Shown: positions 1 through 64,000 of the stretch, piece after piece | How positions within the stretch are numbered: the stretch's first letter is position 1 | Layout: each line of letters opens with the position of its first letter | Assembly: GCF_001610895.1 (NCBI RefSeq) | Contig: NZ_CP011273.1 | Location: 5,270,001-5,334,000 of the forward strand | Length of the DNA stretch: 64,000 nucleotides | Source of the DNA: Planctomyces sp. SH-PL62 | GTDB taxonomy: Bacteria > Planctomycetota > Planctomycetia > Isosphaerales > Isosphaeraceae | Direction of reading: 5' to 3' | Notes under the pieces: model-generated | Database searches by the model: none | What the model saw: only the letters and a program-made list of their open reading frames with translations | Told to the model about the DNA's origin: nothing | Made by a program: the position numbers and the translations under genes

Positions 1-1
1 G

Positions 2-697
2 CGTCGACGCGAGATCCGTCGCACGATCGAGGACGCCGGCCTGGCGACGATCGGCCTGCACTGGCTGCTCGCGAAGACCGACGGATTCTACCTGACCTCG
101 CCCGACCCCGAAGTCCGACGCCGGACGGGAGAGTACTTCGTGGCCCTGGCCGAAGCCGCCCGCGACCTCGGCGGCTCGCTCCTGGTCCTCGGCTCTCCCA
201 AGCAGCGCGACCTGCTGCCGGGCGTCTCGTTCGACGAGGCCCAGGGCTACGCCGTGGAAGTCTTCCGACGGATCATGCCGGCGGTGGGCGACCTCGGGAT
301 CGACCTCTGCCTGGAACCCCTGGCCCCCACCGAGACCAACTTTCTGAACACCTGCGCCCAGGCCGAAGCCCTGATCGCCCAGGTCGACCACCCGCATTTC
401 AAGCTGCACATGGACGTGAAGGCCCAGAGCGGCGAGACCGACGCCACCGTCCCCGACCTGATCCGCCGCCACGCTCGAAACGCCGGCCACTTCCACGCCC
501 AGGACGTCAACCTGCAAGGCCCCGGAATGGGCGACGTCGACTTCGGCCCGATCTTCAAGGCCCTCGTCGAATCCGGTTACGACCGCTGGGTTTCCGTCGA
601 AGTGTTCGACTTCTCCCCCGGAGCCGAGGAGACCGCCCGGCGGAGCCTCGAATGCCTGAAGGCGAACCTCCGGGCCGCCCAGTCCAGTCCCGCCTGA
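2..697 (+). CDS. Sugar phosphate isomerase/epimerase family protein (5' truncated by window edge)
   Basis: The reading frame is open from base 2, so the true start lies upstream of the window. About 231 codons are visible. The sequence resembles the xylose-isomerase-like TIM-barrel family (AP_endonuc_2): alternating strands and helices, an acidic segment DLCLEPLAPTETNFLN, the HMDVKA stretch, a HFHAQDVN motif and a final SVEVFDFSPG strand. The acidic and histidine residues in these segments are typical metal ligands of the family. Substrate cannot be deduced; relatives act on hydroxypyruvate, inosose or other keto-sugars. It is followed by a 184-bp gap before the topoisomerase genes, so it probably ends its own transcription unit. 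Confidence 0.8.
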   Translation, partial: RRREIRRTIEDAGLATIGLHWLLAKTDGFYLTSPDPEVRRRTGEYFVALAEAARDLGGSLLVLGSPKQRDLLPGVSFDEAQGYAVEVFRRIMPAVGDLGIDLCLEPLAPTETNFLNTCAQAEALIAQVDHPHFKLHMDVKAQSGETDATVPDLIRRHARNAGHFHAQDVNLQGPGMGDVDFGPIFKALVESGYDRWVSVEVFDFSPGAEETARRSLECLKANLRAAQSSPA

Positions 698-881
698 GAC
701 CATCCCGATCCACGCCTCTGGCGCCGACGCCTTGATCCGCCTCACGCGGACTTGTAAATTCGTACACTATCAATTGCGGCCGAGGGCCGAACATTGGTAT
801 TGTGGCGATCTCAGGAGTTGCTTTGATCTGTGGGGCATGAAGCCGCGTTCGTGAAGCACAGGATGGGAGTCGGGTCCAGCG

Positions 882-5405
<4,524 letters not shown>

Positions 5406-5468
5406 CCCGGCGTCGATCTCCGCCGACCGACGTACCGCCGCGAAACGCCCGCGAGGAAACCGCACCCC

Positions 5469-6461
5469 ATGCCGATCATCGAGGTCGAGGATCTCACGAA
5501 GACGTACCGCGTCTTCCAGAAACGCGAGGGCCTGCTCGGGGCGCTCCGCGGGCTCTATCGTCGCGAATACAAGGAGGTCAAGGCCGTCGACCGGATCGGC
5601 TTCTCCATCGAGCCCGGCGAGATGGTCGCCTTCCTGGGCCCCAACGGCGCGGGGAAGACGACGACCCTCAAGATGCTCTCCGGACTGGTCTACCCCACCT
5701 CGGGGGACGCCCGCGTCCTGGGATACTCCCCCTGGCTCCGGGAGGACGCCTTCCGCCGCCAGTTCGCCCTCGTCATGGGCCAGAAGAACCAGCTCTGGTG
5801 GGACTTGCCCGCCGGCGACAGCTTCCAGCTCCACCGCGAGATCTACTCCATCCCCAAGGACCAGTTCGACCGCACCCTCGGCGAACTGGTCGAGCTGCTG
5901 GGGGTCCAGAAGCTGACCCGCCAGGCCGTCCGCGAGCTCTCGCTGGGCGAGCGGATGAAGATGGAGCTGATCGCCGCCCTCCTGCACGGCCCCCGGCTGC
6001 TGCTGCTGGACGAACCGACCATCGGCCTCGACGTCGTCGCGCAGGCCGCGATCCAGAAATGCCTGCGGGACTACCACGAACGCCGGGGCGTGACGATGCT
6101 CCTGACCAGCCACTACATGCGCGACGTCGAGGCGCTCTGCGACCGCGTGATCGTCATCACGCAGGGGAAGCTCGTCTACGACGGCCCGCTCGCCGGCATC
6201 GTCGAGCGGTTCGGGGAGGCGAAACTGGTCAAGCTCCAGTTCGACGGCCCCGCCCCCGAGGGGCTGGAACGGTTCGGCGAGCTGGTCCGCCGCGAAGGGC
6301 CGTTCGCCGACGTCCGCATCGAGCGGTCGCGGGTGGCCGAGGCCCTCGGCGCCGTGCTCAACCAACACGCCCTGGCCGACGTCAGCGTGGAAGACCCCCC
6401 GCTGGAGGAAGTCATCGCCAAGGTCTTCGAGGAGGCCCGGCTCGCCCATGACGCCGCCTGA
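5469..6461 (+). CDS. ABC-2 type exporter, ATP-binding protein
   Basis: A 330-residue nucleotide-binding protein. Walker A is GPNGAGKTT, the signature is LSLGERMKMEL, and Walker B is LLLLDEPTIGLD, followed by the switch histidine in LLTSHYMRD. After the ATPase core there is an approximately 80-residue C-terminal domain as found in ABC-2 drug or polymer exporter ATPases. It starts 63 bp after the topoisomerase gene, and its last 14 bases overlap the first permease gene, so the three ABC genes are translationally coupled. The substrate is unknown. The EWNQL-like QKNQLWWDLP Q-loop region is typical of the DUF990/ABC2_membrane_6 subgroup. Confidence 0.9.
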   Translation: MPIIEVEDLTKTYRVFQKREGLLGALRGLYRREYKEVKAVDRIGFSIEPGEMVAFLGPNGAGKTTTLKMLSGLVYPTSGDARVLGYSPWLREDAFRRQFALVMGQKNQLWWDLPAGDSFQLHREIYSIPKDQFDRTLGELVELLGVQKLTRQAVRELSLGERMKMELIAALLHGPRLLLLDEPTIGLDVVAQAAIQKCLRDYHERRGVTMLLTSHYMRDVEALCDRVIVITQGKLVYDGPLAGIVERFGEAKLVKLQFDGPAPEGLERFGELVRREGPFADVRIERSRVAEALGAVLNQHALADVSVEDPPLEEVIAKVFEEARLAHDAA

Positions 6462-7362
6462 CGCGACCACGGCGCAGCCTACCGAGACCCAGGACCGCCT
6501 CGCGCCGGAGTTCGGCGGGCCCGCGCCGGCCCCCGCCCGACCCGGCTTCCTCCAGTCGATGGTCAAGTACGCGCGGATCTTCCGCGTCTCGCTCATCGAA
6601 CGGATGACCTACCGCGGCGACTTCTTCCTGGCCACGATCCTCCGCTTCCTGCCGATCGTCACCACGATCCTGCTCTGGAAGGCGATCTACGAGGGCTCCG
6701 GCCAGGACGAGCTGGGAGGGTTCCGCTATCGCGAGATGATCGCGTACCTCCTGCTCACGAACATCAGCCGGATGTTCTCCAGCATGCCGGGCCTGGCGGC
6801 GGGCGTCGCCCGCGAGGTCCGCGAAGGGACCCTCAAACGCTATCTCATCCAGCCGCTCGACCTGACCGGCTTCTTGCTCGCGTCGCGGGTGGCGCACAAG
6901 GCCGCCTACATCACGATGTCGTTCCTTCCGTATGCGGGGCTGTTCTACCTCTGCCGGGGCTACTTCGACGGCTTCCCGGACGCGGCCACGCTGGCGGCCT
7001 ACGCGGTCTCGCTCATCCTCTCGTTCCTGGTCGGCTTCTACTTCGAGGCCAGCGTGGGGATGGTCGGGTTCTGGTTCCTGGAGGTGACGTCGCTGCTCTA
7101 CATCGTGATGACGCTCAACTTCTTCATCTCCGGCCACATGCTCCCGCTGGACCTGCTGCCGCAGCCGTGGTCGGGGATCCTCAAGGTGCTCCCCTTCCAG
7201 TACATGGCGTACTTCCCGGCCGTGGTGTTCCAGGGGAAGATCCGGGGAACGGAGCTGATCCTCCACCTGGGCCTGGAGCTGTTCTGGGCGGTCGCGTTTT
7301 TCGTCCTGGCGCGGACGCTCTACCGCGCGGGCCTGCGGCGCTACAGCGCCTACGGAGGCTGA
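6448..7362 (+). CDS. ABC-2 family permease (DUF990/ABC2_membrane_6), first subunit
   Basis: A 304-residue membrane protein with about six hydrophobic helices after an approximately 45-residue cytoplasmic N-terminus. The opening YARIFRVSLIERMTYRGDFF, the central REVREGTLKRYLIQPLD and the GHMLPLDLLPQPW region match the ABC2_membrane_6 (DUF990) exporter permeases. The ATG lies inside the 3' end of the ATPase gene (14-bp overlap), and the second permease starts 3 bp after its stop. This implies a heterodimeric permease with one shared ATPase. The exported substrate is not deducible. Confidence 0.85.
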   Translation: MTPPDATTAQPTETQDRLAPEFGGPAPAPARPGFLQSMVKYARIFRVSLIERMTYRGDFFLATILRFLPIVTTILLWKAIYEGSGQDELGGFRYREMIAYLLLTNISRMFSSMPGLAAGVAREVREGTLKRYLIQPLDLTGFLLASRVAHKAAYITMSFLPYAGLFYLCRGYFDGFPDAATLAAYAVSLILSFLVGFYFEASVGMVGFWFLEVTSLLYIVMTLNFFISGHMLPLDLLPQPWSGILKVLPFQYMAYFPAVVFQGKIRGTELILHLGLELFWAVAFFVLARTLYRAGLRRYSAYGG

Positions 7363-7365
7363 CCC

Positions 7366-8178
7366 GTGCTCCCTGGCGTCCCCCGATACACGCGGCTGCT
7401 GGGCGGGCTCGCCCGCTTCACGCTGGCCCGCGAGATGGCCTTCCGCGGCAACTTCCTGGTCAAGGTGTCGGTCGAGCTGCTCTGGATGGGCATCCTGATC
7501 GCCTTCTACCGGACCGTCTTCGCCAAGACCAGCCACATCGCGGCCTGGAGCGAGCCCGACTACTTCTTCTTCGTCGGCTGCTTCTTCGCGCTCAACGGCC
7601 TGATCGAGACCCTGTTTCTGGAGAACTGCAACGAGTTCGCCGAACTGGTCCGGACGGGCGACCTCGACTTCCTGCTGCTCAAGCCGATCGACGAGCAGTT
7701 CCTCGTCTCCTGCCGCCGCATCGACTGGGGGACCGCGCCCAACCTGCTGATGGGAGCGATCCTCATGGTCGTCGCCCTGGTCCAGAAAGACTGGGCGTTC
7801 GACCCGGCGCGGGTGGCGGCGTTCTTCGCGACCTTCGCCTGCGGCGTCGCCATCGCCTACAGCTTCATGATGATGCTGACCTCGGTCTCGGTCTGGATGG
7901 TGCGGAACACGAGCCTGATGGAGATGTGGTGGCTCTTCTCCAGCCTCGCCCGCTACCCCCGCGAGATCTTCTCCGGGCGCTGGGCCGAGCCGCTCGGGAA
8001 TTTCTTCACGTTCATCATCCCGATCCTGCTGGTCTCGAACGTGCCGGCGAACGTGATGGTGCGCGTGCTGGAGCCGTGGATGGTCGCCTGGACCGTGGCC
8101 GTCGCGCTGGCCTCGCTCTGGGTCAGCCGACGGTTCTTCCAGGTCGCGCTCCGCTCCTACCGGAGCGCCAGCAGTTGA
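7366..8178 (+). CDS. ABC-2 family permease (DUF990/ABC2_membrane_6), second subunit
   Basis: A 270-residue polytopic membrane protein starting at GTG, 3 bp after the first permease. The N-terminus LARFTLAREMAFRGNFL parallels the first permease (tandem paralogues), and ELVRTGDLDFLLLKPID is the family's cytoplasmic signature loop. About six transmembrane helices end in a short basic and serine-rich tail. With the two preceding genes it completes a three-gene ABC-2 exporter. No solute-binding protein gene is nearby, in keeping with export. Confidence 0.85.
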   Translation: MLPGVPRYTRLLGGLARFTLAREMAFRGNFLVKVSVELLWMGILIAFYRTVFAKTSHIAAWSEPDYFFFVGCFFALNGLIETLFLENCNEFAELVRTGDLDFLLLKPIDEQFLVSCRRIDWGTAPNLLMGAILMVVALVQKDWAFDPARVAAFFATFACGVAIAYSFMMMLTSVSVWMVRNTSLMEMWWLFSSLARYPREIFSGRWAEPLGNFFTFIIPILLVSNVPANVMVRVLEPWMVAWTVAVALASLWVSRRFFQVALRSYRSASS

Positions 8179-8442
8179 GCCGTCGGAGTGACCAGCCGGC
8201 GAATTCGGTTGCATGCACGCAACAGATCCTCCGACGCGCTGAAACCAGGAAACTCCCCGTCCGGAACCGTCGCCGCGGCCTACTCTCCTGGTAGCGGGCC
8301 AAAAGGCCGGCGCGACCGGATCGAGCCCCCTACCCCGGCGGCCCGATTGGAGACGCCGCGCCTCCCCGCCCGAGGGAGAGGAACCCACCAGGCGAGGCCC
8401 GGGCGATGCCGACGAGGGCCGGACACCGCACGGGAAGGCTAT

Positions 8443-9168
8443 ATGAACTGGTTCGAAGACCCACGGCACGAGCGGGACGACGAGGTCGAGGCGACGCCGG
8501 CCTTGATGGCGGAGATCCACCTGCTCCGCCTGCGGCTGGAGGAGGCCCGCGCGACCATCGACTCGCTCCGAAGCAAGGGGACCGGCCTGGAGGACGACCT
8601 CCACCGCCTGAAGCGCGTGGCCTCGACCGATCCGCTGACCGAACTCTGGAATCGTCGATTCCTGATCGATTCCCTCGACGTCTCGTATTCGTTCGCGGTG
8701 CGGCACCGGCTCGCGCTGTCGTTCGTGCTCCTGGACGTCGACGGCTTCAAGGCGTTCAACGACGCCTACGGCCACGCCGCGGGCGACGAGGTGCTGCGGC
8801 AGGTCGCCCTGATCGTCCGCAGTTGCGTCCGCGACCATGACGTGGTGGCGCGTTACGGAGGCGAGGAGTTCGCGATCCTGCTCCCGGGGACCGGGCGCGA
8901 CGGCGCGTCGGCGATGGCCGAGCGAGTGCGGCTCACCCTGGAGGCCCACCCCTGGGAGACCCGGCCGATCCGGGCGAGCTTCGGGGCGGCCACCCTCCGG
9001 CACAAGGACGTCGGCCCGCAGACCTCGGCCGTGAGCCTGGTGGAGAGCGCGGATCGAGCCCTGTATGTGTCGAAGCGCGAGGGCCGCAACCGGGTGACGC
9101 ACGCCGACGACCTGGCGAGGCCGTCGCCGTCGCTCGGCCTCGGAGCCGGGTCGGCCCTGGACCGTTGA
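8443..9168 (+). CDS. Diguanylate cyclase (GGDEF domain)
   Basis: A 241-residue protein making the second messenger c-di-GMP from two GTP. The ATG at 8443 follows a GGGAAGG ribosome site. Residues 20-55 form a coiled coil (MAEIHLLRLRLEEARATIDSL). The GGDEF domain follows: STDPLTELWNRRF, DVDGFKAFNDAYGHAAGD, and the active loop GGEEF, a fully competent variant. An RxxD inhibitory site (RDHD) sits exactly five residues before the active loop, so product inhibition is expected. There is no sensory domain or membrane segment, so it is cytosolic and dimerisation via the coiled coil is likely. The frame is open upstream but those codons look non-coding. Confidence 0.88.
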   Translation: MNWFEDPRHERDDEVEATPALMAEIHLLRLRLEEARATIDSLRSKGTGLEDDLHRLKRVASTDPLTELWNRRFLIDSLDVSYSFAVRHRLALSFVLLDVDGFKAFNDAYGHAAGDEVLRQVALIVRSCVRDHDVVARYGGEEFAILLPGTGRDGASAMAERVRLTLEAHPWETRPIRASFGAATLRHKDVGPQTSAVSLVESADRALYVSKREGRNRVTHADDLARPSPSLGLGAGSALDR

Positions 9169-9238
9169 CCCGCTCGCCCGAAGACGTGATACTAAAAGGA
9201 CGTGATGATGGAATGAGCCGCCCGGGCCTGGATGGACG

Positions 9239-10570
9239 ATGATGGCGTACCTCGCATCGACCCTCGTCGCCGTCGCGGCGGTCGCGATCCTCGCGATCGT
9301 CCTCAGGCGGGCGCGGGCGGCGAGGGACGTGGCTCGGGGGCTGGCTCGACTGGCCGAAGGGCGACGCGCCCGCCCGGTCCTCGTCCTGCCGTCGGGGAGG
9401 CTGGGCGCCCTGGTCGCCGCTTTCAACGCCGCGGCGCCGGAGGTCCACGAGCGGACGCGACGGCTGGAAGCCGATCGTCAGCAGCTCCGGGTGGTCCTGG
9501 GGGCGATGGCGGAAGCCGTGCTCGCCGTCGACCCACGGCGCCGACTCCTCTTCGCCAACGCCAGCGCCGACGCCCTCTTCGGCCTGGACGCCTCGTCGGT
9601 CGGCCGCCTGATGCCCGAGCTGATCCGCAGCCCGCAGGTCCACGACGCCGTCGAAGCCACCTTCCGCCTGGTCCACCCGGACGCCTACCTCGCCGAGTTC
9701 GCACTGCCGGGCCGGGACGTCCTGCGCCTCGCGCCTCGCATCCTGTCGGTCCGGGGCTCACCGCTGCCGGGGGGGCAGGCGGCCGGCGCGGTGCTGGTCT
9801 TCCACGACGTGACCGACCTCCGACGTCTCGAACGCATGCGCCAGGATTTCGTCGCGAACGCCTCGCACGAGTTGAAGACGCCGCTGGCGTCGATCAAGGC
9901 CTACGCCGAAACCCTGATCGACTGGGCGCTCGAGGACCCGGCCGTGAATCGGCGGTTCCTCGAACGGATCGCCGAGCAGATCGACCGGCTCGACGCCTTG
10001 ATCCGCGACATGCTCGCCCTGGCCCGCCTGGAGGCGAACCAGGACGTCTTCCGCCACGAACCGCTGGTCCTGATCCCGGTGCTCGAACGCCTGGTGGAGG
10101 CCCATCGCGACCGCGCCGAGGCCGGCGACCTCACCTTGTCGATCGACGCGGGGGGGCTCGATCGCGGGGTCACGGTCCTCGCCGACGAGGAGGCGATGCG
10201 TCAAATCGTGGACAACCTGATCGACAACGCGATCAAGTACACGCCGCCGGGGGGCCGCGTGAAGGTCGTGTGTTCAGCCACGGCCGGGGAGGTCGCCGTC
10301 GAGGTGAGCGACACCGGCGTCGGCATCCCCCGGGAAGACCAGGGGCGGATCTTCGAGCGATTCTACCGCGTCGACAGGGCGAGGAGCCGAGAGCTAGGGG
10401 GGACCGGCCTGGGGCTGGCGATCGTCAAGCACCTGGTCTCGTCGCTCGACGGGCGGGTGGAAGTCGCCAGCCGGCTCAGCTCCGGGTCGCGGTTCACCGT
10501 CCGGCTCCCCCGCGCCGCGGCGCCGATCACGCCCGTCGCCCCCCCCGCCTCGGCCGCGCCCCCGCCCTGA
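9239..10570 (+). CDS. phoR: PhoR-like membrane sensor histidine kinase
   Basis: A 443-residue kinase. One N-terminal transmembrane helix (about residues 3-22) precedes a short linker, a PAS-like domain (about 80-190), the dimerisation helix with phospho-acceptor H210 in ASHELKTPL, and a HATPase domain. The latter carries an N box (NLIDNAIKY), G1 (DTGVGI), an F box (FERFYRVD) and G2 (GTGLGLAIV). The single anchor, PAS and HisKA layout is that of PhoR, which senses phosphate through PstSCAB and phosphorylates PhoB. A PhoB-type regulator and pstSCAB lie within 9 kb, though separated by trxB and csrA. ATG 9242 is an equally good start. The kinase call is certain; the partner is inferred. Confidence 0.85.
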   Translation: MMAYLASTLVAVAAVAILAIVLRRARAARDVARGLARLAEGRRARPVLVLPSGRLGALVAAFNAAAPEVHERTRRLEADRQQLRVVLGAMAEAVLAVDPRRRLLFANASADALFGLDASSVGRLMPELIRSPQVHDAVEATFRLVHPDAYLAEFALPGRDVLRLAPRILSVRGSPLPGGQAAGAVLVFHDVTDLRRLERMRQDFVANASHELKTPLASIKAYAETLIDWALEDPAVNRRFLERIAEQIDRLDALIRDMLALARLEANQDVFRHEPLVLIPVLERLVEAHRDRAEAGDLTLSIDAGGLDRGVTVLADEEAMRQIVDNLIDNAIKYTPPGGRVKVVCSATAGEVAVEVSDTGVGIPREDQGRIFERFYRVDRARSRELGGTGLGLAIVKHLVSSLDGRVEVASRLSSGSRFTVRLPRAAAPITPVAPPASAAPPP

Positions 10571-10594
10571 TCCGGCGGGGGGCGAGGCGGCGGG

Positions 10595-11626
10595 TCATCT
10601 GTGCTGGGTCTCCAGCCACTTCTCGCAGTCCATCGCCGCGGAGCAGCCGGAGCCGGCGGCGGTGATGGCCTGTCGATAGTGCGTGTCGACCACGTCGCCG
10701 CAGGCGAAGACCCCTTCGACGCTGGTCGCCGTGCCGTAGTCGAGGAGCTTCTCAAGCAGGCCTTCCGGCGCTCCGGATTCCTGCCAGGCCAGGGCGGTCC
10801 GGGTGAGGACGTAGCCCGAAGGGGTCATCGCGACCTGGCCCTTGAAGATGGCCGAATTGGGGTCGTGGCCGATCGCCAGGAACAGCCCGGCGATCTTCAG
10901 GTCGCGCCGGGAGTCGTCCACGGTGGAGCGGAGCCGGACGCCCTGGAGGCTCGGGGGGCCGTCGGACGTATCGCCCAGGATCTCCTCGACCACCGAATTG
11001 AAGGCGTACTCGATCTTGGGATGATCCTTGAGCCGCTCCTGCATGATCTTGGACGCGCGGTACTCCTCGCGGCGGTGGATCAGGGTGACCTTGGTGGCGA
11101 ACCGGGTGAGGAAGGTGGCCTCCTCGATGGCCGAGTCGCCGCCGCCGACGACGGCGATCTCCTTCCCCTTGTAGAGCGCGCCGTCGCAGGTGGCGCAGGT
11201 GGTGACGCCGTTGCCCCGGTAAGGCCCCTCGACGCCCAGCCAGCGGGCCGCGGCGCCGGTGGCGATGATCACCGAGTCGGCGGTGTAGGTGCGGATCTCG
11301 CCGCTGGAGGGGTCGCCGCTGGGGTCGTCGGTGGTCTTGACGGTGAACGGCCGCTTCGAGAGGTCGACCTCGAAGACGGTCTCCCAGCGGGTGTCGGCGC
11401 CGAACCGCTGCGCCTGCTTGCGCATCCGGTCCATCAACTCCGGCCCGTCGATGCCGTCGGGGAAGCCGGGAAAGTTGTCGACCGTGGTCGTGAGCGTGAG
11501 CTGGCCCCCGGGCTCCTTCCCTTCGAAGACCAGGGGGGCCAGGTTGGCGCGCGAGGCGTAGATCGCGGCGGTGAGCCCGGCGGACCCCGAGCCGATGATG
11601 ATCACGGCCGAATGAGCAGCAGACAT
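10595..11626 (-). CDS. trxB: Thioredoxin-disulfide reductase
   Basis: A 343-residue FAD/NADPH flavoenzyme that reduces thioredoxin. The FAD dinucleotide fold is IIGSGSAGLTAAIYASRA, the redox-active disulfide is C144-A-T-C147, the NADPH fold is VVGGGDSAIEEA, and the FAD C-terminal motif is GVFACGDVVD followed by YRQAITAAGSG. I chose the ATG at 11626 because GGAAAGGGT stands just upstream; an earlier in-frame codon at 11689 is unsupported. It lies between the kinase and csrA in opposite orientation to both, so it is probably monocistronic. Confidence 0.95.
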   Translation of the reverse strand: MSAAHSAVIIIGSGSAGLTAAIYASRANLAPLVFEGKEPGGQLTLTTTVDNFPGFPDGIDGPELMDRMRKQAQRFGADTRWETVFEVDLSKRPFTVKTTDDPSGDPSSGEIRTYTADSVIIATGAAARWLGVEGPYRGNGVTTCATCDGALYKGKEIAVVGGGDSAIEEATFLTRFATKVTLIHRREEYRASKIMQERLKDHPKIEYAFNSVVEEILGDTSDGPPSLQGVRLRSTVDDSRRDLKIAGLFLAIGHDPNSAIFKGQVAMTPSGYVLTRTALAWQESGAPEGLLEKLLDYGTATSVEGVFACGDVVDTHYRQAITAAGSGCSAAMDCEKWLETQHR

Positions 11627-11938
11627 CGTCACCCTTTCCGAGCAAGGCGGATCGCGAACCAGATCGAATCGAACCGGACCAGGCCGCACCGGCCGCCCGA
11701 GTGGCGGACCCGCTCGCGGGGCGGGTGGGAGGGCCTCCGGGATCGGGAGTCTCCGGGGAGCGTCCCCCGGGCGGACGCGACTCCGAAATTTTGCGCATTC
11801 TCGCCGATCGACTCACAATCCTAGGGGGTCGTGACCTAGATTTCCAGCAGACACCCTGATGACCGGAGTCGGTCGCTTCCTCGGCGGGAGCATCAAGAGC
11901 TGGGGACGAGCATCAGGGACCATCGGAGGGACGACACC
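11627..11938. promoter_or_regulatory. trxB/csrA divergent intergenic region with long-range inverted repeat in the csrA leader
   Basis: This 312-bp region holds both divergent promoters. In the csrA leader, CCCTGATG (11854-11861) is the exact reverse complement of CATCAGGG (11911-11918). The two could close a stem around 49 nt and place the csrA ribosome site GGAGGG (11925-11930) just downstream. A further GGA (ACCGGAGTC) lies inside the loop. This layout would allow CsrA autoregulation, but that is inference. No convincing -35/-10 pair was found. Confidence 0.35.
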
Positions 11939-12211
11939 ATGCTGGTCTTGACGCGGAAGCTCATGGAGAGGCTCTATATCGGCAACGACGTCTGCGTGAC
12001 GGTCGTTCGGCTGGAGGGGGGCCAGGTGCGACTGGGGATCGAGGCCCCGCGCGAGGTGGCGGTCGTCCGGGCCGAGCTCGTCCCGGAGCGCCTGGCGGAG
12101 ACGCCGGTCCGGCGAGCCCGCAGCGACGAAGCGGTCGTCGACGCCGCGGTCAGGCGTCCACAAGTCGCGGCTCGTGGAAGCGATACCCCACGCCGCGAAC
12201 GGTTTCAATGA
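11939..12211 (+). CDS. csrA: Carbon storage regulator CsrA (translational regulator)
   Basis: A 90-residue RNA-binding protein that binds ANGGA motifs in mRNA leaders and regulatory RNAs. The first approximately 50 residues are a full CsrA fold (MLVLTRKLMERLYIGND, then GGQVRLGIEAPREVAVVRAEL). The key N-terminal and REVAVVR RNA-binding residues are conserved. The C-terminal 35 residues (arginine/acidic, no homology) make it longer than the usual 60-75. A strong GGAGGG precedes the ATG. Its 3' end overlaps the convergent regulator gene by 62 bp, so antisense effects between the two are possible. Confidence 0.92.
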   Translation: MLVLTRKLMERLYIGNDVCVTVVRLEGGQVRLGIEAPREVAVVRAELVPERLAETPVRRARSDEAVVDAAVRRPQVAARGSDTPRRERFQ

Positions 12212-12857
12212 GGTCGCCGGCCGTGCCGAGTTTCTTCCGCAGGCTCTTGATGTGGACGTCGATCGTCCGCTCCAGGACCACGGCGTCCTCGCCGATCGCC
12301 GCGTCCATCAGCTCGTAGCGGGTGAACGCGCGGCCGATCTGGCGGAGCAAGACCTCCAGGAGCCGGAACTCGGTCGGGGTCAGGACCAGTTCCTGATCGC
12401 CGGAGAACGCCCGGTGACCGTGGCGGTCGATCCGCACCCCCTGGCTGGCGAGTTGGGAGCCCGCGGGGACCTCCTCCCGGGTCTGGGCCCGGCGCAACTC
12501 CTTCTTGATCCGCTGGATCAGCACTTTCATGCTGTAGGGCTTCGTCACGTAATCGTCGGCGCCGGTCGCGAATCCCACCAGCTGGTCGGACTCCTCGGCG
12601 CGGGCGGTGACCATGACGACCGGCACGTCCTTCGTGCGGGGGCTCGACTTCAGCTCGCGGCAGACGTCCAGGCCCCCCTTGAGCGGGAGCATCAGGTCGA
12701 GCACGATCAGGTCGGGCGACTTCAGGTTGGCTTGCCGGAGCGCCTCGACGCCGTCGCCGGCGATGATCGTCTCATAGCCCTCGCGTTCGAGATTGCAGCA
12801 GAGGATCTCGACGAGCGAGCGCTCGTCCTCGACGATCAGGATTTTCGGCTTGGGCAT
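12150..12857 (-). CDS. phoB: PhoB/OmpR-family response regulator
   Basis: A 235-residue regulator. The receiver domain (1-120) has the acidic pocket E10-D11, phospho-acceptor D54 in LIVLDLMLP, a threonine in VTARAEE and lysine in TKPYS. The winged-helix DNA-binding domain (about 135-230) ends with the recognition helix TIDVHIKSLRKKLG and the wing VRGVGYRF, as in PhoB. The IMGYRF-type end and the nearby pst operon and PhoR-like kinase support a phosphate-starvation role. A tandem TTCA repeat upstream (12936-12957) may be its own operator. Exact target set unknown. Confidence 0.85.
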   Translation of the reverse strand: MPKPKILIVEDERSLVEILCCNLEREGYETIIAGDGVEALRQANLKSPDLIVLDLMLPLKGGLDVCRELKSSPRTKDVPVVMVTARAEESDQLVGFATGADDYVTKPYSMKVLIQRIKKELRRAQTREEVPAGSQLASQGVRIDRHGHRAFSGDQELVLTPTEFRLLEVLLRQIGRAFTRYELMDAAIGEDAVVLERTIDVHIKSLRKKLGTAGDLIETVRGVGYRFHEPRLVDA

Positions 12858-12935
12858 GGTCGTCGCGTCCGGTTCGCGGGCTTCGCGGCCCGAAGTCGTT
12901 CATCTCCACAGACAAGTGTACCGGCGGCGTTGTCG

Positions 12936-12957
12936 CCGTGATGAACCCGACGTGAAG
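12936..12957 (-). promoter_or_regulatory. Candidate Pho box upstream of phoB
   Basis: On the minus strand two 11-bp units stand directly adjacent: CTTCACGTCGG and GTTCATCACGG. Each begins with a TTCA core, the spacing and form of a PhoB/PhoP direct-repeat operator. A TACACT -10-like hexamer lies at 12920-12915. The match resembles the actinobacterial GTTCA-type Pho box more than the E. coli CTGTCA type. Autoregulation of phoB would follow; this is inference. Confidence 0.4.
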
Positions 12958-12960
12958 AAA

Positions 12961-14175
12961 TCATGAATCCTCCTCGTCGCGAGCCCCGGCGAAGGCCTCG
13001 GCCATGAGGACGGCCGATCGGGCCAAGATCTTCGCTCCCAGCGTCAGGGCCCGCTCGTCGATGTCGAAGAGCGGCGAGTGGAGGTGGGGGGCGGTCACTC
13101 CCGGGCTGGCCACGCCCAGGCGGAGCAGGCAGCCGGGGGTCGTTTCCAGATACCCCGAAAAATCCTCCCCCCCCATGCTGGGAAGGCGAATCTCCTCGAC
13201 GTTCCCGGCGCCGAGGATCTCGGCCGCCGCCCCGGTGCAGACGGCCGTCACGGCGGGGTCGTTGAACACGCCGTCGGTGCTCTGGCTGAGGGCCAGCGAG
13301 AAGATCGTCTCGGTCGCCGCGCCGAGGCCGTCGGCGATCTGCTTGAGCCGCTCGGCGACGCGCTGCGAGGATTGCCTGGTGAGCGTGCGGATCGTCCCTC
13401 GGATGACGGCCTCCTCGGGGATGACGTTCCCTCCCGAGCCCGCCTGGAGGCTGCCGAAGGTCACGACGGTCGGGTCGCGGGCGTCGACGCTCCGCGGGAT
13501 CGCCTGGTAGACCGTCGTGATGAACTGGGCGGCGGCGAGCAGCGGGTCGCTGGCCTGGTGCGGCCTCGCCGCGTGGCCGCCGACGCCCCGGACGACGACC
13601 CGCAGCTCCTGGCAGAAGGCGGTCATCTCCCGCCGACGGCAGCCGACCCGGCCGACCGGCCGCTCGGGGTCGACGTGCAGCGCCGTGACCGCGCGGACCC
13701 CCTCCATGGCCCCGGCGGCGACCATCTCGCGGGCCCCCTCGCCGACCTCCTCGGCCGGCTGGAAGACGACGCGCCAGCAGTCCGGCTTCGGCAGCGTGTC
13801 GCGGCAGGCCCAGAGCGCCTCGGCCGCCCCCAGCGCCATCGCGGCGTGCGCGTCGTGGCCGCAGGCGTGCATCACCCCCTCGCGGTGCGACCGATAGGGG
13901 GCGTCCTTGGCGTCGGTGATCGGCAGGGCGTCGATATCGGCGCGGAAGGCAGCGAGGGGGCGGGAGGAATCGAGCGTCCCGGCCAGGATCCCCCGACGAG
14001 ACGGGACGAACGAGTACGGGACCCCGGCCTCATCCAGCCGCTCTGCGAGGAATCGGGCCGTCTGGTATTCCTCGCGGCTGGGCTCGGGGTGGGAGTGGAG
14101 GTGCCGCCGGACCGATCGCATCCGCTCGGCGTTCGAGTCGAGCCAGCGGTCCAGCGAGTCTCGCCAATCGGGCAT
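12961..14175 (-). CDS. M20 family amidohydrolase (N-acyl amino acid hydrolase-like)
   Basis: A 404-residue zinc peptidase-family hydrolase. The di-metal motifs are AAFRADIDALP, HACGHDAHAAM (with the metal-binding H and D), the catalytic glutamates in QPAEEVGEGA, and the late histidine in TAPHLHSP. A lid domain occupies roughly residues 190-305 (GGHAARPHQASDPLLAA, typical of the M20D subgroup). Members hydrolyse N-acetyl or N-acyl amino acids, hippurate or IAA conjugates; the substrate here is open. It lies between phoB and pstB on the same strand, but a role in phosphate metabolism is not implied by the sequence. Confidence 0.9.
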   Translation of the reverse strand: MPDWRDSLDRWLDSNAERMRSVRRHLHSHPEPSREEYQTARFLAERLDEAGVPYSFVPSRRGILAGTLDSSRPLAAFRADIDALPITDAKDAPYRSHREGVMHACGHDAHAAMALGAAEALWACRDTLPKPDCWRVVFQPAEEVGEGAREMVAAGAMEGVRAVTALHVDPERPVGRVGCRRREMTAFCQELRVVVRGVGGHAARPHQASDPLLAAAQFITTVYQAIPRSVDARDPTVVTFGSLQAGSGGNVIPEEAVIRGTIRTLTRQSSQRVAERLKQIADGLGAATETIFSLALSQSTDGVFNDPAVTAVCTGAAAEILGAGNVEEIRLPSMGGEDFSGYLETTPGCLLRLGVASPGVTAPHLHSPLFDIDERALTLGAKILARSAVLMAEAFAGARDEEDS

Positions 14176-14248
14176 GATGGGAAATCGCCTCGAAGGGGGC
14201 GGGCGGGGCGGAATTCGGATGCTCGCGACGTGACGTCGCGCGGGACGA

Positions 14249-15118
14249 TCAACCGATGCGGCCGGTGATGTACGCCTCGGTCCGCTTGTCCTTGGGGTTG
14301 GTGAACAGGAGGTCGGTCGGGCTGAACTCCACGAGGATGCCGGTCCGGTGGCCGTCGGTGGCGGCCTCGTCGGGCATGAGGCAGGCGGTCATGTCGCTGA
14401 CGCGGCGGGCCTGCTGCATGTTGTGGGTGACGATCACGATCGTGTAATCGTCCTTGAGGTCGTCCATCAGGTCCTCGACCCGGGCCGTCGAGATCGGGTC
14501 GAGCGCCGAGCAGGGCTCGTCCATGAGGATCACCTCGGGCTCGACCGCCAGCGTCCGCGCGATGCAGAGACGCTGCTGCTGGCCGCCGGAGAGCTCCAGG
14601 CCCGAGCGGTGGATCTTGTTCTTGACCTCGTCCCACAGCGCGGCGCGGCGGAGCGAGCGCTCGACCAGCTCGTCCATGTCGCCCCGGTAGCCGTTGATCC
14701 GCGCGCCCCAGGCGATGTTGTTGTAGATGCTCTTGGGGAACGGGTTGGGCTTCTGGAAGACCATGCCGATCCGCCGCCGCAGCGCCACCGCGTCGACCTT
14801 GGGCCCGTCGATCGGCACGCCGTCGAACCGGACCTCGCCCTCCATCCGGGCGTCGGGGATCAGGTCGTTCATGCGGTTGAAGCAGCGCAGGAGCGTGCTC
14901 TTGCCGCAGCCCGAGGGGCCGATCATGGCGGTGATCTTGTGGCGGGGGATCTCGATGTCAATGTGGTTCAGGGCCAGCGAGCGGCCGTACCAGACGTACA
15001 GCCCGCGGGTCTGCAGGACCGTGGGGTCTTCGGGCCGCGGCGCGGGGGAGGCGTCGCCCGCCGCCTCGGCGTCGGGAACGGGCGGGGCCTGCTTCACGCG
15101 GGTCTCGTGGGCGTTCAT
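14249..15118 (-). CDS. pstB: Phosphate ABC transporter ATP-binding protein PstB
   Basis: A 289-residue ATPase of the high-affinity phosphate importer. After an approximately 35-residue Pro/Ala-rich N-terminal extension come Walker [10 protein letters not shown], the PstB-typical [15 protein letters not shown], the Q-loop [10 protein letters not shown], signature ELSGGQQQR and Walker [14 protein letters not shown]. The C-terminus [28 protein letters not shown] is diagnostic. The ATG at 15118 opens the PstB N-terminus, although the frame stays open far upstream as a shadow of pstA. It is last in the pstSCAB operon, 47 bp after pstA. Confidence 0.96.
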
Positions 15119-15165
15119 GGTCGGGTCGCCGGGGTTGGTTGGAGAAAGAGGGCGCGGGGTTCGGC

Positions 15166-16113
15166 TCAGCGGGCGCGCCGGAAGCGATTGCGGATCAGGA
15201 TGGCGACCGCGTTCATGGACAGCAGCAACACCACCAGGATCAGGATACCGCCCGCGGCGACCGCCTGGAACTCCCGATTCGGCTCCTTGGCGTAGTTGTA
15301 GATCTCCACCGGGAGGGCCGTGTAGCGGTCGAGCGGCCCCCGGGGCGCCCGCAGCAGCGATCCGGCGGCGCCCACCATCAGGAGCGGGGCCGTCTCGCCC
15401 ACGGCCCGCGAGAGCCCCAGGATCGTGCCGGTCATGATCCCCGGCAGGGCGGCCGGCAGGACGTGGCCGCTGACCACCTGCCACCGCGTCGCCCCCAGGG
15501 CCAGCGCCGCCTGGCGGAGCGACGGCGGCACGGTGCGGAGCGCCTCCTGGGTCGTGATCACGATCGTCGGCAGGATCAGCAGCCCCAGCGTCAGGACGCC
15601 CGCCAGGAGCGACGGCCCCAACGCCAGCCCGTTGACCCCGAACGCCCGGACGAACAGGGCCAGCCCGAGGATCCCGTAGACGATCGAGGGGACGCCCGCC
15701 AGGTTGGCGATGTTGGTCTGGATGATCCGCCGCACACGCCCCGCCGGCAGATACTCCTCCAGGAACACCCCCGCGCCGATGCCCACCGGGATGCCGATGG
15801 CGGCGACCAGCCCCAGCAGCCAGAGGCTGCCGATCAGCCCGACGTGGTAGCCGGCCGTCGCCGGGTTGCTCGACTGTCGATTGAGGGCCAGCCGCTTCAG
15901 CAGCGAACCCAACTCCCGGAGGTTGGCGCCCAGGTCGTACCAGGGGGCGTGGGGCGGGCCCGAGAGCGCCGCCGCCAGGATCGCCAGCATCAGGATCGTC
16001 AGGACGACCACGCCGGTCAGGGTCGCCAGCAGGCAGGCCGCGCCGAAGATCGGCCCCAGCCACCGTCGCAGCCGGCGATGCGGTCGGAACGCGTCGGCCG
16101 CCGCGTCGCTCAT
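15166..16113 (-). CDS. pstA: Phosphate ABC transporter permease PstA
   Basis: A 315-residue inner-membrane permease with about six helices and the binding-protein-dependent transport signature [41 protein letters not shown] is the typical PstA transmembrane segment. The ATG at 16113 overlaps the pstC stop in an ATGA arrangement (4 bp), implying translational coupling. A long loop (about 65-90) faces outside. With PstC it forms the phosphate channel. Confidence 0.95.
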
Positions 16114-17087
16114 TGGTAGACCTCGCGATAGCGCCTGAGCACCAGGCTGGAAAGGATGTTGAGCGTCAGCGTGATCCCGAACAGCGTCAGGCCCACCGCG
16201 AAGAGCGACAGGTACTTGGGCGTGCCGTACGAGGCCTCGCCGCCGATCACCTGGACGATGTAGGTGGTCATCGTCTCGACCGACGTCAGCGGATTGAGCG
16301 TGATCTGGGGCATCATCCCGGCCGCCAGCACCACGGCCATCGTCTCGCCCACCGCCCGGCTGATCGCCAGGATGAACGAGGCGACCACCCCCGAGAGCCC
16401 CGCCGGCAGGACGATCCGCGTCGAGACCTCGAACTTCGTCGCCCCCAGCCCGTAGGCCGCCTCGCGCAGGCCCCGAGGCACGGCCGAGAGGACGTCCTCG
16501 CTCAGCGACGAGACCAGGGGGACGATCATCACCCCCACCACGATGCACGCCGAAAGCGCGTTGAACTGCTCCACCCGCAGGCCCATCGGCTCCAGCACCG
16601 CCTTGAGGACCGGCGTGATGAGGAGCAAGGCCAGGTAACCGTAGACGATCGTCGGCACGCCCGCGAGGAGTTCCAGCGTCGGCTTGAGGACCGCGCGAAC
16701 CGTCCGGGGGGCGTACTCGCTCAGGTAGATCGCGCTCATGAGCCCGATCGGAAGCGCGATGGCCGTCGAGCCGAAGGCGATCATGAACGTCCCCCAGATC
16801 AGCGGCAGGATGCCGTACTTCGGGGGCGAGGCCTCGGGCTTGAGCGTGGCGCCGAAGAGAAAATCCACCACCCCAACTCGCGCCGCGAGGAAGAATTCGA
16901 CGCTCTGCACGACCAGCACCAGCAGGATGCCGAGGGTCGTCAGCACCGTGACCAGCCCGCAGACGCCCAGCAGGACGGGCGCGAGGACCTCGGCGATGGC
17001 CGAGATCCGCGACTGCCCGCCCCACGAATCGTCTTCCAGTTCCGGCGCGATGGTATTCGGCGGGGTCGGCGACGCGGCTTGCATCAT
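16110..17087 (-). CDS. pstC: Phosphate ABC transporter permease PstC
   Basis: A 325-residue permease. An approximately 35-residue cytoplasmic N-terminus is followed by six transmembrane helices, the signature [24 protein letters not shown], and [16 protein letters not shown] as in PstC. The periplasmic segment [23 protein letters not shown] is the PstC family loop (FFTGTRWNP.FG-like). Start ATG at 17087; a second ATG follows immediately. It is 45 bp downstream of pstS and coupled to pstA. Confidence 0.95.
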
Positions 17088-17132
17088 GATCGTGTCAGGG
17101 CCCGGGGCTGTCGTCTTGGGGGGCTCGGTCGC

Positions 17133-18125
17133 TCAGGGGGCCTCGGGCGTCTCGGCCGCGGGCGAGGCCGCGTCTCCGCCCGTCCCCACCGCGGGGTTCA
17201 GGCGGGCGAGCGCCTCGTGGTTGGCCCGATCGTCCTCGGGGGTCGGGGGATCGTACCCCCCCGCCGGGGCGAGCGTCGAGATCTCGTCCAGGTAGAACTT
17301 CAGGAATCGGCCGACCTCGGGCCGCCTCGCCGCCGAATTCTTCACGAACAGGTAGAGCGGTCGCGAGAGCGGCCGGTACGACTTGTCGGCGATGCTCTCT
17401 GGGCTCGGGACCACGGCCGGGGCGTCGGGGCCGGCCTGCACGGCCAGCGCGTTGAGCCGATTCCGGTTGGCCGCGTAGTAGGCGTAGCCGAAGTAGCCGA
17501 TCCCGTCCGGGTCGCCGGCGACGCCGCTGATGAGGATGTTGTCGTCGGAGTTCTGCTGGACCCCCTCGCGCTGCAACCCCGCCTTACCGACGACGGCCTC
17601 GGTGAAGAACTCGAAGGTGCCGGAGTCGTTGTCGGGCGAGTAGAGGACGATCTTGCGGTCGGGCCAGGTCGGGTCGAGGTCCTTCCAGGTCTGGACCTTC
17701 GAGTCGGGCTCCCACAGCTTCTTGAGCTGCTCGACGGTGAGCGCCCTGGCGAAGTCGTTCTTCGCGTTGACCGCCAGGGTGATCCCGTCGTAGCCGACGA
17801 GAAGGCGGGTCCACTCGATCCCCTGGCTCCGGGCCTTGGATTCCTCATCGGGCTTGGCGTCGCGCGAGGCGTCGACGATGTCGACCTCACCCTGGAGGTA
17901 GCGGCTGAAGCCGCCGCCGGTCCCGTGGTTGTCCACGACCACCGTCACGCCGGGATCGACGTCCGCGAACGCCTCCTGCGCCGCCTTGCTGATCCGGAAG
18001 ACGGTGCTGGACCCGTCGATGATGATCGTCGCCGTCGGGCCCGCGTCGCCGCCGCCGCAACCGCCGGCGACCGCCAGGGCCGCCGACAAGGCCGGGAGCC
18101 AGGCTCGTTCACGCCAAGACCGCAT
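17133..18125 (-). CDS. pstS: Phosphate-binding lipoprotein PstS
   Basis: A 330-residue solute-binding protein. I chose ATG 18125 because it opens a signal peptide (MRSWRERAWLPALSAALAV) ending at a lipobox-like AGGC, so C23 would be lipidated. The mature domain starts with TIIIDGSSTVFRISKAAQEAF, the canonical phosphate-binding loop (DGSST), and continues with NHGTGGGFSRYLQGEVDI and the SPDNDSGTFEFF segment that binds phosphate oxygens. The Pro/Ala-rich C-terminal 30 residues are poorly conserved. It is the first gene of the pst operon; a Pho-box-like promoter lies at 18243-18275. Confidence 0.94.
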   Translation of the reverse strand: MRSWRERAWLPALSAALAVAGGCGGGDAGPTATIIIDGSSTVFRISKAAQEAFADVDPGVTVVVDNHGTGGGFSRYLQGEVDIVDASRDAKPDEESKARSQGIEWTRLLVGYDGITLAVNAKNDFARALTVEQLKKLWEPDSKVQTWKDLDPTWPDRKIVLYSPDNDSGTFEFFTEAVVGKAGLQREGVQQNSDDNILISGVAGDPDGIGYFGYAYYAANRNRLNALAVQAGPDAPAVVPSPESIADKSYRPLSRPLYLFVKNSAARRPEVGRFLKFYLDEISTLAPAGGYDPPTPEDDRANHEALARLNPAVGTGGDAASPAAETPEAP

Positions 18126-18242
18126 GGGTCCGCATCCTCGTATCGGGGAGGGGGTCGAGGCCGCTCCGCCCCTCGGCGGTCGGCCCGATCCTTTCAAGAT
18201 CGCCTCACCAGGGACGTCCGAGAACGCACCGGAGGCTTTCCC

Positions 18243-18275
18243 AGTATAATCCCGGGTCATGAAGATTGTGTGAAG
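18243..18275 (-). promoter_or_regulatory. Candidate Pho-box promoter of pstSCAB
   Basis: On the minus strand two 11-bp units, CTTCACACAAT and CTTCATGACCC (18275-18254), lie end to end, with TATACT at 18248-18243 as a -10. The 7+4 bp repeat and its position where a -35 would be are typical of PhoB-activated promoters. The leader to the pstS ATG would be about 110 nt. The same stretch contains TATAAT (18245-18250) on the plus strand, which could serve arfB. Confidence 0.5.
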
Positions 18276-18401
18276 CCGCCATGAGGATATCCAGTATCCC
18301 CCAGCGACGACGCGAAGTCCCGGAGCAATTTCCAGGACCTCGGAGTACACTTAGAAGAAGCGGCGATCGCGCGTTTCCTCTCGAGCAGGCTGGACGGGAC
18401 G

Positions 18402-18827
18402 ATGATCGAAGTCAACGGCCGGGTGTCCCTGGACGACGACGAACTCGAATTCGAGTTCATCCGATCGTCCGGCCCCGGGGGGCAGAACGTCAACAAGGTC
18501 TCCACGGCCGTCCGCCTCCGGTTCAACGCGACAGCCTCGCCGTCGCTGCCGGAGGACGTCCGCGCCCGCCTGCTCACGATGGCCGGCCGTCGCATCGGCG
18601 GCGACGGCTTCCTGACGATCCTCGCCCAATCCGGGCGGACGCAGGAGACCAACCGCCGCGACGCCGTCGAACGCCTGGTCGAGCTGATCGCCAGGGCCTG
18701 CGAACGCCCCAAGCCGCGCCGACCCTCCAGGCCGACCCTCGGCTCCCAGAAGCGCCGACTCGCCTCCAAGCGGAAGCACAGCGAGACCAAGGCGCGACGT
18801 AAAGACTTGGGTCCATCCGAGGAGTGA
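18402..18827 (+). CDS. arfB: Alternative ribosome-rescue factor ArfB (peptidyl-tRNA hydrolase, GGQ)
   Basis: A 141-residue protein of the YaeJ/ArfB family, which releases peptides from ribosomes stalled without a stop codon. The catalytic GGQ is in RSSGPGGQNVNKVSTAV (about residues 22-38). The lysine/arginine-rich C-terminal tail (KRRLASKRKHSETKARRKD) is the mRNA-channel-probing element that distinguishes ArfB from release factors. Length matches the family (about 140). It is a single gene, convergent with lgt (11 bp apart). Confidence 0.93.
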   Translation: MIEVNGRVSLDDDELEFEFIRSSGPGGQNVNKVSTAVRLRFNATASPSLPEDVRARLLTMAGRRIGGDGFLTILAQSGRTQETNRRDAVERLVELIARACERPKPRRPSRPTLGSQKRRLASKRKHSETKARRKDLGPSEE

Positions 18828-18838
18828 TCCTGTTTCGG

Positions 18839-19678
18839 TCAGGTCGCGGCCACGCGGGCTTCCAGCGAGGGTGCGGCCGGCGACGCCTCGCCCGCATCGC
18901 GTCGCAGCCGAACCCAGAGGATCACGCCGCCCGCGCAGAGTCCCAGGCTGATGAGCTGGGAGATGGTGAGGCCCGCGACCAGGCCCGCGTCGTCGCCGCG
19001 GAGGACCTCGACGGGCCACCGGCTGATCGGGTAGGCGATCATCAGGAGCGCCATCACCTGGCCGGGACGACGCCGGAACGGCAGGTAGGCCGTCAACGCC
19101 GCCAGCAGCGCGAGTCCGGCCGCGGCCGCGAGGAGCTGGGTGGGATGCACCGGCAGCGACCATGCGGCGTCGGGCGGGATCAGCCCGCGGTCGACGTGCT
19201 CGGCCCAGGCGTGCGAGCCGTAGGGGAACCGGACGCCCCACGCGGCCTGTGTGGCCGCCCCGTGGCAGCAACCGTTGAGATGGCAGCCGATCCGGCCGAA
19301 AAAGGCCCCGATCGCCAGGGCGGGGGCCACGGCGTCGGCCATCTTCAGGAACGGGAACGGCCGACGACGGTAATAGAGCATCGTCCCGCCGAAACCGCCG
19401 AGGATGCAGCCGTAGAAGACGCCCCCTCCCTCCCAGACCCGGAACAGGTCCAGCGGCGAGCGGATCGACTCGGGCCAGACCGCGACGTAAAGCGCCCTCG
19501 CCCCGACCACGCCGCCGAGGAACAGCCAGGTCGCCAGCTCATACACGGCGTCCGGGTCGATCCCGTCGCGTCGCGCCCGCCAGACGGCGATCGCCAGCGC
19601 CGAGGCGCAGGCGAGGGCCATCATGAGGCCGTAGGCGTGGACCTTGAATCCGAGCAGTTCGAACAGGATCGGTTGCAT
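18839..19678 (-). CDS. lgt: Prolipoprotein diacylglyceryl transferase
   Basis: A 279-residue integral membrane enzyme that transfers diacylglycerol from phosphatidylglycerol to the lipobox cysteine of prolipoproteins. Seven hydrophobic segments are visible. The motif HAYGL (HxYG) is near the N-terminus, and the signature GRIGCHLNGCCHG includes the essential Arg/Asn. A late RWPVEVLRGDD carries the arginine and E/D residues of the family. Many lipoproteins in this window (PstS, the phosphatase, the export lipoprotein) would be its substrates. It lies 94 bp downstream of mqnE on the same strand. Confidence 0.95.
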   Translation of the reverse strand: MQPILFELLGFKVHAYGLMMALACASALAIAVWRARRDGIDPDAVYELATWLFLGGVVGARALYVAVWPESIRSPLDLFRVWEGGGVFYGCILGGFGGTMLYYRRRPFPFLKMADAVAPALAIGAFFGRIGCHLNGCCHGAATQAAWGVRFPYGSHAWAEHVDRGLIPPDAAWSLPVHPTQLLAAAAGLALLAALTAYLPFRRRPGQVMALLMIAYPISRWPVEVLRGDDAGLVAGLTISQLISLGLCAGGVILWVRLRRDAGEASPAAPSLEARVAAT

Positions 19679-19772
19679 GGCCGCTTCCTTTCGGCGAGAA
19701 ACGCCGACGCGCCTCGTGCGCGCCGGCGATCGCCGGGAGGATGCCAGCCGTCGGGAAGCCGGGCAAGGCCAA

Positions 19773-20921
19773 TCAGGAGTTCAGGATGGCCAGGGAGGGG
19801 GTCTTGATCTTCGCCCCGGCGGTCCAGCGGCCCCCCTCGCGGCGGATCTCCCGATAGAGCGTGTCGCGCTCGATGGGAACGCGACCGGCTTCGGTGATCA
19901 GGCGGCGGATCTCGTCGACGGTCGACTCCTGGGGAGTCTCGGCGCCCGCCTCGTGGTAGATCTTCTCGTGGACCACGGTGCCGTCCAGGTCGTCGGCCCC
20001 GAACGACAGCGCGACCTGCGCCGTCTTGAGCCCCAGCATGATCCAGTACGCCTTGATGTGCGGGAAGTTGTCCAGCATCAGGCGGCTGATGGCCATCGTC
20101 TTGAGGTCCATCATCCCCGAGGGCTTGGGGATCTCGGACATCTCGGAGTTGTCGGGGTGGAACGCCAGGGGGATGAAGGTCTGGAAGCCGCCGGTCTCGT
20201 CCTGCAGCTCGCGGAGCCGGACCATGTGGTCGATCCGGTGGACCGGGCCGTCGATATGGCCGTAGAGCATGGTGGCGTTGGAGTGCAGCCCCAGCCGGTG
20301 CGCATTGCGGTGGACGTCGAGCCACTGCTCGGTGGTCGCCTTGGCCCCGCAGATCTTCTCGCGGACCTCGGGATGGAAGATCTCGGCCCCGCCGCCGGGG
20401 AGGCTCCCCAGCCCGGCGTCGATCAGGCGCTTGAGGACCTCCTCGGTGGAGATCCGGGTGATCTTGGCGAAGAACTCGATCTCCACGGCGGTGTACGCCT
20501 TCACGTGGATCTCGGGGGCGACCTCCCGGATCCAGCGGATGACGTCGCAGTAGTAGTCGAGCTTCAGCTTGTGGTGCAGGCCGCCGACGATGTGGATCTC
20601 GGTCGCGCCCCGCTCGCTCGCCTGGCGGGCGCGCTCGGTCACTTGGTCGCGGTACATCACGTACGCCTTGGGCTCGTCGAGGTCGGCCCGGAAGGCGCAG
20701 AAGTCGCAGGTGTAGACGCAGACGTTGGTCGGGTTGATGTGCGTGTTGACGTTGTAGAACCCGAGATTGCCGTTCTTCCGCTCGCGGACGAGATTCGCCA
20801 GCGCGCCGATCTCGAGGATGTCGTGCGACGCCTCAAGCGCCAGGCCGTCTTCGAAGCTGAGCCGCTCACCGGCCTCCACCTTCTCGCGAATCACCTTCAG
20901 ACGAGCGACGTCTTCGGCCAT
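19773..20921 (-). CDS. mqnE: Aminofutalosine synthase (radical SAM, menaquinone futalosine pathway)
   Basis: A 382-residue radical SAM enzyme that couples 3-(1-carboxyvinyloxy)benzoate with SAM to give aminofutalosine. The iron-sulfur motif is CVYTCDFCAF (Cx3Cx2C), preceded by THINPTNVC. VGGLHHKLKLDYY, YTAVEIEF and GSLPGGGAEIF are typical of MqnE/MqnC-type enzymes; overall length and the ending fit MqnE. ATG 20921 was chosen because GGGAG stands 6 nt upstream; an in-frame ATG at 20933 is an alternative. The neighbouring UbiA and MenG genes show that the organism uses the futalosine route. Confidence 0.92.
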   Translation of the reverse strand: MAEDVARLKVIREKVEAGERLSFEDGLALEASHDILEIGALANLVRERKNGNLGFYNVNTHINPTNVCVYTCDFCAFRADLDEPKAYVMYRDQVTERARQASERGATEIHIVGGLHHKLKLDYYCDVIRWIREVAPEIHVKAYTAVEIEFFAKITRISTEEVLKRLIDAGLGSLPGGGAEIFHPEVREKICGAKATTEQWLDVHRNAHRLGLHSNATMLYGHIDGPVHRIDHMVRLRELQDETGGFQTFIPLAFHPDNSEMSEIPKPSGMMDLKTMAISRLMLDNFPHIKAYWIMLGLKTAQVALSFGADDLDGTVVHEKIYHEAGAETPQESTVDEIRRLITEAGRVPIERDTLYREIRREGGRWTAGAKIKTPSLAILNS

Positions 20922-21046
20922 GTCTGCTCCCATCCTCGATATCGGTTCGGCCCGCGATCCGGGCGGCTTCTCGAATTTTAGTCCTGATTGAACGATACGG
21001 CAACGTCTGCCGGGAGGTCGCGTCCGACGGAGCCGAAGTCTCCGCG

Positions 21047-21925
21047 TCAGACGGCCAGGTCCAGGAGCGTCGCCAGCAGCAGGCCGACGCTGATGATCAC
21101 GTTCACGTGGAAGAACGCCAGGTTCACGCGGTCGAGGTCGTCCGGCCGCACCAGCGAGTGCTCGTAGACCAGGAGGACCACGGCGGCGGCGACACCGGCC
21201 CAGTAGATCGCGCCCAGCGGATAAGAGACGCCCAGCCCGACGAGGCCGACGATCATCAATGCGTGGCAGACGGCCGCCAGCCGGAGCGCCCCGCCGATCC
21301 CCAGCCGCGCCGGGACGCTGTTCAGCCCGGCCTTGCGGTCGTAATCGGCGTCCTGGCAGGCGTAGATCAGGTCGAAGCCCGAGACCCACCAGAAGACGGC
21401 CAGGCCGAGCCAGACCGGGGGCCAGGCGATGTCGCCGCGCAGGGCGATCCAGGCGGCGATCGGCGAGAGGCTCAGCGAGGCCCCCAGCCAGAAATGCGCC
21501 AGGCTGGTGAACCGTTTCGTGTAGGAGTAGGCCAGCAGCCAGAGCAGCACCGGGACCGCCAGCCGCAGCGGCCAGGGGTTCGGCAGGAAGATCAGGGTCG
21601 AGGCCACGAACGCCCCGGCGCAGAAGAGGGTGAACAGGGCGACGGCCGCCGGCGAGAGCGCTCCCCGCGGGATGTGCCGCCCGGCGGTGCGCGGGTTTCG
21701 GGCGTCGAGGTCGCGGTCGACGAGCCGGTTGAAGGCCATCGCCGCCGACCGGGCCGTCGCCATGCAAAGGAGGACGCCCAGCCAGTCGCGGGGCCTCCCC
21801 GACAGGCCGTCCGGCCCCCAGGCCGCCAGCACGGCGCCCATCAGGGCGAACGGCAGGGCGAACAGCGTGTGGCTGAACCGCACCAACTCCAGATAGTCGC
21901 GGACGCGCCGCAATGCGATCGACAT
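21047..21925 (-). CDS. mqnP: UbiA-family 4-hydroxybenzoate/naphthoate polyprenyltransferase (MqnP-like)
   Basis: A 292-residue membrane prenyltransferase with about eight helices. The two Asp-rich motifs are NRLVDRDLDARNPRTAGR and DADYDRKAGLNSVP, which chelate Mg-prenyl diphosphate. In the futalosine pathway this enzyme prenylates 1,4-dihydroxy-6-naphthoate. UbiA for ubiquinone is unlikely given the menaquinone neighbours. ATG 21925 lies 4 bp after the SDR stop; a GTG at 21949 is possible but overlaps the SDR gene. A 125-bp gap separates it from mqnE. Confidence 0.85.
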   Translation of the reverse strand: MSIALRRVRDYLELVRFSHTLFALPFALMGAVLAAWGPDGLSGRPRDWLGVLLCMATARSAAMAFNRLVDRDLDARNPRTAGRHIPRGALSPAAVALFTLFCAGAFVASTLIFLPNPWPLRLAVPVLLWLLAYSYTKRFTSLAHFWLGASLSLSPIAAWIALRGDIAWPPVWLGLAVFWWVSGFDLIYACQDADYDRKAGLNSVPARLGIGGALRLAAVCHALMIVGLVGLGVSYPLGAIYWAGVAAAVVLLVYEHSLVRPDDLDRVNLAFFHVNVIISVGLLLATLLDLAV

Positions 21926-21929
21926 CGGC

Positions 21930-22790
21930 TCAGCGAGCCTCCCTTGCACGTCCCGAAGCCTGATCGACGCCGAAAACCCGCGTCACGAACCAATCCCCGA
22001 GCGCCGGAAACGCCCAGGCCGCCGCCCCCAGGATCCGGAACGGCCAGACCATCCGCCGAAGCACCGAAAGCCGCCGTCGAGGCCGATCCAGCAGATCGAC
22101 GACGCGACGGGCCACATCCTCCACGTCGGCCGTCATCCAGGGCGAGGGCGTCTCCACCACCGGATGCGCCGAGGCCCCCTCGCGGGCCAGTTTCCCGAAC
22201 GCCTCGGAGAACTCGGTCCGGATCGGACCCGGCTCGACCAGGCAGACGGTCACGCCGTCTCGCGCCAGCTCCCGCCGGATCGCGTCGTTCCAGTACGCGA
22301 GCCCGGCCTTGGTCGCGCCGTAGACCCCCAGGGCCGAGTTCGCCACGCAGGTGATCGCCGACCCGACGTTGATCACCGTCCCCCGCCTCGAAGTCAGCGA
22401 CGCGACCAGATGCCGGGTCAGGAGGATCGGGGCCTGGAAGTTGACGGCGATCTGTCTCGCGATGTCCTCGGCGGGCGCGTCGGCGAACAGGGTGGGCAGG
22501 CCGAGCCCGGCGTTGTTCACCAGGACGTCCACGCCCCCCAGTCGCTCGACCGCCTCGACCGCCACTCGGGCGCAGGCGTCGGGCTCGGAGAGGTCGGCCG
22601 GGATCGTCAGGACTTCGAGGGCCGGGGAATCTCGCCGCAGCTCGGCGGCGAGCGCGTCCAGGCGGTCGGCCCGCCGCGCGACCAGCACGAGCGCACGCGC
22701 CCGGCCGCGGCGCACGACCTCGCGGGCGATCGTCGCGCCCAGGCCGGCGGACGCGCCGGTGATCAGGACGACTCGACCGGCGGTCGTCAT
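21930..22790 (-). CDS. Short-chain dehydrogenase/reductase (SDR)
   Basis: A 286-residue classical SDR. The cofactor motif is TGASAGLG, with VARRAD after beta-2 suggesting NADP(H). NNAGLGLP, the catalytic serine region INVGSAI, YGATK with the Tyr-x3-Lys pair, and PGPIRTEF are all present. The last approximately 60 residues carry a hydrophobic segment (MVWPFRILGAAAWAFPALGDWF), which suggests membrane contact. It overlaps menG by 4 bp (ATGA) and is tightly followed by the prenyltransferase, so a role on a quinone or isoprenoid intermediate is attractive but unproven. Confidence 0.85.
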   Translation of the reverse strand: MTTAGRVVLITGASAGLGATIAREVVRRGRARALVLVARRADRLDALAAELRRDSPALEVLTIPADLSEPDACARVAVEAVERLGGVDVLVNNAGLGLPTLFADAPAEDIARQIAVNFQAPILLTRHLVASLTSRRGTVINVGSAITCVANSALGVYGATKAGLAYWNDAIRRELARDGVTVCLVEPGPIRTEFSEAFGKLAREGASAHPVVETPSPWMTADVEDVARRVVDLLDRPRRRLSVLRRMVWPFRILGAAAWAFPALGDWFVTRVFGVDQASGRAREAR

Positions 22791-23623
22791 GAGCGGGCGA
22801 TCGGCTTGACGCCGACGTAAAGCGTGGCGATCCCGAACGTCAGCGGGTGCATCTCCAGGTGGACCAGCCCCCGCGAGCCCATGAGATCCAGCAGGTCCTG
22901 GCCGTCGGGGAATTCCAGGACCGTCTTCGGCAGGTAGTGGTACGCGGAGTCCTGATTCGGGGCGACCGCCTGGCCGATCCGGGGGAGGACCTTGCGGAAG
23001 AACGTCATGTACAGCGGCCCCAGGATGCGTCCCCGAGGTCGGGAGAATTCCAGGACGGCCACCTTGCCCCCCGGCTTCGCCGCGCGGATCAGCTCGTCCA
23101 GCCCGGCGACGGTGTCGCGGACGTTGCGGAGGCCGAACGCCACGCTGACCACGCCGAAGGTGTCGCTGGGGACGGGCAAGTGCTGGGCGTCCCCCTCGAC
23201 GAGCGTAACGCGGCCCTCGGCCCCGGCTTTCTTCACCTTCCGTTCGCCCACCAGCAGCATCTCGCGGCAGAAATCAGCCCCGACGATCGGCGACCGGCCT
23301 TGGCCCGCCTTGTCGTACTGCAAGGCGAGGTCGGCCGTCCCGGTGCAGCAGTCGAGGACCGGCACGCCCGGCGTCGGCGGGACGGTCCGGGTGGTGAACC
23401 GTCGCCAGGAACGGTCGATGTTCAAGCTCAGCAGGTGATTCAGCAGGTCGTACCGCTTCGCGATCGACGCGAACATGCGCCGCACGCGCTGGTTCGACTT
23501 GTCCTCGGACGAAGACGAAGGCGAGGGGGCGGGAGCGGGAGCGGGGGGAGCCGTCGCGGTTTCGGGGGTGGGCACGGCGAATCGTCCGATCGGGTAGTGG
23601 CGAGTCGGTTGGTCCGGTCCCAT
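22787..23623 (-). CDS. menG: Demethylmenaquinone methyltransferase (UbiE/MenG)
   Basis: A SAM-dependent C-methyltransferase for the last step of menaquinone synthesis, about 278 residues. Diagnostic features are RVRRMFASIAKRYDLLNHLLSLNIDRSWRR (UbiE signature), the SAM motif VLDCCTGTADLAL, GDAQHLPVPSDTF and SVAFGLRNV. The N-terminal approximately 40 residues are Pro/Ser-rich and unlike the family, so the start is uncertain: ATG 23623 was taken, but GTG 23578 would give a more usual length. It is translationally coupled to the SDR. Confidence 0.92.
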   Translation of the reverse strand: MGPDQPTRHYPIGRFAVPTPETATAPPAPAPAPSPSSSSEDKSNQRVRRMFASIAKRYDLLNHLLSLNIDRSWRRFTTRTVPPTPGVPVLDCCTGTADLALQYDKAGQGRSPIVGADFCREMLLVGERKVKKAGAEGRVTLVEGDAQHLPVPSDTFGVVSVAFGLRNVRDTVAGLDELIRAAKPGGKVAVLEFSRPRGRILGPLYMTFFRKVLPRIGQAVAPNQDSAYHYLPKTVLEFPDGQDLLDLMGSRGLVHLEMHPLTFGIATLYVGVKPIARS

Positions 23624-23668
23624 TGTTGCGGCGACGGCCCGGCTCGGCAAGTCGACGCGGGGTCCGAC

Positions 23669-24562
23669 TCACGCGAGATCGGCCCAGGCCTGGGACCGGC
23701 CCGGCTTCGCCAGCTTGACCGTCTCGGGCGGCGACGGGTCGAAGGCCGGGTCGAAATAGGCTCTCACCTCGGGGCGGGTGAGGACGAGGAGCATGAGGAT
23801 GGGAAAGGCCAGCGAACCCACCGCGGTCGCGTGCCAGGTCTCGAGTTGTAGCCAGATCGCGGCCTCGACCAGATCCCCGCAGGCCATGAGGACCAGGCAC
23901 GCCCAGGCCGCGCGGCGACGCATCACGGCGAGCCCCAGGGCGATCGCCCACAAGGTCGACTGCACGAGCCCCGCCGCGACCAGCAAGGAGGTGGCGGTCC
24001 AGGCGCTCTCGCCCCGCAAGGCGACGCCCAGGCCGCGCGTCTCCATCTCCTCGATCCGGCCGTGGACCTCGCCGAAGCCGACGACGTCGACGAATTTCGC
24101 GCCCGGGGACGAGAGGAAGATCGTCCCCCCCGACGTTCCTCCGTTCCAGCCTTCCGACCCCATCCGATACCCGACCCACCCCCGGTCCCCCCGGATCAGG
24201 CCGAGATCGCCCCTTACCGATCCCTGGCCGAGGATCACGCCGTAATTCGTCCTGGGGCCCTCCCGGATCAGGTCCTTGAGCCGCCCGCCCCCCAGGACGA
24301 CGCCGCCGAGGCTCATCGCCAGGCCGATCCAGAGGACCATCGCGCCCCAGCCGGACGATCGGCCCGCGACCGGAGACTCCGCCGGCGAGCGGCCCGTTTC
24401 GCGAGCCGCGATCGCCGATGGGAAATCCAGCAGCTCGACCGTCGCCGCATCCACCCGGCTCCCGACGAGCTCGACGCGATAGGCGGCTTCCTCGTCGGAC
24501 AGGTCGTCTCCGAAGTCGAATTCGGGGTCGTAGAGCGGGTGGTCGCTGGCGGGATGGGACAT
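23669..24562 (-). CDS. Uncharacterised polytopic membrane protein
   Basis: A 297-residue protein I do not recognise. The N-terminal 70 residues are acidic and cytosolic-looking (DPEFDFGDDLSDEEAAYRVELVG). Transmembrane segments lie at about 72-93, 192-214, 218-238 and 247-262. Between the first two is an approximately 95-residue Gly-rich segment predicted outside (GQGSVRGDLGLIRGDRGW). The C-terminus has YFDPAFDPSPPE. It ends 45 bp before the chosen menG start and is probably co-transcribed with it. No function is proposed. Confidence 0.75.
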   Translation of the reverse strand: MSHPASDHPLYDPEFDFGDDLSDEEAAYRVELVGSRVDAATVELLDFPSAIAARETGRSPAESPVAGRSSGWGAMVLWIGLAMSLGGVVLGGGRLKDLIREGPRTNYGVILGQGSVRGDLGLIRGDRGWVGYRMGSEGWNGGTSGGTIFLSSPGAKFVDVVGFGEVHGRIEEMETRGLGVALRGESAWTATSLLVAAGLVQSTLWAIALGLAVMRRRAAWACLVLMACGDLVEAAIWLQLETWHATAVGSLAFPILMLLVLTRPEVRAYFDPAFDPSPPETVKLAKPGRSQAWADLA

Positions 24563-24727
24563 GCCCCGACTCCTCGGCTGGGAAGTCGAACCCCGCGGGG
24601 AAGGACGAGCGGGGAGGAAAGGACCCCGACCGAAATCTTAGCCCCGATCCTCCCGGCAATCCAGCGGCGAAATCCAGACCCGTAGACCTCTCGATCGCGG
24701 AACTGCGGAAGAAGCCGCGGAAGCCGC

Positions 24728-25774
24728 TCAGGCCGTCCACCCCAGCTCGGCGGCGGTCAGGGGGTCGACGCGAAGCTCCGAGAGCCGCTCCGAGTCCAGG
24801 CGCATGACGTCGCGACGGGTCACGGACCGGGGGGGAAAGTGGCTCAGGGGCCAGCCGTACTTGTCCTGGGCGCCGAACAGGTGCAGGATCTCATGCGCGA
24901 TCACCGCCGCGCGGGGGACGGGGGGACGGATCAGGGGCTCGGTGAAATTGGCCTGGCGAGCGTGGCAGAAGGCCAGGCTCACGCCGTCGAGTTCCGTCCG
25001 GTCCAGGGGCACGGCGTAAGATCGCCCCGCCAGCCGGAGGTGCAACAGCCAGGCGACGGTCGCGTCGGGGAGCCTCGCGGCGACCTCCTGGACGAAATCG
25101 ACGGCGTCGCGGAACCCTTGCGCCGCCGCCGCCCGGCTCATCAAGGTCAGGGCGCGAACCGTCATGTCGGCCTCGAACAGCCCGACCTCGCCCCCGCTCT
25201 GGGCGATCACCACGTCGGTCTCGGGCGTCGATTCGCCGTCGACCTGGAAATAAACGTCCGACACTCCCACTCCGACCGCCGCCCCATAATCGCCGGCCTG
25301 CTCCTCCATCCACTTCGCCGCGCGTTCGAGGGCCCCGAGGTGGCGGGCGATCTCCTCCTCGCTCCATCCCCGGCCGTCCGCGCCGACGAACAGCGAGACC
25401 AGGACGACCCGCCCCCGCAGGGGCGGACACGCGACCCGACGCCAGGGCATCGCCGGCCGTTCCGGTGCCCGATCCTCGTCGCGAAACGGCCCCAGATAGC
25501 GGAAATAGCGAGGATTCCCCGAGTTCGGCTCGTTCGGCTCCAGGCGGAGCGGGACGACCCCGAGGGTGGGGTTGACGATCGGCCCCGTCGAGGCGGGCCG
25601 CGCCGAGGCGTCTCGCGATTCCCGACGCGCCCGGAGGCCCATCCGGACCAGCTCGGCGATCAGGAGCGTCAGCCCCACGCCCAGCACGACCGCCCAGATT
25701 CTCAGGTCGACCGACTCCCCGGCGGCCCAGATGAGCGGAAGCGGGGCGAACGGGGGGGATTCGGCCGGGAGCAT
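24728..25774 (-). CDS. Membrane-anchored metzincin-like zinc protease (uncharacterised)
   Basis: A 348-residue protein with one N-terminal transmembrane helix (about 23-42), a Pro-rich linker and a large outside domain. Near the C-terminus it has HEILHLFGAQD (H294, E295, H298, D304). This is HExxHxxGxxD, the zinc motif with aspartate as third ligand known from snapalysin-type metzincins. About 20 residues later DVMRLDS could be the Met-turn. I do not recognise the rest. ATG 25774 was chosen; one at 25813 would add 13 basic residues. It is divergent from the phosphatase gene. Protease activity is inferred from the motif alone. Confidence 0.75.
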   Translation of the reverse strand: MLPAESPPFAPLPLIWAAGESVDLRIWAVVLGVGLTLLIAELVRMGLRARRESRDASARPASTGPIVNPTLGVVPLRLEPNEPNSGNPRYFRYLGPFRDEDRAPERPAMPWRRVACPPLRGRVVLVSLFVGADGRGWSEEEIARHLGALERAAKWMEEQAGDYGAAVGVGVSDVYFQVDGESTPETDVVIAQSGGEVGLFEADMTVRALTLMSRAAAAQGFRDAVDFVQEVAARLPDATVAWLLHLRLAGRSYAVPLDRTELDGVSLAFCHARQANFTEPLIRPPVPRAAVIAHEILHLFGAQDKYGWPLSHFPPRSVTRRDVMRLDSERLSELRVDPLTAAELGWTA

Positions 25775-25894
25775 ACTTCGTCTCAATCGGGGAAGGAGCG
25801 TCGGCGGCGACAAATCGCCATTTGAAGAGTCGGCCCGATGCGGTATCTATCATTCTCCAAGACCTAGCGCCAGATCCAGGAGGGACGGCGGAAC

Positions 25895-27862
25895 ATGCAC
25901 GAATGGAAGCGATGCCGAGTGTGGCTCGTTCTGCTGGCGCTGGCTTCGGCCGGCTGCCGGGACTCCGCGCCCGTCGAGAGCCTCCCGGGCGTCCGGGCCT
26001 CGCTGGACGCCGCCGGCGTACGGCTCAGCCAGATCAAGTCGGAACGCGAGTTGACCGCCGCCGCGACCCGCCAGGCCATGCTCCTCCCCTGGCTCGACCC
26101 CGCCGAACGGGACGCGCTGGGGCGCAACGCGGTCCGGTTCCGCGCCGAGGCCCCGGTGATGGTCGCCGTCGCCTCCCCCTCGGAATCGGCCCCCTTCTGG
26201 CTCGACGATCAGGGTTTCCGACGCTCAGGCCTGACGATCCACGTCGACGGTCGCCCCTGGGACGTCCGGCGCAAGACGTTCCCCGCCGGCTGGGTCGGCC
26301 TTGGCGTCAACGGCCTGGACCGCTCGCCCCAGTCCCATTATGTCGCCTTCGTCCAGGCCGCCCCCGGCCGCGATCCCCTCGACGCCTCCTCGATCGCCCT
26401 GGTCCACGACGCGGATTCGCCCTGGAAGGCGGTCCTCGCGAGCGAAGGCGTCAGCGCGACCAACGACGGGCTCCGGCCGATCCGGGAGCTGCCCGCCGAA
26501 CTCGAGGGCTCGGTCCTCCTCCAGCCCGCGCACGACCGGCGCCACGCGGCCTTGCTGGCCGGCGGACGGGTCTGGAAGACCCACTCCGTCTCGACGAACG
26601 TGCCCGACCAGACCGTCATCAGCTTCGGCGAGGATCCGACCCGGCAACTGGTCGTCGGCTGGCGGACCTCCCCGGAAGTCACGTCGAGCGTCGTCCGCAT
26701 CGCCCCGGCGAAATATCAGACGCCCGAGGACGACCCGACCTCCCCCCCCGACCTCGTCGGCACGCGGACCATCCAGGGCCAGGCCCGCCCCTTGCGGGCC
26801 GACGGCCTGCTCAACGACCCCGTCGTGCAGCGGCACGCCGTCGTGATCGACGGCCTGGAGCCGGACACGGTCTACTACTATTCCGTGGGCGACGGCTCGC
26901 CGAAGAACTGGGGCCCCTGGCGGACCGTCAAGACCGGCCCCGCCCGGCCCCGTCGGATGGAGTTCCTTTATCTGGGAGACGCCCAGACCGGCTTCGAGTC
27001 GTGGGGGAAGCTGCTCACGGCCGCCTACCGACGCCACCCCGGCATGGACTTCATCCTCCTGGCCGGCGACCTCGTCGATCGCGGCAACGAACGGACCAAC
27101 TGGGACCACTTCTTCCTCCGCGCCGCGGCGATCTTCGATCGCGTGCCGCTGATGCCCGCGGCCGGAAACCATGAGTATCTGGACCGCGGCCCCTGGCTCT
27201 ACAACTCCGTGTTCCGGCTCCCCCAGGACGGCCCCCCCGACCTGACCCCCGGCCTGGCCTACACCTTCCGGTACGGCGGCGCGTTCTTCGCGGTGCTCGA
27301 CAGCACCTCGGCCGTCATGAGCGAGACCGAGGCCCGTCGCCAGGCCGATTGGCTCGACCAGGCCCTCGCCGGCTGTCGGGAGGACTGGAAGTTCGTGATC
27401 TTCCACCACCCGATCTATCCCTCGCACCCCACCCGCGACAACCCCGTCATCCGCGACGCCTGGGTACCCGTCTTCGACCGCCACCACGTCGACATGGTCC
27501 TCCAGGGCCACGACCACGCCTACCTCCGCACCCCGCCGATGCGAAATCATCAGCGGGTCTCGACATCCGAGGAGGGGACCACCTACGTCGTGGCCGTCTC
27601 CGGCGACAAGTTCGTCGTCGACCAGCCGCAACGCGAGTACATCGAGTTCGGCCGCACCAGGACCTCCACCTACCAGACCATCGAGATCGACGAGGTCACG
27701 CGCCGCCTCACCTACCGCGCGTGGACGATCGCCGGCGAGGTCGCCGATACGTTCGTCATCGAAAAGCCCCTCCCCGACCCCCGTCGCGCCCTGGCGAAGC
27801 AGCCCCGCGACGCCGACGTCCAGCAAGTCGCCGGGACCAACGACCCCCCCAGCCCTCGCTGA
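25895..27862 (+). CDS. Purple-acid-phosphatase-like metallophosphoesterase lipoprotein
   Basis: A 655-residue secreted protein. The signal peptide ends in ASAGC, so C21 would be lipidated. After an approximately 200-residue unassigned region comes a fibronectin-like PAP N-domain (about 225-345; RQLVVGWRTSPEVTSSVVRI). The metallophosphoesterase core has the five metal motifs in order: YLGDAQT, LAGDLVDRG, GNHEY, FHHPIYPSH and LQGHDHAY. It would hydrolyse phosphate esters outside the cytoplasmic membrane. The Pho locus is 8 kb away, but no Pho-type repeat was seen upstream. Confidence 0.88.
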   Translation: MHEWKRCRVWLVLLALASAGCRDSAPVESLPGVRASLDAAGVRLSQIKSERELTAAATRQAMLLPWLDPAERDALGRNAVRFRAEAPVMVAVASPSESAPFWLDDQGFRRSGLTIHVDGRPWDVRRKTFPAGWVGLGVNGLDRSPQSHYVAFVQAAPGRDPLDASSIALVHDADSPWKAVLASEGVSATNDGLRPIRELPAELEGSVLLQPAHDRRHAALLAGGRVWKTHSVSTNVPDQTVISFGEDPTRQLVVGWRTSPEVTSSVVRIAPAKYQTPEDDPTSPPDLVGTRTIQGQARPLRADGLLNDPVVQRHAVVIDGLEPDTVYYYSVGDGSPKNWGPWRTVKTGPARPRRMEFLYLGDAQTGFESWGKLLTAAYRRHPGMDFILLAGDLVDRGNERTNWDHFFLRAAAIFDRVPLMPAAGNHEYLDRGPWLYNSVFRLPQDGPPDLTPGLAYTFRYGGAFFAVLDSTSAVMSETEARRQADWLDQALAGCREDWKFVIFHHPIYPSHPTRDNPVIRDAWVPVFDRHHVDMVLQGHDHAYLRTPPMRNHQRVSTSEEGTTYVVAVSGDKFVVDQPQREYIEFGRTRTSTYQTIEIDEVTRRLTYRAWTIAGEVADTFVIEKPLPDPRRALAKQPRDADVQQVAGTNDPPSPR

Positions 27863-28065
27863 CCTCCCGACCGTGCCGGGGATTGCCAGGCCCCGGCGCG
27901 AATCGGACGATTCTCGTCCAAATCAGGCGTTTCCCATTGGACATGAGGCCGCCAAAAGTATCCAATCCATACTGCACAGAGCCCGCAGAGCCCCGAAACC
28001 ACGCTTCGCGGCTCCTGGGAAAGCGGGTTCGGAATGTCGAGTCGTCAACGACTCGCGGAGGCAGT

Positions 28066-29768
28066 ATGAAAAGGCGCCACTTCGGTCCTGGTACGATCCT
28101 CGTCTGGGCGGTCGGGCTGCTCGGCACACCGGCATTTGGTCAACTCGCGCTCCCCGCGCCACCGAGGGCCGCCCTCCTCAACCTCACGCTGACGCCGAAC
28201 GGCTCGCAAGAACCGCCCGGCGACCGCCTGGTCGCGACGGTGCTCCTTTATCCGGGCACGGACCGGGTCGACCTGGAGGTTCGGGCGATCACGTACCCCG
28301 CCATCGCCGATCCCCAGGCCCCCGACGCCCCCCGGAAGCGCCGAGGTACCTGGACGGCCGGGGCGATGAGTTTCGCGACCCAGAAGGCCAGTTCCGATTC
28401 GCCTCGTCGGCGGTTCTCGCCGGGGGCGACGGCGTCGTGGAGGTGTCGATCGTCGTCCCACACGCGGCCCTCGACGTCGGCCCCGGGGTCGCCCAGATGT
28501 GGTATCTCCTGACGGGCCGGGTCGGCGAGGATCAGGAGTTCTCGGAGTCGTCCGTTGGAGTCTTGCCGCCGGGGCTTCGACTCGAAGCGCCGCCGATCGC
28601 GCTCGCCACCCAGACCCCGCTCGGCGCGCTTCCTCCCCTCACTCCCGCCGCCGCCCCCATCGCCCCGGGCGAGCCCCTCCCCTCTCCCCAGGCGCCGAGC
28701 AAAACCGCCCCCGCGCCCCAGGCGCCGATGTCGCCCGAGATTTTCGCGGCGGCCCCGGCCCCCCAGGCGCCGGCTTCGCCGTTCCTGGTCCTGCCCAAGC
28801 GTTCCATCCTCTTCGCCACGAATCGAACGGTTCGGGCCGCGACGGGCACCCCCTCCGAGCGGTTCGGCGACGACCTCGACGCGACCATCCGTCGCGGCTC
28901 CTGCCTGGTGAACATCCCCATCGAGAACCACGTCCAGGGATCGCTGGAACTGCCCCGGTGGTTCAATTGGAACGATCCCACGCGGTTCTTCCTGATCGAC
29001 GCCACGAACATCCTGGACGACCAGGAATTCCGCGCGATGCTTCGCGGCGGAAATTCGCGGCGGGACGTGCTGATCTACGTCCACGGCTTCAATACGCCCT
29101 TCGACTTCGCCGTGATGCGCCTGGCGCAGATCGTCCACGACATCCGCTTCGCGGGCGTCCCCGTGGCCTTCAGCTGGCCGTCGCACGGGTCGGTGTGGGA
29201 CTACGACCAGGACGAGCAGAACGCCGAGCGGAGCGTGGACGACCTGGCGGCCGTCCTGAAGGAAGCGATCGACGAGCAGGCGGCCCGCCCCGAGGCGCTG
29301 CGGGGCAAGGTCCACGTCATCGCCCACAGCCTGGGCAACCGCGTCACGCTGCGGGCGCTCGACGCGCTCGACTCCGAACTCCCCGCCGGAGAACGGCCGT
29401 TCGGCCAGCTCATCCTGGCCGCCCCCGACGTCTCGGTCGCGGAGTTCACCCAGCGGCTCCCCGCGGCGCATCGCCGTTCCGATCGGACCTCGCTCTACTT
29501 CTGCCCCGACGACAACGCGCTCCTGGCCTCGCAGGCGCGCCACCCCGGCGAGCCCCGAGCGGGCCGAGGCGTGGTCCCCGTCGACGGGCTGGACAACATC
29601 GACGCCCGCAAGGCGAACACCTCGTTCCTCGGGCACGGCTACTGGGCCGACGTGAAGCAGCTCTTGATCGACCTCCAGATGCTCATCAACCTCGGCTGGC
29701 CGCCGAATCAACGCGTGTTCACCCTCGAATCGGTCGCCGGGCCGCCCCCGTACTGGGGCCTGCGCTGA
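28066..29768 (+). CDS. Secreted DUF900 alpha/beta hydrolase, apparent frameshift near 28330
   Basis: The ATG at 28066 follows GGAGG and opens a signal peptide (MKRRHFGPGTILVWAVGLLG, cleavage after PAFG). That frame runs to DPQAPDAP, then loses sense. The downstream frame (-1) continues with RYLDGRGDEFRDPEG and stays open to 29768. One extra C in the C6 run at 28328-28333 would join them into 567 residues. The C-terminal half is a DUF900 (esterase/lipase-like) hydrolase: VLIYVHGFNTPFDF, FSWPSHGSVWDY, nucleophile HSLGN, and DNIDARK. A Pro/Ala-rich linker (about residues 180-240) joins it to an unknown N-terminal beta domain. It is either an assembly error or a real lesion. Confidence 0.75.
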
Positions 29769-29913
29769 CGTACCGAGGACGCCCGACCCCACCGTCCCGC
29801 ACGCCCCCGCCGGAGGCTTGCGACGCCCTCGGCGAAGCGGGACGATGGGGACGCCCGGCCCCCTTCGCCGGGCGGTCGCCCGGATCGAGGCTCGCGCAAC
29901 CAGGAGACGCCCC

Positions 29914-30666
29914 ATGCCGAAGCTCCACCTCGCCCTGTTCGCCGCGCTGGGATTGCTGGCGGCCTCGTCCGTCCGGGCCGAGGCGCCCGCCGACGCCGAC
30001 GGCTTCACGCCGATCTTCAACGGCAAGGACTTCACCGGCTGGACGCTCCCCGAGGGAGACGGCGGCCACTGGAAGATCGTCGACGGCGTCATCGATTACG
30101 ACGCCCAGAGCCAGGCCAAGGACGACAAGGAACTCTGGACCGAACGCGAGTTCGGCGACTTCGTCCTGAAGGTCGACTGGCGTCTCAAGGAAGCTCCTTA
30201 CATCAACAAGGGAATCCCTTACATCCTCCCGGACGGCACCCACGCGAAGGACGTCCACGGCAAGGAATTGAAGTTGGCCCTCCCGGACGCCGATTCCGGC
30301 GTCTTCCTCCGGGGCAGCGGTCGCTACCAGGCCAACATCTGGTGCTGGCCGATCGGCTCGGGCGAGATGTACGGCCTGCGGACGGACCCGTCCACCTCCC
30401 CCGAACTCCGCGCCGCCGTCACCCCCAGGCACCAGGCCGACAAGCCCGTCGGCGAGTGGAATCACTTCGAGATCACCGTGAAGGGCCAGACCGTGACGAC
30501 CGCGCTCAACGGCGTCGTCGTCATCGAAGCCGCCACCATCCCCGACCTCCCCGCGAAGGGCCGACTCGCCCTCCAGCACCACGGCGGCAAGAACGCCGCC
30601 GGCGAATGGACCGGCCCCCCCAGCCTCGTCCAGTTCAAGAACATCGCGATCAAGGAATTGAAGTAA
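29914..30666 (+). CDS. Secreted DUF1080 domain protein (3-keto-disaccharide hydrolase family)
   Basis: A 250-residue protein with signal peptide MPKLHLALFAALGLLAASSVRA and one DUF1080 jelly-roll domain: DGFTPIFNGKDFTGWTLPEG at its start, WTEREFGDFVLKVDWRLK, SGVFLRGSGRYQ, and PSLVQFKNIAIKEL at its end. This domain is hugely expanded in planctomycetes and in some members cleaves 3-keto-glycosides. It is the only domain here. It lies 145 bp downstream of the DUF900 gene and is likely a separate unit. Confidence 0.9.
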   Translation: MPKLHLALFAALGLLAASSVRAEAPADADGFTPIFNGKDFTGWTLPEGDGGHWKIVDGVIDYDAQSQAKDDKELWTEREFGDFVLKVDWRLKEAPYINKGIPYILPDGTHAKDVHGKELKLALPDADSGVFLRGSGRYQANIWCWPIGSGEMYGLRTDPSTSPELRAAVTPRHQADKPVGEWNHFEITVKGQTVTTALNGVVVIEAATIPDLPAKGRLALQHHGGKNAAGEWTGPPSLVQFKNIAIKELK

Positions 30667-31097
30667 GTCCGGAAGGATCGGACTCCCAGCGGCCCGGGGA
30701 GACGATTTCCGGCGACCGCCGCGTCGCAAGCCGCGCGAAACGTCGTATAGTTAAGCGCGACCGCGGCGCGGATTTGGTGCGCCCTGGTGGCCGCCGCAGG
30801 TTGGAATCGAGGGTGTCGGAGGCAGTCGATTCCGGCCGATCGAACCCAATCGAAGCCAACAGCGTCGGGCTCGCAAACTTCTTGCAAGTCGAACTTTAAG
30901 CCGATTTTCGACGCGTTCGCGGGACGACGGCCGAAGCCGATCGAACCCAATCCGGCGGCCCGGGCGACGGGGCCGAATTCGTGCGGATTGACAGCGTCGG
31001 GCGGGCGTCGGATAGTGAATCCGCGGGGCGGATCGTTCGGTCGAGATCACATCGGAAATTCCGGCGGCCCTGGGCGAGCCAGGCGGGGGAGCGTTTC
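30667..31097. other. 431-bp intergenic region with two diverged direct repeats
   Basis: No gene is supported here. A 17-nt sequence (GCCGATCGAACCCAATC) occurs at 30835-30851 and again at 30936-30952. A 12-nt sequence (ACAGCGTCGGGC) occurs at 30859-30870 and 30991-31002, in the same order, so a segment of about 100-130 bp appears to have been duplicated and diverged. TATAGT at 30746-30751 is a possible -10 for the exbB operon, with a poor -35. Confidence 0.45.
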
Positions 31098-32000
31098 ATG
31101 CGTCTGAGACAGGAAGCCCGTCTCGCGGGCGGAGCTTGGCTGGCGTTCTCGACGGCGACGGCCTTGTTGATCTGGCTGGCGACGGGGGGGGCGTCGAGGC
31201 TCTCGGCCCAGGAACCGGCCCCGGAAGCCGCCCCCGCGGCTGCGGAAGCGCCGGCCGATCCCGCCGCCGCCCCCGCGGCGACAGCCGAAGAACCCGCGCA
31301 GGCCGAAGGGGCCGCCCCCACCCCCGGCGAGGAAGCGACGGCGCCCCCCGCGCCCGAGAACATGCTCCAGTGGGCCATCCGGGCGTCGGGCCCGATCGGC
31401 GTCTTCCTCGTCTTCCTGTCGGTCTACTTCACGGCCCTGGTGATCCGCCTGTTCATCGAGTATCGCGTGACCGAGGCCGTGCCGCCGCCGCTCGTGGAGA
31501 AGCTGGAGGCGGCGATCCGCGACAAGAAGTTCCAGGAGGCGTACGACCTCTGCCGCGACAACGACTCGTTCCTGGCCCGGCTGGTCCGCACCGGGATCGC
31601 CAACCTCCCCAACGGCCGCGCCGAGGCCAAGGAGGCGATGGCCGTCACCTCCGCCGAGATCGTCACCGAGCTGGAGATGAAGATCAGCTACCTGGCCACG
31701 ATCGGCACCCTCGGCCCCATGATCGGGCTGGTCGGCACGGTCTGGGGCATGATCGAGAGCTTCCGTGAGATCGCCACCGCCGCCGGCGCCCAGCCCCGGC
31801 CCGACAAGGTGGCCGCCGGCATCTCGACGGCCCTCTTCATCACCCTGGAAGGGGTCTCCCTGTCGGTCCCGGCGATCTTCTTCTTCGCCTTCTTCCGCAA
31901 CCGCGTGGCGGCCATGAGCATCGAGGCCAACCGCGTGGCCGACCGCACCATCACCTCGCTGGTGACGGCCGCCAAGACCGCCTCCAAGCCTTCGGCTTGA
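31098..32000 (+). CDS. exbB: MotA/TolQ/ExbB proton channel family protein
   Basis: A 300-residue channel subunit. An N-terminal hydrophobic segment (signal or anchor) is followed by an approximately 60-residue Ala/Pro/Glu linker outside, a transmembrane helix (GPIGVFLVFLSVYFTALVI), a cytoplasmic loop, and the two conserved helices YLATIGTLGPMIGLVGTVWGMI and LFITLEGVSLSVPAIFFF. The long Pro/Ala N-terminal insert is common in planctomycete ExbB. It forms a proton-motive-force-driven motor with the two ExbD proteins downstream. ATG 31098 was chosen as the start of the first hydrophobic segment. Confidence 0.9.
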   Translation: MRLRQEARLAGGAWLAFSTATALLIWLATGGASRLSAQEPAPEAAPAAAEAPADPAAAPAATAEEPAQAEGAAPTPGEEATAPPAPENMLQWAIRASGPIGVFLVFLSVYFTALVIRLFIEYRVTEAVPPPLVEKLEAAIRDKKFQEAYDLCRDNDSFLARLVRTGIANLPNGRAEAKEAMAVTSAEIVTELEMKISYLATIGTLGPMIGLVGTVWGMIESFREIATAAGAQPRPDKVAAGISTALFITLEGVSLSVPAIFFFAFFRNRVAAMSIEANRVADRTITSLVTAAKTASKPSA

Positions 32001-32054
32001 ACCCAACTGAACCGAATCGAGCCGAGCCGAAGCCGAGCCACGGGAGCCGACGCG

Positions 32055-32528
32055 ATGAGCGAGGGAGTCATTTCCAAGGAGAAAGCGGAGCCGAACCTGA
32101 CTCCGCTGCTGGACATCGTCTTCCAGCTCATCACGTTCTTCATGCTCGTGATCAACTTCGCCAGCGACAACTACGACCAGCGCATCAACCTCCCGGACGC
32201 CGGCTCCGCCCGGCCCGTCGAGGACGACGCGAGGATCGCCGAGGACCGCCTGGTGCTCAACGTCGATTCTGACGGCCGCCTCCTCCAGGGCGAGGAAGCC
32301 ATGGGGATCGACCAGGCCGTCCAGACGATCCGCCATCAGGCCGACCTGGTGAAGCTGGGGCTCAAGGCGTCGGGCGTCAAGTTCGACCCGGCGACCGCCG
32401 GGCTCCCCACCACGATCATCCTCCGGGCCGACAAGGAGACGACCTTCGGCTCGGTGCTGGGGATCATCAAGGCCTGCCAGGCCCAGGGCTTCCGCAAGTT
32501 CGCCCTCAAAGCCATGATCCGCACTTGA
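32055..32528 (+). CDS. exbD: ExbD/TolR family biopolymer transport protein (first copy)
   Basis: A 157-residue protein with one N-terminal transmembrane helix carrying the essential proton-carrying aspartate (LTPLLDIVFQLITFFML, D20), and a periplasmic domain with two TolR-like segments (LVLNVDSDGRLL; TTIILRADKETTFGSVLGIIKACQAQGF). ExbD dimers sit in the ExbB pentamer and couple proton flow to envelope work. It is 54 bp after exbB and followed by a second exbD. Confidence 0.9.
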   Translation: MSEGVISKEKAEPNLTPLLDIVFQLITFFMLVINFASDNYDQRINLPDAGSARPVEDDARIAEDRLVLNVDSDGRLLQGEEAMGIDQAVQTIRHQADLVKLGLKASGVKFDPATAGLPTTIILRADKETTFGSVLGIIKACQAQGFRKFALKAMIRT

Positions 32529-32574
32529 TCTCACATATCCATATCCGTGAATTCTTCAAGCGGGGGGAGGCGCC

Positions 32575-33084
32575 GTGGCACGTCGAGGCGGAGGGATCGA
32601 GATGGACGGGCCGGACGTGCCGGTCGCGCCGATGCTCGACATGGCGTTCCAGCTCCTGACCTTCTTCGTCCTGACCTATCGCGCCGCGCCGGTGGAAGGG
32701 CAGTTCGTGATGAACCTCCTCCCCGCCCAGCCCGCGACGGCGATGGCCGCGGCCGCCCCGGCCGACCCCGCCGCCTCCAACGAGCTGCCGGCCAGCCTGC
32801 GGACCCTCCCCGTCATCCTCCGGGCCGACGACGCGGGCCGACTGGTGCAGGTGAACGTCTCCGACGTCGACGTCTCGAACGACCCGGCCGCGCTGGCGCA
32901 GGAGCTCGACCGCCACTTCCAGGACCCGGACGTCCCCTTCGACCAGACCCTCATCAAGGTCGACCCCAACCTCCGCTACGCCGAGCTGATGACGATCATC
33001 GACGCCTTCACTAACGCGTTCATCAAGGCGAAGAAGGAGCCGAAACTGAGCTTCGACGAGCTGCGGGGCGACGACGGAGGCTGA
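32575..33084 (+). CDS. ExbD/TolR family protein (second, divergent copy)
   Basis: A 169-residue ExbD paralogue. GTG start at 32575 follows a very strong GGGGGGAGG. The helix PMLDMAFQLLTFFVLTY keeps the proton-carrying D22. The periplasmic part is longer and Ala-rich, with LPVILRADDAGRLVQVNVSD and DQTLIKVDPNLRYAELMTIIDAF. Tandem dissimilar ExbDs behind one ExbB are frequent in planctomycetes and suggest a heteromeric rotor. It is 6 bp upstream of the next gene. Confidence 0.88.
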   Translation: MARRGGGIEMDGPDVPVAPMLDMAFQLLTFFVLTYRAAPVEGQFVMNLLPAQPATAMAAAAPADPAASNELPASLRTLPVILRADDAGRLVQVNVSDVDVSNDPAALAQELDRHFQDPDVPFDQTLIKVDPNLRYAELMTIIDAFTNAFIKAKKEPKLSFDELRGDDGG

Positions 33085-33090
33085 CCCGCC

Positions 33091-33962
33091 ATGGATCGAC
33101 CCAGCCCGTTCTTCCGAGGGTCGGAACTCCCCCGGCTGGCCCTGCTCGCCGTCGTGACCCTGGCCGGCTGGGGGGCCGTCTGGTATTTCGCCCGACGCAC
33201 GCCCCCCCGCCCCCCGAGCCCCCGCTCCGCGCCGGCCCCGCGCCCGCCCCGATCGAGCCCGACCGCTCTATGGTCTTCGAGACCGTGACCGACCGGACCT
33301 CGATGTCGTTCCGCGACAACGCCGCCTACGCCTACCTGCTGGAGAAAGCCCGCGAGCGAACCCCGGCCGAGCTGGCGAGCGAGGCCCGCCGCGACGTCTT
33401 CCTCACCCACCTCTGGGAGCGTCCCGAGCGGTATCGCGGCGTGCCGGTCCATATCCAGGGCGCGGCGCTCCGGGTGGTCCGGTTCGAGTCCAAGCTGAGC
33501 AAGACCGGCTGGCTCTACGAGGCCTGGATCGTCACCCCCGACGCGCGCCGTTATCCTTTCGACTGCGTGTTCGAGGAGCCCCCCGACGGCTTCCCGATCG
33601 GCGTCGAGGTCAACGAGCGCGTGGTCTTCAACGGCTACTTCCTCAAGGTGATGAAGTACCAGGCCGCGGACGTCGCCCGGGGCGCGCCGGTGCTCGTCGG
33701 CAAGATCGGCTGGGACCGCCGACCCGTCGCGTCCCCGGCCGAAGAGTCGAACCGGATCCTCACCTGGTCGCTGACCATCATCGGCCTGCTGTTCCTGGTC
33801 TCGCTCGCCCGCTGGGTTTCCCAGCTCCTCCGCCACCTCGCCTATCCCAGACGGGGCGGCCCCCCCTCGCGGAACGTGTCCGACCAGATCCCGCCGGAAG
33901 ACCTCCAGGCGTGGCTGGAAACGCAAGGCGAGGACCGGGACGGAACGAATCGGGGACCGTGA
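33091..33962 (+). CDS. Uncharacterised bitopic membrane protein of the exb operon, apparent frameshift near 33205
   Basis: The ATG at 33091 is preceded by GGAGG and encodes a transmembrane helix (LALLAVVTLAGWGAVWYFARR) followed by a Pro-rich stretch. That frame closes at 33288. The -1 frame reads EPPLRAGPAPAPIEPDRS and continues, through the internal ATG at 33270, as a clean approximately 230-residue domain ending at 33962. One extra C in the runs at 33201-33216 would give a 290-residue protein. The domain (ERYRGVPVHIQGAALRVV, NERVVFNGYFLKVMKYQ) is beta-rich and unknown to me; a second helix lies near the C-terminus (TWSLTIIGLLFLVSLARW). It is probably part of the Exb machine. Confidence 0.7.
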
Positions 33963-34008
33963 CGGCCTCGGCCGATTCCCCCCGGGAGGGGTGAAGGCCG
34001 GGCCCGAT

Positions 34009-34485
34009 TCACGGACGGGTGATCGGTCCGGCATCGAGGGTCGCATCCTCGATCGTCTCGTCCACGGGCACGAGTTCGTTGCGGCCTCGAAGCAGGCCGA
34101 CCAGGCCGTCGAACCGCCAGCGGCCGTCCTCCTCGACGAGCCGATGGACGAGGCCGACGCGGTTCGTGGGGCAGATCCAGACCGCGTCCCCCTCCCGCCA
34201 TGCCTGGAAGTTGGTGCTGATGGATCGGGGGAGCCCCACGATCCCCCCCCCGGCGGCGGGCCGGATCGGGCGGGAGGCGAGGTAGCGCGAGGAGAAGTAC
34301 GGACGCGCGGCCTCGATCCGCGCCTCGTCCGAAAGGTCCGGCCGGTTGGCGATCGTGATCAGCTCCGAGTACGCCCTCACGGCGCGGCGGACGGGCCGGG
34401 TCGCGACGACCTCGAAGGCCAGGGCCCCCAGCAGCGTCGCCACGCCGGCCGCGGCGATCAGGATGTTTCGCGATTTCGGGCTCAT
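34009..34485 (-). CDS. Uncharacterised membrane-anchored protein
   Basis: A 158-residue protein with an N-terminal anchor (ILIAAAGVATLLGALAFEVV) and an outside domain with no family I recognise (YFSSRYLASRPIRPAAGGG, REGDAVWICPTNRVGLVHRLVEEDGRWRFDGLVGL). The second half looks like a small beta domain of the SH3 or DUF4878-like kind, but that is a guess. It starts 21 bp after the end of the first GTPase gene on the same strand and is probably co-transcribed with it. Confidence 0.65.
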   Translation of the reverse strand: MSPKSRNILIAAAGVATLLGALAFEVVATRPVRRAVRAYSELITIANRPDLSDEARIEAARPYFSSRYLASRPIRPAAGGGIVGLPRSISTNFQAWREGDAVWICPTNRVGLVHRLVEEDGRWRFDGLVGLLRGRNELVPVDETIEDATLDAGPITRP

Positions 34486-34506
34486 GGCTTCACGGTCGAA
34501 TCGGGG

Positions 34507-35952
34507 TCAGGGCTTCAGTTGCGACTTCAGCTCGTCGCGAAGTCTGTCGACGATCGAGTCGGCCTTGGCCTGCGTCAGGAGTTGCTGGACGACGTTCTTG
34601 ACGCCGTGCGGGCCCCATTCCCCCCCCTGCCTCAGGTACGTCCCGGCGGCGTGGCCGATGACGTAGGAGGCCGACGCCGAGGCGACCGCCTGGGTCAGGC
34701 CGATCGCCCCGTACCCCAGCGCGGTCAGAGGCGCCGCCAGCCCGCCGGACATCACCGTGAGGCCGGCCATCGACGCCTTGACGCCGCTGCCGACGAGCCG
34801 GGTCGCCACCTGCACCAGCCCGGTCGCGCCGAGGGCCACGGTCATGTCGCGGACCAGGCGGATCGCCGCCGGCCGCGTCAGGGCGATGCCGTAGACCTTG
34901 CTCAGGGCCAGGATCATCGCCACGTCGACCGCCAGGCCCCCCGCCAGGTCGGCCACCGGGATCGGGTTGAGCGCGACGGCCGCCCCCTTGGCCAGCGAGT
35001 AATTCCAGATCAGGCGGCCGGCGGCCTCCTCGCGAATCCGCACCTTGCGCTCGAGGATCTCGGCGTGGAGGTCCCCGGCGGCCAGCAGCGTGTTGAGCGC
35101 CACCAGCGCCTTTCCCTCCTGCTCCAGCACGTCCAGGATGCGGATCTTCAGGGGCTCGATCAGGGGGGCGGGCCGCTCCCATTCGATCTGCGACTTCCCG
35201 TCCGGGCCGCGGACCTTCACGGCGATCGGGTCGGGCCTGGCGGCGCAGTGGACGACGTCTTCGGGTCGGACGAAGCCCTTGACCCGCTCGTCCTCGATCA
35301 TGGCGTGGATCGCGTCGCGGTCGGCGTCGGGATAGCGGTCGACCTGATTGAAGACCAGGATGATCGGCTTCTTGTGCCGACGAAGCTCGACCAGGGCGTC
35401 GGTCTCGGCTCGCTGCATATCGCCCGAGACGACGAACAGGATCAGGTCGGCGCGGCGGGCGGCGTCGCGGGCCTGGGCCTCTCGGATCTCGCCGCCGACC
35501 TCGTCGATCCCCGGCGTGTCGACCAGAATCAGCCGCGCGTCCGCGAACCCGGCGGGCCCGTCGACCCCCTCGACCCACTCCTGCGCGGATCGCCGATCCG
35601 TGGTCCCGTGGGTCGCGCCGACCTCGAACAGGTCGCGGCCGAGCAGCGCGTTGAGGACCGACGACTTGCCCCGGCTGACCATCCCGAAGGCGACGATCTC
35701 GACCGTCGTCTCGTCGAGTTTTTTGGCCAGCTCGCGGAGCCGCGCCAGCTCCGGGGCCATCGCCCGCTCTTCCTCGGGGGTGAGTTTGAGGGCGTCGAGC
35801 GTGGCGTCGAGGCTGTCCCGCGCCCGCTCGACGGCGTCGGGCGGGCGCGCGCCGGCGGGGGCCTTCGCGGCCCGCTCCAGATCGTCGAGCAACGGTCCGA
35901 GCGCCTCGGCGGCGTCCCGATCGGGCGTCTCGGGGTCTGAGGGCGTGCTCAT
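34507..35952 (-). CDS. Membrane-associated GTPase with C-terminal DUF697-like domain (first of a tandem pair)
   Basis: A 481-residue protein. After an approximately 80-residue helical N-terminus the G-domain shows G1 GMVSRGKSSVLNALLG, a G2 threonine in GATHGTTDR, G3 LVDTPGIDEVGG and G4 FNQVDRY. The C-terminal half (about 300-450) is hydrophobic and Ala/Gly-rich (NPIPVADLAGGLAVDVAMILALSKVYG) and matches the DUF697/YcjF-type membrane region. Similar Era-like GTPases act at membranes. It ends in a basic helix. It forms a tandem with the paralogue immediately upstream. Confidence 0.85.
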   Translation of the reverse strand: MSTPSDPETPDRDAAEALGPLLDDLERAAKAPAGARPPDAVERARDSLDATLDALKLTPEEERAMAPELARLRELAKKLDETTVEIVAFGMVSRGKSSVLNALLGRDLFEVGATHGTTDRRSAQEWVEGVDGPAGFADARLILVDTPGIDEVGGEIREAQARDAARRADLILFVVSGDMQRAETDALVELRRHKKPIILVFNQVDRYPDADRDAIHAMIEDERVKGFVRPEDVVHCAARPDPIAVKVRGPDGKSQIEWERPAPLIEPLKIRILDVLEQEGKALVALNTLLAAGDLHAEILERKVRIREEAAGRLIWNYSLAKGAAVALNPIPVADLAGGLAVDVAMILALSKVYGIALTRPAAIRLVRDMTVALGATGLVQVATRLVGSGVKASMAGLTVMSGGLAAPLTALGYGAIGLTQAVASASASYVIGHAAGTYLRQGGEWGPHGVKNVVQQLLTQAKADSIVDRLRDELKSQLKP

Positions 35953-35988
35953 CTCAAGATACCCTTCATCGTCTCGTCGTCGGGCCGA

Positions 35989-37544
35989 TCAGCGGGCGTG
36001 GCCATCGGGGGCGGTCGCGGGCTTGAGGCGGACCCGGCTCAGGAAGCGGTCGAGCCCCTGGCGGGCGAAGTCCTGGAGGAAGTCGGCCCGGCTGTTGGCC
36101 TCGAACTGCCGGAGCACGGCGCCCTCGATCCCGGCCGGCCCCCAGCTCTCGCCGTTTCGAAAGTATTCCGCCAGCGCGCCGCCGGCGATGCGGGCGAGGT
36201 ACGCCATCGTGACGGCCTGCACCGCGCCCGCCGCCACGAAGGTCGTCGGCGTCCGCTTGAAGACCCCGGCGACCACCGACGAGGCCGCCTCCACCAGCCC
36301 CACCTTGAGCATCGCCTGGCCGAGCTGGGCGGCCAGCGCTCGGAGCCGGACCGGGCTGGGGTCCAGGTCGTAGACGCGGGCCAGGTCGGCGATCAGGTCG
36401 AGCTGCACCGCCGCCCCCTGGACCAGATTCAGGGCGGGGATCGGGTTGGCGAAGACGGTCGTCGCGGTGACCCACTGGTAATGGTCGATCCGCTCCTCGC
36501 ACTTCAGCCGCCGCTCCGCGTCGAGCGTGGACTCGGCCTCGCGGCCCAGCGCCTTCGTCTTGAGCAGCAGGTTGGCGATGCGAAGCAGCGGACCCTCGGA
36601 CGCGAGCACCCGGGCGATCCGCTCGCGGAGGGCCTTGACGTCCGGCTCCTGGACCTCGTAGACCATCTGCGACGAGCCGTCGGCCAGCCGCTCGCGGACG
36701 GGCAAGGGCCGGGGGGCGGCGGCCGCCGGCACGACGTCTTCGGCCGACACGACCCCTTCCAGCCGCTCGCGGAGCTTGGCCAGGATCGCCGCCAGGTCCG
36801 CCTCGGGGAATCGGTCCTTCTTGTTGAGGACGACGATCGACCGCTTGCCCAGCCGGGCCAGCTCGATCAGGGCGACGTACTCGCGTCGGATCAGGTCGTG
36901 ATCGACGACGAAGAGGAGCAGGTCGGCCCGTTCGGCCAGCTTCCGGGCCTCCTGCTCGCGCCCGCCGCCCCCGGCCCCGCCTCGGCGATCCCCGGCGTAT
37001 CGACCAGGCGAAGCACCCCCTCGGCGCCCTGAAGGGTGTAGATGTGATTCTCCCCCTGGCGGGTCGTCCCCATGACCGCGCCGGTCTCGCCGACCTCGCG
37101 ACCGATCAGGGCGTTGATGAGCGACGTCTTGCCCGCCGAGACGGTCCCGAAGACGACGATATCGAGTTCGCCCGAGGCGGCGAGCCGGCCCTCGTCGAGG
37201 CGGACGAGTTCGCCTTGAAGCTCCTCGCGACGGCGGTCGTCGCGGATCCTGGCGATGTACTCGCGGGCCCTGGCGGACTGCTGCTGGGCGGCCTCCGCGA
37301 GCGCGACGGGGTCGAGCGGCGACGCCTCCTCGCGATCGTCCCGCGCCTCGCGGCGGCTTCGAACCAGCGCAAGGCCGAGCACGCCGAGCGTCAGGCAGAC
37401 GGCCAGGCCGAGGCCGATCAGCAACCCGGGACGCCAGTTCCCGAGGCGTTCGCCGCTCGCCGCGACGGCCAGGAAGAGGCCCCCGGCGACGAGCGCTGCG
37501 GCGATTGGTGCGAACAGTCGCGGTCGGTTTCGCGGGCTTGGCAT
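35989..37544 (-). CDS. Membrane-associated GTPase with DUF697-like domain (second of pair), apparent frameshift near 36970
   Basis: From ATG 37544 the frame encodes two transmembrane helices (FAPIAAALVAGGLFLAVAA; GLLIGLGLAVCLTLGVLGL), then G1 GTVSAGKTSLINALIG, a G2 TTRQG and G3 LVDTPGIAEAGPG, before breaking down and closing at 36891. The adjacent frame supplies REQEARKLAERADLLLFVVD, G4 NKKDRF and a DUF697-like C-terminus (NPIPALNLVQGAAVQLDLIADLARVYDL), ending at 35989. One extra G in the G/C runs at 36968-36978 restores 518 residues. It is a paralogue of the downstream gene, with the same domain order but with N-terminal anchors. Two fragments would be called if the lesion is real. Confidence 0.75.
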
Positions 37545-37801
37545 ACCGTTCGGTTCTCGGGGGGAGAGGCCGACGCCCCGGTTCAAGCCGGACGAGCGGG
37601 GACGATGGCGAGGGCCTCTCGACCTGACCCGATTGTGGCGACGGTCGGCCCCGCGTCGCTAGGGCGCAGGGCGGGAATCGGCGAACGACGCTCCAGCGGG
37701 CCGCGAACGCCGACGAGGGCGGGCCTCCGGGGGGCGTCCCGCGAGGGGACGCGATCCCGAAGCCCCGCCCTCGGACCTCGTATCGTCGAGGTGGCGGCGG
37801 C

Positions 37802-38644
37802 TCAGCGACGGCTGACGTTCCAGCCGAAGCCGTCCATCATCGCGGCCAGCCGGTTCCGTCGAGGGGCCTGCCCCTGGGACGAGTCCGCGGCGTGATTATG
37901 GGTGTGGTTATGGGCGGGTCCGCCGAGGCTCGGAGCCTCATAGGGCTCGTCGTCCGCGTCGGGCATCGCCAGGATCGGGCTCCCCGCCTGCCTCACGTCG
38001 GCCTCGGTCATGCGGCTGGGCCGTCCGCTCCGGAACGCGGAGGGGGTGGAGGGCGGGGCGAGCTCAGGGGGCTTGGCCCGAGGGGCGTTCGCCCGGGGTC
38101 CCGGAACATCGAACGGGGAGCGGTTCGGATCCTCCTCCGGCACTGCGGGCTCGGTCCGGGGCGAGGGCTCCGTCCGAGACGGCGTCTCCAGGCCCGGCGC
38201 CGCGCCGGCTCCGGCGCGGGGATCCATCTCGAACGGGCTGCGTTCGTCCTCGTTGGGAGGGGTCGGCAGGTTCGGCCTGGCCGCATCCGGCTGGTTGGGG
38301 GCGCCTTCGGTGCCGGGCGCCCCCGGCTCCTCATCCTCGCCGTACCATTCGGGGGGCTGGAGCGGGATCTGCTGGAACGAGGCCTTCGCGTCCGGAGCCT
38401 CGGGGCTCGGCGCGCCCCAGCCGCTGGGGAAGCGACGCCAGAGGGTCGGGTGATACCCGAAATACTGGTCCTTGTAGATGCGGTAGACCGGGTCTTCCTG
38501 GTTGCACGGGACCCGCTGCCGCTTGATCGGGTGCAGGGGGAAGAGTCCGGTCTGCTGCGCCTGGGCCGACTCCGAGAGGACCACGCTCGCCGCCATGGCG
38601 AGGAGCAGCGGCCCGAGAAGCCTTCTCCATGATTTCGTGTGCAT
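37802..38644 (-). CDS. Uncharacterised secreted Pro-rich protein
   Basis: A 280-residue protein. The signal peptide (LLGPLLLAMAASVVLSESAQA) is followed by a conserved-looking block TGLFPLHPIKRQRVPCNQEDPVYRIYKDQYFGYHPTLWRRFPSGWG, typical of secreted planctomycete proteins of unknown function. The remainder is low complexity and Pro/Glu-rich with a repeated (E/N)RSPF(E/D) motif, and HNHTHNHA near the end. A single cysteine remains in the mature part. ATG 38644 was preferred over 38671 because it directly precedes the signal sequence. Confidence 0.7.
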   Translation of the reverse strand: MHTKSWRRLLGPLLLAMAASVVLSESAQAQQTGLFPLHPIKRQRVPCNQEDPVYRIYKDQYFGYHPTLWRRFPSGWGAPSPEAPDAKASFQQIPLQPPEWYGEDEEPGAPGTEGAPNQPDAARPNLPTPPNEDERSPFEMDPRAGAGAAPGLETPSRTEPSPRTEPAVPEEDPNRSPFDVPGPRANAPRAKPPELAPPSTPSAFRSGRPSRMTEADVRQAGSPILAMPDADDEPYEAPSLGGPAHNHTHNHAADSSQGQAPRRNRLAAMMDGFGWNVSRR

Positions 38645-39009
38645 TCCTTGCCTCGATCGATCGGGTTGCACGCTTCGCCTCCGGTACTCCTGGGGGAGGC
38701 CGACCCAGCTCGACTACGCCATCACGGCTCTTGCCCTTGGATCGGGTCCCCCCGCCGCGATGCTCCAGATAAAATGGCTAACCGGCGTAGAACTCGGGCT
38801 TTGCGCAAATAGCGAAAACTCGGAATTTGCGGCGCGGGGCGGATGCAAGGAAAGCCAGGAGGAATCCCGTGCGAATGATTAAAACGGAGGGAGCATCCGG
38901 GCCGATGAAGGGGGTGGCGTCGCGTGGTCCCCGTCGCGTCCCTCATTGCGAGCGAGGCGGTTCGGGCGTTCGTTCGGCCCCGGGCCGATCCTGCGAGTGG
39001 GGGTGGAGC
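38645..39009. promoter_or_regulatory. 365-bp divergent promoter region with a TTTGCGCAAA palindrome
   Basis: This AT-richer island separates two divergent secreted-protein genes. It contains a perfect 10-bp palindrome TTTGCGCAAA at 38800-38809, with a half-site TTTGCG at 38826-38831, and a TAAAAT -10-like hexamer around 38770. The palindrome may be an operator for either gene. No gene is supported inside. Confidence 0.35.
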
Positions 39010-39477
39010 ATGAGCGAGGAATTTCGGCTGTCGGCCCGGTTGGCGGCGGCGGCGTTGGTCGTCGCGGCTCTGCTGGGCTCCTCGGCCAGGGCGCAGACGG
39101 CGGCGGTCTCGGCGGAGCCGATGATCATGTTCGATCCGTCGATGAAGCCGGTCGTCGTGGACCCCCTGGCCGCGCAGATGATGATGGGGACGGCGGTGCC
39201 GATGACGAGGGCCCAGGCCGGGCTCGCGGCGGCCACCTCGGCCCAACGGCTGACGGGGATCGGGTCGGGGCGGATCAGCGGGGCTCGTGGGTCGGCCGGT
39301 TCCAGGACGGGGTCGGGCCGACGTCCCACGCTGGGGGCGCCCGGTGGGCAGGCCTCGAGTTTCTTCAACCGGTACGGCCGGGGGACGGCCACCAACGTCT
39401 CCGCCCCGGTCAGCCAGGCGACGACCCGGAATTACTACAATCGCCCGGCCGGTTTTTTCCCCGAAGGCCTCCGATAA
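39010..39477 (+). CDS. Uncharacterised secreted protein
   Basis: A 155-residue protein with a signal peptide (LAAAALVVAALLGSSARAQT). The mature part is Met/Ala/Gly/Ser-rich, without cysteine (MIMFDPSMKPVVVDPLAAQMMMG; SFFNRYGRGTATNVSAPVSQATTRNYYNRPAGFFPEG). The aromatic, low-complexity C-terminus is typical of planctomycete-specific secreted proteins; no function can be given. ATG 39010 is preceded by GGTGGAG. It lies 236 bp upstream of the polysaccharide-export lipoprotein in the same direction. Confidence 0.65.
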   Translation: MSEEFRLSARLAAAALVVAALLGSSARAQTAAVSAEPMIMFDPSMKPVVVDPLAAQMMMGTAVPMTRAQAGLAAATSAQRLTGIGSGRISGARGSAGSRTGSGRRPTLGAPGGQASSFFNRYGRGTATNVSAPVSQATTRNYYNRPAGFFPEGLR

Positions 39478-39713
39478 CCGGGAATCGCCCGGTTTCGATT
39501 TGAGCGGACGGGGGATCGTGCCGATTTTAAGACGTATCAAGACCAAACGCGGGGAACGCGGGTCTGGGTCCGGGGCGCAAGCCGCCGATCCTTGTCGAGA
39601 GTCAGAAATTGGGATCCGGCGAGCGGGATATGTCGCGAAGGATCGCGGCGGCCGCTCGATGCAGGAGAAGGGATCTCTGCCGAGCCGGTCTCGGAATGCC
39701 GGGAGGAGAAGGC

Positions 39714-40625
39714 ATGGAAAGCTCAGGGAGTATCCGCCGGGCCGGCTGGCTGGTCATCTTGCTGGCCGCCTGCGGCGCGATCGGCTGCCAGACGGTCAAG
39801 ACGCCCGAAGAGGCGATCGCCAATAGCAACATCCCGACCGAATTCAAGAAGGTCTCGATGCCCGACTACGTGGTCGAGCCCCCCGACCTGATCCTCGTCG
39901 AGGTGCTGGAGGCCCTGGAAGGCCGGCCGATCTCCGGCGAGCGCCTGGTCCGCCCGGACGGCAAGATCACGCTGGGCTTCTACGGCGAAGTCTACGTCGC
40001 CGGGCTCACCATCCCGGAGGTCAAGGAGAAGATCGTCCTTCACCTGCGGAAGTACCTCAGCGACGAGCTTCTCGGCCTGTTCGAGGAAGACCCCAAGACG
40101 GGCAAGCCGATCCCGATCGACCCCAAGGACACCGACCGGGTCTTCGTGGACGTCACCGCATACAACAGCAAGAACTACTACGTCCTGGGCGACGTCGGGG
40201 CCCCCGGCAAGCTCCCCATCACGGGGAACGAGACGGTGCTGGACGCGATCCAGTACGCCGGCGGCCTGCTCCCCACGGCCGCGCCGCAGAACATCCGGCT
40301 GGTCCGCCCCGCCCCGGCGGGGGCCTGCTGCGAGCAGCTCCTGCCGGTGAACCTGGCGGCGATCACCAGCGGCGGCGACCCCGCCACCAACTATCAGCTC
40401 ATGCCCGGCGACCGGCTCGTCGTCTATCGAGACCCGATCGTCAGGACCACGATCTTCCTGGACCGCGTCGTCGCTCCCTTCCAGACGGTGCTCCAGTCGA
40501 TCCTCCAGAGCAGCTTCACCATCCGATCGGTGCAGTTCGCCTCCCAGGGCACGGGCGGGTTGGGAGGGGCGGGCGGAGCCGCCGCCACGCAGCCGTCCCT
40601 GCTGACCCAGCCGGGCGCCCGCTGA
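39714..40625 (+). CDS. Polysaccharide export outer-membrane lipoprotein (Wza/BexD family)
   Basis: A 303-residue lipoprotein. ATG 39714 follows GGAGGAGAAGG, and the signal peptide offers a lipobox LAAC (C20). The poly-export domain starts at DYVVEPPDLILVEVLEAL and includes RPDGKITLGFYGEVYVAGLTIPEVKEKI. An SLBB domain follows (YYVLGDVGAPGKLPITGNETVLDAIQYAGG). The C-terminal region is Gly/Ala-rich and lacks the Wza transmembrane helix consensus. Such proteins form the periplasm-spanning export channel for exopolysaccharide. No Wzc/Wzx/Wzy gene is in the window. Confidence 0.88.
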   Translation: MESSGSIRRAGWLVILLAACGAIGCQTVKTPEEAIANSNIPTEFKKVSMPDYVVEPPDLILVEVLEALEGRPISGERLVRPDGKITLGFYGEVYVAGLTIPEVKEKIVLHLRKYLSDELLGLFEEDPKTGKPIPIDPKDTDRVFVDVTAYNSKNYYVLGDVGAPGKLPITGNETVLDAIQYAGGLLPTAAPQNIRLVRPAPAGACCEQLLPVNLAAITSGGDPATNYQLMPGDRLVVYRDPIVRTTIFLDRVVAPFQTVLQSILQSSFTIRSVQFASQGTGGLGGAGGAAATQPSLLTQPGAR

Positions 40626-40789
40626 CCGCCTGATCGGCCCCAGCCGACCACACGGACCGACCCCGACGCATGGACCGATCCGACCGCGGGCCCCTCGCCC
40701 GACGTCGGATCGGTCCGCGTCGCTTCTCCCCGGCCGCCCGCCTCGGCGATGCGCAAGCGGGGTTGACCGGGCGCGAGGGCCGACCCAAG

Positions 40790-41551
40790 ATGACGAACGA
40801 GCCTTCCGATCCGAATCGAAGGGGTGACGACTTGATCCCGATCCAGCCCACGGACGCGCGAACCGACCCCGACCCGACCCCGACGCGTCGCGGCTGGACT
40901 TTGCGGCGAACGGCGAGGGTCCTGGTCCTGGCGAGCTTGCTGGGCGTGGCCGCCTTCGCGTTCAGGCCGTATTACAGCCAGAATCTCGGCGTCGTCGATC
41001 CCGGTCGGGCCTATCGCTCCGCCCAGCCGACCTCGCGGCTCGACGCGATGATCCGGGAGCATGGGCTCGCGACCGTCCTGAACCTGCGCGGGGGGGACGC
41101 GGACGACCCCTGGTACGTCAACGAGGTTCGCGCCACGGAGGAAGCCGGCGTCGACTTCTACGACCTGCCGCTGAGCGCGGTCCGGCGGCCGAGGCGTCGC
41201 GAGCTGCTGCTGCTGATCGACGTGATCACGACCTGCCGCCTCCCCGTCCTCTTTCACTGCCGGGCCGGGGCCGATCGCACCGGGCTGGCGACCGTCGTCT
41301 ACAACCTGATGATCGCCGGCCAGCCGCCCGAGGCCGCGATGGCCGGCTTCACGCTCTACCACAACCACGTGCCGCTTTTCGGGCCGGAACGGCTGCACGA
41401 GCCGATCAACGAGTACTCCGCCTGGCTGTCGGAACAGGGGCTGGCCCACACGCCCGAGCGGTTCCGGACCTGGGTCCGCGACGACTATCGCGCCGACGAC
41501 CCGTCGGTCGACCCCCGACCGCTCGCCGTCGGGCCGCGAGTCCGCCAGTGA
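40790..41551 (+). CDS. Membrane-anchored tyrosine/dual-specificity phosphatase
   Basis: A 253-residue protein with a charged N-terminus, one transmembrane helix (about residues 41-60, ARVLVLASLLGVAAFAF) and a phosphatase domain beginning at YRSAQPTSRLDAMIREHGLATVLNLRG. The P-loop is HCRAGADRTG, the Cx5R catalytic motif, with the general acid likely in the DFYDLPLS loop. Positive charges before the helix place the catalytic domain outside. It starts 164 bp downstream of the export lipoprotein and may counter tyrosine phosphorylation in exopolysaccharide control. ATG 40790 was chosen; the upstream open frame looks non-coding. Confidence 0.85.
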   Translation: MTNEPSDPNRRGDDLIPIQPTDARTDPDPTPTRRGWTLRRTARVLVLASLLGVAAFAFRPYYSQNLGVVDPGRAYRSAQPTSRLDAMIREHGLATVLNLRGGDADDPWYVNEVRATEEAGVDFYDLPLSAVRRPRRRELLLLIDVITTCRLPVLFHCRAGADRTGLATVVYNLMIAGQPPEAAMAGFTLYHNHVPLFGPERLHEPINEYSAWLSEQGLAHTPERFRTWVRDDYRADDPSVDPRPLAVGPRVRQ

Positions 41552-41585
41552 TTCGGACTCACGGCCGGACGGTGCGGACGCCCGA

Positions 41586-44015
41586 TCATTCGGGGTAGAT
41601 CAGGTAACGCTCACGGACGGCCCCGAAGTCGGCCAACTCCTGGGTCCACAGGGCCTCGATCTGGTCCCGGCTCTTGAGGTCGAGGATCGCCTGGTAGGTG
41701 GCCTCGTCGCAGAGCAGGGTGGGCATGCGCTCGGGCTTCCAGTCGTCCTTGTAGTCGCGACGGAGCGTCAGCGCGAGGGCCAGGCCCAGCTTGATCGGGT
41801 CGAACGCGGCCCGGTCGGTGATCTGGATCTGCACCCCGCCGCACGTCTCCCCCTTGTACTGGCGCTCGGTCGGCGAGAATTCCAGGGGGGTGAAGCTCAC
41901 GCCCGGGACGCCCTGGGCGTCGAGCGAGCGGGCCCAGGCGACCGGCTTGATCCAGGGCGCCCCGACGCGCTCGAAGGGCGTGTCGGTCCCGCGTCCGGTC
42001 GCCAGGTTCGTCCCTTCCAGCCAGCCCACGCCGGGATACAGCAGGGCCTCGGTCAGGCTCCGCATGTTGGGCGAGGGATTGACCCAGAGCAGGCCCGTGC
42101 GATCGTAGGCGGCCCCTCGGGTCCAGCCCTCGCATGGGACGACTTCGAGGTCGGCCTCGATCTTGCGCTCGGCGTTGTACAGCCTCGCCAGCTCGCCGAC
42201 CGTCATGCCGTGGCGGATCGGGATCGCGTGGTAGGCGACGAACGACTCGAAGCTCTCGTCGCGCACCGGCCCGCCGAAGTCGACGCCGCCGATCGCGTTG
42301 GGGCGGTCGAGCACCACCAGCTTCTTGCCGTTGGCCTTGGCGGCTTCCAGCACCAGTCCCAGGGTGGAGGCGTAGGTGTAGTAGCGGACGCCGATGTCCT
42401 GGATGTCGTAGACCAGCACGTCCAGGTCGGCGAGGTCCTCATCCTGCGGCTTGCGCTTCTTGCCTTCGTACAGGCTGACGACCGGGAGCTTGGTCGCCTC
42501 GTCGACGCCGCTGGTGATCTTCTCGTGATCGAGGAGGCCGCGGATGCCGTGCTCGGGGCTGAACAGCTTGACGAGCTTGACGTCGGGGGCGGCGAACAGG
42601 ACGTCGATCGTGGACCGGCCGTCCGCCGAGCGTCCGGTGTGGTTGGTGACCAGGCCGACCCGCTTCCCCTTCAGGGAGTCGAAGCCGCGGGCCGCCAGGA
42701 CGTCGATCCCGCACGTCACCGTCGCGAACGGCGTGGGGGCGGGGGACGATTCGGAGTCCGAAGCGGTGGAGGCCGGGGCGCGGACGGCCGGCGGGTCGAC
42801 GAGCGCCGCGGCGGCCAGCGTGGCGACGTCGCGCCGGAGCGTCGACGGCGACGGGTTGGACTTCGGGTGGAGGCGGCTGGTGAGGATCACGACGAACGTC
42901 TGGGTCTCCGGGTCGATCCAGACGCTCGTGCCGGTGAAGCCGGTGTGGCCGAAGCTCGACGGGCCGAACAGCTCGCCCTTGGGGCTGCTGAAGCCGGTCT
43001 CCACGTCCCAGCCCAGCCCGCGACGCTGCCCCGCCGGGGTGTCGGCCGGGTCGCGCATGAGTCGGACGGTCAGAGGGGCGAGGACGCGATAGCCCGACGG
43101 GGCCGCGCCGTAGTACAGGAGCATCCGGGCGAAGTTCGCGACGTCGTCGGCCGTGGCGAACAGGCCCGCGTGACCCGCCACGCCACCGAGGGCCCGCGAG
43201 CGGGGATCGTGCACCACGCCCCGGACGAAGGCGTCCCCTTCCTTCTCGGTCGGGGCGACGCGGTCCAGGGGCGGCCGATTCGAGGCGTCGCCGGCGGTCG
43301 GCCGGAAGTGGGCGTCGACCATCCCGGCGGGCCCGAACACCCGCTCGTCCGCGAATTCGTCCAGCGGCTTGCCCGACACCTTCTCGACGAGCTTGCCCAG
43401 GATGATGAAGCCCACGTCCGAATAGATGAACTTCGAGCCCGGCCGGGCGACCGGCTGAAGCTCGGCGATCTGCTTCCAGGCCGCTTCAGGCCCGTCCTTG
43501 TAGTCGCCGAGGGCGTTGTCCGGGATCAGGCCGGCGCGGTGTCGCAGCAGGTGGTCGACGGTGATCCGCCCCTTGCCGTGGTTGTCCAGCTCCGGGAAGT
43601 ACTTCACGATCGAGTCGGAGAGGCGGATCTTCCCCTCCTCGATCAGGACCATGACCGAGGTCGCGGTGGCGATCGGCTTGGTCAGCGAGGCCATGTCGAA
43701 GATCGTGTCCCGCGTCATCGGCTCCTCGGTCGGCTCGACGGCGCGCTTGCCGAAGGTCTTCGCGTAGGCGACCCCGCCGCCGCGACCGACCAGGACGACC
43801 GCCCCGGGAACCTTCCCCTCGGCGACCGCCCGCTCCACGACCGCGTCGATGCGGCCCAGGCGCTCGGCGTCGAAGCCGAGCTGCGCCGCCGTCTCCGCGG
43901 TCGGCTCGGGAAGCTCCCGCCCCCGGGCGAGCCCCCCGCTCAAACCGATCGCCGCGATCACGAACCACGCCGCCAGCCGCCTGCCGCCCGTCTGTTTCAC
44001 GATCTTTCCACCCAT
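41586..44015 (-). CDS. Fusion: serine beta-lactamase-like (AmiE/YbbE type) domain + NamZ (DUF1343) exo-N-acetylmuramidase domain
   Basis: An 809-residue secreted protein. The signal peptide is followed by a beta-lactamase/transpeptidase-fold domain (about 45-410) with catalytic SxxK (S110-L-T-K113), YSD as the YxN-like motif and HTG as the KTG-like triad. From about residue 445 a DUF1343 domain follows: GKRVGLVTNHTGRSADG, LFSPEHGIRG, YDIQDIGVRYYTY, LDRPNAIGG and WVNPSPNMRS. In Bacillus the corresponding separate proteins (YbbE/AmiE, YbbC/NamZ) jointly degrade muropeptides. Here they form one chain, implying two-step peptidoglycan recycling outside the cytoplasm. A GTG at 44000 is an alternative start. 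Confidence 0.88.
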   Translation of the reverse strand: MGGKIVKQTGGRRLAAWFVIAAIGLSGGLARGRELPEPTAETAAQLGFDAERLGRIDAVVERAVAEGKVPGAVVLVGRGGGVAYAKTFGKRAVEPTEEPMTRDTIFDMASLTKPIATATSVMVLIEEGKIRLSDSIVKYFPELDNHGKGRITVDHLLRHRAGLIPDNALGDYKDGPEAAWKQIAELQPVARPGSKFIYSDVGFIILGKLVEKVSGKPLDEFADERVFGPAGMVDAHFRPTAGDASNRPPLDRVAPTEKEGDAFVRGVVHDPRSRALGGVAGHAGLFATADDVANFARMLLYYGAAPSGYRVLAPLTVRLMRDPADTPAGQRRGLGWDVETGFSSPKGELFGPSSFGHTGFTGTSVWIDPETQTFVVILTSRLHPKSNPSPSTLRRDVATLAAAALVDPPAVRAPASTASDSESSPAPTPFATVTCGIDVLAARGFDSLKGKRVGLVTNHTGRSADGRSTIDVLFAAPDVKLVKLFSPEHGIRGLLDHEKITSGVDEATKLPVVSLYEGKKRKPQDEDLADLDVLVYDIQDIGVRYYTYASTLGLVLEAAKANGKKLVVLDRPNAIGGVDFGGPVRDESFESFVAYHAIPIRHGMTVGELARLYNAERKIEADLEVVPCEGWTRGAAYDRTGLLWVNPSPNMRSLTEALLYPGVGWLEGTNLATGRGTDTPFERVGAPWIKPVAWARSLDAQGVPGVSFTPLEFSPTERQYKGETCGGVQIQITDRAAFDPIKLGLALALTLRRDYKDDWKPERMPTLLCDEATYQAILDLKSRDQIEALWTQELADFGAVRERYLIYPE

Positions 44016-44189
44016 GTCGAGTCCAATGGGGAGCGAGACGCCCCCGATGCGTCATCCGGTTGCACCGAAGCCCCCATTCTAGCCGCGAGGCGCGGCGTCC
44101 GCCTCTCTGCTCCCGCGATCGACGCGAAGGGCTTCGATCCAGGCCGGCGGCGCGAGGGCTTCGAAATGACCCAAACCAGCCCGCTGACC

Positions 44190-44550
44190 GGAACCCTCAC
44201 GACGACCTCTCCCTTCGTCGTGAACGTTCCAATCAGCGGGCCGGTCGGTTTGAGGTCCCCGACCTGGGAAGGCCGGGGACTGGACGCCCTTGGAAGAAAC
44301 CGGACTGCATCCCAGAGACCTACGACCGCCTCTCCCTCGGTCGTGGACCGCCGTTCTACAGCCGGTTGGCTCGAGTCGGCTCGCCCCCCCCGTCGTCGAG
44401 ACGGGGAGGGACGGAACCGGGTGGAAGAAACCGGCTAGAGATTCAGACCCTCGCGACGACCTCTCCCTTCGTCGCGAAGAACCGTCTCAACTAGCCGGTT
44501 GGCTCGTGCAGGCTCGACGTCTCCCCCGCCTTTCGTGCCGGCGAGGGATC
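44190..44550 (-). ncRNA. Candidate structured RNA: three tandem two-hairpin units with invariant 9-nt loops
   Basis: Hairpin A occurs three times, each with a 9-bp stem around the identical loop CCTCTCCCT: stems 44197-44205/44215-44223, 44320-44328/44338-44346 and 44451-44459/44469-44477. Stem positions 1, 2, 3, 8 and 9 vary between copies but stay paired (for example A-T to G-C, G-C to C-G). Each is followed 40-60 nt later by a second GC hairpin (44255-44280, 44384-44410, 44522-44548). The second hairpins contain A/C juxtapositions that become G-U wobbles on the minus strand, favouring minus-strand transcription, towards the 44015 gene. On that strand the loop reads AGGGAGAGG, with an ANGGA motif. 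Expression is not shown. Confidence 0.5.
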
Positions 44551-44565
44551 GGAACCTTGGTGAAG

Positions 44566-44609
44566 AAAGGGCGAGCGGGGGGTCGTGCGAGGTTTCCCGC
44601 TCGCCCTTT
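44566..44609. terminator. Long perfect inverted repeat next to the hairpin array
   Basis: AAAGGGCGAGCGGG (44566-44579) pairs exactly with CCCGCTCGCCCTTT (44596-44609): a 14-bp stem with a 16-nt loop, ending in TTT on either strand. It could terminate transcription in either direction or be the 5' helix of the candidate RNA. Confidence 0.45.
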
Positions 44610-44665
44610 GGCGGGGAGATCGGATAAACCGATCGTCGCCAGTGGGGTGGCTTCTTACAATGTGT

Positions 44666-44681
44666 CGAGCCTCTCGGCTCG
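44666..44681 (-). other. Small hairpin with GNRA-type loop on the minus strand
   Basis: CGAGCC and GGCTCG form a 6-bp stem around TCTC. Read on the minus strand the loop is GAGA, a stable GNRA tetraloop. This gives slight further support to minus-strand RNA in this region. Confidence 0.35.
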
Positions 44682-45060
44682 GGTCTCTGTCTCCGTCGCA
44701 ACCTTTTGAACCAGTTTGACTTTCGTCTCCGTCTCGCGTCTCTCGTCGTCAACGCCAGGATGAAAAAGCAAAGGCGGTGCCAGAACCTGAAAGCGAGCCG
44801 ATCCGAGGGGCCATTACTCCCGATTCAAGGCCCGCCTCTCGTCGAAATTTCCTGTGATTCAGGGGTTTACGACAATCGAAAAATTTCGGACGCTGGCGTA
44901 GAAAGCCCGATTCCCACCGCGTCTCCCACCGTTCTGCACCCACGGAACGACCACGACCGCACAAGATTCGGGCACAGGCTGCCGAATACATCATCACGCG
45001 GGAGCCGAGGCGACTCGGGTCCTCCTGGTGTGGAGATCCGAGGGGGCGCCAAGGTCGAAT

Positions 45061-46308
45061 ATGGTCGATCGAGAGAAACCGAATCCGGCCGGTCGCGACG
45101 ATCTCGGCCTGGCCGTCGACGCCTGGAAGCTTCAGGGCGATGCCACGCCGCTGGAAGGCTGGTTCATCCGGGAGCTGGGCGAGCAGGGCGACCCGATCCG
45201 ACTCCCCCTCTCGGAGTGGTCGGGCGTGCTCGGTCGTCTCGCGGAGGCGCGCGGTCGCGGCGAGGGCTGGCCGCCCCGGCTCGACGAGCGGCTCACCGGC
45301 TTTTTCCGGATGCTCCTCCGGTTCTCCCGCCCCGACGGCCGGACGGCGGGCCTCGCCCCCGATCGAACCGAGCCCGAGTCGCCGCGCAAATACTGGCGGG
45401 GGCTCCTGGCGACCTTCCGCGAGCCCGACGTGGGGCGAGTCCTCGACTGGTGGTTCCCGGGCCGCGACGTCGACCCCGTACCGCCCCCCCTCCCCGCCTG
45501 GTCGAGCGGCGATCGCGTGCTGGGCGTGCTGCGGGCGGACTGGACGCGCCGGGGCGACTTCCTGACTTTCGACCAGCGCGACGCCGGAGCCGGGACGCGA
45601 TTCGAACTCTACGGCGCCGGAACGCCGTGGCTCTCCTCGGAATGGTCGACGCCCGATCCGTCGACGCCGAGCGTCCTCCCCGAGGCGGCGAAGCCGACGG
45701 CCTGGGCGACCAGCTCGAACGCCGACGTGGCCGAGTGGAGCTTCTCGTCCGGGGGTCGTCGGGTGACCCGCCTGGCCATGATGCTCCGAGGCCGTCGGCT
45801 CGCGATCCTGGCCGACCAGCTCGACGGGCTGCGGCCCGACGACGCGCCGGAGACGCGGCTGGACGTCCCCTCCGGCCTGATCGTCGCCCCCCTGGAAACG
45901 CCCGGCGGTTTCCTCCTGAAGACGGGGGCGCCCGGGAAGTCCGCCCAGGCGATCCTGATCGGTCGCGGCGCGTTGGAGTACGAGGAGGCGTCGCGGCGGA
46001 TGATCGTCCGGCCGCTCGCCGAGGGCGGCGATGCGTGGCTGCCCCTGCTCGTCTCGTGGGACCACGCCCGCCACCGCAAGCCGTTCCGTTGGAACCGCCT
46101 CACGGTGGCCGAGCAAGGCAAGGTCTGCCCGCCCGAGACGGCCTGGGCCGCTCGCGTAACCTGGGGGCGGGACGAGACGTTCGTGGTCTACCGGAGCCTC
46201 GGCCCTCCCGTGAGGAGGTCGTTCCTGGGCTTCTCGACCACCGACCGATTCGTGGTGGGACGCTTCACGCCCGAGGGGGACGTCGAAGCGATCGCGACTT
46301 TGGCCTGA
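45061..46308 (+). CDS. Uncharacterised conserved-looking protein
   Basis: A 415-residue cytosolic protein I do not recognise: no signal peptide, no clear transmembrane helix, no cysteine-rich motif. It is Trp/Arg/Asp-rich with several aromatic blocks (KLQGDATPLEGWFIRELGEQGD; RKYWRGLLATFREPDVGRVLDWWFPGRDVD; GTRFELYGAGTPWLSSEWSTP). The C-terminal half looks beta-rich (RRVTRLAMMLRGRRLAILADQL; TFVVYRSLGPPVRRSFLGFSTTDRFVVGRFTPEGDVEAIATL), loosely like a heparinase-type beta domain. ATG 45061 begins MVDREKPNPAGRDD; an ATG at 45028 would add 11 residues. Codon use is typical of the genome. Confidence 0.7.
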   Translation: MVDREKPNPAGRDDLGLAVDAWKLQGDATPLEGWFIRELGEQGDPIRLPLSEWSGVLGRLAEARGRGEGWPPRLDERLTGFFRMLLRFSRPDGRTAGLAPDRTEPESPRKYWRGLLATFREPDVGRVLDWWFPGRDVDPVPPPLPAWSSGDRVLGVLRADWTRRGDFLTFDQRDAGAGTRFELYGAGTPWLSSEWSTPDPSTPSVLPEAAKPTAWATSSNADVAEWSFSSGGRRVTRLAMMLRGRRLAILADQLDGLRPDDAPETRLDVPSGLIVAPLETPGGFLLKTGAPGKSAQAILIGRGALEYEEASRRMIVRPLAEGGDAWLPLLVSWDHARHRKPFRWNRLTVAEQGKVCPPETAWAARVTWGRDETFVVYRSLGPPVRRSFLGFSTTDRFVVGRFTPEGDVEAIATLA

Positions 46309-46314
46309 ACCCGA

Positions 46315-46330
46315 GCCGGGCGATCCCGGC
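46315..46330. terminator. Candidate bidirectional terminator hairpin
   Basis: GCCGGG-CGAT-CCCGGC forms a compact 6-bp GC stem between the convergent ends of the 45061 gene and the small membrane-protein gene. No U-tract follows. Confidence 0.3.
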
Positions 46331-46338
46331 CCGGCGGC

Positions 46339-46548
46339 TCACAAGCTCCGGTCGCGGGGCTTGGCGAGGATCACCGTCAGGGAGAGCGCGACGTAGACGA
46401 TCGTGACCACGGCCGTCAACATGCCGGTGTGGAAGTGGGCCCCCGTCAGGCTCGGGTCGGCCCCGCGCCGGATGAGGAGTCCGAGGACGGCCTGGACCGT
46501 GATCAGGACCGCCGACAGGATTCCGGTTATGATGAGAATGGGCTTCAT
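46339..46548 (-). CDS. Small two-helix membrane protein
   Basis: A 69-residue protein consisting of two hydrophobic helices (PILIITGILSAVLITVQAVLGLLI and TGMLTAVVTIVYVALSLTVILA) separated by a short RRGADPSLTGAHFHTG loop, with a basic C-terminus. ATG 46548 was chosen; the upstream open frame lacks coding character. No family was recognised. It is divergent from yggS. Confidence 0.65.
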   Translation of the reverse strand: MKPILIITGILSAVLITVQAVLGLLIRRGADPSLTGAHFHTGMLTAVVTIVYVALSLTVILAKPRDRSL

Positions 46549-46670
46549 CGGAAGTTCGCCTCGACCTTTGCGTGTGCGCGGGCCGTCTTCAACGACGGCC
46601 CGGCTGAAGGCTCGAACATAACCGATACGTCCTCCCCGAGTCACCCCGAAGCCCCGACCGACGACCCGCC

Positions 46671-47372
46671 ATGAACACCGCCCGAATCCGCGACAACCTC
46701 CTCTCCGTGCAGGACCGGATCGCCGACGCCGCCCGCCGCTCGGGACGCGATCCGGCCTCGGTGACGCTCGTCGCCGTGACGAAGAAGCGGCCCGTCGCGA
46801 TGGTCAGGCCCCTGGTCGAGGCCGGCATGCTCGACCTGGGAGAGAACTACCCGCAGGAACTTTGGGAGAAGGTCGACGCGCTGGCCGACGGCCCGGCCGC
46901 GATCCGCTGGCACCTCATCGGGCACCTCCAGGGGAACAAGGCCCGGCGGACGTTCCCGATGGTCCGGGTGATCCACGCGGTCGACTCGCTGAAGCTCCTG
47001 AGGACGCTCGACGAGCTGGCGGGCGAGGTCGCCGACCCGCCGGCCGTCTGCCTCCAGGTCAACACGTCGGACGAGGAGGCGAAGCACGGCTGGAAGGACG
47101 CCGCGGTCCTGACCGACGCCGACGCGATCGCCGCCTGCTCGCGGATCCGGCTCATCGGCCTGATGACGATGGCCGCCTACGGCACAGACGCCGAGACCGC
47201 CCGGCCCTCCTTCATCCGCCTCCGCGCCATCCGGGACGCGCTGGCCGGTCGGATCGGCCGCCCGCTCCCCGACCTCTCGATGGGCATGTCCAACGACTAC
47301 GAGGCGGCCGTCGAGGAAGGCGCGACCCTCGTCCGCGTCGGCTCGGCGCTCTTCGAGGGGGTGGACTCGTGA
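46671..47372 (+). CDS. yggS: YggS-family pyridoxal-phosphate homeostasis protein
   Basis: A 233-residue PLP-binding TIM barrel that acts in vitamin B6 and amino-acid homeostasis. The PLP lysine lies in TLVAVTKKRPVAMV. LGENYPQELWEKVD, WHLIGHLQGNKARR, LQVNTSDEEAKHGW and GLMTMAAYG are all family blocks, and LSMGMSNDYEAAVEEGATLVRVGSALF is the phosphate-binding end. Its last bases overlap the next gene (GTGA), forming a yggS-DUF167 pair. The two often occur together. Confidence 0.94.
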   Translation: MNTARIRDNLLSVQDRIADAARRSGRDPASVTLVAVTKKRPVAMVRPLVEAGMLDLGENYPQELWEKVDALADGPAAIRWHLIGHLQGNKARRTFPMVRVIHAVDSLKLLRTLDELAGEVADPPAVCLQVNTSDEEAKHGWKDAAVLTDADAIAACSRIRLIGLMTMAAYGTDAETARPSFIRLRAIRDALAGRIGRPLPDLSMGMSNDYEAAVEEGATLVRVGSALFEGVDS

Positions 47373-47692
47373 TCGAGCTGACCCCGAGCAAAGAGGGCGT
47401 GCTCCTGAACGTCCACGCCCAGCCGGGCGCCCGCCGCAACGGGCTCCTCGGCGAACGCGCGGGCGCCCTCCGCGTGGCCGTGACCGCCGCCCCCGACAAG
47501 GGGAAGGCCAACGCCGCGATCCTCGACGTCCTCGCCGACGCGCTCGGCCTGCGGCCGTCGGCGATCGCCCTCGTCTCCGGCGAGACCTCGCGCCACAAGC
47601 GCATCCTCCTGGCCGGGCTCACCCCGGAGGAGGCCGGCCGCCGGATCGCCGGGGCCCTCCCCGAGCCGAAGCCCTCCGACACGAACTCCTGA
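47369..47692 (+). CDS. DUF167 (YggU) family protein
   Basis: A 107-residue protein starting at GTG within the yggS stop codon (4-bp overlap). The DUF167 signature is complete: VHAQPGARRNGLLG, LRVAVTAAPDKGKANAAILDVLADALG and ALVSGETSRHKRILLAGL. Its biochemical role is unknown across bacteria. Translational coupling to yggS suggests a common unit. An aroA gene follows 32 bp later. Confidence 0.92.
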   Translation: MIELTPSKEGVLLNVHAQPGARRNGLLGERAGALRVAVTAAPDKGKANAAILDVLADALGLRPSAIALVSGETSRHKRILLAGLTPEEAGRRIAGALPEPKPSDTNS

Positions 47693-47724
47693 CAGCCAAC
47701 CGACAACGCCCCAACGGACGAACG

Positions 47725-49032
47725 ATGCCCGACTATCCCGCCGAACTGACGATCGATCCCTGGAACGGCCCCGCGCCGACCGCGACCGTGCGCGTCCCCG
47801 GGTCCAAGAGCCTCACCAACCGAGCCCTGATCGTCGCCGCCCTGGCGCGAGGGCCGAGCGTCCTCACCGGCGCGCTCGACAGCGAAGACACCCGCGTCAT
47901 GATCGACGCCCTCAAGGCGCTGGGGATCGCCGTCGAGCATGACGCGGCGACGGCGACGATCCGCATCACGGGCTGCAGCGGCCGATTCCCCGCCCCCGAG
48001 GCCGACCTCCACGTCGCCAACTCCGGGACGACCCTCCGGTTCCTGACGGCCGCCCTGGCGGCCGGCAAGGGGAAGTACCGGATCGACGGCACCCCCCGGA
48101 TGCGCCAGCGACCCGTCGCCGACCTCCTCCAGGCGCTCAACGGCCTGGGGGCGTTCACCAGGAGCGAACTGGGGACGGGCTGCCCGCCGGTCCAGATCGA
48201 CGCCGACGGGCTCGACGGCGGCTTCGCGTTCGTCCGGGGCGACGTCTCCAGCCAGTTCCTCAGCGGCCTCCTCATGGCCCTCCCCTACTCCCGAGGCGAG
48301 ACGGTCGTCGACGTCGAGGGGACGCTGGTCTCGCAGCCCTACATCGCGATGACGCTCGACGTGATGCGCGAGTTCGGCGTCGAGCCCAGCAACCGCAAGA
48401 ACAAGCGGTTCGTGGTCCACCCCAGCCGGTATAACGGTCGCGACTACTCGATCGAGCCCGACGCCTCGGCCGCCAGCTACTTCTTCGCCCTCGCCGCGAT
48501 CACCGGCGGCTCGATCACCGTCGAGGGCCTCGGCTCGTCGAGCATCCAGGGGGACGTGCAGTTCGTCGACGTCCTGGAGCACATGGGCTGCACCGTCGTC
48601 CGCGAGCGCGACCGGACGACCGTGACCGGCGGGCCGCTGCGGGCGGTCGACGTTGACATGAACGCGATCAGCGACACCGTGATGACCCTCGGCGTCGTCG
48701 CCCTGTTCGCCGACGGCGTCACCCGGATCCGCAACGTCGGCCACATCCGCCACAAGGAGACCGACCGCATCGCCGCCCTCGCCGCCGAACTTCGCAAGCT
48801 GGGCGCGGACGTCTCCGAGCAGCACGACGGCCTGCTCATCATCCCCCCCGAGCCCTCCGCCCTCAGGCCGGCCGCGATCGCCACCTACGACGATCATCGG
48901 ATGGCGATGTCCTTCGCCCTGGCCGGCCTGAAGATCCCCGGCGTCACGATCCTCGACCCCGGCTGCGTCGCCAAGACCTACCCGGGCTTCTGGGACGACC
49001 TGGCCGCGGTCCGAACCAGCCCGACCGCTTGA
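47725..49032 (+). CDS. aroA: 3-phosphoshikimate 1-carboxyvinyltransferase (EPSP synthase)
   Basis: A 435-residue enzyme of the shikimate pathway joining PEP and shikimate-3-phosphate. Family motifs in order: VPGSKSLTNRALIVAALA, the active-site NSGTTLRFLTAALA, GTPRMRQRPVADLLQALNGLG, DVSSQFLSGLLMALP, EPDASAASYFFALAAITGG, and GHIRHKETDRIAALAAEL with the catalytic Arg/Lys. Length is normal. It is the third gene of the yggS-DUF167-aroA run; aspS follows 123 bp later. Confidence 0.97.
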   Translation: MPDYPAELTIDPWNGPAPTATVRVPGSKSLTNRALIVAALARGPSVLTGALDSEDTRVMIDALKALGIAVEHDAATATIRITGCSGRFPAPEADLHVANSGTTLRFLTAALAAGKGKYRIDGTPRMRQRPVADLLQALNGLGAFTRSELGTGCPPVQIDADGLDGGFAFVRGDVSSQFLSGLLMALPYSRGETVVDVEGTLVSQPYIAMTLDVMREFGVEPSNRKNKRFVVHPSRYNGRDYSIEPDASAASYFFALAAITGGSITVEGLGSSSIQGDVQFVDVLEHMGCTVVRERDRTTVTGGPLRAVDVDMNAISDTVMTLGVVALFADGVTRIRNVGHIRHKETDRIAALAAELRKLGADVSEQHDGLLIIPPEPSALRPAAIATYDDHRMAMSFALAGLKIPGVTILDPGCVAKTYPGFWDDLAAVRTSPTA

Positions 49033-49123
49033 CGCTCCGAAACGGGGCGGGGTATCGTGAACGACCTCGCGACGTCTCGTCCGGGCTCCGCGCGGGGCGA
49101 CCCAAACCCGAACGACGTCGGAA

Positions 49124-49137
49124 TTTACGACAATCGA
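49124..49137 (+). promoter_or_regulatory. Conserved AT-rich 14-mer upstream of aspS
   Basis: TTTACGACAATCGA stands 18 nt before the aspS ATG and occurs identically at 44866-44879 upstream of the 45061 gene. In this GC-rich context a chance 14-mer identity is unlikely. It may include a -10-like GACAAT. Function is unknown. Confidence 0.35.
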
Positions 49138-49155
49138 CAGGCCGCCGAGCGAACC

Positions 49156-50916
49156 ATGCTGCTGAAACGGACGCATACCTGCGGGGAATTGACCAAGGAA
49201 CACGTCGGCCAGGCCGTCGCGCTCAACGGCTGGGTCGACGCCTGGCGCGACTTCGGGGGCCTGGTCTTCATCGACCTCCGCGACCGCTACGGCGTCACCC
49301 AGGTCGTCTTCGAGCCCGAGGCCGGGGCCGACCTCCAGGCCCAGGCCCGCGAGCTTCGCAACGAGTACGTCGTGGGGATCCGCGGCACGGTCGCCGGCCG
49401 GCTGGCCGGCAAGGAAAACCCCAAGCTCAAGACCGGCCAGGTCGAGGTCCGCGCGGTCGAGCTGGTCGTCTACAACGCCTCGCCCACGCCCCCGTTCGAG
49501 ATCAACGGCCCCGAGCCCAATGAGGAACTGCGGCTCAAGTACCGCTTCCTCGACCTCCGGCGTCCCGACCTCCAGCGCGTTTTCATCCTCCGCCATCAGG
49601 TCGGCCAGACGATGCGCCGGGTGCTCTCGGATCAGGGCTTCCTGGAAGTCGAGACCCCCATCCTGGGCCGGAGCACGCCGGAAGGCGCCCGCGACTTCCT
49701 GGTGCCCAGCCGGGTCCACGCGTCGCACTTCTACGCCCTGCCGCAGTCGCCGCAGCTTTACAAGCAGCTCCTGATGGTCTCGGGCTTCGACCGCTACTTC
49801 CAGATCGCCCGCTGCTTCCGGGACGAGGACCTCCGTGCCACGCGGCAGCCCGAGTTCACGCAGCTCGACATCGAGATGTCGTTCGTCGAGGACGAGGACG
49901 TGATGACCTCGATGGAGCCCCTGATCGCCGCGATGGCCCAGGAGTTCGCCGGCCAGGAGCTGAGCCTCCCGCTCCCCCGCGTCAACTACCACGACGCGAT
50001 GGAACGCTTCGGCAGCGACCGGCCCGACCTCCGCTACGACCTGGAGTTGAAGGACCTGGCCGACATCGCCGACCAGACCGAGTTCCGCGTCTTCCAGATG
50101 GCCAAGGAGGCGGGGAACCGCATCCGAGGCCTCTGCGCGCCTGGCGGCGGGGAGAAGTACAGCCGAAAGGACCTGGACGGCCTCACCGAGTTCGCCGGCA
50201 ACTTCGGCGCGAAGGGCCTGGTCTGGCTCAAGGTCGAGGCCGAGACCTTCGCCGGGCCGACCGCCAAGTTCTTCAAGCCCGAAGTCCAGGCCCAGCTCCG
50301 AGAGCGGTTCGACGCCAAAACCGGCGATCTGATCCTGATCGTCGCCGACACCCAGGCCGTCACCAGCCAGGCCCTCTCGAACCTCCGCGCCCGGCTCGCC
50401 GCCGAGCTGAAGCTGTACGACCCCAAGGCGTTCCACTACTCCTGGGTCGTCCGCTTCCCGCTCCTGGCGTGGGACGCCGACGAGAATCGGTACGTCGCCG
50501 AGCACCACCCGTTCACCATGCCGCTCGCCGAGGATCTCCACCTCCTCGACACCGAACCGCTGAAGGTCCGGGCCCAGGCCTACGACCTCGTCATCAACGG
50601 CGAGGAAGGGGCGGGGGGGACGATCCGCTGCCACGACCCGGTCGTCCAGTCCAAGATCTTCGGCCTGCTGGGCCTCTCCCCCGAACAGGCCGAGGAGAAG
50701 TTCGGCTTCCTCCTGAGCGCCCTGCGCAACGGCGCCCCGCCGCACGGCGGCATCGCCTTCGGGTACGACCGGATGGTCATGCTGTTCGCCGGGCTCACCA
50801 ACATCCGCGACTGCATCGCCTTCCCCAAGACCGCCAAGGGGACCGACCTCATGACCGGCGCGCCGGGCCTCGTCGAGCCCCGACAACTCAAGGAACTCAA
50901 CATCCGTTCGACGTGA
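49156..50916 (+). CDS. aspS: Aspartyl-tRNA synthetase
   Basis: A 586-residue class IIb synthetase. The N-terminal OB fold (HVGQAVALNGWVDAWRDFGGLVFIDLRDRYG) binds the anticodon. Class II motifs follow: motif 1 VGQTMRRVLSDQGFLEVETP, motif 2 RYFQIARCFRDEDLRATRQPEFTQLDIEMSF, and motif 3 GGIAFGYDRMVMLFAG. The bacterial GAD insert lies between (about 290-420). I chose ATG 49156 because the protein begins there with MLLKRTHTCGELT; a GTG frame further upstream adds unsupported residues. A strong hairpin ends the unit at 50950. Confidence 0.97.
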   Translation: MLLKRTHTCGELTKEHVGQAVALNGWVDAWRDFGGLVFIDLRDRYGVTQVVFEPEAGADLQAQARELRNEYVVGIRGTVAGRLAGKENPKLKTGQVEVRAVELVVYNASPTPPFEINGPEPNEELRLKYRFLDLRRPDLQRVFILRHQVGQTMRRVLSDQGFLEVETPILGRSTPEGARDFLVPSRVHASHFYALPQSPQLYKQLLMVSGFDRYFQIARCFRDEDLRATRQPEFTQLDIEMSFVEDEDVMTSMEPLIAAMAQEFAGQELSLPLPRVNYHDAMERFGSDRPDLRYDLELKDLADIADQTEFRVFQMAKEAGNRIRGLCAPGGGEKYSRKDLDGLTEFAGNFGAKGLVWLKVEAETFAGPTAKFFKPEVQAQLRERFDAKTGDLILIVADTQAVTSQALSNLRARLAAELKLYDPKAFHYSWVVRFPLLAWDADENRYVAEHHPFTMPLAEDLHLLDTEPLKVRAQAYDLVINGEEGAGGTIRCHDPVVQSKIFGLLGLSPEQAEEKFGFLLSALRNGAPPHGGIAFGYDRMVMLFAGLTNIRDCIAFPKTAKGTDLMTGAPGLVEPRQLKELNIRST

Positions 50917-50949
50917 CGACCCGTCGTTCCGATCCGGACTGAAACCCTC

Positions 50950-50982
50950 GAACGCCGCGCGGAGCTCGTCCTCGCGGCGTTC
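50950..50982 (+). terminator. Terminator hairpin after aspS
   Basis: GAACGCCGCG (50950-50959) pairs perfectly with CGCGGCGTTC (50973-50982), a 10-bp stem with a 13-nt loop, followed by GTCGTTTC. It lies 34 bp after the aspS stop. Confidence 0.6.
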
Positions 50983-51014
50983 GTCGTTTCTCGACATCGT
51001 CGGGCGGAAAATGA

Positions 51015-51055
51015 TTGACAGGAGGCCCACCTGATATAGATTGATTCTCATCCAA
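51015..51055 (+). promoter_or_regulatory. Candidate promoter of the 51103 gene with Fur-like half-site
   Basis: TTGACA (51015-51020) is a perfect -35. TAGATT (51037-51042), 16 bp later, or TATAGA (51035-51040) could be the -10. TTGATTCTCATC just downstream resembles a Fur-box half. This is the best sigma70-like -35 seen in the window; the Fur suggestion is weak. Confidence 0.4.
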
Positions 51056-51102
51056 CTCATGCTTCCGTCCCGGCCTTCGGGCCTTGAGCGAACCCGAACC
51101 GC

Positions 51103-51516
51103 ATGACGACGCCGCGATCGTCACTCTCGGCCTTCCGGCTCGCGCCTTTGCTGGCGTCGCTGATCGTCTGCGCGGCTTTTTCACCCCGATCGTCCGCCGA
51201 CTGCGCCCATCGGGCGGGGGCGACCGTCCCGCATCGAGCATCGGCCGCGCTCCAGCTCCTCGAACTCGGCGCGTCGCCCCACGCGACGACCTGGACCGTC
51301 CCCGGCCTCCCCTGCCACGGGCCTCGATGCAAGTCGAAGGCGCCCTCGGCCGAGACCCCCTCCCCGACGGCCCTGCCCGATCGCGACGACGGCTGCCTCG
51401 CCCTCTTCAAGGCCCCTCCCCCCGCGCCCGCGGCCACGACCGCCGCCTGGGCCGAGCCCCTCCTCTCGCCCATCCTCGCGGCCCTCGCGCTCGAACGCCC
51501 TCCGCGCGGCGCCTGA
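51103..51516 (+). CDS. Small uncharacterised secreted protein
   Basis: A 137-residue candidate with a signal-peptide-like N-terminus ([22 protein letters not shown]). The mature part is Pro/Ala-rich with five cysteines ([30 protein letters not shown]). Third codon positions are strongly G/C, like its neighbours, and a good -35 lies upstream, both supporting a real gene. I recognise no family. A longer antisense open frame covers it but lacks a plausible protein character. Confidence 0.55.
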
Positions 51517-51568
51517 CGAAGCAGCCCTCCAGCCTTCGAATCCGACCCGGCGGCGTTGCGCGATCTTT

Positions 51569-51720
51569 CTTCTCCCCTCGAGGGAGATGGGAGCCGCGCA
51601 GCGGCGGATCTGGGGGCGACGAGCGCAGCGGCCGTCGGCTGTTCGACTCGTCCGCCTTGATGGCCCCCCTCATCCGGCCCTCCGGGCCACCTTCCCCCAC
51701 GAGGGGGGAAGGAAGGGGCC
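51569..51720. repeat. Mosaic palindromic intergenic repeat (RIME-like)
   Basis: A string of short palindromes: TCTCCC/GGGAGA (51571-51587), GCCGC/GCGGC (51593-51605), GGCCC/GGGCC (51676-51688) and CCTTCCCCC/GGGGGGAAGG (51690-51712). The phrase CCCCTCATCCGGCCCTCCGG followed by CACCTTCCCCC and its inverse closely resembles the mosaic intergenic elements (RIME) described in Rhizobiales. It occupies the gap between the small secreted protein and DUF1559. It is probably a multicopy element in this genome. Confidence 0.5.
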
Positions 51721-51805
51721 GGCGACGGCATCGTCACAATGCATGCTTATTCGTTATTATTCGCCCAAGTCTCCACGCCCATTCATTTCCACGGACTCGC
51801 ACATC

Positions 51806-52768
51806 ATGAATTCTCCAATACAAGACCGACGTTCGGCCTTCACGCTGATCGAGCTGCTGGTGGTGATCGCGATCATCGCCGTCCTGATCGCGCTGCTGCT
51901 GCCGGCCGTGCAGGCGGCCCGCGAGGCCGCCCGGCGGATCCAGTGCACGAACAACCTGAAGCAGATCGGGCTGGCCTGTCACAACTACCACGAATCGCGC
52001 GGGGCGCTCCCGGGCGCGAACATGGTCTTCGGGACCACCGGGCTGTCGGCGCTCAGCATGCTCCTGCCGCAGATGGAGCAGTCGGCCGTTTACAACGCGA
52101 TCAACTTCACGGCGAAGTACGACGACCCGATCAACTCGACGTCCCGCTTCACCGTCGTCTCGGGCTTCGTCTGCCCCTCGGACCAGAGCAATCCGCTGCC
52201 GGCCCTGGGGGGCGGGACCAATTACATGGCCGACATGGGGAGCGGCATCGTCTGGCAGGAGGCCGTCGGCGGCAACGCGGGCCTGCCCCGGCCCAACGGC
52301 CTGTTCCACGGCAACAGCTCCAAGCGGTTCGCCGAGGTGACGGACGGCCTGTCGAACACCGGCATGTTCTCGGAGCGCGTCCTGGCCGACGGCAACAACG
52401 CCGTCGTCAGCAAGGTCGCCGACGTCTTCTTCTCGCCGCTCTCGCCGACGACCGTCGACGAGGCCTACAACATGTGCCGGGCGGTCGACGTCTCCAACCT
52501 GTCGAACCAGTTCCCGCTCTTCATGGGCGCCCCCTGGCTGACGGGCCAGCACATCTTCCAGCACATCAACCCGCCCAACGGCCGCTCCTGCGGCTTCTTC
52601 GTCACCAACCGGGCGGTGATGCCGCCGAGCAGCTTCCACCCCGGCGGCGTCAACCTGCTGCTCGCCGACGGCTCGGTCCGGTTCATCAAGGACTCGATCA
52701 GCCTGGCCACCTGGAGCGCCCTCGGCACGATCTCCGGCGGCGAGGTGATCAGCAGCGACGCCTACTGA
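51806..52768 (+). CDS. DUF1559 protein with prepilin-type N-terminus
   Basis: A 320-residue planctomycete-specific protein. The N-terminus [37 protein letters not shown] is a type IV/type II pseudopilin signal (cleavage before FTLIE), followed by [23 protein letters not shown], the standard DUF1559 block. The C-terminus has the H-x9-DG motif in [22 protein letters not shown] and ends [10 protein letters not shown]. These proteins exist in tens to hundreds of copies per planctomycete genome; function is unknown. It heads a likely unit with the lipoprotein and the EF-hand protein. Confidence 0.92.
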
Positions 52769-52800
52769 GCCGAACGGCGCTCGCATCGGGAGGACATCGC

Positions 52801-53202
52801 ATGTCGATCCGCAACAAGATCCTCGCGCGGCGGACCGTCGCCGCCCTGGTCGTCGCCCTGGCCGCGATCGCGTCGGGCTGCTCGTCGGGCGTCGCGCATC
52901 CGGTCGATCCCGGCCCCGCGATGGACGCCCTGAAGACCGTCCTGGACGCCTGGAAGGAGGGGAAGACCCCCGACTTCCTCAAGGACGCGGCCCCGGCCAT
53001 CGTCGTCCAGGACCTGGAATGGCTGTCGGGGGCCAAGCTCGAGAGCTATCAGGTGGAAGGCGACGGCGTCCCTGCCGACGCGAACCTGGAAGTCCGCGTC
53101 AAGCTGAACCTCGCGGCCAAGGGCAAGAAGCTCCAGCGGGACGCCCACTACCTCGTCACGACGAGCCCCGCCCTCACCGTCTTCCGAGACATGATGCGAT
53201 GA
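52801..53202 (+). CDS. Uncharacterised small lipoprotein
   Basis: A 133-residue protein with signal peptide and lipobox IASGC (C27). The mature part starts SSGVAHPVDPGPAMDALKTVLDAWKEGKTPDFLKDAAPAIVVQDLEWLSGAKLESYQVEGDG, a layout seen in small planctomycete lipoproteins found next to DUF1559 genes. No catalytic motif is visible. It begins 32 bp after the DUF1559 stop, and its stop overlaps the next gene's ATG (ATGA). Confidence 0.8.
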   Translation: MSIRNKILARRTVAALVVALAAIASGCSSGVAHPVDPGPAMDALKTVLDAWKEGKTPDFLKDAAPAIVVQDLEWLSGAKLESYQVEGDGVPADANLEVRVKLNLAAKGKKLQRDAHYLVTTSPALTVFRDMMR

Positions 53203-54461
53203 TCAGGAAATCCGATCTCACGACCCCCGACCATCCTCCGAGGATCTGGAATATGCTCGTCAGAACATCCCTTCACGCCGCGATTCTCACGGCCGGCCTG
53301 GGCCTCAGCGTCTCGGCGATCGCCGAGGAGCCCTCGAAGCCCCAGGCCGCCGCGCCGGCGACGGCCGCCGACGAATCGAGCCGGGCGCTCCGCGAAGCCT
53401 GGCCGGACCGGCCCGAGTGGCTCGACATGTACACCGCCATCCTCAGCGACGAGCCGATGGGGCCGACGAACGGCTGGTTCCGAACGTCCGTCACCCAGAC
53501 CCGCTACGGTTGGGACGCCGTCCGCGCCCGATTCGACCGCGACGGCGACGGCAAGGTCGCCCGCGCGGAGTATCCCGGCGACGACGAATCCTTCGCCCGT
53601 CTCGACCGCGACCGCGACGCCGGGCTGACCCAGGCCGACTTCGACTTCTCCCGCGCCTACATGCCCTCCCCCGGCTCCATGCTCTTCTCCCGCCTCGACC
53701 GCGACGGCGACGGCAAGGTCGTGAGGGAGGAGATCGAGCGATTCTTCAAGGCCGCCGACGCCGACGACGCGGGCTTCCTCTCACGAATGGACCTGGAACG
53801 GGCGCTCCCCGCCCCCTCGGGCTCGATGGGCCCCGGCGACCGGCCGACCAAGGAGCAGCTCATCAAGGGCCTCTTCCGCCAGGAGATCGGCTCGCTCCAG
53901 AGCGGCCCGAACCTTGACGAGACGGCCCCCGACTTCAGCCTGAAGACAGCCGACGGCCAGGGCGAGCTGACGCTGTCGAAGCTCGTCGGTCCCAAACCGG
54001 TCGTCCTAATCTTCGGCAATTTCACCTGCGGCCCGTTCCGCAGCATGGCCGGCAACTTCGAGAAGCTCCACCGCCGCTACGGCGACCGCGCCACCTTCGT
54101 CATGGTCTACGTCCGCGAGGCCCATCCCAGCGACGGCTGGCGGATGCAGTCCAACGAATCCGTAGGGGTCTCGACCGCCCAGCCCCGCACTTACGAGGAG
54201 CGGGCCGAGGTCGCCCAGCGCTGCGGGAAGCTCCTCAGCCTGGGCTTCCCGATGCTCGTCGACACCATCGACGACGCCGTCGGCGCCCGCTACAGCGGGA
54301 TGCCGGGCCGCTTCTATCTGATCGACACGGCGGGCAAGATCGCCTTCAAGAACGCCCGCGGCCCCTTCGGCTTCAAGCCCGCCGAACTCGAACAGTCGCT
54401 CATCCTGCTCCTCCAGGATGAAGGATCGACCGGCGATCAGGCCCGCTCCGAGGTCCGCTGA
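53199..54461 (+). CDS. Secreted EF-hand protein fused to an iodothyronine-deiodinase-like (thioredoxin-fold) domain
   Basis: A 420-residue protein. ATG 53199 overlaps the previous stop. A start at 53253 would put the signal peptide (LHAAILTAGLGLSVSAIA) at the very N-terminus and is quite possible. Calcium-binding loops include DRDGDGKVARAEY and DRDGDGKVVREEI, with two degenerate ones (DRDRDAGLTQADF; DADDAGFLSRMDL). The C-terminal domain has FGNFTCGPFRSMAGNFEKL and VYVREAHPSDGW, the hallmarks of T4_deiodinase proteins. The active residue is cysteine (TGC), not selenocysteine. A redox role is likely; iodothyronine as substrate is not implied. Confidence 0.85.
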   Translation: MIRKSDLTTPDHPPRIWNMLVRTSLHAAILTAGLGLSVSAIAEEPSKPQAAAPATAADESSRALREAWPDRPEWLDMYTAILSDEPMGPTNGWFRTSVTQTRYGWDAVRARFDRDGDGKVARAEYPGDDESFARLDRDRDAGLTQADFDFSRAYMPSPGSMLFSRLDRDGDGKVVREEIERFFKAADADDAGFLSRMDLERALPAPSGSMGPGDRPTKEQLIKGLFRQEIGSLQSGPNLDETAPDFSLKTADGQGELTLSKLVGPKPVVLIFGNFTCGPFRSMAGNFEKLHRRYGDRATFVMVYVREAHPSDGWRMQSNESVGVSTAQPRTYEERAEVAQRCGKLLSLGFPMLVDTIDDAVGARYSGMPGRFYLIDTAGKIAFKNARGPFGFKPAELEQSLILLLQDEGSTGDQARSEVR

Positions 54462-54957
54462 GCCCTTCCACGTCATCCCGTCGCCCCGACGGCCCCGCCC
54501 ACCAGCGGGGCCGTCGGCGTTGCCCCCTCCCCCTTCGCCAAATCCGGGTAGTCCGGAAACCCCTCCGCCCTCTACAATCGTCAACGCCCGTCGACCTGGA
54601 CCGCCCCGCTCCTCCTCGCGCCGACCTGGCACGCTCCGGGGAACGGGGTTTGCGGAACGCTTGGTGTCTACCCGTCACCTCGCCGATCCTCGACTCCGGA
54701 GAGTCCAGCCTCCATATTCCTATGGCCGATCGTGGCGAAATCGCGACAGATGCGAGGATGCTCCTCGATCAATCACGTCTCGACGTGCTAAAATGGAGAA
54801 ACTAGAGAGTCTGTATGCTGCAAATCGCCACACATCCGCCTTCTGACCCTTCCGTGGTCTCGCCCGCTCGGATCGGGCCTCGCGAGATCGTCGTTCGGCC
54901 GAAGATCTCGGTCGGGCGAGGGCGTGAATCCGCGTCGGGGTCCCTGGGAGCGAGAAC
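54462..54957. other. 496-bp intergenic region with terminator and candidate promoter
   Basis: It begins with the terminator hairpin at 54486-54517. Further down, TACAAT (54573-54578) and TAAAAT (54789-54794) are possible -10 hexamers for the 54958 gene, neither with a convincing -35. No gene or RNA is supported in the rest. Confidence 0.4.
54486..54517 (+). terminator. Terminator hairpin after the EF-hand/deiodinase-like gene
   Basis: CCGACGGCCCCGC (54486-54498) pairs perfectly with GCGGGGCCGTCGG (54505-54517): a 13-bp stem with a CCACCA loop, 24 bp after the stop codon. No long U-tract follows, as is usual in this genome. Confidence 0.65.
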
Positions 54958-55938
54958 GTGAGAATTCCCGGTAACCTTTCGCCCCGACACTGGTTGCGTG
55001 TGGCGGTGGCCATGCTGGTCATCATCCCCTTGCTGGCGGGGGGCTTCGATCCCTCGCCGGAACCGGAAGCCGTTGGCGTTGCGGCCAAGGGCGAGGCGGT
55101 CGACGTTTCGGCCGTCGCAAGTCGCCCCCGCCTGGAGCGCCTGTCGCCGGGGACGCGATTCACCGACCGGCAGCCGCCGTCGGGATGGAGCCGCGTGGTC
55201 CTGAAGTCGACGCCGATGCTGGCCTCGGGCGCGCTCGACACGCTCTCGAAAGAGGCGTTCGAGACGGCCCGCCGCATCCGGTTGGTGATCCTGGCGGACG
55301 TGGCCCAGACCTCGGCCGAAGGGCCGTACGTCCTGACTCGCCTCGGCGTCGGACTGGCCGCGCCGGTCGTCGGCGAGGCTGACGGGGGCGACGTGGTGGT
55401 GACCGCCACGAACGTGGGTGACGCCTCGGGCGAATGGTCGACCAAGGACCGGATCATCCTCGCCGCCGGCTCGCGCGAGCTGGACCAGGCGACGCTTACG
55501 GCGACGACCCCGACCTTCGCCATCCTCCGCACGCCGACCACCAGTCTGACGGGGACGGAACACGTGACGCTCGACGTGCTGTACGCGGTGCTCGTCGATC
55601 CCGCGTCCGGAGGGCTGCGTCTCTTCGCGTGCCGGCCTTCTCCCTCGGGGTCGGCCCCGGTGATCCGCGAACTGGCCTCCCCCGCGATCGTGGACGGCCC
55701 GCTTCACGTCAAGGCGAGGACGTTCGCCGGCATCCCCGTCTCGTGGTCGTTCGCGATGATCGACGTCCCCGAGGGGGACGAGCGGACCGTGCCGGCCGAC
55801 CTGGCCCGCCTCATCGCCCCCGACAGCCTGGAGACGGCCGAAGCCCGGGCCGTCGAGGGGGCCTTCCGTGCGTTCGCCGAGCGGCCGGCGATCGCGCCGA
55901 CCGCCCGGGCCGTCGCCCCGGAAGCTCAGCGCGACTGA
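54958..55938 (+). CDS. Uncharacterised secreted protein
   Basis: A 326-residue protein starting at GTG after GGGAG. The signal or anchor segment is [19 protein letters not shown]. The mature part looks beta-rich, without cysteines until late ([90 protein letters not shown]). I do not recognise a family. Its 3' end overlaps the convergent esterase gene by 13 bp. Confidence 0.7.
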
Positions 55939-56882
55939 TCGGGCTGCTTGTCGAGGAACCCCTGGCCCTTGAGCCAGGTCTCGCAGAGCCCGGGCCAGGC
56001 CTGGAACGCCGGATCGGGACCGATGTTGAACTGCTTGGCCCCCGCCCCCAGGCCCAGGCCGTGCTGGCCCTTCTCGAAGATGTGCAACTCCAGGGGGACT
56101 CCGGCCTTGCGCAGGGCCAGGGCGAACAGGAGGCTGTTCTCCGGCGGCACCGCCTTGTCCTCGTTGGTGTGGGCCAGGAACGTCGGCGGCGTCTGGGGCG
56201 TCACCTGCTGCTCGTTGGAGTAGAACTTCAACAGCTCCGCCGAGGGGTTCTCACCCAGCAGGTTTCGGTTGGAGCCCTGATGGGTGTACGGGGTCGCCAT
56301 CGCGATCACCGGATAGACCAGGATCAAGCGGTCGGGCCGCGAGCTGACCCGCTCGATCGGGTCCTCGGCGTCGGCTTGGCCCGCGTCGAAATGGGTCCCC
56401 CCCGTCGAGGCCAGATGGCCCCCGGCCGAGAACCCCATCAGGCCGATCCGCCCCGGATCGACGCCCCACTTCGCGGCCCCCTGACGCACCACGCGGATCG
56501 CCCGATTGACGTCGTGAAGCATCGCCGGCTGGTGATACTCCGGGGCCAGCCGGTACTTGAGGACGAAGGCCGCGACGCCGACCGAGTTGAGCCATTCGGC
56601 GACCTGCCTCCCCTCGTGGTCGAGGGCCAGGCCGCCGTATCCGCCGCCGGGGCAGACCACGATCGCCGAGCCCGTGGCGACGCCCGGTTCGGGCAGGAAC
56701 ACCGAGAGCGTGGGCACGTCCTTGGCCAGGTCGTCCCCCCTGGCGCCGGGAGCCCCGCCGGGCCAGAGCTTGACGACCTCGGACGCCGCGTCGAGCGGTT
56801 CCGCGGCCGACGTCGGAACCATCCCCGCCGCCCCAAGGACGACCGCCGCCAGAAACCCACGCGAAAAGCCCAGGGAAACCAT
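55926..56882 (-). CDS. Secreted alpha/beta-hydrolase esterase (BD-FAE/acetylxylan-esterase-like)
   Basis: A 318-residue enzyme with a signal peptide ([18 protein letters not shown]). The oxyanion segment is [17 protein letters not shown], the nucleophile elbow GFSAGGH, and the late acid/histidine pair [11 protein letters not shown] and [10 protein letters not shown]. These match planctomycete acetyl-esterase or lipase proteins of the BD-FAE group acting on acylated sugars or polysaccharides. ATG 56882 has GGGGGGTGG upstream; ATG 56897 is the alternative. Substrate is unproven. Confidence 0.87.
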
Positions 56883-56897
56883 GTCGCCACCCCCCAT

Positions 56898-57237
56898 CTC
56901 GCACCGGGAAACGCCTCAATTCCTCGAAGGCCCCGATCGTAGAGCATGGGAAAGGCCCCGGCAACCTCCCGCCGGCCGCCCTTCCAGGTCCCTCCGGCCC
57001 CCTCGCCAAAATGCAGGCGGCCCTGTCAAAACGGCAGCCAAAGCCGCCGTCCGACTCTCGGCTTGAGAACGCAACGTGTTGTCTCAATGGATCTTGAGAC
57101 ACGATCGAAACACCGGTACGCGAGTTGCATCTAGGGGGAGTCGAATAACCTCGGGAGTCGTTTTTGGCACGACCCCCGCGTCGCGCCGGGACAGCGCCCT
57201 CGGCCGACACGTCCGAGTCGTCGATTGGAGAATCCAC
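56898..57237 (+). promoter_or_regulatory. groEL1 upstream region (340 bp) with inverted repeat
   Basis: No CIRCE element (TTAGCACTC-N9-GAGTGCTAA) is present. Instead TGTCTCAA-TGGATC-TTGAGACA forms a perfect 8-bp inverted repeat at 57080-57101, and TTGAGA recurs at 57063-57068, 31 bp (three helical turns) before the copy at 57094. This could be a heat-shock operator. GGAG precedes the GTG start of groEL1. The first 150 bp hold nothing recognisable. Confidence 0.45.
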
Positions 57238-58926
57238 GTGGCGAAGATACTGGCATACGATGAAGAGGCCCGCCAGAAGCTGGCCAGCGGCGTCGGCAAG
57301 CTGGCCCGCGCGGTCCGCAGCACGCTCGGCCCGCGGGGTCGGAACGCCGTCATCGACAAGGGGTGGGGAGCCCCGACGGTGACGAAGGACGGGGTCTCCG
57401 TCGCCGAGGAGATCGAGCTGACCGATCCTTACGAGAACATGGGCGCGCAGCTCGTGAAGGAAGCGGCGTCGAAGACCTCGGACGCCGCGGGCGACGGCAC
57501 GACGACGGCGACCGTGCTGGCCGAGGCCATCTTCAAGGAGGGCCTCAAGGCCCTGGCCGCCGGCGCCGACCCGATGGCGATCAAGCGCGGGATCGACAAG
57601 GCCGTCACGGCCATCGTCGAGAACGTCAAGTCGCAGGCCAAGAAGATCAACGGCAAGAAGGAGATCGCCGAGGTCGCCGCGATCGCCGCCAACAACGACA
57701 TGTCGATCGGCGAGAAGCTGGCCGACGCGTTCGAGAAGGTCGGCACCGACGGCGTCATCACCGTCGAGGAGGCCAAGGGCTTCGAGACGACGGTCGACGT
57801 GGTCGAGGGGATGCAGTTCGACCGCGGCTACCTGAGCCCCCACTTCGTCACCGACCAGGACCGCATGGAGGTCGTCCTCGAGGACGTCTACCTGCTGATC
57901 CACGAGGAGAAGGTCAGCTCCCCCACCAAGCTGATCCCCCTGCTCGAGAAGATCGCCAAGGCCAACAAGCCGCTGCTGATCATCGCCGAGGACGTCGAGG
58001 GCGAGGCGCTGGCGACCCTGGTCGTCAACAAGCTCCGCGGCATCCTCAAGGTCGCGGCCGTCAAGGCCCCCGGCTACGGCGACCGCCGCAAGGCCATGCT
58101 CGAGGACATCGCGATCCTCACCGGCGGCAAGGCCATCTTCAAGGACCTGGGCGTCGACCTCGACGCCGTCCAGCTCACCGACCTGGGCCGCGCCCGCAAG
58201 GTGACCATCACCAGCGAAGCGACCACCATCGTCGAGGGCGCCGGCACCAGCGAGGCCATCAAGGGCCGCGCCGACGCCATCCGTCGCGAGGTCGGGACCA
58301 CCGACAGCGAGTACGACAAGGAGAAGCTCCAGGAGCGGCTCGCCAAGCTCGCCGGCGGCATCGCCCAGATCAACGTCGGCGCCGCGACCGAGACCGAGAT
58401 GAAGGAGCGCAAGGCCCTCGTCGAGGACGCCCTGCACGCCACCCGCGCCGCGATCGAGGAAGGCGTCGTCCCCGGCGGCGGCACCGCCCTGATCCGCGCC
58501 TCCAAGGCGATCGAGGGCCTCAAGCTCGAAGGCGACGAGCAGTTCGGCGTCGACCTGATCCGTCGCGCCGCCGAGCAGCCCGCCCGCTACATCGCCGAGA
58601 ACGCCGGCGTCGACGGCGCGGTGGTCGTCAATCGGGTCAAGAAGTCGAACGACGCCAACTTCGGCTACAACGCCGAGAGCGGCGCCTGGGGCGACCTCCT
58701 GGCGGCCGGCGTCGTCGACCCGGCCAAGGTCACCCGCACCGCCCTCCAGAACGCCGCGTCGGTGGCCGGACTCCTCCTCACCACCGAGGCCATGATCGCC
58801 GAGCCCCCGAAGAAGCCGGAAGCCGGCGGCGGCCACCATGACCACCACGGCGGTGGCATGGACCCCATGGGTGGCATGGGAGGCATGGGTGGAATGGGCG
58901 GCATGGGCGGCATGGGGATGATGTGA
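57238..58926 (+). CDS. groEL: Chaperonin GroEL, first copy (with GGM tail)
   Basis: A 562-residue 60-kDa chaperonin. GTG start at 57238 gives the normal N-terminus [26 protein letters not shown]-site motifs are [13 protein letters not shown] and [31 protein letters not shown] is the family signature. The C-terminus has the classical GGM repeat tail, preceded by an unusual histidine cluster ([11 protein letters not shown]). The frame is open further upstream but codes for nothing GroEL-like. It precedes groES, the reverse of the usual order, and is probably the main folding chaperonin. Confidence 0.96.
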
Positions 58927-58951
58927 GCGACGCCCCGCGTCGCTCCCCCCC

Positions 58952-58982
58952 GGGCCCCTTCCGACCCTTCGCGAAGGGGCCC
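58952..58982 (+). terminator. Hairpin between groEL1 and groES
   Basis: GGGCCCCTTC (58952-58961) pairs with GAAGGGGCCC (58973-58982), a 10-bp stem with an 11-nt loop and no U-tract. It may attenuate or process the groEL1 transcript, so that groES-groEL2 can be expressed separately. Confidence 0.5.
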
Positions 58983-59056
58983 CGCCCGACTCCCGAGACG
59001 AACGATCACCGAACACCGATTCGATTCATTCGATAAGACGAGAAGGAAACGCGAAA

Positions 59057-59356
59057 ATGGCCAAGCTGACCATTCGTCCCCTGGAAGACCGCGTCGTGAT
59101 CAAGCAGATCGAGGCCGAGGAGAAGACGGCCGGCGGCATCGTGCTCCCGGACACCGCCAAGGAGAAGCCCCAGCGCGGCGAAGTCCTGGCGGTGGGCCCC
59201 GGCAAGCTCCTGGACTCCGGCGAGCGGAGCCCGATCGGCGTCGTGGTCGGCGACGAGGTCCTCTTCGGCAAGTACTCGGGGACCGAGATCAAGGTCGACG
59301 GCGAGGAGATCAAGATCCTCCGCGAGTCCGACATCCTGGCCAAGGTCGTCAAGTGA
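59057..59356 (+). CDS. groES: Co-chaperonin GroES
   Basis: A 99-residue 10-kDa chaperonin lid. [46 protein letters not shown] contains the mobile loop (EKTAGGIVL) that contacts Gro[26 protein letters not shown] is the beta-barrel signature. An AGAAGGA ribosome site precedes the ATG. It lies between two groEL genes, 130 bp after the first and 54 bp before the second, and may serve both. Confidence 0.97.
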
Positions 59357-59410
59357 GCCGGGTCGCGTCGACCGGCCTGAACTCACCCCTCGTTCGAGGA
59401 GCTCTCTTCC

Positions 59411-61036
59411 GTGGCTAAGCAACTGCTCTTCTCCGACGCCGCCCGCCGCAAGCTGCTGGAAGGCGTCGACGTCCTGGCCCAGGCCGTGGGATCGACCCTC
59501 GGCCCCACCGGCCGGAACGTCATCCTCAGCAAGTCCTTCGGCGGCCCGCTCGTCACCAAGGACGGCGTCACGGTCTCCAAGGAGATCGAGCTGAAGGACC
59601 CGTTCGAGAACATGGGCGCCAAGCTCGTCAACGTCGTGGCGTCGAAGACGTCGGACGTGGCCGGCGACGGCACCACGACGGCGACGATCCTGGCCCGCGC
59701 CCTCTACCGCGAGGGGCTCAAGAACGTCACCGCCGGCGCCAACCCGACGGCCCTCCGCCGGGGCATCGAGAAGGCCGTCGAGGCGGCCGTCGCGGAGCTC
59801 CACGACAAGATCTCGCGGCCGGTGTCCAAGAAGGAGGAGATCGCCCAGGTCGGCGCCATCTCCGCCAACAACGACCACGAGGTCGGCCAGATGCTGGCCG
59901 ACGCCGTCGAGAAGGTCGGCCGCGACGGCGTCATCACCGTCGAGGAAGGGAAGACCGCCTCGACCACCCTCGAGTTCGTCGAGGGCATGCAGTTCGACAA
60001 GGGCTACCTGAGCCCCTACTTCGTGACCCAGCCGACCACGATGGAGGTCGTCTTCGAGGACGCCCTCATCCTGCTCCATGAGAAGAAGATCAGCAGCCTC
60101 CGCGAGCTGATCCCGCTCCTGGAGAAGGTCGCGCAGTCGGGCAAGCCGCTGCTGATCGTGGCCGAGGACGTCGAGGGCGAGGCGCTGGCGACCCTGGTCG
60201 TCAACAAGCTCCGCGGCATCCTCAACATCGCGGCCGTCAAGGCCCCCGGCTTCGGCGACCGCCGCAAGGCGATGCTCGGCGACATGGCCGTCCTCACCGG
60301 CGGCACCGTCATCAGCGAGGACCTCGGCCTCAAGCTCGAGAACCTCACGCTCGCCCAGCTCGGCCAGGCCCGCCAGGTCAAGGTCGACAAGGACAGCACC
60401 ACGATCATCCAGGGCGCCGGCAAGCGCGAGGAGATCCAGCGCCGGATCGACCAGCTCCGCCGCCAGATCGAGGAGACCGACAGCGAGTACGACAAGGAGA
60501 AGTTCCAGGAGCGGCTCGCCAAGCTCTCCGGGGGCGTCGCCCTGATCCGCGTCGGCGCCCCGACCGAAGCCGACATGAAGCAGACCAAGGCCCGCATCGA
60601 GGACGCCCTCCACGCCACCCGCGCGGCGGCCGAGGAAGGGATCGTCCCCGGCGGCGGCACCGCCCTGCTCCGCGTCGTCCCGGCCGTCGAGAAGCTGATC
60701 GAGTCGCTCGAAGGCGACGAGAAGCTCGGCGCCCGGATCGTCCTCCGCGGCCTCGAAGAGCCCGTCCGCTACATCGCCTCCAACTCCGGCTTCGACGGCG
60801 GCGTCATCGCCGACGAGGTCAAGGCGGCCGGCGGCTCGATGGGCTACGACGCCAACAAGGGCGAATTCGTCGACATGTTCGCGGCCGGCATCATCGACCC
60901 CACCAAGGTCACCCGCACGGCCCTCCAGAACGCCTCCTCGATCGCCGGCCTCCTGCTGACGACCGAGGCCCTCATCACCAACCTGAAGGACGACGAGAAG
61001 GAGAACGGCCCCCGCGTCGAGGGGTCCGTCCGCTGA
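59411..61036 (+). CDS. groEL: Chaperonin GroEL, second copy (no GGM tail)
   Basis: A 541-residue paralogue starting at GTG 59411. ATP-site motifs are intact ([45 protein letters not shown]). It lacks the GGM tail, ending in the charged segment [17 protein letters not shown], and differs from copy 1 throughout the apical domain. The missing tail suggests altered substrate handling in the cavity, as in other secondary chaperonins. It is coupled to groES (54 bp) and ends at the strongest terminator in the window. Confidence 0.96.
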
Positions 61037-61061
61037 GCCGACGTCCCACCTGAGCGCCGAA

Positions 61062-61119
61062 GGCCGGGGCGCGGGCTCGATCCATCCGTCGATCGAGCGC
61101 CGCCCCGGCCCGTTTTTTT
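61062..61119 (+). terminator. Strong intrinsic terminator after groEL2
   Basis: GGCCGGGGCG (61062-61071) pairs with CGCCCCGGCC (61101-61110), and inside it GCTCGATC (61075-61082) pairs with GATCGAGC (61091-61098). The long stem is followed directly by CG and seven T residues, a textbook rho-independent terminator. Confidence 0.9.
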
Positions 61120-61274
61120 CCGACGCCCCTTTCCCTCGCCCGCCCCGGATCGGTCCGGCTGGGAGGAAACGGGCCCGGATGTTAAGATTTTGATGTTGGA
61201 CAGGGGATCGCGCGGGGCTCGGGGAGGGCCGTCGCGACGCGTCCCGGCACCCCGACCGTCGAGACGCCGCGCCG

Positions 61275-62435
61275 ATGGCAACCACCAAACGCGACCTGTA
61301 CGAAGTCCTCGAGATCACGCGCGAGAGCTCGAACGAGGAGATCAAGCGCGCCTATCGCCAGATGGCGCTGAAGTTCCACCCCGACCGCAACCCCGGCGAC
61401 AAGGAGGCGGAGAAGCGCTTCCGCGAGGCCGCCGAGGCCTACGACGTCCTCTCCGACGTCCAGAAGCGCCAGCGCTACGACCGCTACGGCCACGCCGGGC
61501 TCGACGGCTCCGCCTTCCACGACTTCCGCTCCGCCGACGACATCATGTCGACCTTCGGCGACATCTTCGGCGGCGGCCTGCTCGGCGACCTCTTCGGCGG
61601 CGGCGGCGGCGGACGCGGGCGCGGCCCCCGACAGGGCCCCGACCTCCTGATGCGGCTGGAGATCAGCCTGAACGAGGCGGCGCGGGGCGCCTCCCGGAAC
61701 ATCGAGGTCAACCGCCAGGACTTCTGCGGCGACTGCAACGGCTCCGGCGCGCGGAAGGGGACCGTCGCCACCACCTGCAACTACTGCGGCGGTCGCGGCC
61801 AGGTCGTCCAGACCCGGGGCTTCTTCCAGGTCGCGACCACCTGCCCCTCCTGCGGCGGCGAGGGGGTCAAGATCACCGACCCCTGCCCCGGCTGCCACGG
61901 CTCCGGCCGCGTCCCCCAGGTCGCCAAGCTCCAGGTCGACGTCCCCCCGGGCGTCGAGACCGGGATGCGGCTGCAACTCCGCCAGCAAGGCGAGCTCGGC
62001 GACATGGGCGCCCCCCGCGGCAACCTCCAGATCCAGATCATGGTGCGCAAGCACGAGTTCTTCGAACGCCGGCGAAACGACCTGCTCTGCCAGGTCCCCA
62101 TCAGCTTCGCCCAGGCCGCCCTCGGCGCCGAGGTCGAGGTCCCCACGCTCGAAGGGCCCGGCCGCGTCCAGGTCCCCCGCGGGACCCAGAGCGGAGACTC
62201 CATCCGGCTCAAGGGACGCGGCATGCCGGACATCGGCGGCCGAGGCCGGGGCGATGAAATCGTCGAGGTCGTCGTCGAGACCCCCCGGCACCTGACGACC
62301 CGCCAGGAGGAACTGCTCCGCGAGTTCGCCGAGATCGAGCACGAACAGGTCAGCCCCCGTCGCCGAAGCTTCTTCGAGAGGCTCCGCGATTACTTCACCG
62401 AAGAGGACGAGTCCGAGACCCCCGAATCGACCTGA
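61275..62435 (+). CDS. dnaJ: Chaperone protein DnaJ
   Basis: A 386-residue type I Hsp40. The J domain (1-70) includes the HPD motif in [12 protein letters not shown] short Gly/Phe region ([15 protein letters not shown]) follows. Four zinc-binding CxxCxGxG repeats are intact: [24 protein letters not shown] and CPGCHGSG. The substrate-binding C-terminal domain ends in an acidic tail. It stimulates DnaK ATPase; dnaK itself is not in the window. grpE follows 80 bp later. Confidence 0.96.
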
Positions 62436-62515
62436 CGCCGACGCATCCCGTCGGCGCCCGCGACCGCTCGCATCCTCCCAGGCCCTCGATCGTCCCAGGT
62501 CAGGAGATCCGCATC

Positions 62516-63052
62516 ATGTCCGACGCCGCCAACCGCTCCGCTCCCCCCCCGAACGAAGACCAGCACCAGGCCGCCGAGCCGTTCGTCGAGGCCGAGACCG
62601 CATCCCCGACGGCCCAGCTCGAGAAGGAGCGGGACGAGGCCCGCGAACAGTCCCTGCGGACCCGCGCCGAGTTCATCAACTTCCAGAAGCGCAGCAAGCA
62701 GCAGGCCGAGGCCGACCGACTCTACGCCGTCGGCAACCTCAGCCAGGATCTGCTGGAGGTCCTCGACAACCTCGAGCGGGCCGCCGACGCCATCCGCGGG
62801 AGCCAGGCCGAGGGGGTGGCCTCCGGCCTGGACATCGTCCACAAGCAGTTCCTCGCCACCCTGGCGAAGTACGGCGTCGAGCCCATCGAGGCCCTGGGCC
62901 GACCGTTCGACCCCAACTTCCACGACGCCCTCATGCAGCAGCCCGACGCCGACGCCCCCGCGGGGACCGTCGTCGCCGAGCTGAGCAAGGGATACACGAT
63001 CCACGACCGCGTGCTGAGGCCCAGCAAGGTGGCCGTCTCGGTCAAGCCCTGA
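62516..63052 (+). CDS. grpE: Nucleotide exchange factor GrpE
   Basis: A 178-residue DnaK co-factor. After a disordered N-terminus comes the long coiled-coil helix (AQLEKERDEAREQSLRTRAEFINFQKRSKQQAE, with RTRAEFINFQKR the GrpE signature). The beta-wing domain includes GVEPIEALGRPFDPNFHDALM and the terminal YTIHDRVLRPSKVAVSV. Length is normal. A GGAGATC ribosome site precedes the ATG. It forms a unit with dnaJ and the two small zinc proteins downstream. Confidence 0.96.
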   Translation: MSDAANRSAPPPNEDQHQAAEPFVEAETASPTAQLEKERDEAREQSLRTRAEFINFQKRSKQQAEADRLYAVGNLSQDLLEVLDNLERAADAIRGSQAEGVASGLDIVHKQFLATLAKYGVEPIEALGRPFDPNFHDALMQQPDADAPAGTVVAELSKGYTIHDRVLRPSKVAVSVKP

Positions 63053-63070
63053 CGCGGAGGAGAGCCCACG

Positions 63071-63379
63071 ATGCCCACCTACGACTACATCTGCGACGCC
63101 TGCGGACACGAGTTCGAGGCCTACGAGTCCATCAAGGCCGACCCCCAGACCCTCTGCCCCGGCTGCGAGAAGCACACCCTCCGCCGCAAGATCGGCCCCG
63201 GCGCGGCCATCCTCTTCAAGGGCTCGGGCTTCTATCAGACCGACTACCGCAGCGACTCCTACAAGAAAGCCGCCAAGGCCGACACCTCGAGCGGCGGCTC
63301 CTCTTCCGGCGGCGACGCCCCCAAGTCGACCCCGGCGCCCGCCCCCCCGGCTTCCTCCAGCGGCGGGACCACGGCATGA
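63071..63379 (+). CDS. FmdB-family zinc ribbon protein
   Basis: A 102-residue protein whose first 45 residues form an FmdB/CxxC-type zinc ribbon: MPTYDYICDACGHEFEAYESI and CPGCEKHTLRRKIG. A GSGFYQTDYRSDSYKK block follows, common in this family, then a Ser/Gly/Pro tail. Proposed roles are regulatory, but none is established. It lies 18 bp after grpE, and its stop overlaps yacG (ATGA). Confidence 0.88.
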   Translation: MPTYDYICDACGHEFEAYESIKADPQTLCPGCEKHTLRRKIGPGAAILFKGSGFYQTDYRSDSYKKAAKADTSSGGSSSGGDAPKSTPAPAPPASSSGGTTA

Positions 63380-63603
63380 TCCAGGGCCGCTGCCCAACCT
63401 GCTCCAAACCCTTCGCGGTCGCCAGCATCGACGACCTGCCGACGTTCCCGTTCTGCTCCGAACGCTGTCGGCTCGTCGACCTCGGCCGCTGGATCGACGA
63501 GGACTACGCCATCCCCGGCCCCCCGGTCGAACTCGGGCCCGAAGACCAGGACGGGTCGACCCGCCCCCCCGAGGCGAACGGCCGATTCGACGAAGAGGAC
63601 TGA
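63376..63603 (+). CDS. yacG: DNA gyrase inhibitor YacG-like zinc protein
   Basis: A 75-residue protein with the YacG zinc finger: CPTCSKPF and FCSERCRLVDLGRWIDEDYAIPG, giving four cysteine ligands (Cx2C, Cx3C) and the conserved helix. In E. coli YacG binds GyrB and inhibits gyrase. The topoisomerase genes at the other end of this window are possible targets. It is translationally coupled to the FmdB-type gene. The acidic tail is typical. Confidence 0.9.
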   Translation: MIQGRCPTCSKPFAVASIDDLPTFPFCSERCRLVDLGRWIDEDYAIPGPPVELGPEDQDGSTRPPEANGRFDEED

Positions 63604-63641
63604 TCTCGCGCCGACACGGCCACACGCTCATTTCGGTCAGG

Positions 63642-64000
63642 TCAGTACGCGTCGGCCGAGACGACCTCGCCCCCGGCCGACGTGCTCAACGAGCGCCAGA
63701 CCTGGATGGCGATCTCGTTGCGAATGAACCGCACTCCGCCGTCCGCCATCGTCGCGTTGATCCCCCCCGGATGGCGGCTTCGGGCGGCGTAGTTGTCCGG
63801 CAAGGCCGTGGTCTTGCCGACGCAGGGGGGATTGGGCGACTGGTTCGCACAGTAGTACGGACTGAAGAGGACGTCCGGGAACGAGCTGTTGGGGGCCAAA
63901 AAGGCTTCGAATCCCGCCGCATCCCCCCACCAGGAGAAGCCTCGGAGGTCGCGCCCCTGCCCGACCACGACCTCGGACGCCAGCAGCGTGGAACTGAGGC
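63642..64000 (-). CDS. DUF1559 protein, C-terminal part (5' end beyond window)
   Basis: The frame is open on the minus strand from base 64000 to a stop at 63642, so only the last approximately 118 codons are visible. The sequence shows the DUF1559 C-terminal H-x9-DG motif (SRHPGGINATMADGGVRFIRNEI) and ends GGEVVSADAY, very like the 51806 protein. The N-terminal prepilin region must lie past the window end. It is convergent with yacG. Confidence 0.88.
   Translation of the reverse strand, partial: LSSTLLASEVVVGQGRDLRGFSWWGDAAGFEAFLAPNSSFPDVLFSPYYCANQSPNPPCVGKTTALPDNYAARSRHPGGINATMADGGVRFIRNEIAIQVWRSLSTSAGGEVVSADAY

Follow-up and report, generated by a model that had tools for sequence, protein, structure and literature searches.

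The repeated hairpins of the window, which is the whole analysed stretch of 64,000 nucleotides of DNA from Planctomyces sp. SH-PL62, are the tail of a larger predicted non-coding RNA, uncatalogued and strongly conserved in the family Isosphaeraceae. Such an RNA is probably a nutrient-responsive regulatory RNA, the hairpins of which have been multiplied in some lineages. The whole reading, in which a family-wide, sigma-54-dependent regulatory RNA would act via exposed loops on the transcripts of BBP2-porin and AmtB genes, is assigned a probability of about 0.5. The earlier note on this DNA missed the promoter, did not recognise the hairpins as terminators, and did not notice that conservation is highest in the 14-bp inverted repeat.

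The three 9-bp stems with the common loop CCTCTCCCT described in that note are found exactly at 44197-44223, 44320-44346 (with G-T pairing included) and 44451-44477. The 14-bp inverted repeat at 44566-44609 and the small hairpin at 44666-44681 are both present as well. The folding of both strands is more stable than that of dinucleotide shuffles, with z values of -8.05 for the minus strand and -5.35 for the plus strand, which bears out the earlier preference for a minus-strand RNA. That a structured RNA is encoded on the minus strand is considered nearly certain from the sequence comparisons. A search of Rfam with positions 43900-45100 of the window returned six matches up to an E value of 5, none of them reaching the gathering score.

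From its 5′ end, the RNA begins with a variable part, followed by the unpaired block GCCACCCCAC and the GGCGAC...CCGCC stem; next come the core hairpin and another, variable hairpin, and last a long hairpin tipped by GGGAGAGG (Table 1). The conserved core comprises two domains. The predicted transcription start is placed near 44756 by the -12/+1 convention, and the 3′ end falls within or beyond the last unit, with no sharp limit in the window genome. The loop of the core hairpin reads GCCUCGCACGACCC in most relatives and ACCUCGCACGACCC in the window genome. The match of the core covariance model (R1) in the window extends over 44561-44665.

Table 1. Features of the predicted RNA and of its upstream region (positions in the window).
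Feature	Position	Strand	Sequence or loop	Basis and remarks
Candidate activator (bEBP) site, upstream motif	44970..44983	minus	GGCAGCCTGTGCCC	about 200 nt upstream of the promoter
Putative sigma-54 promoter	44768..44782	minus	TGGCAC-N5-TTGC	43-locus comparison
Predicted RNA	44164..44756	minus		promoter position and hairpin model matches
Conserved unpaired 5′ block	44643..44656	minus	AGAAGCCACCCCAC	alignment A2
Domain 1, stem with variable inner hairpin	44610..44640	minus	GGCGAC ... CCGCC	covariation helices 1 and 2
Core hairpin, 12-bp conserved stem	44566..44609	minus		same as the 14-bp inverted repeat of the earlier note
Unit 3, terminator-like hairpin	44419..44506	minus	apical loop GGGAGAGG, 44460-44467	R2 87.1 bits (sequence itself part of the R2 model)
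Unit 2, terminator-like hairpin	44288..44373	minus	loop GGGAGAGG, 44329-44336	R2 69.3 bits
Unit 1, hairpin	44164..44252	minus	loop GGGAGAGG, 44206-44213	R2 60.4 bits; no T-tract in the window genome

The compensatory changes claimed for the stems proved to be real. Of the cells in 59 homologous hairpins, 94.7% are paired, compared with 82.0% in shuffles, and both sides have changed in 139 cells, where 39.6 are expected; none of 500 shuffles, which do not keep relatedness, reaches either the pairing or the change figure, and sliding the partners lowers the pairing to 18-51%. Changes on both sides occur in 13 of the 15 pairs, and the inner stem is 100% paired in the 59 sequences. The alignment of these hairpins (A3) was restricted to those with the exact loop, with seven near-duplicate loci and G009 (cut by the contig) left out, and the invariance of the loop in it is due to this choice. 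Across loci, the exact loop stands at the expected place in 38 of 43. Pairs of the core are formed in 96.3% of cases, and 12 of its 20 pairs changed on both sides; alignment A2 covers 31 of the 45 core rows, and the R1 model was built on 31 sequences. Double changes are present in 5 of the 8 pairs of helices 1 and 2 of domain 1 and in 7 of the 12 pairs of the core hairpin (helix 3), where 99.7% of the cells are paired. The alignment of the whole RNA, which includes 21 of the 28 single-unit RNAs, contains 54 pairs, 36 with double changes, and 91% of it is paired.

The element is one locus in the window genome (6.78 Mb). The next best match of the DNA search has an E value of 0.01, and the hairpin covariance model gives three matches, all within the array. 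The element is therefore not a dispersed repeat, and the plain palindromic repeat family, which was the main alternative of the earlier note, is contradicted by both searches. Among the 45 family genomes, window genome included, 38 were matched by the DNA search, and conservation was best at about 44564-44616, in the inverted repeat rather than in the array. The covariance-model search of Isosphaeraceae genomes, proposed earlier as a check, located the R1 core in 39 of the 45 genomes and in 20 of the 21 genera, with best matches of 80.7-111.8 bits. A sensitive rerun of R1 on the six family genomes without a match gave only 16-20 bits. Elsewhere in the class (397 genomes searched in all) there were only matches of 22-35 bits in seven genomes. 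Homologs outside the family were rejected: nine loci from seven class genomes are without CCTCGCACGAC and even CTCGCACGA, and the printed out-of-family alignments have mainly a GGGCGAGCGGG-type stem in common. A plasmid collection contained no match to the element. A pattern scan of named genomes recovered 28 stretches, including those of Paludisphaera soli, Aquisphaera insulae, Tautonia sociabilis, Singulisphaera acidiphila, and planctomycete MAGs.

The hairpin model (R2) was run on 12 chosen genomes, with G025, G035, G036 and G043 left out. In G033, G034 and G010:C507 the core was not found, yet the putative sigma-54 promoter, the GGGAGAGG hairpin (33.9-46.7 bits) and BBP2 are present, which suggests that the hairpin-plus-BBP2 arrangement is old. 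Other copies have a different composition. Two Singulisphaera loci, L069 (G037) and L089 (G038), contain two tandem core hairpins without the GGGAGAGG hairpin, and a kdpA gene is located near L069; both genomes have a hairpin-bearing copy elsewhere (L130, L131), with BBP2 downstream. A second copy of the RNA in G018 (L059, 5884-5939), with core and hairpin, adjoins genes of a Hen1-type RNA-repair methyltransferase and a lactonase-like protein, and second copies with similar hairpins occur also in G017 and G019.

The number of GGGAGAGG hairpins differs between the RNAs: 28 of 38 have a single one, G026 and G044 have two each, G001 and G002 have four each, and the six genomes of the genus to which the window genome belongs have 3, 4, 5, 5, 6 and 7. 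Therefore, the array of the window is a local multiplication of a terminator-hairpin module. Of the 37 loci scored by script, 30 have a T-tract, defined as at least 7 T in 10, after the last hairpin, and seven do not (G000, G005, G026, G039-G042), so that the GGGAGAGG hairpin at the 3′ end looks like an intrinsic terminator in most loci. These T-tracts and the local duplication of the array would also be expected of a palindromic repeat family or terminator array without any regulatory role; such an explanation is barely credible, considering the single locus in the window genome, the conservation of loops, promoter and neighbourhood, and the presence of the core in nearly every genus of the family.

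On the minus strand, the aligned loci share a block at a distance of 176-233 nt from the core; it reads TGGCAC-N5-TTGC, and we take it, from the consensus, to be a sigma-54 -24/-12 promoter. The block was sought in a 70-nt window 170-240 nt from the core, and 43 of the 45 rows were counted, the downstream copy of two tandem pairs being dropped. All 43 loci have it at this fixed upstream position with at most two mismatches (27 exact, 14 with one mismatch, 2 with two). The form TGGCA[CT]-N5-TTGC is matched by 40 of the 43 loci and has no occurrence in 744 kb of flanks, both strands counted. A gene for RpoN was found in 42 of the 45 family genomes, including all 26 that are at least 90% complete. 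Control of the RNA by sigma-54 is very likely on these grounds. Further upstream, about 160-200 nt from the promoter, a motif sampler detected GGCgNNNcTGCCcA in 28 thinned loci (481 against 335-345 in shuffles); one site per sequence was forced by design, and the shuffles ignore relatedness. Such a distance is usual for the activator sites of sigma-54 promoters. The motif departs from the textbook NtrC site, a point against the preferred reading.

The genes around the RNA point to its possible role. It had been proposed that the array is a structured leader of the AmiE-NamZ-like gene in the window (Pfam: Beta-lactamase, NamZ_N and NamZ_C). NamZ is located downstream in five of the six own-genus genomes (2.7 kb off in G028) and at no other locus, and a look at the approximately 2.5 kb that remain before the contig end of the sixth, G032, revealed none. 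As a neighbour confined to one genus, it was rejected as the general role of the RNA. The last unit has no T-tract in the window genome, and thus read-through into the NamZ gene may occur there. The divergent side is occupied at most loci by homologs of p45028, ylmE or aroA. The gene at 45028-46308 of the window (plus strand), which has no Pfam match, is divergent from the RNA and is kept at many orthologous loci.

The gene downstream on the RNA strand encodes a BBP2 porin in eight genomes (G007, G008, G010, G015, G033, G034, G037, G038). In G008, the order RNA-BBP2-CitMHS_2-AmtB is kept in one direction, and in G044 AmtB is downstream on the RNA strand. In G009, G010 and G013, core-only paralogs stand between AmtB, which is upstream, and CitMHS_2, with all three on the same strand; the aligned start of CitMHS_2 follows after about 130-170 nt. 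An AmtB gene lies within 8.2 kb of the RNA in seven genomes of six genera (G004, G005, G008, G009, G010, G013, G044), in G004 and G005 on the other side of the RNA and on the opposite strand. Since a genome has about 1.5 AmtB copies on average, this number is far beyond chance, which is about 0.4% per genome (binomial about 1e-10, with the distance of 8.2 kb set after seeing the data; the calculation assumes 69 copies, against a table total of 70, genomes of 7 Mb and a single RNA locus in each). Up to about 6 kb was read on each side of the RNA, and in most genera this stretch yielded no gene for BBP2, AmtB or CitMHS_2. The recurrence of these three genes near the RNA suggests nitrogen-linked control, and a link of the RNA to nitrogen uptake is somewhat favoured.

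Such an arrangement could also belong to a cis attenuator. In this scenario, the RNA would be a sigma-54-driven long leader of a BBP2(-CitMHS_2-AmtB) operon, the binding of a regulator or ligand to the core would decide whether the GGGAGAGG hairpin terminates transcription or lets it through, and the stand-alone copies would be relics or RNAs that have turned to action in trans. The eight downstream BBP2 genes, the gene order of G008 and the position of the core-only paralogs before CitMHS_2 would be explained by it. The interval between the RNA and BBP2 or AmtB also fits, as the best sigma-54-like site has at least two mismatches in each of nine loci. However, most genera are without such a gene next to the RNA, yet the promoter and the loops are still conserved, and in the five cases so measured, the distance from the loop to the BBP2 start is about 370-1180 nt. 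The attenuator is rated as rather unlikely. A history that would combine both modes is likewise doubtful: the RNA may have been an ancestral, sigma-54-driven, terminator-bearing cis leader of a BBP2-CitMHS_2-AmtB operon, from which the genes left in most genera while the RNA stayed, and it may now bind the relocated transcripts by GGGAGAGG with CCUCUCCC, the number of loops being tuned by tandem duplication.

According to the preferred reading, that of a regulatory RNA acting via its loops, an enhancer-binding activator, probably responsive to nitrogen or nutrients, would switch the RNA on, and the RNA would accumulate as a stand-alone molecule. The exposed loops would then act, most likely through the pairing of GGGAGAGG with CCUCUCCC in the transcripts of BBP2-porin and AmtB uptake genes, and the extra hairpins of some genera would raise the number of binding loops per molecule. 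In favour of this reading, the amtB genes of G029, G031, G030, G028 and G001 (L242-L246; 5 of 20 stretches) have a TGGCA[CT]-N5-TTGC sigma-54-like site of their own, situated about 400 nt from where the stretch ends. Action in trans by the GGGAGAGG loop is itself a tentative proposal, with odds clearly below even.

The exact complement of the loop, CCTCTCCC, is found 14 times at the bbp2/amtB loci (90.8 kb in total), or 13 times if overlapping copies are excluded, where 4.1 are expected from the control loci. This is a 3.4-fold enrichment (Poisson 1e-4 to 3e-4), in which the control was set after seeing the data and the copies in related genomes are not independent. The count covers 20 stretches upstream of amtB from 19 genomes, and the word is present in 9 of the 20. 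It is the highest of 28 same-composition words at the bbp2/amtB loci and the fifth of 28 in the control loci; five copies are on the other strand, and the 28 words together number 115 on this strand against 87 on the other. In G004, G005 and G040 the word precedes the chosen BBP2 start by 62-102 nt; it stands 53 nt before the earliest BBP2 start in G018 and in a comparable place in G042 (both start codons uncertain), and between BBP2 and amtB in G000, G030 and G031. It is absent before bbp2 in G000, G007, G008, G015, G022 and G028-G031; G037 and G038 have only CTCTCCC there and not the full word, and the stretch read for G020 has too little upstream sequence to cover the bbp2 start. The excess of CCTCTCCC may thus be used as a lead for pairing in trans, and is no proof. 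In G000 (L240, -580 from the end) and G031 (L243, -466), the word lies within a GC-rich inverted repeat right after the BBP2 stop codon, a possible loop-loop partner. A similar candidate, the complement of the core loop before an ATG, matched in 22 of 23 genomes, more than the reversed-pattern control; it was rejected, as recurrent matches such as TCGTGCGAGGTCAAGATG are read here as what looks like conserved in-frame coding sequence.

Protein binding is the other way in which such loops could work. The earlier note proposed a CsrB-like decoy RNA as one possibility and pointed to a csrA gene in the window, and a csrA-like gene is indeed located at 11939 (plus strand; MLVLTRKLMERLYIGND...). In this model, the GGGAGAGG loops would titrate one of many CsrA paralogs, as CsrB and RsmZ do. 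The loop holds GGA on a hairpin, as in the repeated hairpins of CsrB/RsmZ, and amplified hairpins would fit. CsrA genes are present in all 45 family genomes with 4-13 matches each (8 in the window genome), whether or not the RNA is found, and so their presence does not discriminate. Hfq (PF17209) was detected in none of the 45, the control search having matched in 5 of 14 genomes, and a survey, in the portion that concerns Planctomycetia, reports csrA as enriched among predicted sigma-54 targets (PMC12316311). The sequence statistics are contrary to a decoy. Over 38 RNAs (38 of the 45 rows, those without loop or promoter being dropped), GGA is depleted, with 279 seen against 399 expected, and ANGGA is at chance level, with 77 against 82, whereas CsrB of E. 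coli is described in an excerpt of PMC7652899 as having 22 GGA sequences and CAGGA(U/A/C)G elements. Only one loop is present in 28 of the 38 RNAs. Immediately before GGGAGAGG, 70 loops have A in 43 cases, T in 14, G in 10 and C in 3, and therefore the A of ANGGA is not kept. GAGG is equally invariant though it is outside the CsrA consensus, and the hairpins are long and stable, whereas those selected by CsrA in SELEX mostly have four or fewer contiguous pairs, as the same excerpt states (PMC7652899). Titration of CsrA is accordingly judged improbable.

The titration of another RNA-binding protein, which would read the loop GGGAGAGG with its closing pairs and without target pairing, also has little probability. 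It would account for the retention of the loop in 38 of 43 loci while the stems vary freely, and for the copy number of 3-7 in genus g1, that of the window genome, and of 4 in G001 and G002. However, a candidate protein is lacking, and the CCTCTCCC excess at the bbp2/amtB loci is left unexplained.

Several known systems resemble the predicted regulatory RNA by description. CrcZ, CrcY and CrcX of Pseudomonas are presented in the relevant section of PMC8395346 as long (407 nt in PAO1), RpoN-dependent non-coding RNAs with repeated binding motifs; the A-rich motifs of CrcZ bind Hfq, whereas the Isosphaeraceae RNA repeats a GGGAGAGG hairpin loop in genomes where Hfq was not detected, and no homology is claimed. 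NrsZ of Pseudomonas is, in the same section, an intergenic, RpoN/NtrBC-driven, nitrogen-responsive small RNA (PMC8395346). It is about 226 nt long and processed, whereas the nitrogen response of the Isosphaeraceae RNA is suggested by its gene neighbours, and the two are set side by side by description. The Rhodopirellula-1 motif, listed in the portion of PMC2864571 concerned as a candidate structured RNA from Proteobacteria and Planctomycetes, is likewise similar by description; it has no Rfam accession there and is thus outside the Rfam negative. The open-licence literature searched for Isosphaeraceae describes no such RNA.

Judged by its sequence, the element is a new RNA family with a clear predicted promoter and structure. 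A regulatory role is very likely, with pairing in trans, cis attenuation and protein titration as the candidate mechanisms. If the proposed reading is true, the element would give the Isosphaeraceae a regulatory RNA that is well defined in promoter, structure and candidate targets. It suggests a way in which nutrient control by RNA might operate in a lineage that has many CsrA copies and no detectable Hfq. The series of one to seven copies of one hairpin in related species would serve as a natural experiment in which the effect of loop dosage on a regulatory RNA can be followed.
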